Source: a virus. Taken from it: 39,415 nucleotides of DNA. Shown here piece after piece: positions 1 to 39,415 of the stretch (its first letter is position 1; the number at the start of each line of letters is the position of its first letter). The stretch spans positions 1 through 39,415 of the IMG/VR virus record IMGVR_UViG_3300037502_003122; one strand, written 5' to 3'. The notes below the pieces were generated by a model, which made no database searches, was not told the DNA's origin, and saw only the letters and a list, made by a program, of their open reading frames with translations. The position numbers and the translations under genes are program-made.

Positions 1-13
1 GCTGCGCGGGTCC
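1..13. repeat. left copy of 13-bp terminal direct repeat, cos-like
   Basis: The first 13 bases, GCTGCGCGGGTCC, are identical to the last 13 bases of the window. The genome encodes a gpNu1-like small terminase and a GpA-family large terminase, and phages with these proteins cut at cos and carry short single-stranded cohesive ends (lambda has 12 nt). I infer that this repeat is the cohesive end, read at both termini. An assembly overlap is the alternative. Confidence 0.55.
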
Positions 14-82
14 CGCGGGCACCCGCCCCCCGGGGAGGACCCGTTCGGGTCCGGTTCGGGGTTTGACGGTCGGTCGACCGTC
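6..82. other. inverted-repeat-rich terminal region, possible terminase recognition region
   Basis: Three dyads lie in this non-coding stretch next to the left end. GCGGGT (6-11) pairs with ACCCGC (21-26) and flanks the palindrome CCCGCGGG (12-19). GGACCCG (37-43) pairs with CGGGTCC (46-52). GACGGTCG (65-72) pairs with CGACCGTC (75-82). Dyads beside a genome end are typical of cosN/cosB-type terminase sites. None is followed by a T run on the minus strand, so an intrinsic terminator for the gene ending at 116 is less likely. Confidence 0.4.
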
Positions 83-115
83 GCCATTCGGTCACCGTGG
101 CACGGTTCTTGGGGC

Positions 116-751
116 TCATGCGTCCAGCAGCTCCCCGATCTCCACCAGGGCGATGCCGACGAACCGTCTGTCGATCGTTTCGGAAGCAGTGGCGATGAAC
201 CCCAAGCGCGGCCGGAGGGGCACGGAGGTCTGCAGGCGATACAGGAACTCGGTGCGCCACCCCCGGAGGCCACCGCGACCTCGCCCTGCGACGTTGCGGA
301 CCAGGTACTCGCCGCTGGGAGTCGTGATGCGACGCACTTGCGGGTTGCGCAGCAGCGCCGAGGGTCGGAGCCGCTTGGGGACAACGGTCTGGTCGGTGGG
401 CTTTACCGCGTAGAGGGGGACGGCCACGCTGCGCCCCGAGGTCGGCACCTTGCGCCCTGCCTCCTCGTGCTGTGCGAGGAAGTCGCGGTCGGGGTGCACG
501 CGCACCACGGCCCGGAGCGCGCCCTTGGTGGCGAAGTCCTGCCCGGGCTGGCGGTAGATCGTGCGCAGCACGAAGTCCCGCCGCCGAATGGTGAACTGCC
601 GCCCGCGCTCCAGCTTGAGGCGGACGTCGGTCTGGGCGGCGTTGGCCGTGGCGTTGAGGGCCTTGGCCATCGCGAACGGCGCCTGGCGTCCGATCCCGGC
701 CAGCGCCTCCCGCACCAGCGCGCTGTCGCGCACGGTCAGGCTGATCTCCAT
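116..751 (-). CDS. probable tail-morphogenesis-like protein, 211 aa
   Basis: Last gene of the leftward early operon. The protein is basic and contains stretches such as QAPFAMAKALN, QFTIRRRDF and IYRQPGQDFATK, which recall phage minor tail or tail-completion proteins. That assignment is by impression and not by a defining motif. The ATG at 751 lies inside the end of the RusA-like gene (16-nt overlap) and has a very purine-rich upstream stretch (GGGGGGAGGGGGG) acting as ribosome-binding site. A structural-type protein here is unusual, because the other virion genes lie in the 10-36 kb block. On a circular map the next gene after the cos-like ends is the small terminase. Confidence 0.75.
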   Translation of the reverse strand: MEISLTVRDSALVREALAGIGRQAPFAMAKALNATANAAQTDVRLKLERGRQFTIRRRDFVLRTIYRQPGQDFATKGALRAVVRVHPDRDFLAQHEEAGRKVPTSGRSVAVPLYAVKPTDQTVVPKRLRPSALLRNPQVRRITTPSGEYLVRNVAGRGRGGLRGWRTEFLYRLQTSVPLRPRLGFIATASETIDRRFVGIALVEIGELLDA

Positions 752-1317
752 TCCCCCCTCCCCCCCGCTTTTTTTTCGGGCTTGGTGGTGATGAGCGCCG
801 GCTGGTCGGCCGGCCAGACGAAGACCTCCATCCTGGCGGGTGAGCCGTCGTCCACGCGGATGATGTTCAGCTCAGCGACCTGCGCGTCGTCCCAGTAGGC
901 CACGCCCTTGAGCAGGTCGAGCGTGGCCTTGATGCGGCCGTCGACGTCGCCCCTCCGCTGCGCCCGCACCCAGACCAGGCGGACTGCGACGTCGCCCTCC
1001 AGCGGCACGATGCCGGCGAACCGGGCGGGCGCGGCTGCCTTGTCCTGGCGGTGCCGCTTGCTGGACAGGGTGCGCCCGTTCCACTGCCGCCAGATGGCGT
1101 TGACCCGTTCGGGGACGGGCAGGACAAAGTGCCAGCCCGTGGCCGTAGCCTCGGCGTGGGCGCTGGCCCACGTGATGCCGGCGGCCCGGCGCTGGCCGCC
1201 CCGCGCCCCGCTGCGGCCGCGCGAGCGGCCGGTCAGGGCTGGAGCCTCGGACGCCCCCGGCGATGGCGGGGCACCCCCTTGCACCGCGCGCGCGGTGGCA
1301 TGGCGGCGGGGGCTCAT
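736..1317 (-). CDS. rusA: RusA-like Holliday junction resolvase, 193 aa
   Basis: The C-terminal two thirds match the RusA family: an N-terminal strand region with LPVPERVNAIWRQ, then RGDVDGRIKATLDLLKG and YWDDAQV, the acidic D-D...DD pattern that binds metal in RusA dimers. The protein would resolve four-way junctions made during RecT-dependent recombination or replication. The ATG at 1317 overlaps the stop of the preceding gene as ATGA. The first 50 or so residues are Ala/Gly/Arg-rich and are not part of the family domain, so translation could begin further in. RusA-like genes often occupy this place at the end of replication modules, close to cos. Confidence 0.85.
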   Translation of the reverse strand: MSPRRHATARAVQGGAPPSPGASEAPALTGRSRGRSGARGGQRRAAGITWASAHAEATATGWHFVLPVPERVNAIWRQWNGRTLSSKRHRQDKAAAPARFAGIVPLEGDVAVRLVWVRAQRRGDVDGRIKATLDLLKGVAYWDDAQVAELNIIRVDDGSPARMEVFVWPADQPALITTKPEKKAGGRGEWRSA

Positions 1318-1940
1318 GCGGCCACCGCCACGGATTGGGACCGCCGCTTGGCGAGCACCGACGTGGGCACGCACGCATCGCACCGGGTCTTGGGCCGACC
1401 GGGCGGCACGAACGGGATGGCTGCCTGGCACACCCGGCACACCGGCTGCGGGCGCTCAGGGTGCAGGGCGTAGTACCGGGCCAGCGCCTGCGCGCGCTTG
1501 ATGGCCTGCCGCTTCGGGCAGGCGTTGTGGCGGGCCTCGGTGGCCTTCCGGGTGGGGCTCGGGTTGAGCGCGTACTTGCGCTTGTAGGCCCGGATCTTGT
1601 CCGGGTTCGCCTTCCGCCAGGCCGCCTTCCACGCGCGCCGCTTGGCCGACCGCTGGCGCCGGCGTTCGCCGGCCCGGCGTTGGTGCTTTCGGGCGGGGTC
1701 CTTGTCGCGACGCGCCGTGGCCTCCCGCCGACGCACGACCCGGCAGGCCGCGCACAGGCTGGCCCGGGAGCTGGTGTTTTCCCGCGGCTGGCTGCAGCGC
1801 CAGCAGCGGCCGGCCTCCTGCCAGGTGCACCGCGGGCACTGCCACAGGATGCGCCCGAGGTGGTCGATCCGCTCCTGCATCGGGGCGCCGCACGTCCCGC
1901 TCCAGCCGGGGCGCTTGCGGTCGCATCGGGCGCTGTTCAC
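1314..1940 (-). CDS. cysteine-rich zinc-binding basic protein, 208 aa
   Basis: Five CxxC pairs are visible: CPRC, CWRC and CAAC in the N-terminal third, and CRVC with CDAC near the C-terminus. A long Arg/Lys/Ala-rich middle segment (about residues 75-150) separates the two clusters. This layout suggests two zinc ribbons joined by a nucleic-acid-binding helix. HNH-type proteins can look like this, but I see no clear H-N-H catalytic triad. The GTG start at 1940 overlaps the previous stop (GTGA) and is preceded by GGAGG. Function is unknown; a DNA-binding role is inferred from composition and from its place between replication genes and RusA. Confidence 0.75.
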   Translation of the reverse strand: MNSARCDRKRPGWSGTCGAPMQERIDHLGRILWQCPRCTWQEAGRCWRCSQPRENTSSRASLCAACRVVRRREATARRDKDPARKHQRRAGERRRQRSAKRRAWKAAWRKANPDKIRAYKRKYALNPSPTRKATEARHNACPKRQAIKRAQALARYYALHPERPQPVCRVCQAAIPFVPPGRPKTRCDACVPTSVLAKRRSQSVAVAA

Positions 1941-2518
1941 GCGGCCACCTCCTCGACGCCGGCCCGGCGGTGCCACCCGGCCGGTGCGGCCGCCTTGGGG
2001 ACGTGCCACGGCTCCAGCCACCCCCACGGCAGGGCGTGGGCGACCAGCTGCTGCATCTCGCCGTCGCTGATGCCTAGGCACCCGCCCCGCAGCGCGCCGC
2101 GATGGACGGCGAACGCCACCCCTCGTTCGGCGTCGAGCCGGTACGGGCCCTTTTCCGCCCCGGGCTTCGCGAACCAGAACGGCGTGGCCCCGTCCAGCAG
2201 GTCGACCTCCTCGCCGTCCGCCACCGGGGTGGGGGTGCCGCCGCGGCGCTTGGCGGTAAGGTCGCGCGCGAGCCGCCCCAAGTCGGCCGGCTTGGGCGCG
2301 AACTCCTGCTCGGCGCACCACCGGCGCGCCGCTTCGACGACCAGGTCGTGGTCCGCGGACCCGCAGGCGCGGGCGTAGTGCGTCAGCCAGTCGTGCGTGT
2401 CCTGGGACTGCCGCGTCACGGCGGCCAGCGCCTTGGGCCAGAGGGGGAGGCACAGCGTCAGCGCCTCCCGGACGGCCGCCAGCAGGGCAGGGGCGGCGCG
2501 GTATTCGGGGGTGGTCAT
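1937..2518 (-). CDS. hypothetical protein of the replication module, 193 aa
   Basis: Lies directly downstream of the putative initiator and overlaps its stop as ATGA, with the exact GGAGG-CCGC-ATGA linker. In lambdoid maps this place holds a helicase loader (P or DnaC type), but I see no Walker motif, so it is not a DnaC-type ATPase. Visible features are an N-terminal helical part (about residues 1-100) containing WLTHYARACG and a C-terminal part rich in Trp and Pro. A helicase-loading or accessory replication role is inferred only from position. Confidence 0.75.
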   Translation of the reverse strand: MTTPEYRAAPALLAAVREALTLCLPLWPKALAAVTRQSQDTHDWLTHYARACGSADHDLVVEAARRWCAEQEFAPKPADLGRLARDLTAKRRGGTPTPVADGEEVDLLDGATPFWFAKPGAEKGPYRLDAERGVAFAVHRGALRGGCLGISDGEMQQLVAHALPWGWLEPWHVPKAAAPAGWHRRAGVEEVAA

Positions 2519-3561
2519 GCGGCCTCCTGCCAGGTGATGCCGCGGTCGGCGCAGTAGGCGATCCACTCAGGGTCGCCGCTGCGGGCGTACCGGACGGCGG
2601 AGAAGTACAGCGGGTCCTTGGTGCCGCCGCCGGCAGCCGTGGCCGCGGGGGTGAGCGCGACGGCGTCGCGGTGCGCCTGCTCGGCGCGCCACCGCTCGAT
2701 GCACCCCGGCACGAAGTAGCCGAGGCTCCGCGGCGGCCGATCGGCGCGCAGCTCGCCGGCCAGCTGCTCGATGCACCCGGCGGCCCAGTCCGGGGGCACG
2801 CCGGCGTCCGCCAGCGCCTGGAGGGCGCGGGCTGTGGTGCCGTGCGTGGCCATGAGCGGGAGGGGCTGCTCGCCGAACCGCGCGGTGATGCCCCGGTTGG
2901 CCGCCGCGGTGAGCAGGCGGCACAAAATGCCGGGTTCCGGTTCGGGAACGGCATCCCCCCCGGATTTTTCGCGCGCACGCGCAGCAGCAAACAGTAGCTG
3001 GCTAGTAGTACTGTCTACGTCTACGTCTACGTCTACGGGGGACACCGTGGACATGTCCCCGGGACGTCCCGGGGATGTCCCGGGGACATGTCCCGTTTGT
3101 CCCGGGGACATGTCCCGCTGATGTCCCACGTGTCCCCGGGACATGTCCCGCCCTTGTCCCGCCGTGTCCCGAAAACGTCCCGACGGCACGGGCTCGTCTT
3201 CTTCCTCGGCGTCGTCTTGGCGACCGGCACGCCAGCGCGCCTTCCGCTGGCGCGACTTTTCGACCTCGCGGATGGCCGCGCCGTTGAGGCGGTCCCACGC
3301 GGCCACCACCCCCGTCTCATCGCAAAACAGGGCCAGAAACGCCGCCGCCAGCTGCCCGTCCCTACCGTCCCACCCGGCCCAATGCTCCAGCACTTCGCCT
3401 GGCACGGCCGCCAGATCGCCGTCTGGAGCGTGGGCGGGCAGGTTGACCAGCACCATGACCACATGCCCCACCGCGGCGGGCACATTGACGCCGCACCGGC
3501 GGGCCAGCTGCACCGTCTTGGGATCGTGCCCGATCTCGGTCGAGATCCGGATCCAGTCCAT
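2515..3561 (-). CDS. putative replication initiator with embedded origin, 348 aa
   Basis: The N-terminal domain (about residues 1-115, starting MDWIRISTEIGHDPK) resembles the N-terminal DNA-binding regions of phage replication organisers. A low-complexity middle (about residues 120-185) is rich in RDMS, GHV and DVDVDVD. The C-terminal helical domain (about residues 200-348) would contact the helicase or loader. The middle segment is encoded by an array of GTCCC repeats, so the gene probably contains its own origin, as lambda O does. The ATG at 3561 overlaps the preceding stop (TGATG). The family match is tentative; position and the iteron array are the main evidence. Confidence 0.72.
   Translation of the reverse strand: MDWIRISTEIGHDPKTVQLARRCGVNVPAAVGHVVMVLVNLPAHAPDGDLAAVPGEVLEHWAGWDGRDGQLAAAFLALFCDETGVVAAWDRLNGAAIREVEKSRQRKARWRAGRQDDAEEEDEPVPSGRFRDTAGQGRDMSRGHVGHQRDMSPGQTGHVPGTSPGRPGDMSTVSPVDVDVDVDSTTSQLLFAAARAREKSGGDAVPEPEPGILCRLLTAAANRGITARFGEQPLPLMATHGTTARALQALADAGVPPDWAAGCIEQLAGELRADRPPRSLGYFVPGCIERWRAEQAHRDAVALTPAATAAGGGTKDPLYFSAVRYARSGDPEWIAYCADRGITWQEAA
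3013..3181. other. putative replication origin: iteron array inside the initiator gene
   Basis: Twelve GTCCC elements start at 3055, 3066, 3077, 3090, 3099, 3112, 3123, 3132, 3145, 3156, 3166 and 3177, with a mean spacing of about 11.1 bp (one helical turn). Three are centred on the perfect 12-bp palindrome GGGACATGTCCC (3083-3094, 3105-3116, 3138-3149), spaced 22 and 33 bp apart. Four tandem GTCTAC units (3013-3036) flank the array on the left, followed by a somewhat less GC-rich stretch at 2961-3012. The 11-bp period is not a multiple of three, so coding constraint does not explain it. Lambda ori has the same arrangement of iterons within gene O. Confidence 0.7.
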
Positions 3562-3878
3562 CACGCCGCCCTCCGGGCCCGCCGGGCGAGCACCATGGCG
3601 GCCAGCTGGTCGCCGACGGAGATGGCGTAGAGGTCCAGGTAGACGTGCGTGGCGGTGCCGAGGTGCAGCGGGCCGTCCTGCTTCCCGGGCGGCACGGCAG
3701 AGTCGTACACCCCGGACACGTGCGCCGCGGTGCGACGCGCACTGCGCCGGTAGAACCCTTCGTGCTGCAGGTCGGCACGGACGGCATCGGACGCCCCCCA
3801 TACGTGCAGCGCCATCTTGGCCTGGCGCCGCGCCGTGTCCCGGTAGCGCCCGGCGGGCAGGGTCTGCAGCGCCGTCAC
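3561..3878 (-). CDS. hypothetical protein, 105 aa
   Basis: A mixed alpha/beta protein with no motif I recognise. It begins MTALQTLPAGRYRD, has a basic middle (YRRSARR) and ends in a hydrophobic helix followed by Arg/Ala (LARRARRAA). The GTG at 3878 overlaps the stop of the membrane protein upstream (GTGA). It lies immediately upstream of the putative initiator, and its stop is shared with that start (TGATG), so the two are probably translationally coupled. Confidence 0.7.
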   Translation of the reverse strand: MTALQTLPAGRYRDTARRQAKMALHVWGASDAVRADLQHEGFYRRSARRTAAHVSGVYDSAVPPGKQDGPLHLGTATHVYLDLYAISVGDQLAAMVLARRARRAA

Positions 3879-4048
3879 AGCCACTCCCCCCGGCGGTGCC
3901 ACACCGCGCGCCAGACCCGGTCCCAGAGGTCGGCCAGCAGGTCCAAAAGGCTGTACGTGGAGACGATCGCCCCCAGCAGGGTGTACGCCCCCAGCACCCA
4001 CGCCCAGCGGATCGGCACCGCTACGGTGTTGGCGTCCTGGGGCGTCAT
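3875..4048 (-). CDS. small single-span membrane protein, 57 aa
   Basis: The ATG at 4048 overlaps the previous stop (ATGA). Residues about 12-32 (IRWAWVLGAYTLLGAIV and following) form one strongly hydrophobic segment, followed by an amphipathic Trp-rich tail ending WHRRGEWL. No cysteine or lipobox is present. Small membrane proteins in phage early operons often act on host membrane functions or superinfection, but nothing in the sequence identifies the role. Confidence 0.65.
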   Translation of the reverse strand: MTPQDANTVAVPIRWAWVLGAYTLLGAIVSTYSLLDLLADLWDRVWRAVWHRRGEWL

Positions 4049-4419
4049 GCGGCCACCTCCGGCACGGGCGCGAACTCCGGCACCCGGCAGAACTGCTCCC
4101 CGCCGCACGCCTGCCCCTCGATGCGCTTGGCCAGCAGGACGACCTGGCTGGCCTGCACCACGCGGACCTGCCGGTCCAGCCCCGTGCGGAAGGTCCGGAA
4201 CACCCGCAGCACGGCGTCGTAGACCACCTGGTCCACCACCCGGTCATCGGCCGTGACGATGCGGTACCGCTGGCCATGCTGCGGCCGGATGACGCGGAGC
4301 TGCTCGTAGCAGGTCCGGCAGACGACCTTCCGGGCTGACATCTGGAGGGCGTTGTCCCCGACCACCGAGTGGCCGGCGGCGCACCGCTTGATGGTGGGGC
4401 CATGGGGGCCGGGCTTCAT
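4045..4419 (-). CDS. small cysteine-containing hypothetical protein, 124 aa
   Basis: The N-terminus has a zinc-ribbon-like arrangement (CAAGH near residue 13 and CRTC near residue 35). It is followed by an alpha/beta region with DRVVDQVVYDAV and VVQASQVVLLAKR, and two further cysteines near the C-terminus (ACGGEQFC). The ATG at 4419 overlaps the upstream stop. One of several cysteine-pair proteins in this operon. Nucleic-acid binding is plausible; function is unknown. Confidence 0.68.
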   Translation of the reverse strand: MKPGPHGPTIKRCAAGHSVVGDNALQMSARKVVCRTCYEQLRVIRPQHGQRYRIVTADDRVVDQVVYDAVLRVFRTFRTGLDRQVRVVQASQVVLLAKRIEGQACGGEQFCRVPEFAPVPEVAA

Positions 4420-4724
4420 GCGGGCACCCTCCGGCTGACCAGGACGGCGTGGCAGCCGCCGCACAGCCAGGCGTCGTCCTCGCTGCCGAGCGTCTCCTCC
4501 AGCAGCGTCACGGCGTAGAGCGTGCCGTGCGGCTGATGACAGAGCTCGCACGACAGCACCCGCTGGCTCTGGACCGCCATCGCCTTGTGCCGCGCCCCAC
4601 GGCGGCGCGTCTCGCGGGCGTCGACGATGCGGCGCAGGAGGGTGGCCACCGCCCACAGGGCCAGCACGAGGCCAGCGGTGGACAGCATGACCACCGTCCG
4701 GTCGGAAAGCTGCAGCGCGGCCAT
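4416..4724 (-). CDS. membrane-anchored zinc-ribbon-like protein, 102 aa
   Basis: An N-terminal transmembrane helix (about residues 10-30, VVMLSTAGLVLALWAVATLL) is followed by a basic stretch. A four-cysteine zinc site comes next: CELC near residue 60, then CGGC near residue 90. This places a small metal-binding domain at the inner face of the membrane. The junction reads GTGATG: I chose the ATG at 4724 because it is 7 nt after GGAGG, but the GTG at 4727 is possible. Function is unknown. Confidence 0.65.
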   Translation of the reverse strand: MAALQLSDRTVVMLSTAGLVLALWAVATLLRRIVDARETRRRGARHKAMAVQSQRVLSCELCHQPHGTLYAVTLLEETLGSEDDAWLCGGCHAVLVSRRVPA

Positions 4725-5155
4725 CACGCGGCCTCCTGCGCGGGGGGCCGGGCCGGGTCGATGGCGAACCACGTCCCCGGTCGCCCGCGGGTGCCGCCGA
4801 CGGTGTAGCTCAGGAGGCGGCACACCCCGGTCTCGTGCACCACCTGGAGGGCGTAGCGCACCCGGCGGGGCGGCGCCCCGGTTTCAGCCGACAGCTGACG
4901 CGCGGTCGCGCTCCCCTTCGTTTTGAGCAGGTCGAGCAGCCGGTCGCCCAAGGCGACCGTTGGCGCCTTGTGGCCAGTGGCCACCGGCAACCCGGACGGA
5001 CGCGCGGACGGGCGGCCACGGCGGGCCTCCGCCTTGGCGCGGTCGCGCTCCACCCGCAGCTGCCGCCGTCGGGCGCCCGCGCAGGCCGCGCACCGCTGCA
5101 GCCCGCGCCCTCGGGCCCCCATGGAGAGCATGGTCCCGCAGTCGAGGCAGGTCAT
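4724..5155 (-). CDS. zinc ribbon plus winged-helix DNA-binding protein, 143 aa
   Basis: The N-terminus carries a CxxC...CxxC ribbon (CLDCG and CAAC). A basic linker follows, then a winged-helix-like region: GDRLLDLLKTKGSATARQL, with recognition-helix candidate ETGAPPRRVRYALQVV and wing-like LLSYTVGGTRGRPGTW. This pattern suggests a small transcription regulator. Its neighbour upstream (5152-5484) is also a probable winged-helix protein. The ATG at 5155 overlaps the stop of that neighbour, preceded by the GGAGGCCGC linker. Confidence 0.7.
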   Translation of the reverse strand: MTCLDCGTMLSMGARGRGLQRCAACAGARRRQLRVERDRAKAEARRGRPSARPSGLPVATGHKAPTVALGDRLLDLLKTKGSATARQLSAETGAPPRRVRYALQVVHETGVCRLLSYTVGGTRGRPGTWFAIDPARPPAQEAA

Positions 5156-5484
5156 GCGGCCTCCACGGCCGGGAGCGGCCACGTGGCCATCCAGACCGTC
5201 ATCTTGTCGCGGACGCCCGCGGGCAGCAGGAGCCCCGCCTGGTACAATTCCGACCGGCGCTTCCGCACCGTTGACGGGGCCCGCTTGGCGAAGACGGGCA
5301 GCTGCTCCAGCTCGCGGTCGGTAGCCCCGTAGGCCCCCGCCTCGCTGACGGCGCGCAGGACACCCATCTGCAGCTCGTTGAGCAGCGGCACCACGTCGTC
5401 CGCCGCCTGGTAGCACGTCCGCAGGTCCCGGACCCGGACCATGCGCCGCGGCACAGCCGGCTCAGCCATCATGGTCGCGGCCAT
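5152..5484 (-). CDS. probable winged-helix DNA-binding protein, 110 aa
   Basis: Residues about 35-85 read as a helix-turn-helix: ELQMGVLRAVSEAGAYGATDRELEQ, then RAPSTVRKRRSELYQAGLLL, the usual form of a MarR-like or replication-type winged helix. The start is ATG 5484 or GTG 5487 (GTGATG); ATG is better spaced from GGAGGG. It lies just downstream of the attP-like region, so in a prophage it would be at the opposite end from the integrase. No operator could be identified. Confidence 0.7.
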   Translation of the reverse strand: MAATMMAEPAVPRRMVRVRDLRTCYQAADDVVPLLNELQMGVLRAVSEAGAYGATDRELEQLPVFAKRAPSTVRKRRSELYQAGLLLPAGVRDKMTVWMATWPLPAVEAA

Positions 5485-5780
5485 CACGCGGCCCTCCGGA
5501 TCCGGCGGGCCGCCGCGCGCGCCTGCATGGCCCGCCGACGGCGGGCTTCGAGGACGCCCAGGATGACGTAGTAACCGACGGCGGCAGACCCGTCGCTCGT
5601 TGCCACTTCGTTGCCACTCTTGCTGGACTTCGGGCCCATTTCGGGGGTTCCTTGCGCCCCGACCGCGCCGCGATTACTCTCGTTCCCAGAGGAGAGGGCG
5701 CGGTTGCCGCCGGTCCCCTCCCAAGCGGTCATCGGTTCAATCCCGATCTGTGGCTCTGGTGGGAAGTCGTTGTGCAGCAT
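5484..5780 (-). CDS. hypothetical protein overlapping the attP-like site, 98 aa
   Basis: Opens directly at the integrase stop (GTGATG) behind a strong ribosome-binding site, GGGAGGAG. Codons about 8-18 are the minus-strand reading of a tRNA 3' end and give the peptide PQIGIEPMT, which is typical of ORFs drawn across tRNA integration sites. An alternative start at 5639 would give a 51-aa product beyond the att region, beginning MGPKSSKSG, with a hydrophobic patch and an Arg/Ala tail. Either the att core lies inside a real gene, or only the shorter form is made. Confidence 0.5.
   Translation of the reverse strand: MLHNDFPPEPQIGIEPMTAWEGTGGNRALSSGNESNRGAVGAQGTPEMGPKSSKSGNEVATSDGSAAVGYYVILGVLEARRRRAMQARAAARRIRRAA
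5729..5757 (+). other. attP: putative attP core: 3' end of a tRNA gene
   Basis: On the plus strand, ATCGG (5731-5735), loop TTCAATC (5736-5742) and CCGAT (5743-5747) form a perfect tRNA T-arm with the invariant GTTC...C pattern. It is followed by a 7-nt acceptor-like stretch, CTGTGGC (5748-5754). No D-arm or anticodon arm lies upstream, so this is a tRNA fragment and not a gene. It starts about 25 nt downstream of the integrase stop, the usual attP position for tRNA-integrating phages. The host tRNA would start GCCACAG; I cannot identify its type with confidence. Confidence 0.7.
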
Positions 5781-7033
5781 CACTTAGCTCCTCCCGCACG
5801 GGCGCCCTCTGAGGCGCCCGTTGCCGTTTGGTTGCCAGTCTTGCCGGTCGTCGGCAGCTGTGCCGCTGCCACCACCGGCGCGAGATCGTCGGGACGGGAC
5901 CGCAGGTAGCTGCGCCGCAGCACCCGCACGTCGGTGTCCCCCAGCCAGTCCCCCACCCGGGTGATGTCGCCCGTGACCGCCAGGACGTTGCCGGCCGCCA
6001 TGCGGCGGAGGCTGTGCATGGCCCGGAACGGCACCTGCCGCACCCCGGCCTCGCGCGCGGCCTTGTGGAGCAGGTCGTTGAGCGCCGAGTAGGTCCATGC
6101 CTTCCCTCGGGTGCGCTGCTGGGCGCCGTACAGCACGAACGCCCCTTCGTACCCATCCCGGCGCGCCCACACCCGGCAGACCCGGAGTGCAAACACCGCG
6201 TCCCGAGGCAGCGGCTGCACCCGCCGGCGCCCCAGCTTGTCGGTGGCAGCCGGCCACGTGATGACGCGGCGCGTCAGGTCGACGTCGTCCCAGGTGAGCT
6301 GCAGCAACGCGCGCGACCGGGCGCCCAGCAGGCCGTCCAGCGCCACCGCCGCCCAGGCGCGCCAGCGGAGCGCCGACCGGTAGTCGAGGCGGCCAAGAAT
6401 CGCCGCCCACTCCTGCCCGGTGTACTCCGGGACCTGCTGCGGCTCGTAGTCCCGGCCGGTCCGGACGGCGTAGTCTGCCAGCAGGTTCTCGCCGATGAGC
6501 CGGCGGGCGCGGGCGTGCCGCCAGACCGACTTCACCAGCTGGACGTGGTGGGCGACCTGGTTCCGGGCCATGGGCACGCCCCGCTCGGTCGGCCGGGTCA
6601 GCAGCTCCGCCTTCCAGCGGTCCAGCGTCTCGGGCTGCACGAGGTCGGCATAAACGCGCGGATCCAAATACCGCTCGAACGGCTTCCACCGCGCCAGCGC
6701 CAGAGTGCGCGTCTTGGGGCGCCAGTCGCCGGCCTTGGCCAGCAGATACGCCTCCCACAGCTCGCCCACGGTCCACCGCTTCTTGGCAGGGGCCGAGGCC
6801 CCGCCCAGCCGGGCGGCCGTGCCATCGGCGAACGCACGCGCCTGGGCGATGCGGTCCGCCTTGTTCCCGCGGAACGTCTTGGTGAACCGGCTCGGGCCCT
6901 CGCGCCACTCGACGCGCGCGACGGCCTCGCCCCCCAGCGTCATGCCGAAGACGTTGACGGTGGCACCGTACGCGCCGAACGTGGCGATCCGAACCCGCCC
7001 CACGGGCTTCTTTTTCGGCTGGCGGTCGGTCAT
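5780..7033 (-). CDS. int: tyrosine recombinase integrase, 417 aa
   Basis: Catalyses site-specific integration at attB. The N-terminal arm-type binding part is about residues 1-80, the SAM-like core-binding domain about 85-190, and the catalytic domain about 205-385. Catalytic residues visible: Arg239 (GARSRALLQLTWDDVDL), Lys266 region (TDKLGRR), His340 and Arg343 (HSLRR), and nucleophile Tyr376 (RRSYLR). The usual LGH position reads LGD (365-366), a variation at the fifth catalytic position. ATG 7033 overlaps the stop of the upstream DNA-binding gene. The attP-like tRNA fragment follows its stop. Confidence 0.95.
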   Translation of the reverse strand: MTDRQPKKKPVGRVRIATFGAYGATVNVFGMTLGGEAVARVEWREGPSRFTKTFRGNKADRIAQARAFADGTAARLGGASAPAKKRWTVGELWEAYLLAKAGDWRPKTRTLALARWKPFERYLDPRVYADLVQPETLDRWKAELLTRPTERGVPMARNQVAHHVQLVKSVWRHARARRLIGENLLADYAVRTGRDYEPQQVPEYTGQEWAAILGRLDYRSALRWRAWAAVALDGLLGARSRALLQLTWDDVDLTRRVITWPAATDKLGRRRVQPLPRDAVFALRVCRVWARRDGYEGAFVLYGAQQRTRGKAWTYSALNDLLHKAAREAGVRQVPFRAMHSLRRMAAGNVLAVTGDITRVGDWLGDTDVRVLRRSYLRSRPDDLAPVVAAAQLPTTGKTGNQTATGASEGARAGGAK

Positions 7034-7380
7034 GCCGCCCCCCGCTGCGCCGCCTCGCGCATGAGCTCGTAGTGCGCTCGCCGCGGCACGATGCACGCCC
7101 GCAGCCAGTAGCCCTTCTTCTCGGCCCGCACGTGGGGCGTGTGCAGGAACGCCCTGGCGTGGCTCCGGACCTTTCCTGCGGTCCACCCGGAGCGCAGCTG
7201 CGCCTCGGACTCGGACAGCCACACGATGTACTCCAGCGCCACCCCGGTCACGTCGGCGGCGCACTGCTCCAGCACCTCGGCGTACCGCTGGTCGCCGCGG
7301 CGGCGCAGGATGGCCGCGTCCTCGCGGAAGTCGGCAATGACGTCGGCCAAGTCGGCCGGCAGGGGCGCCTGCGCGCTCAC
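7030..7380 (-). CDS. small DNA-binding protein, candidate excisionase, 116 aa
   Basis: The GTG at 7380 overlaps the RecT stop. The C-terminal half (LRSGWTAGKVRSHARAF, then KGYWLRACIVPRRAH) reads like a helix-turn-helix with a basic wing, as in excisionase-type winged helices. It lies directly upstream of int and overlaps it by 4 nt, which fits a directionality factor. The N-terminal helical part (EDAAILRRRGDQRYAEVLEQ) could mediate dimerisation. The excisionase call rests on position and fold impression only. Confidence 0.7.
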   Translation of the reverse strand: MSAQAPLPADLADVIADFREDAAILRRRGDQRYAEVLEQCAADVTGVALEYIVWLSESEAQLRSGWTAGKVRSHARAFLHTPHVRAEKKGYWLRACIVPRRAHYELMREAAQRGAA

Positions 7381-8264
7381 GCCGCCTCCTCGTACGGGTC
7401 CGCCATGCTGGCCGCCGCCGCCGCCCGCGCCTGGACGCGCGCGCGCTGCTCCTCGGTGGGCTCGGCCAACTCGGTGATGGTCACCTCGCCCGGCTCGAAC
7501 CGGCGCCGCTCAAGGGCGTGGTCGTAGTCGCTGGGCAGGGCGTAGCCGCCCCGCGGCGTCTCGATCTCCTGCGCGGCCACGGGCTCCATGGCGCCATCGG
7601 GCACCTCCCCCTCCGCGTCGTCGTGGCGCAGCGCCTGCTGGAGCCGGGCGTTGGACGGGAGGGTCTTGCACAGGCGGCGGACCACGGTCTTGCGGGCGTA
7701 CCAGTCGGGGAGCGGCCCCTTGGACCAGCTCCGCGACTTGGCCCGGACCACCTCGATCTCGTCGGTCGTCATCCACTCGACCTTGTACCGCCCCAGCCGG
7801 AGGTCGGCGATGGCGTACGCGCCGAGGATGCGGCCGCCCGCGCCGCTCAGGCGGGGCACGTGCTTGATCTCGGGGCCGCCGGCCGTCTCGTAGTACTCGA
7901 ACGGCTCCCCGTCGTAGACGCACCGGGTCCGGATCGACACGACCTTGTGGGTGGACAGGGTCAGCTCGATGAGCCCCTTGTAGTCCGGGACGAAGGTCGC
8001 CGTCTGGCCGTACGGCACCAGGTGCGCCGTGCGGCCGATCTCCAGCCCGACCTGCGCGCACTGCCGGAGCGCTAGGGCGACCGACTCGGGGGTGCACTTG
8101 AACAGGTCCGGGAGCTTGACGGCCGCCATGAGCGCCGCCTCGATGTACGCCTCCGGGCGCACGCCGAAGACGGCCAGCTTGTCGCTGTACTTCTCCAGGG
8201 TGGCGCGGTACGCCTGGCGGGCGTCGACCCGGGCCACGGCCTTGGTCGGCTTCTCCTCGCTCAC
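7377..8264 (-). CDS. recT: RecT-family single-strand annealing protein, 295 aa
   Basis: Shows the RecT/Bet family pattern: LPDLFKCTPESVALALRQCAQVGLEIG, then HLVPYGQTATFVPDYKGLIEL, and later DDAEGEVPDGAMEPV. RecT proteins coat single-stranded DNA and pair complementary strands during phage recombination and concatemer formation. The family usually works with a 5'-3' exonuclease (RecE, Exo or YqaJ type), and none is evident here. The GTG start at 8264 overlaps the upstream stop, behind the exact GGAGGCCGC linker. Length is in the usual range. Confidence 0.93.
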   Translation of the reverse strand: MSEEKPTKAVARVDARQAYRATLEKYSDKLAVFGVRPEAYIEAALMAAVKLPDLFKCTPESVALALRQCAQVGLEIGRTAHLVPYGQTATFVPDYKGLIELTLSTHKVVSIRTRCVYDGEPFEYYETAGGPEIKHVPRLSGAGGRILGAYAIADLRLGRYKVEWMTTDEIEVVRAKSRSWSKGPLPDWYARKTVVRRLCKTLPSNARLQQALRHDDAEGEVPDGAMEPVAAQEIETPRGGYALPSDYDHALERRRFEPGEVTITELAEPTEEQRARVQARAAAAASMADPYEEAA

Positions 8265-8746
8265 GCGGCCTCCGGGATGGCGCCGGCCACCGGCTGGAGG
8301 GCCTTCCCGAGGTCCGTCGCAATCAAGGCCTTGAACGTGGTCTCCACCTTGAGGAAGGGCAGCTGCAGCTCCGCCTTGCCGGCGGCTTGCTCGATGACCT
8401 TGGCGTCGATCCCCTCCGGGACGTAGCCGATCCGGGAGGCGCGGGCCCACTCCAGCGCGGCCGCGGCGTCCTGCACCGTCACCTTCCTGCTGGCGCGCAC
8501 CTCGACGCCGGGGGCCGGCTTCTTCTCGCCCGTCGACTCGGCCGCCATGACGGCGAGCGTGCGGACCTGCGCCTCGCAGTCGGCGACGGCGCGGGCGAGC
8601 ACCTGGGCGTGGGCGAGTACCGCGGCCTGCTGCTCCTCCCACTCCGCCCGCCGCTGCCGCACCACGTTGGTGGCGTACTCCGACTCAGTGCGCAGCTCCT
8701 GCAGCCGGCGGAGCTCCGCCTGCAGGGTGTCGACGATGACCGTCAC
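8261..8746 (-). CDS. coiled-coil hypothetical protein upstream of RecT, 161 aa
   Basis: Residues about 5-75 form a long heptad-rich helix (LQAELRRLQELRTESEYA, QQAAVLAHAQVLARAVAD). A compact C-terminal domain follows (VTVQDAAAALEWARA, LPFLKVETTFKALIA). Phage recombination operons often carry a helical protein next to recT, but I cannot name this one; Gam-like or Gp157-like proteins are possibilities. The GTG at 8746 overlaps the upstream stop (GTGA). Coupling to recT suggests a recombination or replication accessory role. Confidence 0.75.
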   Translation of the reverse strand: MTVIVDTLQAELRRLQELRTESEYATNVVRQRRAEWEEQQAAVLAHAQVLARAVADCEAQVRTLAVMAAESTGEKKPAPGVEVRASRKVTVQDAAAALEWARASRIGYVPEGIDAKVIEQAAGKAELQLPFLKVETTFKALIATDLGKALQPVAGAIPEAA

Positions 8747-8910
8747 GCGGCCTCCGGGGCAAGGGTAGGCGCCGGCACGCGCCGGGCGGGGCGCAGCTCG
8801 AGCACGCGCACCGGCTGGCCCTCGGGCCACGTCACGGTGATGCGCACCCCGGAGGGCCGACGGATGCCGCACGCCAGGAGGCGCCGCGGGCGGGGGGTAG
8901 TTACCTTCAT
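8743..8910 (-). CDS. small basic protein, 55 aa
   Basis: Starts MKVTTPRPRRLLACGIRR and ends TLAPEAA. The ATG at 8910 is preceded by GAGGTGACACC, a good ribosome-binding site at usual spacing, and the stop overlaps the next GTG start behind the GGAGGCCGC linker. Predicted beta strands (VRITVTWPEGQPVRVLEL) suggest a small folded domain. It is the first gene after the RHH-like regulator in the leftward early operon. Function is unknown. Confidence 0.65.
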   Translation of the reverse strand: MKVTTPRPRRLLACGIRRPSGVRITVTWPEGQPVRVLELRPARRVPAPTLAPEAA

Positions 8911-8994
8911 GGTGTCACCTCGTCGAGTGAGGGTAGGGAGGGTGACCGGCCGGGGGTCCGTTGCGAGCGGGCGCCCCGGCGCAGTTTTTGCGGC

Positions 8995-9207
8995 CTAGGC
9001 AGCCGCGAGATGGCCGGCGTCGCGGGACCGATCGCCAGCCAGCACCGAGTCGGCGGAACGAAGCGCCGCCAGTCGGATAAAAGTGGAGACAGTTTCGTCG
9101 GCCGCCTCCGCCGCGCGGCGCACCAGTTGCCGCTCCTGCAGGGACATGGCCACCGACAGGGGGTAATCCTTCCGCCGGTTCTTGCGGCCGATCATTGGCT
9201 CAGGCAT
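8995..9207 (-). CDS. ribbon-helix-helix-like regulator, 70 aa
   Basis: Starts MPEPMIGRKNRRKDYPLSVAMS. The basic strand (RRKDYPLSVAM) followed by two helices (LQERQLVRRAAEAADE and VSTFIRLAALRSA) fits the Arc/DUF1778-type ribbon-helix-helix fold. It is divergent from the plus-strand HTH gene at 9286 with 78 bp between the two starts, the usual layout of a phage genetic switch. I infer a role in controlling the early operon. The start could also be the in-frame ATG at 9195. Confidence 0.72.
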   Translation of the reverse strand: MPEPMIGRKNRRKDYPLSVAMSLQERQLVRRAAEAADETVSTFIRLAALRSADSVLAGDRSRDAGHLAAA

Positions 9208-9229
9208 CGTGACGTGGGCTGGTAGTCCG

Positions 9230-9258
9230 TTGAACGCTAGCAGCCTATACAGTACGAT
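9230..9258 (+). promoter_or_regulatory. putative promoter for the plus-strand HTH gene
   Basis: TTGAAC (9230-9235) and TACGAT (9253-9258) are separated by exactly 17 bp, close to a sigma70-type -35/-10 pair, in the less GC-rich gap between two divergent regulator genes. Transcription would start near 9265, giving a leader of about 20 nt before ATG 9286. A leftward promoter for the 8995-9207 gene must also lie in this gap, but its boxes are weak. Confidence 0.4.
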
Positions 9259-9285
9259 CCGATTCTATCCAGCGCAAGAGGCAAT

Positions 9286-9684
9286 ATGACCGTCGAAGAA
9301 GCGGTCGCGCTCCTGATTCAGCAGATCAAGCGGTCGTCGCTGCGCCGGGTCGCCGAGCGCGTGGGGGTGTCCCACGGCACGGTCCGCGGCTGGTCCAACG
9401 GGGCCACTCCGGAGGGGCGCGCCCGCGAGCTCCTGCTCGCTTGGGCGGAGCAGCAGTCGGCCTCCCCCTCCAGCGCCAGCGGGATGGCCCGCACGGTGCT
9501 CGCGCAGATGGAGGACGCCGTGCGCCGCCAGCGGGAGCTGGTGCGGCTGCTGGAGGAGGGCGCCACCCCCGAGCAGGTCGAGATCATCCAGGCGGCGGAC
9601 GACCCACTGCCGGAGGACGAACCGGCTACGCCGACTGCTGCAGCTCCTGCCGCAGGGCGCAGACGCGGGGCAGCTCGAGGGTGA
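9286..9684 (+). CDS. helix-turn-helix regulator, candidate immunity repressor, 132 aa
   Basis: Residues about 5-45 contain a clear HTH: SSLRRVAERVGVSHGTVRGWSNG. A helical linker (VLAQMEDAVRRQRELVRLLEE) and an Ala/Pro/Arg-rich tail follow. It is one of only two convincing plus-strand genes and is divergent from the RHH-like gene, so it may be the lysogeny repressor. It lacks the peptidase domain of lambda CI, so induction would not go through self-cleavage. Its last 59 nt overlap the convergent gene ending at 9626. Confidence 0.82.
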   Translation: MTVEEAVALLIQQIKRSSLRRVAERVGVSHGTVRGWSNGATPEGRARELLLAWAEQQSASPSSASGMARTVLAQMEDAVRRQRELVRLLEEGATPEQVEIIQAADDPLPEDEPATPTAAAPAAGRRRGAARG

Positions 9685-9883
9685 GGATGCCGTCCTCCTC
9701 GAGGCCGATGAGTGCCCCGTAGTTGGGCGGTCCGACGCGGACGGGCTTCCATTTGCCGTGCGCCCGCCGCACCACCACTATAGGGCGGGTGGCGTGGCCG
9801 ACGCGCACGACCAGCCGGTCGCCAGTCTTGGCGCGCACCGGGTGGATCATCGGCTGCTGGACGGAGAACAGATAGACACTCAT
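9626..9883 (-). CDS. hypothetical protein, 85 aa
   Basis: A beta-rich small protein starting MSVYLFSVQQPMIHPV, with GDRLVVRVGHATRPIVVV and RVGPPNYGALIGLEEDGILTL. I do not recognise the family. The start ATG 9883 was preferred over an in-frame upstream codon at 9904 because the sequence before it adds only a short basic stretch. Its 3' end overlaps the convergent HTH gene by 59 nt, so transcription of one could interfere with the other. Confidence 0.6.
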   Translation of the reverse strand: MSVYLFSVQQPMIHPVRAKTGDRLVVRVGHATRPIVVVRRAHGKWKPVRVGPPNYGALIGLEEDGILTLELPRVCALRQELQQSA

Positions 9884-10023
9884 TGGGCGGGCGGAGTTGA
9901 ACACCGAACTTAAGCCGAAGCCAGCGGCATCGCCAGCAGGATTCTAACCCGTAAAAGGAACAACAGGGGCGTCACCGCAACGTCACTCGGTTCGTCCCGC
10001 GTCATCCAATTGGAGGAATGGGC

Positions 10024-10401
10024 ATGGGCACGCGCGCTGCCGTGTTGGTGCAGGAGGCCACCGGGTTGGAGGTTCAGGCCTACCGGGGGTGGAGTTGGCC
10101 CTGCTTCTTTTTCGGGAGCCTCTGGTACATGGCCAAGGGGATGTGGGGGCTCGGCCTGCTCTGGTTCGTCCTTTCAGCCGCCACCGCCAGCGTGCTGCAC
10201 TGGATCGGCATCTTCTACTTCGCCGCGGTGGCCAATCGGCAATACCTGGAGCACCTCGGCGCGCGGGGCTACCGGGCCCGGTCCATGACTGAGGCCGAGC
10301 AGCTCGCCGAGACGGCGAACCGCGAGAACCGCTCCCTGGGCTACGTGGTGCTGGCCGGCGTGGCGCTGGCGCTGGTGGCGCTCGGCCTGCTGGCGAGGTA
10401 G
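10024..10401 (+). CDS. membrane protein resembling DUF2628, 125 aa
   Basis: Pattern YRGWSWPCFFFGSLWYMAKGMWGLG followed by two hydrophobic helices (about residues 28-62), then a cytoplasmic stretch (NRQYLEHLGARGYRA), and a final transmembrane helix near the C-terminus (YVVLAGVALALVALGLL). This resembles the DUF2628 family of small bacterial membrane proteins. ATG 10024 is 7 nt after GGAGG; ATG 10018 is too close. It is on the opposite strand to all neighbours, which suits an independently expressed accessory gene, possibly a lysogenic conversion or exclusion factor. Confidence 0.8.
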   Translation: MGTRAAVLVQEATGLEVQAYRGWSWPCFFFGSLWYMAKGMWGLGLLWFVLSAATASVLHWIGIFYFAAVANRQYLEHLGARGYRARSMTEAEQLAETANRENRSLGYVVLAGVALALVALGLLAR

Positions 10402-10547
10402 CGGGCCGCGACTTCCCCCGCCTTGACCGGCCCTTCCAGCTCGCGCGGTATCCACGGGGTCTGGCAAAACCGGCACAGACCCCGGTGGTCGGGGCCGGAC
10501 CATTCGCGGCAGCAGCTGCACCGCCGCGGCGACGTGGAGGCGCTCAC
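10341..10547 (-). CDS. small zinc-ribbon-like protein, 68 aa
   Basis: The N-terminal part contains CSCCREWSGPDHRGLCRFC, a compact CxxC...CxxC knuckle, followed by PWIPRELEGPVKAGEVAARYL and a Ser/Thr/Ala tail. The GTG start at 10547 overlaps the upstream stop (GTGA). The final 61 nt overlap the convergent membrane-protein gene, so the tail may be poorly constrained. Function is unknown. Confidence 0.55.
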   Translation of the reverse strand: MSASTSPRRCSCCREWSGPDHRGLCRFCQTPWIPRELEGPVKAGEVAARYLASRPSATSASATPASTT

Positions 10548-10828
10548 GGGCGAAACCCCAGCCGGGTCCGCGCGTCAACGTCGCCGTCCTCCCAGTAGGG
10601 CAGCACGCCCCCCGGCACGCTGTCGGCGTGCGGCAGGATGTCGGGGGCGTCGGCCGCGAGCTGGCGCGCCATGGCCACCAGCAAGCGCGCCACGTTCAGC
10701 GCCTCGCCCACGGTGGCCTCGGCCTTGAAGCTGACGTCCCCGCGGGCCACGAACACCTCCACTCGGAGGCCAGCGGCCGGCGTCCATCCCTTCGCCGTGC
10801 GCCGAGGCTTGGGGCTAGAGCTCGGCAT
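10544..10828 (-). CDS. hypothetical protein, 94 aa
   Basis: Starts MPSSSPKPRRTAKGW. Alternating strands (LRVEVFVARGDVSFKAEAT) lead into a helix (VGEALNVARLLVAMARQL) and a Pro/Gly-rich end. ATG 10828 lies 14 nt inside the metallophosphoesterase gene; an earlier start at 10849 would add seven basic residues. I do not recognise the family. Confidence 0.6.
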   Translation of the reverse strand: MPSSSPKPRRTAKGWTPAAGLRVEVFVARGDVSFKAEATVGEALNVARLLVAMARQLAADAPDILPHADSVPGGVLPYWEDGDVDARTRLGFRP

Positions 10829-11969
10829 ACGGGCTCTCCTCCGGTTCACCGTTCATGAACCGCACCGCCGCCGCCGGGTCGGCAAAGCACTGCACCCGCC
10901 GGGAGCGGTCCGGATGGAGCACCACGGTCGGCGCCGTGGGCCGGTAGCGCGCGAACCCCTTGGCCCGCGCGAACGCCGAGTCGCGCTGCCACGTCCCCAT
11001 GCGCAGCGCCCACATGTCCCGCTCCGAGAACTGGCGCGATTCGACCACCGCCACATGGTTGTGGCCGATGGCCAGCACGTCCGGAATCACCCCCCAGTTG
11101 GGCCCCTCCTCCTGCCACCACGTCCAGCAGGCGTGGCCCGGGTTGAGGGCGCTCCCGCGCCGCCACTGGTGGCGGGTGTAGAGGTGGTACGTGGCGGTGA
11201 CGTCCTCGGGGTCATGCGGGCTGACGATGTCGACCTGCCAGAGCAGCTCGTCCGGGGCGTAGTGCACCCGGTGGCGCCGGGAGAGGGCCGCCAGGTTGTC
11301 CACCCCGGCCAGCGTCTTGGACCAGTCGTCATGGTTGCCGCTGGTCATCCCCAGCAGCTTGCCCCCGAACCGCCCGACCAGGATGTCCAGCAGGCGCAGC
11401 TCGTCGCTGACCTGCGCCACCGACCCGCCCCGGTGCTTGATCGGGTTGTCGGTGAGGTCGCCCACGGCCAGCGCGTAGAGGCGGGGCGTGCGGCGCACCA
11501 GGTCGGCGTACTCCAGCAGCCCGCGAAGGTCGGTCCCCTGCGGGGCCACGTGCCAGTCGCTGGAGAGGGTGATGGCCACCGGCTGGTCGGAGGCCAGCCG
11601 GATGGTGGCGTGCCGCTGCGCCTCCGCCTTGGCCACGCTGGTGTCCGCCCCCCGTAGCACGCGCGCGAGGAACGCCCGCTCGTCCTCCTCCTCCTGGTCG
11701 GCCGGCGCCAGCACTTGAGCGACGGGCGGCCCCTCGGGGGCGTACTCGCCCACGGGCACATCGCGCGGGGTGATGGTCGTCCGGTGGTCCCCGTGGTACT
11801 TGGACAACAGTCCGAGGCGGATCCCCCGCTGGATCCGATTGTTGACGGCCTGAATGGTCCGTCCCAGCCGCGTCGCGATGACCGCCGCCGGCTCGCCGTC
11901 CTGACGCATCGCCACCAGCGCGTCAAAATCGGCAGCCGTCCAGGGCCGGTCTTGATGGCGGCAGGCCAT
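10815..11969 (-). CDS. calcineurin-like metallophosphoesterase with N-terminal HTH, 384 aa
   Basis: Metal-binding motifs appear in the expected order: SDWH (D138, H140), GDLTD (D171), GNHDD (N212, H213), H267 in YTRHQW, and GHNH (302-305). These define the two-metal site of calcineurin-like phosphoesterases, which cleave phosphodiesters in nucleic acids or nucleotides. The N-terminal 60 residues (WTAADFDALVAMRQDG, GRTIQAVNNRIQRGI) look like a Myb/GcrA-type helix-turn-helix. It sits at the end of the virion operon, 2 nt after the preceding stop. The substrate is not evident; a DNA-directed role is inferred from the fused HTH. Confidence 0.9.
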   Translation of the reverse strand: MACRHQDRPWTAADFDALVAMRQDGEPAAVIATRLGRTIQAVNNRIQRGIRLGLLSKYHGDHRTTITPRDVPVGEYAPEGPPVAQVLAPADQEEEDERAFLARVLRGADTSVAKAEAQRHATIRLASDQPVAITLSSDWHVAPQGTDLRGLLEYADLVRRTPRLYALAVGDLTDNPIKHRGGSVAQVSDELRLLDILVGRFGGKLLGMTSGNHDDWSKTLAGVDNLAALSRRHRVHYAPDELLWQVDIVSPHDPEDVTATYHLYTRHQWRRGSALNPGHACWTWWQEEGPNWGVIPDVLAIGHNHVAVVESRQFSERDMWALRMGTWQRDSAFARAKGFARYRPTAPTVVLHPDRSRRVQCFADPAAAVRFMNGEPEESPYAEL

Positions 11970-11971
11970 GG

Positions 11972-12304
11972 CTACTCCGACTCGTCGACCACCACCACCC
12001 GTCGACAGCTCGCGCGCTTGCGCACCCCGAGCCCGGTCACCACCAGCACCCGGTCAAACTGCTGGCCGACCGCCAGCCCGGTGATGGCGGCGAGCACGTC
12101 GGCCGCGTCGTGCGTGCCGGTCCACCGTCCCGCCGCCACGTGGGTCAGCGGGCAGCTGGCCGTGGCCCCCAGCGGGGTCACGGTCCCGGCGGTCACCAGC
12201 TGCATGGTGACGGCTCCGGTGGTCAGCGCAGCGCCGGTGCCGGCGTCGGTGAGCGTCACGTCGTAGAACAGGTCGTCCAGCCCGGACACGTCTTCCATGG
12301 TCAT
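11972..12304 (-). CDS. hypothetical beta-sandwich-type virion-region protein, 110 aa
   Basis: Starts MTMEDVSGLDDLFYDVTLTDA. Alternating strands and turns (GAVTMQLVTAGTVTPLG, CPLTHVAAGRWTGTHDAADV) fit an Ig-like fold such as those seen in small phage structural proteins. ATG 12304 overlaps the preceding stop (ATGA). No enzyme motif is seen. A role as virion decoration or baseplate accessory is inferred from its position between virion-type genes. Confidence 0.7.
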   Translation of the reverse strand: MTMEDVSGLDDLFYDVTLTDAGTGAALTTGAVTMQLVTAGTVTPLGATASCPLTHVAAGRWTGTHDAADVLAAITGLAVGQQFDRVLVVTGLGVRKRASCRRVVVVDESE

Positions 12305-12951
12305 CTCGCGGCAGAAGGGATGGGCGGGGCCTCCCGGACGGTTAGGCGCGGGACGCTGGCGTCACGTGTAACCACGGCCCGGGGGGCTGTCATTTCGGAC
12401 ATGGACAACCGCTCCAGGCTGGTCGCGGCGGGCAGCCCTGACGACTCCAGCTCCAACAGCTCGCCGTCCTCGGTCAACAGCGGGACGGACGCTTCGGTCA
12501 AAAGCGGCATGACCGGCGTTCCGACGCTCCGGGACACCGTGACCAGCGTGGCGCCCACATCCACCGCCAGCAGGCGCACTCCCGAGCGGTCGACGATGCG
12601 GACGGCGATGACACGCCCGCCGCGGGCGGCGGTCCCCACCCCAAGGCTGGCCGCACCGGTGGCGCGGATGGGCAGCTGCCCCACGGCCGCCGTCCCGACA
12701 CCGAGCGCGCAGCTGCCCGTCCCCGCCACGCGCACCCGCGCGGTACCAGTCGCACCCAGCCCCAGCGCCGCGGCGCCGGCGGCGCGCGTCGTGGTGACAG
12801 CCGTGGCGCTGGCCGAAAGCCCGAGCCCCGCGGCGCCGCTGCCGGTGGCGGGGACGGTGCCCGCGGCCGCCGTGGCCAGCCCGAGCGCCACCGTGGCCAC
12901 GCCCGTGCGGCCCGCGGCGGCAGCCGACGCCCCCAGCAGGGTCAGGAACAT
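12301..12951 (-). CDS. Ala/Gly-rich repetitive structural-type protein, 216 aa
   Basis: Residues about 5-105 consist of imperfect repeats of the form TG-A-A-LGLG (ATVALGLATAA, GAAGLGLSAS, GAAALGLGATG, GSCALGVGTAA, GAASLGVGTAA), suggesting a repetitive beta fold. The C-terminal half is more complex (VIAVRIVDRSGVRLLAV). Such short-period repeats are common in phage tail and neck accessory proteins. Starts 7 nt after the 55-aa gene's stop. Function is unknown. Confidence 0.72.
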   Translation of the reverse strand: MFLTLLGASAAAAGRTGVATVALGLATAAAGTVPATGSGAAGLGLSASATAVTTTRAAGAAALGLGATGTARVRVAGTGSCALGVGTAAVGQLPIRATGAASLGVGTAARGGRVIAVRIVDRSGVRLLAVDVGATLVTVSRSVGTPVMPLLTEASVPLLTEDGELLELESSGLPAATSLERLSMSEMTAPRAVVTRDASVPRLTVREAPPIPSAAR

Positions 12952-12958
12952 GGAGCGG

Positions 12959-13126
12959 TCAGCTCGGGATGGCCTGCAGCTTGGCCAGCGTCGCCTCGGT
13001 CTCGGCGATCTCGGCGTCGATCGACTCGACCGCGCCCACGTCGCCGACCTGCTCGGCCGCCGAGCGGCGCTGGGACAGGTAGGTCAGCCGCACCTGGGCG
13101 AGCCGCATGAGGTCAGCAATGGTCAT
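12959..13126 (-). CDS. small helical protein, 55 aa
   Basis: Reads MTIADLMRLAQVRLTYLSQ and continues with two helices ending ETEATLAKLQAIPS. The second helix (SIDAEIAETEATLAKL) is heptad-like, so the protein is probably a helical hairpin. It fills the gap between the propeller-like protein and the Ala/Gly-rich protein. Small proteins of this type are often found among phage tail-fibre accessory genes. Function is unknown. Confidence 0.65.
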   Translation of the reverse strand: MTIADLMRLAQVRLTYLSQRRSAAEQVGDVGAVESIDAEIAETEATLAKLQAIPS

Positions 13127-13138
13127 GGCAGGGCCTCG

Positions 13139-14575
13139 TCAAATGATCATCTGCCGCAGCATCACGGCCGACGTGTTGAGCACCATGTAGACGTAGGTGA
13201 TGTCCACCGCCCCGTCGTGGTAGGTCACGTCGAACGCCGTGTCGCCGACGATGGCGGCGCCCTGCGTGTAGGTCCACGTCCCCCACCCGTCCTGCTCGCT
13301 GGTGGGGATGTTGAACCGGAACCAGCGCCCCGTGGCGTCCTTCTGGGTGTACAGGTAGTCGCCCAGGTACACGTGCTTGGTGCCCGCGCCGAACACCTCG
13401 GTGGCCGGCGCATAGGTCACGGCCGACCAGGTGTTGAGGGCGATGTCGTACCGGTCCAGCAGGGCGCCCGCCCCGCCGCGGAAGCTGTAGAGGTAGCGCC
13501 CATTCTGGATGGTGTTCTCGGCCGTCCAGTCGGCAGCGGTGGCGCCCCACACCCAGTGCCCGCCCATCCCCGCGCCGGGCGCCCCGCCGCGTGCAGCGGT
13601 GGGGGTCAGGGTGCTCCAGGTATTCGCCGAGATGCTGTAGCGGTAGAGGGTGACCGCGCCCGACCCCATGTAGTAGAGGAAGTCGTCGTTCCCCTCGATG
13701 CAATACTGCGACGTGGCGTCCGGCTGGGTCGTCCACGCGGCGCCCACGGTCAGCACGGTCGCGGTGTTGCTGGCGATGGTCCGGATCTGCCCGGCCCCGG
13801 TGCCTGCCGTGATGCGGACCTGGTAGTTGGCCCACTGGTTGGTGGTCCAGCCCTTGGCGCTGTTGGTCAGGGTGCTGGCGCCGCCCGCCGTGGCGGTCCC
13901 CGTCGCGAAGGCCTGGAATCCGTCGTCCAGCCAGCTGGGCGTGGCGATGAGCTTGGAGTCGGTGCTGATCGTCGCCGGGAGGCCGGTCTGCGCCAGCGTG
14001 ACCCAGGTGTTGGTCGCCAGGTCGTACCGCTTGAAGATGCCTGCGGCCAGCGCGCCCGCGCCCAGCACGTAGAAGGTGGGCGTCAGCAGCCGGTAGACGG
14101 TGGACGCCGAAAAGGCCGACGCCGAGGCGGCGGTGAAGGTGATGACCGCGTTGGCCCCGATCGTGTTGGAGGCGATGGTCTTGATCTCGCCCGCGTTGGG
14201 CCCGGCGAGGATCTGGACCGTGTACCCGCGAAGGTCGCGCGCGAGGGTCTGGTTGGTGGTGATGCTGCTGGTCGTCCCGGCCGTCGCGGTGAGCGAGGCC
14301 ACGCCGGCGGTGCTGCCTGTGGACCACGCGCCCGCGGTGCCGCACGCCCCGGCGCCAAACGTGCCGGCCAGCGCGGGGCTGGGGACCTGCGTCCACCCGT
14401 CCTCGGCCGGATGGTACAGGAACGCCGCGGTATTGCTCTGCACCAGCAGCTGCTGCTGCCGGTAGTGGCGGGAGCTGACGATAAAGTGCGCCGCCGCCGT
14501 GGCTGAGGGAGCCGGGGTGCAGAACTCCTGGCGCTTGAGGTCGAGAATCTTCCGGTTGCCGTTCGTCGTTGGCAT
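13139..14575 (-). CDS. kelch-like beta-propeller virion protein, 478 aa
   Basis: Repeats typical of kelch blades recur: FKRYDLATNTWVTL, LYRYSISANTWSTL and LDRYDIALNTWSAV, each a Tyr-rich strand followed by NTW. Between them are two copies of a strand-rich insert (AGPNAGEIKTIASNT, AGTGAGQIRTIASNT). The protein lacks a signal peptide. Position between lysis genes and accessory structural genes suggests a virion-associated protein, perhaps for carbohydrate or surface binding. Starts ATG 14575, 12 nt after the preceding stop. No catalytic motif is visible. Confidence 0.82.
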   Translation of the reverse strand: MPTTNGNRKILDLKRQEFCTPAPSATAAAHFIVSSRHYRQQQLLVQSNTAAFLYHPAEDGWTQVPSPALAGTFGAGACGTAGAWSTGSTAGVASLTATAGTTSSITTNQTLARDLRGYTVQILAGPNAGEIKTIASNTIGANAVITFTAASASAFSASTVYRLLTPTFYVLGAGALAAGIFKRYDLATNTWVTLAQTGLPATISTDSKLIATPSWLDDGFQAFATGTATAGGASTLTNSAKGWTTNQWANYQVRITAGTGAGQIRTIASNTATVLTVGAAWTTQPDATSQYCIEGNDDFLYYMGSGAVTLYRYSISANTWSTLTPTAARGGAPGAGMGGHWVWGATAADWTAENTIQNGRYLYSFRGGAGALLDRYDIALNTWSAVTYAPATEVFGAGTKHVYLGDYLYTQKDATGRWFRFNIPTSEQDGWGTWTYTQGAAIVGDTAFDVTYHDGAVDITYVYMVLNTSAVMLRQMII

Positions 14576-14587
14576 GGTCGGCTCTGG

Positions 14588-15007
14588 TCAGGTGACGGAG
14601 ACGTTGCGCCGCAGGCTGTCCGCGGCGACGCGCATGAGGCTGGGGATCTGCTCGGTGCCAGCAATGCCACCCACGTTCGTCTGGTTGGCGAGGGTGGCGA
14701 GCGTTTGACCGGCCGCGAGGCTGGCCGTCAATGCGCCGGTCTCCACGTTCACGCGCAGGCGTCCGGCCACGTCGGGCATGGCCATGCCGACGGTTCGGGT
14801 CAGGCTGTGCACGGCCATGCGCAGCGCCTCGATGGCCTCGATGAGCTCCCCGACCGCGGCCACCGGGAGCGGGTTCTCGGCGCTGGTGTCCACCGCCACG
14901 CCGTCGGCCCCGTGCACCACCTTGGCCCGCTGGTAAAGGACGCCCCCGATCTCGTCGGCGGCGACGACCGCGCCGCTCCCTGGCGTGTACCCGACGTTGT
15001 CGGCCAT
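14588..15007 (-). CDS. hypothetical structural-type protein, 139 aa
   Basis: Starts MADNVGYTPGSGAVVAADEIG, with a strand-rich N-terminus (YQRAKVVHGADGVAVD), a helix (GELIEAIEALRMAVHSLTRTVG) and a C-terminal part rich in Ala/Thr. The opening resembles small phage structural proteins that carry a stretch like VAADEIGGV-YQR-KV--G-DG. ATG 15007 follows the preceding stop by 4 nt. Confidence 0.75.
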   Translation of the reverse strand: MADNVGYTPGSGAVVAADEIGGVLYQRAKVVHGADGVAVDTSAENPLPVAAVGELIEAIEALRMAVHSLTRTVGMAMPDVAGRLRVNVETGALTASLAAGQTLATLANQTNVGGIAGTEQIPSLMRVAADSLRRNVSVT

Positions 15008-15011
15008 GGCG

Positions 15012-15401
15012 TCAGTTGGTGGAGGTGAGTGAGAACGCCGTGATGGTGACCTGCTGGCCGCTGGCCACGCTGGTGTTGTCCAGCTCCAAGTCGCCCCCGC
15101 CGCCGGTCGCGGTGACCGTCCCCTCCAGCACCAGCGACCCGGACACCAGCCGATAGTGCCCCGCCGTCCCGGAGGCGTCGGCGGAGGCGTCCTGCCACGT
15201 CCCCTGCGCCGCCTTGGTGCCGCCGCTCGCGGGCGCAAAGGCGTCGGCGGGGAGGGTGATGGTGGCCAGCACGGTCCCCGTGGCGGCGTTGCCCGCCCCT
15301 GGCGGTGCGCCGGTGCGGATCGTCAGCGTGCCGTTGTTGAAGGCGCTGTCGAGCCCGTCGAGGAGCGTGTTCTTGAGGGCGGTGTTCAGGGTGACGGCCA
15401 T
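15012..15401 (-). CDS. small virion-type protein, 129 aa
   Basis: Opens MAVTLNTALKNTLLDGLDSAFNNG, then TLTIRTGAPPGAG and repeated strands ending VTITAFSLTSTN. This is a recurrent small phage protein layout (a helix followed by a beta sandwich) found near tail or accessory virion genes. No catalytic residues. ATG 15401 follows the spanin-like gene's stop by 19 nt. Confidence 0.75.
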   Translation of the reverse strand: MAVTLNTALKNTLLDGLDSAFNNGTLTIRTGAPPGAGNAATGTVLATITLPADAFAPASGGTKAAQGTWQDASADASGTAGHYRLVSGSLVLEGTVTATGGGGDLELDNTSVASGQQVTITAFSLTSTN

Positions 15402-15420
15402 GGGGTCCTCGGGTCGGAAG

Positions 15421-16011
15421 TCAGAACGGCCAGAGCGCGGCGCCCACGCCGGCCAGCACGCCCACCGCCCCGGCCACCAGCACGCCGCGCCACCCCGGCT
15501 TGCGCGCGGCCTCGGTGCGGGCGGTGCGCAGGGTGTCGCGGACGGCCACCACGGCCAGCCCCGCCCGGGTGAGCGCGGCGGTGTCGGCGGCGTGCAGGGA
15601 GTCGGCGGCGGCGAGGGCGGCGGACGCGGTGTCGCGGTATGCCGCGCAGGCGCTGGCCAGCGTGTCGAGCTGCGCGCGGCACGCCAGGTAGCGCACCGCG
15701 GGGGTGGTGTCGGCGGGGAGCCACGCGGTGTCGACGACGGTCCGCAGGCGGGTCCGCAGCACGGTGTCCCGGCGCCCGGCGGCGGCCATGAGCGCGGCGC
15801 GCTCCTGCTGCCACGCGGCCCGCTGCGCGTCCAGCAGCGCGCGCGAGACGCCGGTGGCCTCGGCCAGCACCCGGGTGCGCTCCGCCTGCCGCACCGACTC
15901 CTGCCACGCGGCCCCGGCGGCCAGCACCAGCGCGGCCGCGGCGATGATGCCGACGGCCGACAGGATGAGCGCCCCCGCGGACCATCGTGCGGGCTCCGGG
16001 CGGGGCGTCAC
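15421..16011 (-). CDS. spanin-like protein with two membrane segments, 196 aa
   Basis: Directly downstream of the endolysin (1-nt gap), as for Rz-type spanins. An N-terminal transmembrane helix (about residues 13-33) is followed by a long helical, coiled-coil-like middle rich in Ala, Arg and Glu with a pair of Cys near 110-120. A second hydrophobic segment occupies the C-terminus (GVLVAGAVGVLAGVGAALWPF). Classical i-spanins have one N-terminal span and u-spanins have a lipobox plus C-terminal span. This protein has two spans and no lipobox, so its role in outer-membrane disruption is inferred from position only. Confidence 0.7.
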   Translation of the reverse strand: MTPRPEPARWSAGALILSAVGIIAAAALVLAAGAAWQESVRQAERTRVLAEATGVSRALLDAQRAAWQQERAALMAAAGRRDTVLRTRLRTVVDTAWLPADTTPAVRYLACRAQLDTLASACAAYRDTASAALAAADSLHAADTAALTRAGLAVVAVRDTLRTARTEAARKPGWRGVLVAGAVGVLAGVGAALWPF

Positions 16012-16012
16012 G

Positions 16013-16621
16013 TCACGCGGCCCGGGGCGGGGTGGGCGGGCGGTGCTCCGCCGACAGCTGCGCCGCCAAGCGGGAGGCCACCATGCCGCGGAACTCCTCG
16101 AGGTCCAGCCCGTACGGGTCCGTCTTGCGCCCCGCAGGAACCGCGATGGCGGCGTGCGTCACGATGCGCGACACGGGGAGCCGGTAGAAACTGGCCAGCA
16201 GGGCGCAGACGTCCGCCGCCGCGCTGCGCTGGGCGATGGGGTAAAGCTCGCCCTTGTTGCTGTTGGAGAGGCAGACGCCCACCGCGATGCTGTTGACGTC
16301 GGCCACCCCGTCGAGCTCCGAGGCGCCGGCGTGCCAGGCGCGCCGGTCGGGGTGCACGAGCTGGAAGACGATGCCGTTCCGGCCGACAACCACATGGTAG
16401 CTCACCGCGCGGTAGCGGGCCGCAGGCCGTCTGGCGGCCGGCGTCTCCTCCCACAGCTGGTCGAGCTGCGCCTGCGACTTGCGGCACCAGTCGAGGGTGC
16501 CGTCCACCTTGGCCGCGGCGTCGGCGTGCAGTACGATGGCCGACACCGTGTGGGTGCCCCGGCTGTTGTGGTTGGGGCTCGCGGTGACGCGCCAGGAGGC
16601 GGGCGGCCGGAACGGGATCAC
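16013..16621 (-). CDS. endolysin: N-acetylmuramoyl-L-alanine amidase, 202 aa
   Basis: Amidase_2 / AmpD-like fold. Putative zinc ligands are His32 (IVLHAD), His156 (IVTHAAIA) and Asp168 (GRKTDP), matching the H-H-D set of this family, with WHAG (96-99) and Lys166 nearby. It cleaves the bond between N-acetylmuramic acid and the stem peptide at the end of infection. No signal peptide, so release depends on a holin. ATG 16621 overlaps the holin gene's stop (ATGA). Confidence 0.93.
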   Translation of the reverse strand: MIPFRPPASWRVTASPNHNSRGTHTVSAIVLHADAAAKVDGTLDWCRKSQAQLDQLWEETPAARRPAARYRAVSYHVVVGRNGIVFQLVHPDRRAWHAGASELDGVADVNSIAVGVCLSNSNKGELYPIAQRSAAADVCALLASFYRLPVSRIVTHAAIAVPAGRKTDPYGLDLEEFRGMVASRLAAQLSAEHRPPTPPRAA

Positions 16622-16821
16622 GGCGCGGGCGTCTCGGGGACGGCGGGGGGCACGAGGGCCCGCCCCATGGCGGCGATGAGGGCGCCGACGGCGGCCACCT
16701 TGGTGGTGGCGGCGGCGCCCAGGAGCTGCGTCAGCCAGGGCACGTTGGCCGGGTCGATGACCACGGCGGCGACGGCGAGGAGCAGGCCGGAGACGGTGAC
16801 GGAGCGGGGGAGCAGCTTCAT
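16618..16821 (-). CDS. holin, two transmembrane segments, 67 aa
   Basis: A short protein with two hydrophobic segments (about residues 8-24 and 34-56: VSGLLLAVAAVVIDP and GAAATTKVAAVGALIAAMG), a basic N-terminus (MKLLPRSV) and a Pro-rich tail. Placed immediately before the amidase with overlapping codons on both sides, the usual holin-endolysin arrangement. The family cannot be named from sequence alone. Confidence 0.82.
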   Translation of the reverse strand: MKLLPRSVTVSGLLLAVAAVVIDPANVPWLTQLLGAAATTKVAAVGALIAAMGRALVPPAVPETPAP

Positions 16822-17084
16822 GCGGGGGACCTCCGGTCGTAGGGCTGGGAGCTCAGGATGATGGCGCGGATCTCGCGGACGTCCTGGCGGATCTCATCGA
16901 GGCGGGCCGTCTGATCCTGGCGGGCTTGTTCGAGGGCAGCCGTCATGGCGTCCCCACGGGCCTCCATGACGCCGGCCCACCGGGCCGCGCGGAACAGCGC
17001 CGTGAGCGCGGTGAGCATGGAGGTGACGCTGAGCGTGGCGGACACCACGACAGCGGGCGACGTGCCGGAGGCTTCGGCGGGCAT
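16818..17084 (-). CDS. membrane/coiled-coil lysis-operon protein, 88 aa
   Basis: One or two short hydrophobic stretches (about residues 10-33, VVVSATLSVTSMLTALTALF) are followed by a charged coiled coil (QDQTARLDEIRQDVREIRAIIL). This is the first gene after the 21-bp repeat and overlaps the holin start (ATGA). The combination of a membrane segment with a coiled coil resembles XhlA-type holin partners, in reversed order. An antiholin or holin-partner role is inferred. Confidence 0.7.
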   Translation of the reverse strand: MPAEASGTSPAVVVSATLSVTSMLTALTALFRAARWAGVMEARGDAMTAALEQARQDQTARLDEIRQDVREIRAIILSSQPYDRRSPA

Positions 17085-17138
17085 GGTGTCCAAGGTAGGA
17101 GGGGTGAGGGGGCGCGTTGTGCAGGGGGGTGGTGTGCG

Positions 17139-17159
17139 CGCTGTCCTACGGGAGGAAAA
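17139..17159 (-). promoter_or_regulatory. 21-bp intergenic repeat copy 1, upstream of the lysis operon
   Basis: An exact 21-bp match to 33521-33541. On the minus strand it begins TTTTCCTCCCGTAGGACAGC. It lies 54 nt upstream of ATG 17084 and directly downstream of the stop and hairpin that end the tail genes. The shared position suggests a phage-specific late promoter or processing site; the leading TTTT may double as a terminator tail. Confidence 0.55.
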
Positions 17160-17183
17160 CCGACCTACCCGTCGTTGACGGGT
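17156..17183 (-). terminator. putative terminator after the tail genes
   Basis: ACCCGTC-AAC-GACGGGT (17183 to 17167 on the minus strand) is a perfect 7-bp stem with a 3-nt loop overlapping the stop of the 81-aa gene. It is followed after 7 nt by TTTT. The spacer before the T run is longer than usual, so efficiency may be modest. It would separate the tail operon from the lysis operon. Confidence 0.45.
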
Positions 17184-17410
17184 GGTGCGTCCGGGTCGAC
17201 GTCTGGCCGCAGATCCGGCGCGATCAGCTGCCACACGCCACCGTTCCGCGTTACCCGGCACGGCTGGCCCAGCAGCCCGTGGGCCTCCAGCACAACCGCC
17301 AGCTTGCGGTCGGCAATCGCCCGCAACTCGGCAGACGCCTGCTCGAAGCCCGCGTTGATCTCGTTGACCAGCGCCTGCTCCACCTTCGACAGCTCGACGA
17401 TACGGGTCAT
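17165..17410 (-). CDS. hypothetical protein, 81 aa
   Basis: Starts MTRIVELSKVEQALVNEIN. A long N-terminal helix (through ASAELRAIADRKLAVVLEA) leads to a short strand region (CRVTRNGGVWQLIAP) and an acidic Pro/Asp tail. ATG 17410 shares its A with the preceding TGA (TGATG). Last gene before the intergenic 21-bp repeat. Function is unknown. Confidence 0.7.
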   Translation of the reverse strand: MTRIVELSKVEQALVNEINAGFEQASAELRAIADRKLAVVLEAHGLLGQPCRVTRNGGVWQLIAPDLRPDVDPDAPPVNDG

Positions 17411-17694
17411 CACTCCTCCGGGTTGGCCAGCGTGGCACGCACCGCCGTGGCGACCTTCCCCACCGGGGGCGTGGCCACCGACACGTCGGCGGGCGGGACG
17501 TTCAGCACGGCAGCGACGGCGGCGGCGAGGTCCGCGTCCGTCCAGTCCTCGGCCAGTGTGGTGGAGTCCACGACCACCACTTGGCTCACCGTGGTCGGCC
17601 CCACCACGGTGTCGGCGGTGATGACGCAATGGCACTCCGTGACGCCTTGCGCGTACTGGATCGCGGCGGTGTTGATGATGACGGGGGTGGGCAT
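17410..17694 (-). CDS. hypothetical protein downstream of the tail fibre, 94 aa
   Basis: Starts MPTPVIINTAAIQYAQGV. Strand-rich N-terminus (CHCVITADTVVGPTTVSQVVVVD), then a helix (WTDADLAAAVAAVLN) and a final strand-helix. Starts 2 nt after the fibre gene's stop. Small genes after a fibre are often fibre chaperones or adhesion tips, but no motif supports either here. Confidence 0.7.
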   Translation of the reverse strand: MPTPVIINTAAIQYAQGVTECHCVITADTVVGPTTVSQVVVVDSTTLAEDWTDADLAAAVAAVLNVPPADVSVATPPVGKVATAVRATLANPEE

Positions 17695-17696
17695 GG

Positions 17697-19541
17697 TCAG
17701 GCGGTGTAATAGGGGATCTTGACCTGCGTGGTGCCGACGTGGGCAATGAGGTAGCCGAGCGGATTGGCGGGCAGCGCGGAGGCCGCGCCGCTCGCGCCGA
17801 CCGTGGTCGCGGTGCCGTTGCCGAAGGTCGTGGTGGACGCCGCGCCAGCGGACGCCGCACCGGCACGCATCCACCCGCCGCAGTCGGCATTCCGCCCAAG
17901 GAACAGATCACGCGGGCGCGTCGCCCCGCTCGCGCCGATGTCAAAACTGTTGTCGGTGGACGCGAGGAGGTGGCCGCTGCTGGCGCCGATGCGCCACCGC
18001 TCGGTGTTGCTCGTGAAAAACCTCAAGTCATCTACGGTCAGGGTAGCCAACGCGCAGCCAGCGCCTGCGCTAGCGACCATAGTTAGCTGGCGCGTGCCGT
18101 CCGTGACACTCATGCCGCCTTGCGTGGAATTGCTGAAGACAGCTTGCTGCGTCAGCGTCACCGGAACAGCAGTCGTCCCGGCGTGGAACGAATAGGCCGG
18201 AGTGTTGCCGTCTGTTCCGAATTTTCCGCTGCCGCTCAGAACGATGTTGGTGTTGCTGCTGGGAGAAAATGCGCCAGCCGCAGTAAAGCGCGCCCGCGCG
18301 ATGTTGGCGGTGTAGAACGCCAAATCGTGTGCGGTGTAAGTGCCAACGCGCATTTCCGGCACGGTGCCAGCCGCTTGGATGTACCCCTGAACGACAGCGT
18401 CCTGAATGCCAAGCAATGTGTTGCTTGATCCGGTCACGTTTGCGGTAAAATTGCTGTCCGCGATTCCGCCGGTCGCAACGGTGCTGCCGATGTGGAACGC
18501 CGAACCGGGCGTAGCGTTGCGGATGCCCACCCGATTGTTCGCGGCGTCCACCGCCAGCGTGTTCGTGTCCACCGTCAGGTTGCCGCTCACCGTCAGGCTG
18601 GTCAGCGTCCCGACGCTGGTCAGGCTGGACGCCGTCACGCCGCTCGCCAGCGTGGAGCCCGTCAGCGTGCTCGCCGCCGCCGCCACCGTGATGTTGGACG
18701 CGCCCGTAAAGGTCACGCCATTGATCGTCGCGCCGGGCGTCAGCGCGCTCGCCGTGCTGGCGTTGCCCGCGAGCGCCGCCGTGATCGTGCCCGCCGCGAA
18801 GTTGCCGCTGCCGTCGCGCGCCACCACCTTGCTGGCGGTGTTCGTGCTCGTCGCGTCTACGGCAAACGTCCGCGCCATCGACCCATCGAATGTGCCGGAC
18901 GCCGTCAAAAACGAGCCGGCGGTGAGCGCATTGGGCGTGTTGGCGGTGACCGAAATATTTCCCGTCCCGTCGAAGCTCACGCCGTTGATCGTGCGCGCTG
19001 TCTGGAGCGCCGTGGCTGTGGCCGCGTTACCTGTCGTGCTGCCGCTGCTGCCCGTCACGCTGCCCGCTATCGGATTGGTGACGGTCAGGTTGACCAGTGT
19101 TCCGAGCGATGTCAGGCTGGACGCCGTCACGCCGCCCGCCAGCGTGCTGCCCGTCAGCGTCCCAGCAGCCGCCGCCACCGTGATGTCCGCCGTGCCGTTG
19201 AACGACACCCCGTTGATCGTGCGGGCCGTCTGCAGCGCCGTGGCCGTGCTCGCGTTCCCCGTCAGCGCCCCGGTGAAGGTCGTCGCACTGATGCTGGTCG
19301 CGCCCGTCAGGCTGCCCGTCATCGTGATGTCCGTCACGCTGGTCAGGCTGCCGGTGACGTTGGCCGTTCCGTCAAAAGGACGCCCCCAAATCGTACGCGC
19401 GGTCTGGAGCGCGGTCGACGTCCCGGCATTGCCTAGCAGGATGTCCGCGATCGTGACGCGGCGAGTGGCCCCAGACTGCAGGACCGGGACCGACTCCGTT
19501 CCTGCCACGGGCGAGGCGATGGGTAACTGGCTGATCTTCAT
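17697..19541 (-). CDS. tail fibre protein with internal repeats, 614 aa
   Basis: Residues about 25-290 carry tandem copies of two units: TALQTARTINGVSFNGT with DITV/NISV, and GTLTGSTLAGGVTASSL with TSLGTLVNLTV. This is the classic repetitive trimeric fibre shaft. The C-terminal half is less repetitive and probably holds the receptor-binding tip. The N-terminus (MKISQLPIASPVAGTESVPVLQ) is a virion-attachment motif common in fibre proteins. The C-terminal coding part (about 17.95-18.5 kb) is visibly less GC-rich than its neighbours, suggesting acquisition by recombination. Confidence 0.88.
   Translation of the reverse strand: MKISQLPIASPVAGTESVPVLQSGATRRVTIADILLGNAGTSTALQTARTIWGRPFDGTANVTGSLTSVTDITMTGSLTGATSISATTFTGALTGNASTATALQTARTINGVSFNGTADITVAAAAGTLTGSTLAGGVTASSLTSLGTLVNLTVTNPIAGSVTGSSGSTTGNAATATALQTARTINGVSFDGTGNISVTANTPNALTAGSFLTASGTFDGSMARTFAVDATSTNTASKVVARDGSGNFAAGTITAALAGNASTASALTPGATINGVTFTGASNITVAAAASTLTGSTLASGVTASSLTSVGTLTSLTVSGNLTVDTNTLAVDAANNRVGIRNATPGSAFHIGSTVATGGIADSNFTANVTGSSNTLLGIQDAVVQGYIQAAGTVPEMRVGTYTAHDLAFYTANIARARFTAAGAFSPSSNTNIVLSGSGKFGTDGNTPAYSFHAGTTAVPVTLTQQAVFSNSTQGGMSVTDGTRQLTMVASAGAGCALATLTVDDLRFFTSNTERWRIGASSGHLLASTDNSFDIGASGATRPRDLFLGRNADCGGWMRAGAASAGAASTTTFGNGTATTVGASGAASALPANPLGYLIAHVGTTQVKIPYYTA
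18560..19400 (-). repeat. tandem shaft repeats in the tail fibre gene
   Basis: DNA repeats encode about four TARTI-G--F-GT units and three or four GTLTGSTLA-GVTASSLTS units. On the plus strand, phrases such as GTCACGCCGCTCGCCAGCGT and CTGGACGCCGTCACGCCG recur. The similarity between units makes copy-number change by recombination likely. Confidence 0.75.
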
Positions 19542-19553
19542 GGCTTGCCCCGG

Positions 19554-20312
19554 TTAGAGTCTGGCCGTGAGCTCGGCCGCCGTCAGGAGCCCCGCTGCCC
19601 AGGCGACCTGCCGCACCCACGTGGACCCCTGAGTCCCTGCTGAGCCCACGCGATTGCAACGCAGCTTGGCCCCGCTCCCCCATGCCGCCGCGCGCGTGAC
19701 GGTGCTGGACCACGCGGTCTGCGTCGTGACCCCAGTGGCCAGCGGCGTAATGGCCAGCCGCACCCGCTGATTGGTCCCGTCGTCATCCAGCTGCAGCACC
19801 AGCTGCGCCGTTTGACCGCTGGTGGGGGTCCCGGTGGCGAGCGTCGCGGAGGCGGAGGTAGTGCCGTTGTGGACAGTCGCCCTGTAGTTGGTGCCGTCAC
19901 TGTCCACGATGAGCCGCGCCCCGGTCTGGTCGTCGCGCCCGAGGTACAGCAGCCCAGCCCCCGCCGTGGTCCTGGTGCCCGCCTCTGCCATCTCGATGAG
20001 CACGGACGCCTGCTCGGGCACCCAGTTGACAGGCCATGTCAGGTCATCGGCGGCGAGCCGCAGCCCCAGCGCCGCCGCCCCGCCCGCCCATACCCGCGAC
20101 TCCCAGCGCGGCATCGAGTGCCCGGCGGTGTAGGTCACCCCGGCGCTGTCCACCGCCGTCCCCGTTGCCGCCCGGACCAGCGTCCCGACCTGCGCGGTCA
20201 CGGCCTCGAGCTCGCCGCGGCGCGCCTGCCACCGGAAGCGCGACACCGACCGGATCACCGGACCGGCGGCGCGGCGCACGGAGCGCGCGGCCACTGGTGC
20301 GTATCGGCTCAT
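19554..20312 (-). CDS. minor tail protein with lectin-like (ConA-type) domain, 252 aa
   Basis: The N-terminal about 60 residues are basic and helical (RSVRRAAGPVIRSVSRF). The rest reads as a jelly-roll: VPEQASVLIEMAEAG, GLLYLGRDDQTGARLIVD, QTAQLVLQLDDDGTNQRVRL, ending QVAWAAGLLTAAELTARL, the typical end of concanavalin-A-like domains on phage tails. It may bind surface glycans. ATG 20312 follows the preceding stop by 1 nt with GGGGGTGG as ribosome-binding site. Confidence 0.78.
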   Translation of the reverse strand: MSRYAPVAARSVRRAAGPVIRSVSRFRWQARRGELEAVTAQVGTLVRAATGTAVDSAGVTYTAGHSMPRWESRVWAGGAAALGLRLAADDLTWPVNWVPEQASVLIEMAEAGTRTTAGAGLLYLGRDDQTGARLIVDSDGTNYRATVHNGTTSASATLATGTPTSGQTAQLVLQLDDDGTNQRVRLAITPLATGVTTQTAWSSTVTRAAAWGSGAKLRCNRVGSAGTQGSTWVRQVAWAAGLLTAAELTARL

Positions 20313-20313
20313 C

Positions 20314-21108
20314 TCACCACCCCCTCGCGTAGACGATGGACCCCGTGGGCGTCCCGCTGGTGGCCGACAGCTCCACCGTGACCCCAGCCCCCTCCACCGC
20401 ATCTTCCGGCGCCAGCAGCGGGAAGGCGCCCGAGGTGAACCAGGCGTTGCCGCTGTTCGCCCCGGTCTGCAGCACCCCGCCTACGTACCGGCTGATGACC
20501 TGCCGGGCGCAGTCAATGACCAGCGCATCGTTCGTGGCCAGCGTCCCGGTAAGCGTCACCCGGTGCGTCTCCTCGCCGCTGTAGTTGCGGAGGATGACCA
20601 CCGGGTCGACCACCGACGGCGAGCCGCCGTACAGGTAGACCACCGGCGCCGAGGGGACCGTCCCCACGGGGCAGCTGGTGCGGGCGGTGGACAGCCCGTA
20701 AACCCGGCGCTCCACGTCGTAGCGGGTCGGGTCGACCGCCGTGAAGGTCACGGCCACGTACACCGTCGGGAGGCTGAACCCCCCGGGGTACAGTAGCACC
20801 TCCACCTTGGTGCATGTCGCATACAGCTGGCGGTCGGGAGCGTCGTCGGTGCGCAGCGTGAGCAGGCCGGTAAGGCGCCGCGTCAGAGCGTCGACCGTCG
20901 CCGTACGGTCCAACAGCGTGGCTGGCCGGACGTCCAGCCCTACTGAGACGGTCCGGGTGCCAACCGTGACCTGGCTGCCGAACACCCCCGGGGCGTTGGC
21001 CATGGCCAGCGCCGCGCGCACCGGCATCTCGGGCGCGAGGTGGCCGTCCAGCTGGAGGACCCCGGCGACCAGGTCGCTGATGGGGCGGTCGTTGACGTAG
21101 AAGGACAT
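20314..21108 (-). CDS. distal tail (Dit-like) protein, 264 aa
   Basis: The C-terminal region (CARQVISRYVGGVLQTG, PLLAPEDAVEGAGVTVEL, GSIVYARGW) matches the end of distal tail proteins, where a small disc-forming domain contains a strand with PLL-PG-N. The N-terminus (MSFYVNDRPISDLVAGVLQLDG) fits the hub-binding part. Dit connects the tail tube to the hub and fibres. Starts 3 nt after the hub gene's stop. Confidence 0.72.
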   Translation of the reverse strand: MSFYVNDRPISDLVAGVLQLDGHLAPEMPVRAALAMANAPGVFGSQVTVGTRTVSVGLDVRPATLLDRTATVDALTRRLTGLLTLRTDDAPDRQLYATCTKVEVLLYPGGFSLPTVYVAVTFTAVDPTRYDVERRVYGLSTARTSCPVGTVPSAPVVYLYGGSPSVVDPVVILRNYSGEETHRVTLTGTLATNDALVIDCARQVISRYVGGVLQTGANSGNAWFTSGAFPLLAPEDAVEGAGVTVELSATSGTPTGSIVYARGW

Positions 21109-21111
21109 GGC

Positions 21112-23484
21112 CTAGAGGCTCACGGTGACGCCGGTCAGGCGGGGGGTGATGGCGCCGAGCTCGAGATCGAGCGTCTCTGGCGCGCCCAGGCTGAAGTCCA
21201 GCCGCAGAATCCGCACGGTGGCATTGATCCCGAGCTCGTCCGAGCGCAGGTAGACCCGCTGGCCCAGCGCCAGGGTCCCGCCGGCGCGCTCGAGGTACTC
21301 CAAGTCGACCCCGCGCAGGGTGTACCGCGTCGACTGCCCTGCGCCCTGCAAAACGTCCTGCGCGCGGTGCCACAGCTGGTTGGCGCCGGCGTCGCTGGGG
21401 GTATCGTCCGGCGGGGTCGCCGACTCGCTCAGGGACAGGCTGGCGGTGTGCCAGTAGGTGATGGCGCTGGCCTCCGCGGCGAAAGGCTCGAGGATGCTGT
21501 TCAGCGGTAGCCGACACCGGGCGGGGTACAGCGCCAGTCGCACGGTCTTGTCGGCGGACATGGTGTAATAGGACCCCACCACCATGTCGACCTGCGTGCC
21601 CGTGGCCTGGGTGTTCGGCCGCGCCGCGAGACTGGTCAGGCTGCTGGTGGGCGCTCCCTGCGGAGATCCCGTCGGGGAGGAGGTTGTCGATGCCAGCAGG
21701 GTGCCGTACCCGCCGGTGTCCTCAACCAGCCCCACGCCACAGGCCACGAGCGCGGTGTCAGAGTAGAGGTTGTAGAACGTCTCCAAGGCTGACAGCGTGA
21801 CGCTGACGCGGTAGTGCAGATATGGGGTGGCCGCGTTGTACAACACCTTCACCTTGGTGTTCTGGACGCGCGCGTTGGCGGTGGCCGCCCCGCCTGGGAA
21901 GCGGAAACCGGTCCGCAGCACGTCCGTACCGGCAGCGGGAAATGTCGGGCGTGGGGTTACCAGCACGAGACTGATCGAACCGGCAGCTATCGTCCCGCTC
22001 GCCAGGGGAGGGGCCGAAGCGAACCGCAGGTTCGTCGTGTCGATGCCGTTGATCGCGCTATAGGTCTCGTAGAACGTGATGGTGCCGTTGCCCGAGGAAT
22101 CGGCCTGCACCGTCTCCACGCGCCCGTTGAGGATCACGGTGGCGTCGTCCGTGTACGTCAGCGCGAGAATCTCGCCGTCAAACAGCCAGCTGTTGGCCGG
22201 AGCGCCGCTGAAGGTCAGCGTCTTATAAATGACCGGAACCGCCGCATCGTAGTCCACGGCCTGGCTGACCGTGGCCGTCCACGACGTCGAGGTCGACCTG
22301 GCGTAGCGCGCGTGCTGTGGCGTGAAGGCGGCACCGGCCTGCTCGTTGGACCACTTGGTGGCCGCGCTTGGGCTGGTCCACTGCGTGATGCCACCGTCCT
22401 CGGTCAGCTCACGGCGGAACAAGTTCGACACCCCAGTCCCGACGGTGGCCACCAGTCTGCCGCGGCTCCCGGCAATCCCGGATGGGCTGCTCACTTCCTG
22501 CACGGCCAGATTCCCGGACGTCAACACGGTCACATGCTGGCCGACGGCGAGGGTGCCGATCGACGCCACCCGGACCGCGCTGTCGCTGGACCGCGTGGCG
22601 TCGATCGTCGTGGCCGTACCATCGCGTTGGACCAGCCGGTAGCCGTCCAACTGCCCGTCCTCGCGGATTGGTGCAGGGAGCCCTGCGGACAGGTCCTGCA
22701 GCGACACCCAGTACGGGCCTGAGCCCGTCACCGCCGCGATCTCCCAGACGCATTCCCGCATCGGGGTGCCGTCCGCCGTGAATGGCACGGCCACGGTGGC
22801 GCCGGTCAGCGCGTCTCGTGTCCGCGATAGGGTGCGACAGGAAGCTCCCGATAGTGGAATAACGGGGAGTCCGGCCGCGGGGTCGCTGCTCACATCCAGC
22901 GCGAACCCGGTCAGCACGCCCGCCGTGTACTGGGGCCGCAGCACCACGCGAAATCCCGTGGCCTGCTCGATGCGATCCAACAGGGTCGCGCGGTTCACTC
23001 GGTCTAGCGTGCCCACCTCAATGGGGGCGGTGTAATCAACCGTGCCGAGCGAGAGCCATGAGAGGCCGTCAGCCGCCAGGTTGCTCAGCACATAGTTGGT
23101 CAGCAAGTCAGCGGGCGTGCTGCTCCCGGTCGTGAAGCGGTATACCGGCTCACCCGCGCCCGTGCTTCGGATCAGCCCGCGTACGGCAAGGAGTTGGCGA
23201 ATGCTGCCGGCGGCGATGCTCACATTGCTGCTATCCCCCTCGGCATCTGCGACCTGCGTGACGAACCACCACTCCTCACCCCGCCCGCCGGAGACCACCC
23301 GGAGCGCGCGCCCCTCCCCGACGGAGGCGGCTTCCGCCACGTCCCGCGGCACCAGGATGCGCAGCGAGGCCGCGGTGCCGTACGCATCACTGCCGCTCGC
23401 CGCCTGCCACGGCGACAGGCTGCCAAGGCAGACGGCCCCAGACTGGCAGCGTGGTGCGGTCCACACCTGAATGACCGTGGCCAT
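21112..23484 (-). CDS. tail hub / tail-associated protein, 790 aa
   Basis: A large beta-rich protein immediately downstream of the tape measure. The N-terminal half has an AP-hub-like mix (VPRDVAEAASVGEGRALRV, EVGTLDRVNRATLLDRIEQATGF, LDVSSDPAAGLPVIPLSG), the C-terminal half is strand-rich, and it ends LDFSLGAPETLDLELG. Position and length fit a Tal-type hub closing the tail tube. No peptidase motif is obvious. I chose ATG 23484, which follows the tape measure stop by 4 nt; the earlier in-frame start lies inside the tape measure gene. Confidence 0.78.
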   Translation of the reverse strand: MATVIQVWTAPRCQSGAVCLGSLSPWQAASGSDAYGTAASLRILVPRDVAEAASVGEGRALRVVSGGRGEEWWFVTQVADAEGDSSNVSIAAGSIRQLLAVRGLIRSTGAGEPVYRFTTGSSTPADLLTNYVLSNLAADGLSWLSLGTVDYTAPIEVGTLDRVNRATLLDRIEQATGFRVVLRPQYTAGVLTGFALDVSSDPAAGLPVIPLSGASCRTLSRTRDALTGATVAVPFTADGTPMRECVWEIAAVTGSGPYWVSLQDLSAGLPAPIREDGQLDGYRLVQRDGTATTIDATRSSDSAVRVASIGTLAVGQHVTVLTSGNLAVQEVSSPSGIAGSRGRLVATVGTGVSNLFRRELTEDGGITQWTSPSAATKWSNEQAGAAFTPQHARYARSTSTSWTATVSQAVDYDAAVPVIYKTLTFSGAPANSWLFDGEILALTYTDDATVILNGRVETVQADSSGNGTITFYETYSAINGIDTTNLRFASAPPLASGTIAAGSISLVLVTPRPTFPAAGTDVLRTGFRFPGGAATANARVQNTKVKVLYNAATPYLHYRVSVTLSALETFYNLYSDTALVACGVGLVEDTGGYGTLLASTTSSPTGSPQGAPTSSLTSLAARPNTQATGTQVDMVVGSYYTMSADKTVRLALYPARCRLPLNSILEPFAAEASAITYWHTASLSLSESATPPDDTPSDAGANQLWHRAQDVLQGAGQSTRYTLRGVDLEYLERAGGTLALGQRVYLRSDELGINATVRILRLDFSLGAPETLDLELGAITPRLTGVTVSL

Positions 23485-23488
23485 GGGG

Positions 23489-25996
23489 CTACAGCGTGAG
23501 CTGGACGCCGCGCTGTGCGGCGAGTGCGCGGCGCGCCGCCTCAAGCTCCTGGTCAATGCGGTCGACCATGGCGCTCGTCAGGGACTGCTGCAGCACCCCT
23601 AGGATGCTCTCCGCGGCGTCCGCGGTCCGCTCCGAGGCTTCGGCGATCCGGGTGTGCAGGGCCGTGTGGCTTCGCAGGAGATCGGTCACTGCCGTGGTCT
23701 GCTCGGTGATCGTGTCCTGCACCGACACTGCGGCGCCGCCCGTTTCGACCAGGCCGATGCCTGGTACGTTTACCGGGGTTTCGCCCGCAGCGGCCGTTTC
23801 CTCGGTGAGGTCGTCGATCCGCTGGATCAGGTCCGTGACGAGCTCGAGGAACTGCACCCCGGTGAGCCCGCCCAGCTCCCCCGCCGACAGCCCGCCGGCG
23901 TTCATCCGGTCGAACAGCGCCTTGAGATTGGCGCGGCTGCCGGCCAGGTCGTTGATGTTCAGCGCGTTCCCCAACGACCCGAAGGCGAACCGCCCGCCCA
24001 GCCCGAACAGCGCCGCCAGCTGCCCGCGCGCATCGAGCTGGTCGACGTCGAATCGCGCCCGCGTCTGCTGCAGCTGCGCGCTGTAGTCCGTGCCAAACTG
24101 GCCCAGCTCCACCAGCCCCATGGCCTCCAGCAGCGCCTTGATGCCGTCCACCGACAGCGCCCCGGAGCTGCTGGTGATCTGGATCCCGAGCTGCTCCGCC
24201 AGCTTCTTGAGGTCGCCGAAGCCCAGCCCCTGCCGCCGCAGGGCGTTGATGACGTCCGCCTGGTTCTGCGCGCCGCGCCCGCCGCGGAGGTTGCCGACCA
24301 CCGACTGCAGCGCCGTCTGGATCCGGCCAAAGTCCTCGCCGGTCACGTCGAGCCCAAGGTCGCCGATCCGGTCGCGGAGCTGCCGCATGGCGTCGGTGTT
24401 GGCGGCGATGAGGCGGCGCCGCTCGGGGTCGCCGCCGATCATCTTGGAGATGATGTTGGCGGCGGAGGCGATGACCTGCGCCCACGCGGCCGGGTCCTTG
24501 CCGCCGCTGCTGAACAGCTTGGAGACCCCTTCGGCCAGATTGATGACGCTGTTGAGCGTGGCCGCGGCCTCGTTGTCCATGATGCCAAACGCCTGCGCCG
24601 CGTCGGCGCCGGCGCGGGCGATGACCGCCACGCCGTCGGCCAGCTCGCGGGCCTCCCGGCTGCTACTCTTGATGGAGGTACCGGTGGCGTCGAACTTCTT
24701 CCGGACCTCATCGGTCTCAAGCCGCAGCCGCTCCATGTTCCGCTGGAACTCGGCGGCGATCTTGGCGTCGAGCTGCTGCTTGGCCGACTCGCCCAGGGAG
24801 ACCAGCGCCTCGTCGGTCTGCTCGATGGCCGCCTTGAGCGGGACCAGCTCGGGGATGGTCGTGGCCGCCATCCGGCGCCCTGCCGTCGAAACCCCGGTGG
24901 CGGCCGCGTTGGCCTTGGTGATGTTCGACTCGAAGGCCGCGTCCAGCTCCCGCTGCTTGGTGGCGGTATTGCTGACGTCCTTGCCTAGGTTGGAGGCCGC
25001 GTCCGATAGGTCGTTCAGCGCCTTGCCCATGTCGGTGGCCGTCTTGACCTGCCGCGCGCCCCACTCCCGCATTGTGTCGTTGCCGGTCAGTTTCCCAAGG
25101 CCCTCCGCCACCAGCCCCACGATGCCGTAGACGTTGTTCAGCACCTTGGCGAAGCCGGTGAACGCCAGCGTCAGCCCCTGCGCGAGCAGGATGATGAGCG
25201 GCTCCAGCACCGGCATGAGCTTGGCGCCCAGCTGCAGCGTGAACGACCGCAGCGGATCCAGCGCCCGTCCGAACGCCACTCGTGCGTTCTCTAGGCTGTT
25301 GTTCATCTGCTCCGTCTGGCCCGCCGTGGTCTCCAGGTACTTGGCGTAGATGCCCTGCACCTTGAGCCCGGAGTCGGTGGCCTCCGTCAGCAGCGCCTGC
25401 GCCTTCTGCTGGTCGGTCAGCTTGGCCGCCGAGACGCCGATCCGGTCGGCGAACTCCTTGTAGATCACGCTGGGGTTCTTCCCGAACAGCTTGTCCGTCC
25501 CCTCGTCGATGCCGAGGATGGCCTGCTGCACCGCCTGCAGCGTCTGGGCGGAGCTCATCCCGCGGGCGGCGCCGATCTCGAGGAACGACGCCAGCGCGTC
25601 CTTGGCCTTGCTGGTGTCCCCGGCCTTGCTGGCCAGCTTGGCCACCTCCGCGGCGAAGTCGTTGGCCACGCCGGCCGACAGTTTGAACGACTCGCGCCCG
25701 GTGTCGGCGATCTCCTTGAGCGTCCTGAGCGGCGTCCCGGTCATCTTGGCCGCGCCCTCCAGCTTCTGCAGGGAGGAGCGGTAACTGTCGAACGCCTGGA
25801 AGCTGGACGTCAGCTGGTCCTTGAGAACGCGCGCCGCCTGCACGGCCATGTCCCACGCGGCCTTGAGGTCGACAAAGCTCTTGAACCACCCCTTGATCCC
25901 GCCGGTGAAGCGGTCCATCCCCTTTCCGGCCTCGTCGGCCGCCTTGGAGACGTACTCCTCGCCGTTGATGACGACGGTGACCTCGCGCTTGGCCAT
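23489..25996 (-). CDS. tape measure protein, 835 aa
   Basis: A long helical protein with an N-terminal coiled-coil part (EYVSKAADEAGKGMDRF), alanine/lysine-rich helices through the middle, a hydrophobic span (about residues 270-310, MPVLEPLIILLAQGLTLAF) and helical repeats to the end. At about 1.5 angstrom per residue the predicted tail length is near 125 nm. It sets tail length and is extruded through the tail at infection. Starts 1 nt after the chaperone gene's stop. Confidence 0.93.
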   Translation of the reverse strand: MAKREVTVVINGEEYVSKAADEAGKGMDRFTGGIKGWFKSFVDLKAAWDMAVQAARVLKDQLTSSFQAFDSYRSSLQKLEGAAKMTGTPLRTLKEIADTGRESFKLSAGVANDFAAEVAKLASKAGDTSKAKDALASFLEIGAARGMSSAQTLQAVQQAILGIDEGTDKLFGKNPSVIYKEFADRIGVSAAKLTDQQKAQALLTEATDSGLKVQGIYAKYLETTAGQTEQMNNSLENARVAFGRALDPLRSFTLQLGAKLMPVLEPLIILLAQGLTLAFTGFAKVLNNVYGIVGLVAEGLGKLTGNDTMREWGARQVKTATDMGKALNDLSDAASNLGKDVSNTATKQRELDAAFESNITKANAAATGVSTAGRRMAATTIPELVPLKAAIEQTDEALVSLGESAKQQLDAKIAAEFQRNMERLRLETDEVRKKFDATGTSIKSSSREARELADGVAVIARAGADAAQAFGIMDNEAAATLNSVINLAEGVSKLFSSGGKDPAAWAQVIASAANIISKMIGGDPERRRLIAANTDAMRQLRDRIGDLGLDVTGEDFGRIQTALQSVVGNLRGGRGAQNQADVINALRRQGLGFGDLKKLAEQLGIQITSSSGALSVDGIKALLEAMGLVELGQFGTDYSAQLQQTRARFDVDQLDARGQLAALFGLGGRFAFGSLGNALNINDLAGSRANLKALFDRMNAGGLSAGELGGLTGVQFLELVTDLIQRIDDLTEETAAAGETPVNVPGIGLVETGGAAVSVQDTITEQTTAVTDLLRSHTALHTRIAEASERTADAAESILGVLQQSLTSAMVDRIDQELEAARRALAAQRGVQLTL

Positions 25997-25997
25997 G

Positions 25998-26684
25998 TCA
26001 GTGCACCGGCTGGTCGGTGGGATACGCCAGGCGCAGCAGCTCGCGGCGCGCCCGCTGCCCGTCCTTGGCCATGGCCAGCGTGTACCCGTCGGCCACCACC
26101 ATGCGCTGCCGCGCCTCCAGCGCCTGCAGCCCCACGTACTCCAGCCACGTCACCGCGAACGGCGCGTAGCCGTCCGCCGTGCGCCAGCGGCCGGGGTTGT
26201 AGTACCAGCCGTCCCCGTACGCCGCCCGGACGGTGAGGGCCGCGGTCGCCAGCGTCGGATGCGGGCCCAGCGCCGCCCCGGCGCCGTAGACCTGCGCGCG
26301 CTGCGTCCGGCGCAGCTCCTCCACCGGGTCCAGCGGCCCGTCCTCCATGCGGCCCAGTCCGGGCACGCTGAACAGCGCCGCCAGCACGCGGGTGCGCACG
26401 TCGTCCGGGAGCCGCAGCAGCAGCGCCACCGGACGCCCGGTCAGCCGGTGCCACCAGCGCACCGGGAACAACGCCCCCAGCACCTCGGCGAGCGCCAACA
26501 GCGACGCCACCGGGTCCTGCCGCGCCGCTTCGAGGCGCAGCATCTGGGGGGTCGAGATCGGCCGCGCCGTCCAGGTGCGCGCGACCCGCGTCCACCAGCG
26601 CCCCAGCCACGACGCGCGAGCGCGGCCGATGGCAATCACCACCGGCCGCTCCGCCGCCGTCAGGGTCGAGGCGCTGTAGTGCAC
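25998..26684 (-). CDS. tail assembly chaperone-like protein, 228 aa
   Basis: Lies between the tail tube and tape measure genes, the usual place for G/GT-type chaperones. It is rich in Arg/Trp/Leu, starts MHYSASTLTAAERPVV and has helices such as PVASLLALAEVLGALFP. I see no slippery heptamer near its end and no second ORF that would encode a T extension, so programmed frameshifting is not evident. GTG 26684 is the likely start, with a weak ribosome-binding site. Confidence 0.7.
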   Translation of the reverse strand: MHYSASTLTAAERPVVIAIGRARASWLGRWWTRVARTWTARPISTPQMLRLEAARQDPVASLLALAEVLGALFPVRWWHRLTGRPVALLLRLPDDVRTRVLAALFSVPGLGRMEDGPLDPVEELRRTQRAQVYGAGAALGPHPTLATAALTVRAAYGDGWYYNPGRWRTADGYAPFAVTWLEYVGLQALEARQRMVVADGYTLAMAKDGQRARRELLRLAYPTDQPVH

Positions 26685-26700
26685 CGAGGGGCGCCGGTGC

Positions 26701-27708
26701 TCAGTTGAACAGCAGCGAGAAGAAGTCGTTCGCCGCCGGCGTGGTGGCGAACGCCCGGAACGTCAGGTTGACCGTGGCCAGCGCCCCGTCGTTGGACGGC
26801 GTGGCGGCGGTCAGCTGCGCCTGCGGGAGCGTCAGCTTGTAGCGGTTGTACTGGGTGCTGCCCACGGTCAGGTCCACCGCGGCGCTGGTCCCGGCAGCCA
26901 TGACCGCCTCGGGGTCGTAAGTCGCGCGCGCGGGGCGCTCGATCTCCAGCTCCAGCTCGGGGGCCATGCCGCCGGGCACGAACCCGGCATGGCCACCGGC
27001 GAGGTTCTGCTGCACGCGGGCCGTGTCCACCGACCGGTTGAGCCGGAAGGCCGCGCGGCGCACCACCGCGGTGGCCAGCGCGCCGATGTTCACCACCATG
27101 CCGGGGCCGATGGGCGGAACCACCGAGGTCGCCTGGTGCGTCAGCGCCGGGAGGGTCACGTCCGACGGGAGCGACCCGGCGATGCCGCGCCAGTCGAAGG
27201 TGAAGATCGGCACCCCGAGCCCCTGCGTCTCGAAAGCGAAGTCGCACAGAACGCCGGTCTGGTCGAACTGGCTCCCCTGGGCGAACTGCCGCACGGTGAG
27301 CGTGGTGAACGTCGTCCCGAACGCCGTGGGGGTGTACGTCCACTGAGGCGTCGGGGAGGCGCTGTAGGTGGCGTCCAGCCCCGCGGCCTTCAGCCAGCGG
27401 TGCACCTCGTTGGGAGGAAACGCCGACGCGGAGTAGGCGGAGCCCAGCCCCTTGGGCAGGCACTGGAACTGCCCCTGCCGGAAGCGGCCAGCGGGCGCCG
27501 TGCGCCGCTGCGGCCCCAGCGTGCCGGACCCGCGCCCGGTCGCCCCGTCGAAGACGTAGTCGTAGGCGGTGGGCGCCTCGGGGTCGCCGTCGCCGATGTA
27601 GGGGGTGCAGGCGTCGGTGCTGTTGGACAGCGTCTCCGCGGTGCCGGAATCGGCCTCCTCCTTGGCGAGGAAGCCGATGACCTGGTTCAGGCGTGCAGCG
27701 GTTGCCAT
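26701..27708 (-). CDS. major tail tube protein, 335 aa
   Basis: Starts MATAARLNQVIGFLAKEE; beta-rich with many Thr/Ala (VRQFAQGSQFDQTGVLCDFAFE, MAPELELEIERPARATYDPEAV, DLTVGSTQYNRYKLTLPQAQ). Length and position upstream of the chaperone and tape measure genes fit a tail tube subunit. The C-terminal third resembles the Ig-like tail-tube fold. ATG 27708, 3 nt after the preceding stop. Confidence 0.82.
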   Translation of the reverse strand: MATAARLNQVIGFLAKEEADSGTAETLSNSTDACTPYIGDGDPEAPTAYDYVFDGATGRGSGTLGPQRRTAPAGRFRQGQFQCLPKGLGSAYSASAFPPNEVHRWLKAAGLDATYSASPTPQWTYTPTAFGTTFTTLTVRQFAQGSQFDQTGVLCDFAFETQGLGVPIFTFDWRGIAGSLPSDVTLPALTHQATSVVPPIGPGMVVNIGALATAVVRRAAFRLNRSVDTARVQQNLAGGHAGFVPGGMAPELELEIERPARATYDPEAVMAAGTSAAVDLTVGSTQYNRYKLTLPQAQLTAATPSNDGALATVNLTFRAFATTPAANDFFSLLFN

Positions 27709-27711
27709 GCG

Positions 27712-27915
27712 TCAGTCCTCGGTGGGGGGCGTGGTCGGGATGTCGGCCGCCTGGGCGGGCGGCGCAGCGGGGGCCAGCGGCACCAGCTCCGCGCCCTCCA
27801 GGGCAGCGGCGGGCGGCTTGGCCATGTAGGCGGCGCGCTTGGCGAGCGCGAGGTCGACGGGGAACGGGACCTTGCGGGCCTCGGTCGCCGACACGGGGTG
27901 GAGGAAGTAGTCCAT
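27712..27915 (-). CDS. small hypothetical protein, 67 aa
   Basis: Starts MDYFLHPVSATEARKV, followed by a helix (PVDLALAKRAAYMAKPP) and an Ala/Pro/Thr-rich tail. ATG 27915 lies 5 nt after the preceding stop. Located between the head-tail genes and the tail tube; may help tail tube assembly, but no motif indicates this. Confidence 0.7.
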   Translation of the reverse strand: MDYFLHPVSATEARKVPFPVDLALAKRAAYMAKPPAAALEGAELVPLAPAAPPAQAADIPTTPPTED

Positions 27916-27920
27916 GGCGG

Positions 27921-28445
27921 TCAGCTCAGGGCGTAGAGGTCGCGGACGCGAATGGGGATGATCATCCCCAGCGTCACCCGGGCGTCGTCGTTCGCCTGGT
28001 ACAGCTCGGTCCGGATCTCCCGGAGCTCGATGAGCTGCACCTGGTTGCGCAGCCGGGCCGCCTCGCCGGCGGCGGTGGTCCACAGCGCGCCGAGGCTCTT
28101 GGTCACCGCGCGCAGCACCTGGGCGGTGTCGTTGAACGCCACCTCGGTGGCCACGTTGGCGGCGGCGTAGCGGATCCCCAGCTCCACCAGCATGTCGGCC
28201 GGGTAGGGGCGCACGGTCGGCGACGTCGTGGTGATCGCCGTGGCGGTGGTGGTCACCAGCAGCGCCGGCAGGGTGTCCGGGATCTGTCCCCGGGCCACCT
28301 CGGCGTTGCGGGTGTCGTCCGACACCGTCACCGCGGCGGCGCGCGCCACGCCCGCCTCCAGCGGGGCGGCGGCCAGGATGGCGTTGATCCCGTAGGTGGG
28401 GTCGGCCATCCAGTCGGCCACGGCGCGGACGGTCTCGAACAGCAC
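27921..28445 (-). CDS. head-tail or tail completion protein, 174 aa
   Basis: The GTG at 28445 follows the preceding stop by 2 nt with GGGGA 7-8 nt upstream. Mixed alpha/beta: LFETVRAVADWMADPTYGINAIL, MLVELGIRYAAANVATEVAFN, ending MIIPIRVRDLYALS. Its place between the FII-like connector and the tail tube is where the tail terminator is normally encoded. That role is inferred from order only. Confidence 0.72.
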   Translation of the reverse strand: MLFETVRAVADWMADPTYGINAILAAAPLEAGVARAAAVTVSDDTRNAEVARGQIPDTLPALLVTTTATAITTTSPTVRPYPADMLVELGIRYAAANVATEVAFNDTAQVLRAVTKSLGALWTTAAGEAARLRNQVQLIELREIRTELYQANDDARVTLGMIIPIRVRDLYALS

Positions 28446-28447
28446 GG

Positions 28448-28759
28448 TCAGGTCCCCGAGACGGGCGCGAGCAGGTAGCGCACCAGCTCCCCGTCTTCCT
28501 GGGGCAGCACGGCGCGCACCTCGAAGCTGGCGCCGTCCACCGTCAGGCGGCTGTTCTGCTTCACCGCCGCCGGCAGGGCGCCGCGCTCGATGGTCAGCAT
28601 CCGCGCATCCCGGCGCACCTCGCCGCCCACCCCGTCGTCCAGCAGGGTGGCGTCGTGGTCGAACAGGCCGCGCGTGCGGGTGGTGCCGTAGACCACCGGC
28701 ACCGACAGGGGCCCGCGGCACATGGCCGCGAGGTGGCGGGTCACCAGCGCCGGGGGCAT
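28448..28759 (-). CDS. head-tail connector, gpFII/Phage_attach-like, 103 aa
   Basis: The closing strands (NSRLTVDGASFEVRAVLPQEDGELVRYLLA) follow the pattern of small head-tail joining proteins related to lambda FII. ATG 28759 overlaps the preceding stop (TAATG). It would seal the portal after packaging and dock the tail. Confidence 0.68.
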   Translation of the reverse strand: MPPALVTRHLAAMCRGPLSVPVVYGTTRTRGLFDHDATLLDDGVGGEVRRDARMLTIERGALPAAVKQNSRLTVDGASFEVRAVLPQEDGELVRYLLAPVSGT

Positions 28760-28971
28760 TACCGCGCCCGGCGCGGGCGCCCGCGCGGCAGCCCACGGTC
28801 CGCCCCCACAGGGGCGGCCGGGGCGGGAACGGACAGCACCGGCTGCGCGTCGGCGTCGGCCGCGGACTCGGGGAGCTCCGCACGGCCGTCGGCCAGCATG
28901 GCGCGCGCGCTCTGCGGGAGGAGGTCAATGACCTCCCCCACGCGGGCCCCGTAGCGCAGCCGGACCAGCAT
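28759..28971 (-). CDS. small head-completion-region protein, 70 aa
   Basis: Starts MLVRLRYGARVGEVIDLLPQSARAMLADGRAEL, a short opening common to small phage head-module proteins. It is followed by an Ala/Pro-rich stretch and an Arg-rich end (GRPRRAR). ATG 28971 overlaps the preceding TAA (TAATG), and its own TAA overlaps the next ATG in the same way. Function is unproven. Confidence 0.68.
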   Translation of the reverse strand: MLVRLRYGARVGEVIDLLPQSARAMLADGRAELPESAADADAQPVLSVPAPAAPVGADRGLPRGRPRRAR

Positions 28972-29441
28972 TAGTCGACGCGGGCGTTCGCGCCGAGCTC
29001 CGTGGCGTGCTTCGGCACCGCCACGAGGAACGCCGACGTGATGTTGGCCGCGTTCGACGCGCCCGTGCTCACGCGCACGCAGTCGAAGCCGCCGGCCACG
29101 TCGAGCGCCGCCGGGTCGATCAAGAACTCCACCTTCTTGGCCGTCACCGCCGCCGAGGTGGTAAAGCTGGCCGCGGCCGTCGCCCGGGTTGCCACCGTCG
29201 TGGTGGCGAGGTCCTGCGCGTGGAAGATCGGCACAGCCGGGATGGCCTTGTTGCCGGTGCCCGCCACCGCGGTGCACTGCTCGGGGGTCAGCGCCACGGT
29301 GGCCGCGTTCCCCTGGTTGACGTAGCACACCAGCTTCACGACGCCGGTGTAATTCTTGAGGCTGACGGCGCGCGACGCCCGGCCCGCGGCGTCGGCCGCC
29401 GGGTCGAGGATCGGGAGCACCTCGTAGTCCTGCACGTTCAT
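28971..29441 (-). CDS. probable capsid decoration/accessory protein, 156 aa
   Basis: Beta-rich, Ala/Thr/Val-rich protein directly downstream of the capsid gene (NVQDYEVLPILDPAADAAG, AVPIFHAQDLATTTVATRA, VEFLIDPAALDVAGGFDCV). Position and composition fit a head decoration or stabilising protein. GGAG lies about 9 nt before ATG 29441, and the upstream gap contains a strong hairpin. Confidence 0.7.
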   Translation of the reverse strand: MNVQDYEVLPILDPAADAAGRASRAVSLKNYTGVVKLVCYVNQGNAATVALTPEQCTAVAGTGNKAIPAVPIFHAQDLATTTVATRATAAASFTTSAAVTAKKVEFLIDPAALDVAGGFDCVRVSTGASNAANITSAFLVAVPKHATELGANARVD

Positions 29442-29467
29442 GGAAGGGTCTCCGGAAAGGCGTGGGG

Positions 29468-29491
29468 GCGGGGGGCCAGTCGGCCCCCCGC
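29468..29491 (-). other. strong stem-loop between capsid and decoration genes
   Basis: GCGGGGGGCC-AGTC-GGCCCCCCGC is a perfect 10-bp stem with a 4-nt loop, 8 nt after the capsid stop. No T run follows on the minus strand, so complete termination is unlikely. It may protect the abundant capsid mRNA or partially attenuate downstream expression. Confidence 0.6.
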
Positions 29492-29498
29492 GTTTGGA

Positions 29499-30767
29499 TT
29501 ACCGCGCGGCCAGCGTGACGAAGGCCGACTGGGTGTTCGACCCCTTGAGCGGGGTGATCGGCTGGTTCAGCATGGGCGCCCCGTCGCAGCGGAACACCGT
29601 GCGGAACGTCTCCTCGCCGTTCACGAACCGGACGTGGATGCTGCGCTGCATCGCGCCGTTCGACGCCTTGGTGCCCAGCGCGTAGAACGACAGGTCGGCC
29701 AGCACGATGTCGCCCACGGTGCCGAGGGTCGACGCGAACTCCACCGCGATGACCGGGCGGTTGTACAGGGTGCCGTACTTCGCGCCCGACAGCCCGCCCG
29801 GGGGCAGGAAGGCCGGCCAGTTGCCGATGGTCATGAGCGGCAGCTGGGGCTCGGCGTCCTGGTTCACCAGCCACACCGCGTTGGCGCGGGCGGCGGGCAG
29901 GAGGCGCGACCACATCTTGGTGACGTTGGCCGCCACGATGGTCCCGGCAGTCTGACCCGCCTCGGCCGCCTGCGTGACCAGCGCGCCGCTGTTCATGAGC
30001 CCGAGGGGCTGGCCCACGCCGGACCCCTCCCAGATCGACTGCTCGGCGACGAACTGGAGCTCGGCGGCGAACGCCTGCTCCAGGATGCGCGAGGTCGCGG
30101 GCGCGTCCTCCATCTGCTCCTCGGTCACGTAGCCCAGGGCCACGATCTTCTTGGAGAGGTCCAGCGTCATCCGGCGGAACTTCGGCCGGGTGGAGGTGAC
30201 GCTGTCGTTCTCGCCGGCCCAGAAGCCGCGGACCCCGCCCCAGCGGTTGCCGTTGGTGCGCGCGGTCTCGTCGACCATGGGCACGTGGTACTGGTTCCCG
30301 GAAACCGGGATCTCGTTGACGCGAGAGAGCAGCTCGCCGCCCTCGAACGCCACGCGGAAGATCTCGGTGGCGAACTGCGGGGCGATGAGGAACCCGCCGT
30401 CCGCCCCGACCTGCTCGCCGAGCCCGGAGGGGGCGCCGCGCTGCACGCCCATGAGGCGCGGGTCGAGGTCGCCCGAGGCGGCGCGCTTGATGGCGCGCAG
30501 CTGGTCGGCCAGCGAGGTGAACGAGCGGTCCTCCTCGCGGTTGTGGACGTCCCGCACCGCGGGCGCCGCCGTCACCACCGGCTGGGCCGCCGCCTTCTCG
30601 CGCAGGGTCTTGATGACCTCGGTGCGCGCCTGCTCCACCGTCACGTTGTTGCTGATCCAGTCCGCCAGGCGCTCGGTCACCCCGCCCTCGCGCGCGAGAA
30701 CGGCCAGCTCCTGCGGCCGGGTGTCCGGGGCAGGGGCCGCGCCCCGCTCCGAAGCGTTGTCCACCAT
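29499..30767 (-). CDS. predicted internally initiated capsid protein, 422 aa
   Basis: In-frame ATG 30767 (residue 213 of the fusion, MVDNASERGAA) is preceded by AAGGAG with a 6-nt spacer, among the best ribosome-binding sites in the head operon, exactly at the protease/capsid boundary. Use of this start would give many capsid subunits per protease-capsid fusion, comparable to the nested C/Nu3 arrangement of lambda. This is a prediction from sequence; the protein is contained in the fusion entry. Confidence 0.6.
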   Translation of the reverse strand: MVDNASERGAAPAPDTRPQELAVLAREGGVTERLADWISNNVTVEQARTEVIKTLREKAAAQPVVTAAPAVRDVHNREEDRSFTSLADQLRAIKRAASGDLDPRLMGVQRGAPSGLGEQVGADGGFLIAPQFATEIFRVAFEGGELLSRVNEIPVSGNQYHVPMVDETARTNGNRWGGVRGFWAGENDSVTSTRPKFRRMTLDLSKKIVALGYVTEEQMEDAPATSRILEQAFAAELQFVAEQSIWEGSGVGQPLGLMNSGALVTQAAEAGQTAGTIVAANVTKMWSRLLPAARANAVWLVNQDAEPQLPLMTIGNWPAFLPPGGLSGAKYGTLYNRPVIAVEFASTLGTVGDIVLADLSFYALGTKASNGAMQRSIHVRFVNGEETFRTVFRCDGAPMLNQPITPLKGSNTQSAFVTLAAR

Positions 30768-31403
30768 GGTACGCTCCTTCGTTCGGGCCTCGTCGGCCAC
30801 TGCCGGGATGTCGCTGGGGGTCGGCGCGCGTCCCGGCGCACCACGTCCGACCCCGACGTCGTAGTCCGCCGGCACGGTCACCGTGCTGGCCTCGTAGATC
30901 GACCACCCGCGGTACCGGCGCACTAGCTGCCCGCCCGCGGTCTTCTCCTGCGTGTAGGTGGTCCCCGGCCAGTAGCCGATCGACACCTTCTTCCGGACCC
31001 CGCTGCGCATGTCGGCGAACAGCCACGCGGCGTCGGGGTGGTTGCCCTGCGTCAGCGTCCCGCGCAGCCGCTTGTCCGCGTCCCGCGTGACCCCTTCCAG
31101 CAGCCCGATCTGGTCGCCCAGCCGGTGGTCGCGCAGGAAGGGGAGGCCGTCGTCGGCGTAGCTCAGGTCGGGCCCGCCTTCGTCGTGGTCCAGCACCTCC
31201 AGGTACTCCTCGTCGGTGCGCCAGTCGTAGCGCAGCACCGGCGCCTCGCTGGAGATGGCCACGCGCAGCGCGGGCTCGCCGCCGGCGGCGGGCGCCTCGC
31301 GCTCGATGGTCACCTCGCGGTACAGCGTGCCGCCCGGGTTGGCCCGGGTGGCGGGCGCAAACGGGTCCGCCGCGTCGGTCGTCGTCACGGTCTCAGTCGT
31401 CAT
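29499..31403 (-). CDS. fused prohead protease and HK97-fold major capsid protein, 634 aa
   Basis: Residues 1-190 are an HK97-type (U35) protease: His93 (RDHRLGDQIG), Ser141 (KKVSIGYWPG) and Glu171 (EASTVTVPAD). Residues about 213-320 are a helical scaffold-like delta domain, and 320-634 form the capsid fold (DGGFLIAPQF, RMTLDLSKKIVALGYVTEEQM). The protease would cut off the delta region during maturation. ATG 31403 overlaps the portal stop. A second, well-placed start lies at 30767, so free capsid protein may also be made directly. Confidence 0.92.
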   Translation of the reverse strand: MTTETVTTTDAADPFAPATRANPGGTLYREVTIEREAPAAGGEPALRVAISSEAPVLRYDWRTDEEYLEVLDHDEGGPDLSYADDGLPFLRDHRLGDQIGLLEGVTRDADKRLRGTLTQGNHPDAAWLFADMRSGVRKKVSIGYWPGTTYTQEKTAGGQLVRRYRGWSIYEASTVTVPADYDVGVGRGAPGRAPTPSDIPAVADEARTKERTMVDNASERGAAPAPDTRPQELAVLAREGGVTERLADWISNNVTVEQARTEVIKTLREKAAAQPVVTAAPAVRDVHNREEDRSFTSLADQLRAIKRAASGDLDPRLMGVQRGAPSGLGEQVGADGGFLIAPQFATEIFRVAFEGGELLSRVNEIPVSGNQYHVPMVDETARTNGNRWGGVRGFWAGENDSVTSTRPKFRRMTLDLSKKIVALGYVTEEQMEDAPATSRILEQAFAAELQFVAEQSIWEGSGVGQPLGLMNSGALVTQAAEAGQTAGTIVAANVTKMWSRLLPAARANAVWLVNQDAEPQLPLMTIGNWPAFLPPGGLSGAKYGTLYNRPVIAVEFASTLGTVGDIVLADLSFYALGTKASNGAMQRSIHVRFVNGEETFRTVFRCDGAPMLNQPITPLKGSNTQSAFVTLAAR

Positions 31404-32932
31404 GCGCTCCTCGCGCGTAGGGGGAGCACGGTCCGCGCGGGCGTCTCCCCGTCAATGGCGGCCGGCGGCGCATCGTCCGCCACGCTGGGGTCCACCGCGC
31501 TCTCGCCCAGCGTCACCCCCTTGGCGGCGGCGTACTGCACCTCTTCCGCCAGCTGGTCGATGACCTCGAAGTAGTCCAGCCCCTTCTCGGCGCACAGCTG
31601 CTGCCGGGACGTGAGCCCCTGCTGCACGGCCATGGTGGCCGCCGTGATGTCCTTCACGGGGTCGATCCACGGCCAGCCCTTGCACATCCAGGTGGCGTAG
31701 GACGCCAGCGTGGCGGAGTCGATGGAGACCGTGCCGATGGCCCCCGTGACGGTGGCCATGCGCAGCCAGTCGGCGAACACCACGTCGCACAGCTGCTCGA
31801 CCAGCAGGTCCTGCTGGTGCAGCTTGTTCTGCTCGATCTCGCGCACGCGGTCGGTGCGCATCGAGGAGAAGTTGACGTCGGCCAGGTCGCCGGTCAGGCT
31901 GGCGTAGCTCCGCCCGAAGGCCCGCGCGATGCCGCGCTTGACCACCTTCATGAAGCCGCCGAAGTTGGCGGTCGGGTGCTTGGGCTCCCACGCCTGGAAC
32001 TCGTAGCCGCCGGGGAGGACGCGCGCCGCGCCGGGCTCCGCCTCCATCACCAGCGGGATCGGCTTCCCCTCCTCGTCGACGGGGATGTCGAACGCCCCGC
32101 CGTCCTTGTTGACGAAGAAGCCGCCCTGCGCCGCGGCCAGCAGCGACTGGTACAGCTCCGCCTCGGTGTACCGGGCGCCCAGCTTCCAGTTGACCAGCGA
32201 CGGCGCGAACCAGGGCACCCCGCGGACCTGCCCGGGGCGCAGCGCCTTGAAGACGTGCAGCACCTGGTCGGCCGGCACGCGGCGCCGCTGGCGCCCCTCC
32301 GCCTTGGTGGGGTGACCGCTCCAGAGGTGGTACGCCACCGGACGGCCGTCGGCGTCCACCTCGACGCCCATGATGATCCGGCGGCCGCCGTCCAGGGTGA
32401 GGTTGTACGTCTCGTCCAGCTGGTCGGGGTCGATGACCTGCAGCTGGAACCCGAAGCGGGTGTCCGGCGCACGGCGGCGCAGGGCGAGGAACTCGCCGTC
32501 GCACACGATGCTCCGGATGGCCAGCCGCTGCAGGGCGGCAAAGCTCAGGCGCCCCGTCACGGTGCAGTGGTCGCGGCGCGCCCACGTGCGCCACGCCGTC
32601 TCGATCCGGTCGTTCAGGGCGTCCAGCGGGGTCCCGCGCGGGCTCTTGGCCCGGAACTGCAGCCGCGCCCCGGTGGCCCCCACAATGTCGCTCTCGAAAT
32701 CCAGCATGAGGCCCGCGGCCTCGCCGTTGTCCTGGACCAGCTCGCGCGACCGGGCGCGCAGGCTGGCCAGCGACAGCCGGATCTCATCGTTGGCGTCGGC
32801 CAGCTCGGCGAACCAGCGCGACACCAGGCGGCTGTGGTCCCCGCCGGCATAGCGGGCCGCCGCCTTGGGGAATGCCGGCGTGCGCCCGGTGAGCGCGGTC
32901 CGCAGGTAGCGGATGCGGTTGCTCAGCTTCAC
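31400..32932 (-). CDS. portal protein, lambda family, 510 aa
   Basis: Shows the lambda-type portal pattern: an N-terminal region with RLVSRWFAELADANDEI, the central FQLQVIDPDQLDETYN, the block TKAEGRQRRRVPADQVLHVFKALRPGQVRG, and a C-terminal part with FGRSYASLTGDLADVNFSSMRTDRV. The portal dodecamer forms the DNA entry channel at one capsid vertex. Length is usual. ATG 32932 overlaps the stop of the preceding gene (ATGA). Confidence 0.93.
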   Translation of the reverse strand: MKLSNRIRYLRTALTGRTPAFPKAAARYAGGDHSRLVSRWFAELADANDEIRLSLASLRARSRELVQDNGEAAGLMLDFESDIVGATGARLQFRAKSPRGTPLDALNDRIETAWRTWARRDHCTVTGRLSFAALQRLAIRSIVCDGEFLALRRRAPDTRFGFQLQVIDPDQLDETYNLTLDGGRRIIMGVEVDADGRPVAYHLWSGHPTKAEGRQRRRVPADQVLHVFKALRPGQVRGVPWFAPSLVNWKLGARYTEAELYQSLLAAAQGGFFVNKDGGAFDIPVDEEGKPIPLVMEAEPGAARVLPGGYEFQAWEPKHPTANFGGFMKVVKRGIARAFGRSYASLTGDLADVNFSSMRTDRVREIEQNKLHQQDLLVEQLCDVVFADWLRMATVTGAIGTVSIDSATLASYATWMCKGWPWIDPVKDITAATMAVQQGLTSRQQLCAEKGLDYFEVIDQLAEEVQYAAAKGVTLGESAVDPSVADDAPPAAIDGETPARTVLPLRARSA

Positions 32933-33468
32933 CGGATCCCCACCACGTCAAAGCGCACCGGCCGCCCGAAGCCCTGCCCGCGCTCCATGGCGAGCTGGGT
33001 CTGCCAGTAGGCCTCCTCGCGCCGGACGTCGTCCAAGCTGTGCAGCTGCACCTGGCGCCCGGCGATCATGTAGAGCCGCATCTCGCCCCGCAGGATGTTC
33101 TCCCGGGCGGTGCGGCAGATGGCCAGCATCTGCTCGGCGCGCGACTGCAGCTCCCCGGGCGCCGCCGTGGCGGCATTGGGGGTCACGGTGAGCGTCCGGC
33201 TCTCGACCGTCCGCGCCTCGGCGGCCTTGGCCACCCGCACGGCGACGGTGTACAGCCCGGCCGGCAGCGGCGCCGTGGCGGTGGCGGAGGCGGTGAAGTC
33301 GAACGCCGCCCCGGCGGCCACGCCCGAGACGTCCAGCGCGGACGCCCCCCGCAGGTACAGCGTCGCCGTCCAGCCGTCCGCCGGCGCGTAGTCGGCGTAC
33401 GTCAGCCGCAGCGACAGGCTGTCACCGGCGGCCAGCGTGGCGGGGAGCTGCGTGAAGGGATCGGGCAC
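32929..33468 (-). CDS. protein in the gpW position with N-terminal Ig-like domain, 179 aa
   Basis: Lies between large terminase and portal, where lambda carries W. The N-terminal about 100 residues are strand-rich (SLSLRLTYADYAPADGWTAT, AFDFTASATATAPLPAGLY), like an Ig-type domain. The C-terminal about 75 residues are helical with GRQVQLHSLDDVRREEAYWQ, the sort of sequence seen in short gpW-position proteins. GTG 33468 follows the 21-bp repeat by 52 nt. The fusion of an extra domain is unusual for this position. Confidence 0.72.
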   Translation of the reverse strand: MPDPFTQLPATLAAGDSLSLRLTYADYAPADGWTATLYLRGASALDVSGVAAGAAFDFTASATATAPLPAGLYTVAVRVAKAAEARTVESRTLTVTPNAATAAPGELQSRAEQMLAICRTARENILRGEMRLYMIAGRQVQLHSLDDVRREEAYWQTQLAMERGQGFGRPVRFDVVGIR

Positions 33469-33520
33469 GGGTGCACATTGCGCCCGTCCGGCGCCAGTCT
33501 ACAGCGGCACGCGCCTTTGC

Positions 33521-33541
33521 CGCTGTCCTACGGGAGGAAAA
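33521..33541 (-). promoter_or_regulatory. 21-bp intergenic repeat copy 2, upstream of the head operon
   Basis: Identical to 17139-17159. It lies 52 nt upstream of GTG 33468 and follows the stop and hairpin of the 101-aa gene. The same orientation and almost the same distance to the start codon as in copy 1 support a promoter or regulator site for two late transcripts. Confidence 0.55.
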
Positions 33542-33557
33542 GCGCCCGCCGCGGGGC
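33538..33557 (-). terminator. putative intrinsic terminator after the terminase block
   Basis: Directly after the TAA of the 101-aa gene the minus strand reads GCCC-CGCGGC-GGGC, then GC and TTTT. A short GC-rich stem is followed at once by a T run; the T run is the start of the 21-bp repeat. It would end transcription of the packaging genes. Confidence 0.5.
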
Positions 33558-33863
33558 TTACGCCGCCCTGGCTTCGGTCACGCGGCGTGAATACGGCAGG
33601 CGGAGCGCACGCGGGTTGCGCTTGGGGTGCTGGTCGAGGTAGCCCTTGGCGAGCAGTTGCCGGATGCTCTTGGCCGCCGACTCGTCGCGGCACCGCATCT
33701 CGTGCGCCAGCGCCAGCACCTTGAGCTCGCGGTATTCATGCGTGTCGAGGTAGCGGCTTAAGTGCCACATGGTCAGGCGCGCCAGCGCAGGGAGGCTGGT
33801 GTCGTCCAGCGCCTGCCGCACCACCCACGGCAGGTCGCGCGGGGCGTGCTCCGGCGCGGTCAC
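33558..33863 (-). CDS. winged-helix-like protein downstream of large terminase, 101 aa
   Basis: Residues about 20-90 resemble a winged helix: LPALARLTMWHLSRYL, ELKVLALAHEMRCRDESAAKSIRQLLAKGYLDQ, then a basic wing (HPKRNPRALRLPY). The GTG at 33863 overlaps the terminase stop (GTGA). A DNA-binding role, perhaps in packaging or late transcription control, is inferred. Confidence 0.75.
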   Translation of the reverse strand: MTAPEHAPRDLPWVVRQALDDTSLPALARLTMWHLSRYLDTHEYRELKVLALAHEMRCRDESAAKSIRQLLAKGYLDQHPKRNPRALRLPYSRRVTEARAA

Positions 33864-35821
33864 TTCCACCCCCGACCCCGGGTCGGGAGCCACATCCCCT
33901 CCTTCTTGGCGGCGGTCGGCTTGGGGCTGGGGACCGCCGCCGCGGGTGCGGCCGCGCGGGCGCGCTCGGCGGCGCCCTGGGCGTTGACCTGCGCCACCGC
34001 CTGCGCCAGCAGGTCGCGCGGCACGGGGCCCAGCAGCAGGGCGGCATAGGCGTAGGTCTCCGCGTCGGCCACCTCGTTGCGCACCCCCTTCCTGGCCACG
34101 TAACGATAGCGGCGGGTCTTTTCGTCCCGTTTCCGCTCCATGCTGGTCAGCTGTTCGACGTAGTCGGCCGGCACCCCGTCGGGCGGATGCTCCCCGGCGT
34201 ATTCGTTGAGGTGCAGGTAGCCGGGACCGGGGGCGGTCATCCCGAGGCGGCGATACAGGCGTTCCATGATGGCGTGCACCCCCAAGAGGTAGAGGCGGCC
34301 CGGCTTGACCTTGGTCGGCTTGGTGGGCGTCATGGGCGCCGTCGGCGACCCGTGCCCCTTCACGGCAAACACCCCGGCGCCCAGGCGCGGGGCGGCATAC
34401 TCGTACACCGACTTGGCCACGGCGCCGTCGCCCGCGTCGATGCACAGGGCCCGGATGGACAGCGTGGCCCCCGACTCGTGGCGCCACTGCTTGCGGGTCC
34501 GCCACTCCTCCAGCTGGGTCCAGAACGACGGCTGGAAGGCGTCGCCCCGGAGCACCACGCGGGCGATGAGCCACGACTCCTCCCCAACGCCCCAGCCGCG
34601 GACCACGATTTCGGCGCGGTCATGCTGGACGTCCACCCCGGCGGTGAGGACGCCGACCTGCTGCGGCACCTGCCAGCTGCCGTCGGCGCAGTAGGGGACC
34701 GCCCGCGCCACCAGCGCCGATTTCACCGTCTCGGCGCTCTGGTCCCGATAGAGGAGCCCCAGCGCCGTGTTGAAAAAGGCGCGCAGCATCTCGGCCCGGA
34801 TCGCCTGGTCGGCTTGCCCGTTGGCCGTCACGAACTCCTGCGCCAGCTCCTCCCAGCTCCCGAACGCCGCCACCAGCCCGGTGAGGTGGAACGTCCGCTT
34901 GTGCGGCACGCGCGGCTCCGCCGTGGCCCGCCACCGGCCAGCCCGCAGCATCCCGCCCCGCTCGCGCGCCGGGATCCCCTCGGCGCACCCGGCGCACCGC
35001 AGCACCACGGAGGGCGGCAGCACCCGGCCTGCGTCGTCCACCTCCCAGCGGAGCTGCTCGAAGTCGGGGACCTGCCAGTGCCCGCATCGAGGGCAGGGGA
35101 TTTCGAACACCTCCTGCGTCCCCTCCAGGTAGGAGGGCCAGATAAGCGACTCCTCCAGGCTGGTGGGGGAGCTCACCTCCACAATCTTCCGCCGCCGCCC
35201 GAAGCTCCGGGTCCGCGCGCGGGCGATCGCCTTGACGTCCCCTTCCGTGCCGGCCGACCGCGGGTGCCGGTCCCGCTCATCGAGCAGGACCACCCGCTTG
35301 GGGCGCATCGCCAGCCCGGAGGGGGCGTTGGCGCCGACGATGTCCAGCTGGCCGCCGGGGTACTGCTTGGAGAGGATGGTGTTGTTGCTGTCCCGGGACC
35401 GGGCCGGGGCCACCAGCGGGCGCAGCGCGGGGGCGTCGCGCAGCATGGGGGCCACGCGGTCCTTGGAGAAGCTCTCCCCCGTCTCGGTGGTGGGCTGCAC
35501 CACGAGGATGGACGACGGCTCCTGGTGGACGAAGTAGCCGATGGCGTTCAGCAGCGCCTCCGACTTCCCGGCCTGCGAGGGGCTGACCAGCACCACCTCC
35601 TGCGTCTCCCGGTCCGAGATGCAGTCCATGATGGTGGCCAGGTACGGCACGACGTCGTTCTGCCAGGGGCCGTGCTGCGCGGTGGCCTCCGGGGAGAGCA
35701 CCCGGTACCGCTCCGCCCACCGGGACATGGTGAGGCGGGGGATGGGCCGGCAGTGCCGCCGGAACCGCTCCCGGGTGACGCGGTTCAGGGCGGCCAGTCC
35801 GAGGGGGTGCGTGGTGGTCAC
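33860..35821 (-). CDS. terL: terminase large subunit, GpA family, 653 aa
   Basis: The ATPase domain shows the P-loop-like SPSQAGKSE (80-88) and a Walker-B-type LLDERDRHPRS. The nuclease domain begins near GVLTAGVDVQHDRAE, with later acidic residues in CIDAGDGAVAKSVYEY. The C-terminal part (residues about 560-653) is Arg/Ala-rich and would bind the portal. It packages and cuts concatemeric DNA with the small subunit. GTG 35821 overlaps the preceding stop. Confidence 0.95.
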   Translation of the reverse strand: MTTTHPLGLAALNRVTRERFRRHCRPIPRLTMSRWAERYRVLSPEATAQHGPWQNDVVPYLATIMDCISDRETQEVVLVSPSQAGKSEALLNAIGYFVHQEPSSILVVQPTTETGESFSKDRVAPMLRDAPALRPLVAPARSRDSNNTILSKQYPGGQLDIVGANAPSGLAMRPKRVVLLDERDRHPRSAGTEGDVKAIARARTRSFGRRRKIVEVSSPTSLEESLIWPSYLEGTQEVFEIPCPRCGHWQVPDFEQLRWEVDDAGRVLPPSVVLRCAGCAEGIPARERGGMLRAGRWRATAEPRVPHKRTFHLTGLVAAFGSWEELAQEFVTANGQADQAIRAEMLRAFFNTALGLLYRDQSAETVKSALVARAVPYCADGSWQVPQQVGVLTAGVDVQHDRAEIVVRGWGVGEESWLIARVVLRGDAFQPSFWTQLEEWRTRKQWRHESGATLSIRALCIDAGDGAVAKSVYEYAAPRLGAGVFAVKGHGSPTAPMTPTKPTKVKPGRLYLLGVHAIMERLYRRLGMTAPGPGYLHLNEYAGEHPPDGVPADYVEQLTSMERKRDEKTRRYRYVARKGVRNEVADAETYAYAALLLGPVPRDLLAQAVAQVNAQGAAERARAAAPAAAVPSPKPTAAKKEGMWLPTRGRGWK

Positions 35822-36531
35822 GCGGCCGTGCTCTCCTTGGCGGCGCGCCGGGCGTCCACCGACCACCGGTGCACGACGTCGAAAGGGAGGTCCATGACGG
35901 CGGCCACGCGGTAGACGCTCATCCCGGCGGCCAGCAGCGTGAGGGCGCGCAGCTGGGGGCTGGGCAAGACGACGGTCCGCGGGGTGCGGTCCCGGGGCTT
36001 GGCCGCCGCGGCGGTTGGTGGCGCGGGTTCGGGCGCGGGTTCAGGCGTTTGGGCAGGCACTGGCGCGGGCGTGCTGGCGGCAGCCATGGCGGCCCACTCC
36101 TCGCGGGTCATCGGCTCCGGCAGCGCCCCGGCCTCCGCCTCCTCCAGCGTCAGCCGGCGGCGGCGGGCCCCGGTGCCCGTGTCCACCCGCTGCCCGGACA
36201 CCAGTGGCGCGACGGTCGCTGGCGGAGGTTCCGGCTCCGCGGGGGGCGGCAGCTCGGCGGGCTCGCGTGCGGTCTCTGGAGGTTCCCGAAATGCGCTTCG
36301 GGAACCCCCGTCGGCGCAGTGGTCTAGGAGGACCAGCTGCACGCGCACCAGCTGGAGCATGGCCAGCAGCGTGGTGATGGACACGTGGTCGCGCTTGCCG
36401 TTCTCCATCTCGTTCCAGAGGCGGGAACTGGTCCCTGCCAGCTCCGCCGCCTGCGCCTGCGTCAGCCCCCGCGCGCGCCTGGCGTGGCGCAGGACCTCGC
36501 CGATCTCCTCCGCGGTTCGGCAGCCGATCAT
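35818..36531 (-). CDS. XRE/HipB-like HTH protein with second HTH, 237 aa
   Basis: Residues about 5-70 are a clear XRE-type HTH: IGEVLRHARRARGLTQAQAAELAGTSSRLWNEMENGK. They are followed by a long Pro/Ala/Glu-rich linker (about 75-185) and a C-terminal helix-turn-helix-like region (RALTLLAAGMSVYRVAAVMDL). ATG 36531 overlaps the preceding stop (ATGA). No HipA-like kinase is nearby. A regulator or terminase-linked DNA-binding adaptor are the two options. Confidence 0.8.
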   Translation of the reverse strand: MIGCRTAEEIGEVLRHARRARGLTQAQAAELAGTSSRLWNEMENGKRDHVSITTLLAMLQLVRVQLVLLDHCADGGSRSAFREPPETAREPAELPPPAEPEPPPATVAPLVSGQRVDTGTGARRRRLTLEEAEAGALPEPMTREEWAAMAAASTPAPVPAQTPEPAPEPAPPTAAAAKPRDRTPRTVVLPSPQLRALTLLAAGMSVYRVAAVMDLPFDVVHRWSVDARRAAKESTAA

Positions 36532-36884
36532 AGGCCGAGCTGCTCCCGGAGGTACTTGGCCACGCCCACCAGCGCCGCCCGTTCACCGGTCTGCAGCGTG
36601 GCGTCCGGGTCGGCTTGGCCATGGCGCCACTCAGCGTCCACCGCGGCCATCACCGTGCCGTGGTCCGGGTTCTCCAGCGCGGAGAGCAGCTGCTCCAGCT
36701 TGACCATCCGGGGGGCAAGGTCGCCAACGGCGAACTGGCCGGCGGTGTTCAGGGCGGCTTCGAGAGTGGTGGCTTTGTCCTCGAGCGCCACGATGCGGGC
36801 GGCCATCGCCTCGTGGTCGGGGTAGTCCCAGCCGTCGGCGGTGTAGCGGGCCAGCACCCTATCCCGCTTTTCCACGTCACTCAC
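36528..36884 (-). CDS. coiled-coil hypothetical protein, 118 aa, paralogue of 37767-38021
   Basis: The N-terminus (MSDVEKRDRVLARYTADGW) matches the start of the 84-aa protein at 37767-38021 (SDTTERDAVLARFGANGWGY). The rest is helical with a heptad pattern (MAARIVALEDKATTLEAAL, MVKLEQLLSALEN). GTG 36884 has AGGAGG at ideal spacing. Function is unknown. Confidence 0.75.
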   Translation of the reverse strand: MSDVEKRDRVLARYTADGWDYPDHEAMAARIVALEDKATTLEAALNTAGQFAVGDLAPRMVKLEQLLSALENPDHGTVMAAVDAEWRHGQADPDATLQTGERAALVGVAKYLREQLGL

Positions 36885-37026
36885 GTCCCACCTCCTCGTC
36901 GCGCTCGGTGGCGCCCAAGTCGTTCCGCAGCTCCCCGATCACCCACAGGGTGCCCACGGCCCACAGCAGGGCCAGCACGGCCACGATGGTGGCGGCTCGG
37001 CCACAGGTGTCGCCTTTCGCGATCAT
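36877..37026 (-). CDS. small single-span membrane protein, 49 aa
   Basis: Reads MIAKGDTCGRAATIVAVLALL, then AVGTLWVIGELRNDLGATE and ends DEEVGRE. One transmembrane helix (about residues 11-31) is followed by a short acidic tail. It overlaps the next GTG start by 8 nt. The same 3' end and ribosome-binding sequence recur before the 84-aa gene. Function is unknown. Confidence 0.6.
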   Translation of the reverse strand: MIAKGDTCGRAATIVAVLALLWAVGTLWVIGELRNDLGATERDEEVGRE

Positions 37027-37089
37027 GCGCCCTCCTGCTGGTCATTCTTCTTGTGGGAGCTCACGCTGGCCTCCAACTAGCCCAGCGGC

Positions 37090-37770
37090 TCATCGCGCAC
37101 CACCCTGCGCCCGCGTCCACGCCTGCACCGCTGCCCGCTGCCCGACGGTCATGGTGAATGCGTCGTCCGGGCTCCACAACGCGTAGATGTAAGTCCGCTC
37201 AACTCCGGCGCGCTCCAGCACCCGCAGCGTGTCCCGCAGCTCCCGCTCCGTCCCGTCACGCTGCCCGGTCTCGGTGCACCACAGGGCACGACCGGTCCCC
37301 TGCACCGCCTCCAGCCGCCGCTCTGCCGCCAGCGTCAGCGGCTGGCCGTAGCTGTGGAATGCCAGAGCTTGCCCGGCAGGCATCCGGGCGGCGTAGCGGC
37401 GGATGTCGGCGGCGGGCGTGTCATTGCGGATGCCGGGGGAACAGATGCCGGGCGTGCTGGGTGTAGTGTCCAGGTCGCTGGGCTCGTTGCCGTACTGCCA
37501 CTCGGCCATAGGCCACACCGAGGCATCGGCGTCCCAGTGCGCGCTGTCGCGGTAGCTCACGACCAACGGACTCAGTCCGGCGTCTGCGGCGACCTGCACC
37601 CATTCGCCGCCGTCCGCGTCAGGGTACAGCGACAAGCGAACGTGCCGCACGCCCATATCGCGGAGCGCAGCCAGATCCTCGGGTAGCAGGCGATGGCACA
37701 CCACGCCCACGGTCATGCGGGGACGGCGGCGTGCCAGCCGGTCCCACAGGTCACGCAGCCAGCGGCTCAT
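37090..37770 (-). CDS. glycoside-hydrolase-like TIM-barrel protein, 226 aa
   Basis: Shows features of clan-A glycoside hydrolases: strand-like MTVGVVCHRLL, VRHVRLSLYPD and LSPLVVSYRD; YGNEPS with Glu96 as putative acid/base; AFHSYGQPL; and LWCTETGQRDG with Glu167 as putative nucleophile, then YIYALWSPDD. This spacing and order fit a short (beta/alpha)8 barrel. No signal peptide, so it would act in the cytoplasm until lysis or be part of a particle. ATG 37770 overlaps the preceding stop. Its location between terminase genes is unexpected. Confidence 0.78.
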   Translation of the reverse strand: MSRWLRDLWDRLARRRPRMTVGVVCHRLLPEDLAALRDMGVRHVRLSLYPDADGGEWVQVAADAGLSPLVVSYRDSAHWDADASVWPMAEWQYGNEPSDLDTTPSTPGICSPGIRNDTPAADIRRYAARMPAGQALAFHSYGQPLTLAAERRLEAVQGTGRALWCTETGQRDGTERELRDTLRVLERAGVERTYIYALWSPDDAFTMTVGQRAAVQAWTRAQGGAR

Positions 37771-38021
37771 GGCGTCCCCTCCAAGGCGCGAAGGGTGGGG
37801 CAGGGGTAGGCGTAGGTGTTATCGTCGTCACTGCACTCGCGGCAACACATAACGTCGATCCACCCAACGTGACGCCGTTCACCGTCATGCAGCGCCCGCA
37901 CCCGCTCGATGGCGGATTCCAGCTCGACGATGCGGTCGGCCATTCGCTCGGTGTAGGGATAGCCCCAGCCGTTGGCGCCGAAGCGGGCCAACACCGCGTC
38001 TCGCTCAGTCGTGTCACTCAC
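37767..38021 (-). CDS. small cysteine-containing protein, 84 aa, paralogue of 36528-36884
   Basis: Shares the opening SD-xxRD-VLAR(Y/F)-A-GW-YP with the 118-aa protein, followed by MADRIVELESAIERV. The C-terminal half differs and has VMCCRECSDDDNTYAYPC, a probable metal-binding knuckle. GTG 38021 has AGGAGG with a 6-nt spacer and overlaps the preceding stop by 8 nt. Function is unknown. Confidence 0.72.
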   Translation of the reverse strand: MSDTTERDAVLARFGANGWGYPYTERMADRIVELESAIERVRALHDGERRHVGWIDVMCCRECSDDDNTYAYPCPTLRALEGTP

Positions 38022-38430
38022 GTACCACCTCCTGTTCGGCGGCGGCAACGGCGGCGCTGAGGCTTTCTGTCAAACTCGCCCTGTGATACGGTTCGTGTCG
38101 GGTCAGACGCATCGAAAGCGGACCGTGGCTGTATCTGCGGTCATACTCATTCAATGCCGCCTCCACCACCCCCTCACTCGGCTCCCGCAGCGCGGCGAGG
38201 ATGCGCTCGGTGCGGTCGGCGCGGTGGCGAAGCTGGTCAATCTCGCCCAGCAGTAGCGCCCCCTCCCCCGACGCCAGCGTGGCGGTGGGGTGGGCGCGCA
38301 GCCAGTCGATCAGCCGCGCCAGCCGGTCGTCGCCGTAGCCCGCCCGGTGATTTGTCAGACCCCCAAACGCCCCGTCGGCCTTGACGTCCATCGCCCGGTC
38401 GGCCGGGTCCCCAGGACGCGGGTCAGCCAT
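38014..38430 (-). CDS. helical hypothetical protein, 138 aa
   Basis: Starts MADPRPGDPADRAMDVK. Helical middle (RLARLIDWLRAHPTATLA, LLLGEIDQLRHRADRTERILAAL) and an Arg/His-rich segment before a final helix (SLSAAVAAAEQEVVRE). Early operons of GC-rich phages often carry such small helical proteins. ATG 38430 lies 8 nt inside the preceding gene. Function is unknown. Confidence 0.72.
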   Translation of the reverse strand: MADPRPGDPADRAMDVKADGAFGGLTNHRAGYGDDRLARLIDWLRAHPTATLASGEGALLLGEIDQLRHRADRTERILAALREPSEGVVEAALNEYDRRYSHGPLSMRLTRHEPYHRASLTESLSAAVAAAEQEVVRE

Positions 38431-38695
38431 GTGACCGCCCCGCCGCCGTCAGCGCCTGCGGCACGTCCCGGATATGCGCCACCAGCGACGCCACGGCGTC
38501 CGACAGCAGGAACGCATCCCGCCCGGTGCTCCCCGCCTCGGGATACAGAAGGTGCAGGTCCTCCGTCCACCCCTCGGGGCGGTGCGCCTCCCACCAGCGG
38601 ATCGCCGCCTCGATGACCAGGGCGCGCCGCGCGTCCATGGGCACCGGGCGCACCGGCACGGGAGGGTAGCACTTGTCGAAATCGTCCGGGTTCAC
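38423..38695 (-). CDS. hypothetical protein downstream of small terminase, 90 aa
   Basis: Starts MNPDDFDKCYPPVPVRPVPM, followed by helices (ARRALVIEAAIRWWEAHRP, LLSDAVASLVAHIRDVPQAL). GTG 38695 overlaps the small terminase stop (GTGA), after the exact GGAGGCCGC linker. No motif is recognised. Confidence 0.72.
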   Translation of the reverse strand: MNPDDFDKCYPPVPVRPVPMDARRALVIEAAIRWWEAHRPEGWTEDLHLLYPEAGSTGRDAFLLSDAVASLVAHIRDVPQALTAAGRSHG

Positions 38696-39327
38696 GCGGC
38701 CTCCTGCGCAGCAGGCAAAGGGTTGTGGGTTTCGTCGACGACGTCTTCGTTCCATGCGTGCAGCTCCTCCACGACTTTCTCGGCCTCGGCCTCCGCGGCC
38801 GCCTCCACCTCGGGACCCAGGTGCAGCAGCCGCACCGGCAGCGCCCGCAGCCGCGCCGCCAGCCGGTCCAGAATCCGCGCCAGCGCCGCCTCGTAGTCGG
38901 CCAGCGCCACCACCTCGCCCCGCGCCTTCGCCAGCTCGATCTCCGCCAGCTCCGCCTCCGCCAGCGCCTTTCGGGTGCGCGCTTCGTCCAGGCTGACGGT
39001 GGGCGATGCCTCCCGCCGCGCCGTCTCCACCATCTGCTGCTCGCGCCAGCGCGCGAACGCCGGCCACTTGAGCCACACCTTGGTCCCCGCCGACCGCGTC
39101 GGCGCCCCGGGCTTGGCCGCCCACACGCCCACCGCCTGGTACGAGATGCCCAGCTTCTCGGCCACCTCGGTCACCGACATTTCGTCGGCGGCGCGCTTCC
39201 CCTCCGGCGTGGTGATCGAGGTGCGCGCGGGCCCCTTTCGAGGCGCCGGTGCGACCGCCGCGCTTTCCCGGCGATTTGGTGCGGTTTTGGTGCGATTTGG
39301 GACGGATTTGGGCGCTTTCGGAGCCAT
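38692..39327 (-). CDS. terS: terminase small subunit, gpNu1-like, 211 aa
   Basis: Residues about 49-95 form the winged helix typical of gpNu1 (MSVTEVAEKLGISYQAVGVW, TKVWLKWPAFARW). A helical region (LDEARTRKALAEAELAEIELAKARGEV) and an oligomerisation-type domain (DYEAALARILDRLAARLRA) follow. It recognises cos DNA and recruits the large subunit. The first 48 residues are basic and low-complexity and may be an extra DNA contact or non-translated; ATG 39327 has a weak ribosome-binding site. It lies next to the 13-bp terminal repeat. Confidence 0.9.
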   Translation of the reverse strand: MAPKAPKSVPNRTKTAPNRRESAAVAPAPRKGPARTSITTPEGKRAADEMSVTEVAEKLGISYQAVGVWAAKPGAPTRSAGTKVWLKWPAFARWREQQMVETARREASPTVSLDEARTRKALAEAELAEIELAKARGEVVALADYEAALARILDRLAARLRALPVRLLHLGPEVEAAAEAEAEKVVEELHAWNEDVVDETHNPLPAAQEAA

Positions 39328-39402
39328 CTCACGTGGTTTCTGATTGCGAACGGCTTAACGCAATGCGGGACACAGACTTGCTGGCGCTAGAAAAAGACCG
39401 GG
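39328..39402. other. non-coding right-end leader before small terminase
   Basis: About 75 bp between the small terminase start and the terminal repeat. I see no gene. It is relatively less GC-rich, and on the minus strand includes TTTTTCTAG near the end. It may hold a promoter or part of the cos recognition region. Confidence 0.35.
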
Positions 39403-39415
39403 GCTGCGCGGGTCC
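39403..39415. repeat. right copy of 13-bp terminal direct repeat, cos-like
   Basis: Identical to bases 1-13. If the particle carries 13-nt single-stranded cohesive ends, filled-in ends would read exactly like this. Confidence 0.55.

Follow-up and report, generated by a model that had tools for sequence, protein, structure and literature searches.

A phased half-site array inside a phage initiator gene as a probable replication origin

Replication origins can be encoded within the genes of the initiators that bind them. Here we analysed a 39,415-bp stretch of viral DNA (the window; positions 1 to 39,415 of IMG/VR virus record IMGVR_UViG_3300037502_003122) and found an array of GTCCC and GGGAC half-sites, repeated about every 11 bp, inside the gene for a predicted 348-amino-acid replication initiation protein. 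On the evidence of sequence, the array and the weak DNA segment beside it very probably constitute the replication origin of the phage, which would be located in the part of the initiator gene that encodes a protein linker and would be bound by the product of that same gene.

The record contains portal, RecT-like, integrase, tail and RusA-like genes and is therefore assigned to a tailed, probably temperate phage. The original prediction had placed the array inside an initiator gene, and profile searches agree: the 348-amino-acid product matches two PHROG 'replication initiation protein' families (phrog_9474, E = 7.5e-16; phrog_2509, E = 1.5e-4). The phrog_9474 match involves the N-terminal part only, pairing protein residues 1–124 with profile positions 1–131 of 288; the alignment stops at residue 124 and leaves the C-terminal part of the profile unmatched, whereas the cultured Faecalibacterium phage FP_Lagaffe (gp47) and Paenibacillus phage Harrison (gp65) match PHROG 9474 over its full length. 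Neither the protein as a whole nor its C-region matched a family in Pfam or NCBIfam. The same two collections revealed no DnaD-like C-terminal domain (DnaB_2, PF07261) in the protein; this domain is present in the C-terminal part of some homologs (L021 and L082). As homologs start with M/V-A-W-I, translation probably begins at the ATG at 3561 (Table 1).

Comparison of the N-domain model with predicted viral structures identified a 'primosomal protein' (TM 0.89) and a 'replisome organizer' (TM 0.76), and the N-domain alone matched no solved structure in the PDB. A full-length model was also used for a PDB fold search and was set aside because it returned no usable match, probably owing to loosely placed domains. 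Among the subset of window proteins scanned, no helicase or helicase loader was recognised near the initiator gene. Directly downstream of this gene is a 193-amino-acid reading frame (1937–2518, minus strand) that has no family or PDB match and is, by its position, a candidate helicase loader. A similar reading-frame start follows the initiator of the nearest relative (L004; 63% identity in the best segment). The GC skew of the record is uninformative. Near the right end of the record there is a short tandem repeat (39270–39322; period 21, consensus GGCGATTTGGGACGGATTTG).

Table 1 Coordinates of the initiator gene and of the features in and around the half-site array
Feature	Position in window	Strand	Basis and remarks
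Initiator gene, 348 amino acids	2515..3561	-	Translation; PHROG 9474/2509; ATG at 3561
N-domain and following long helix (residues 1–118), presumed DNA reader	3208..3561	-	Model with pLDDT 89.8; viral structure matches; motif tracks N-domain identity
Array of 12 GTCCC and 5 GGGAC half-sites	3039..3181		Period 11.0–11.25 bp; in the part encoding the disordered linker
Palindrome GGGACATGTCCC, copy 1	3083..3094		
Palindrome GGGACATGTCCC, copy 2	3105..3116		
Palindrome GGGACATGTCCC, copy 3	3138..3149		
(GTCTAC)4 hexamer tract	3013..3037		Tandem repeat score 50, 100% matches; between the array and the weakest DNA
Presumed DNA unwinding element	2986..3037		Least stable 40-mer of the record at 2990–3029
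Helical C-region (from about residue 183), presumed helicase or loader contact	2515..3015	-	Helices predicted, lower confidence

All twelve GTCCC elements that had been predicted to recur every 9–13 bp were found (at 3055, 3066, 3077, 3090, 3099, 3112, 3123, 3132, 3145, 3156, 3166 and 3177), with successive spacings of 11, 11, 13, 9, 13, 11, 9, 13, 11, 10 and 11 bp. The inverted form, GGGAC, is located at 3039, 3061, 3083, 3105 and 3138 (spacings of 22, 22, 22 and 33 bp). The array ends at 3181, as originally proposed, but its start moves to slightly before the proposed 3044, to the GGGAC at 3039. The three perfect GGGACATGTCCC palindromes described at spacings of 22 and 33 bp are present at 3083, 3105 and 3138 only.

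This density is far above that of shuffled sequence. Against the twelve copies of GTCCC present, 2,000 dinucleotide shuffles of the same stretch yielded 2.4 copies on average and never more than 7, and shuffles of the gene gave at most 4 copies per 134 bp. Elsewhere in the record, the densest 140-bp stretch contains 4 elements, and three GTCCC elements separated by gaps of 4–8 bp occur nowhere outside the array. The half-sites show a Rayleigh phase concentration of 0.87 at 11.0–11.25 bp, compared with 0.30 at 10.5 bp, which is the usual helical repeat of B-DNA. The regular 11-bp spacing is therefore genuine, but the original prediction that all of the sites are on one face of the DNA applies only to DNA kept at around 11 bp per turn.

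Nowhere in the record is the DNA predicted to be less stable than in the segment directly adjoining the array. The 40-mer at 2990–3029 ranks first in instability among about 39,375 positions, and the 50-mer that begins at 2986 is 54% AT, compared with 28% for the record. The least stable 40-mer overlaps the (GTCTAC)4 tract, which appears to be the counterpart of repeats of 5–6 bp in homologs.

An alignment of four annotated homologs was used to find 79 homologous loci, 60 of them viral and 19 genomic; a first alignment of 8 sequences was too diverse to serve as a search query, and a search with the N-domain of the window protein alone found no additional relatives. The genome matches are mostly phages and prophages of Bacillota and Synergistota. 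Removal of redundancy and of members with HNH inserts, and addition of the window, L004 and four annotated phages, gave a set of 55 non-redundant linkers. Autocorrelation in the 5′ part of the linkers peaks at lags of 11, 22 and 33 bp (mean z of 2.62, 1.54 and 1.28, respectively) and in the 3′ part at lags of 5, 10 and 15 bp (1.55, 2.06 and 2.10); the regions that encode the N- and C-domains have neither period. Autocorrelation is flat at lags 10 and 21, which sets the family period at 11 bp and not at 10.5 bp. Measured against a codon-shuffle null, the lag-11 z exceeds 1.65 in 37 of the 55 linkers, and excluding the four GGGAC-type members does not lower the mean. Given the common ancestry of the homologs, the 55 linkers do not represent 55 independent events; in a set limited to 7 N-domains that share less than 45% identity, z at lag 11 averages 2.1, with L075 (one clade) showing no signal.

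The weak DNA also recurs. In 37 of 55 genes, compared with an expectation of 12.9, the linker contains the least stable 40-mer of the gene; averaged over the genes, the profile climbs 110–170 nucleotides past the linker start, just 3′ of the array. On average, then, these homologs show an array and, after it, a melting-prone segment that contains 5-bp repeats. Neighbouring genes of the homologs are annotated as DnaC-like loaders or a primase-helicase.

This layout bears on whether the array could instead be an operator at which the initiator, or a different regulator of the phage, adjusts early-operon transcription. Repressor operators typically consist of palindromic half-sites and many initiators bind their own gene, both of which would suit an operator. 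However, the array is in mid-gene and not at a promoter, its length far exceeds that of a usual operator and, among homologs, it precedes the melting-prone stretch with short repeats; we therefore regard an operator as very unlikely.

Several other loci were noted during the survey. In six homologs (L034, L044, L046, L055, L056 and L086), the initiator incorporates a fused HNH-endonuclease-like domain immediately behind the N-domain and, by eye, short repeats spaced by about 11 bp seem to go on past it. A near-perfect 22-bp array (GGGACATGTCCCGGGACAAATC) lies in a 315-amino-acid reading frame of the viral contig L009 (5906–6853) in a region that is open in several frames; as the protein has no clear family match, this locus was not counted as evidence. 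A pattern search of viral contigs gave several GGGACA-rich regions in other proteins; coding regions rich in GGGACA/TGTCCC, with irregular spacing, were seen in the viral contigs L012 (11637–11890), L007 and L013, one of them in an apparent membrane protein gene. In L010, AAGGGGACATGTCCCCTTG palindromes are repeated at 33, 36 or 40 bp in three places (4238–4289, 5258–5336 and 8355–8439), two of which are inside genes.

The half-sites themselves vary by lineage (for example, GTCAC, GTAACG, GGACGTCC and CGACC). Automatic motif labels on the tree are rough and support only the broad point that motifs differ, and long branches in the tree may falsely group the window with its neighbours. Similarity of motifs is associated with N-domain identity after C-domain identity has been removed (partial r = 0.43), compared with 0.25 for the reverse. 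Motif sharing is 0.24 in pairs with similar N-domains and dissimilar C-domains, against a background of 0.08, and 0.10, near background, in four pairs with similar C-domains and dissimilar N-domains. The motif thus tracks the N-domain more than the C-domain, which suggests that the N-domain is the reader of the array.

A site for partition, packaging or recombination that was located in an initiator gene by chance would not be expected to follow the N-domain of the initiator in this way, to recur inside that gene across the family or to have a weak segment beside it. Plasmid partition sites are often phased repeat arrays, but the subset of window proteins that was scanned included no recognisable partition gene, and we consider a site of this kind extremely unlikely.

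The pattern is also poorly explained by the encoded protein. Copies of GGGAC and GTCCC are spread over all three codon frames and the GGGAC copies encode differing peptides. The constraint therefore acts on the DNA, and codons do not account for the 11-bp period, as had been foreseen. The nearest relative, L004, retains GGGAC and GGGACATGTCCC, and its GGGAC copies likewise use all three frames; their spacing alternates between 9 and 13 bp, which gives a 22-bp unit and not an 11-bp period. When viral contigs were searched for paired copies of GGGACATGTCCC, this near relative was recovered again (L011, on the same contig as L004). Across the homologs, both periods persist under the codon-shuffle null, in which amino-acid and codon composition are kept. 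The array does encode a linker between the well-predicted N-domain and the helical C-region that is predicted to be disordered (pLDDT under 50 for residues 134–182), and repeat expansions are common in linkers; however, the use of three frames, periods of 11 and 5 that are not multiples of 3 and that survive codon shuffling, and the adjoining stability minimum make it extremely improbable that the repeats are a by-product of a flexible protein segment with no role for the DNA, and explanations by codons or protein repeats were rejected on the frame and shuffle tests.

For an origin within the initiator gene, we infer binding, stoichiometry, under-twisting, opening and helicase recruitment from these observations. 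The N-domain of the 348-amino-acid protein would bind the GGGAC/GTCCC half-sites. Dimers would probably occupy GGGACATGTCCC and additional subunits would be placed at intervals of 11 bp, such that a dozen subunits could form a compact nucleoprotein complex. As the sites recur at 11 bp, about half a base pair above 10.5 bp, a complex built on one face would under-twist the DNA. The resulting strain, perhaps together with contacts to single-stranded DNA in the hexamer tract, may open the adjacent weak segment at 2986–3037. A helicase or helicase loader would then be recruited through the helical C-region.

More tentatively, and with less than even confidence, we suggest that the family represents a widespread class of phage origin. 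In such a class, a replisome-organiser-like N-domain would assemble on half-sites spaced at exactly 11 bp, under-twist the DNA and open it into a strand-specific single-strand binding tract of 5–6-bp repeats. Both DNA codes would be written within a protein linker, their sequences varying by lineage and the 11-bp/5-bp geometry remaining fixed. If the reading of the array as an intragenic origin is right, a single gene sequence would suffice to locate the origin in many cultured and uncultured phages and prophages. The family would also provide dozens of natural protein and motif pairs for the study of how the N-domain reads DNA, and a fixed geometry with changing sequence would offer a direct handle on how initiators open DNA.

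In open-licence papers, consulted mostly as titles and abstracts, we found no description of an embedded 11-bp array in this initiator family, and an earlier description is possible. Elements of the arrangement have parallels in well-studied origins. The opening region of Bacillus subtilis oriC contains DnaA-trios and a DnaD recognition element, short regular repeats that are read on one strand (PMC10201434). The tract of 5–6-bp repeats is a possible analogue and, like the DnaD recognition element, may function in single-stranded form, although its repeat is 5 or 6 bp in length with a lineage-specific sequence, unlike the 3-nucleotide trio or the TnnT motif. Iteron plasmids of the RepA and RepE types also have helix-phased arrays of initiator sites beside an AT-rich region (PMC5043065). 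In contrast to these, the array in the window is within coding sequence and has inverted half-sites and an 11-bp repeat, and the families matched by the protein are those of phage replication initiation, with no match to a Rep family in Pfam.

Closer likenesses are found among phages. In lambda, the origin is within the gene of the initiator O, between the parts encoding its N- and C-terminal regions; several palindromic sites for the initiator precede an opening region that is AT-rich (PMC5043065, PMC7466680). The four lambda iterons are 18 bp in length and spaced by 20, 24 and 23 bp, and autocorrelation of the lambda sequence appears at lags 20–25 with none at 11, whereas half-sites in the window recur every 11 bp. 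Comparison by hhalign detected no similarity between the N-domain and lambda O (probability of 0.1%), and the 348-amino-acid protein has no match to Pfam phage_rep_O at E values of up to 1. Given this lack of similarity and the wider iteron spacing of lambda, we liken the system to lambda O in logic and do not class it as a member. The original prediction of a lambda-O-like origin is favoured in this sense, and indirectly, by the initiator family, the position of the array, the adjacent putative melting site and the layout in homologs. Its further claim of a pattern much denser than that of lambda agrees with the 11-bp half-sites, but the pattern is not peculiar to this phage and is a family trait with lineage-specific motifs.

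In SPP1, the initiator gp38 binds direct repeats in its own gene (oriL), by an AT-rich unwinding element, with a loader and a DnaB-type helicase following (PMC6316719). The likeness to gp38 and oriL, drawn from the published description only, is that of repeats in an initiator gene beside weak DNA; a neighbour of one homolog is annotated 'SPP1 gp38-like'. Origins inside initiator genes have experimental precedents in lambda and SPP1, and two features of intragenic origins of this kind, an array within the initiator gene and easily melted DNA beside it, are present here.
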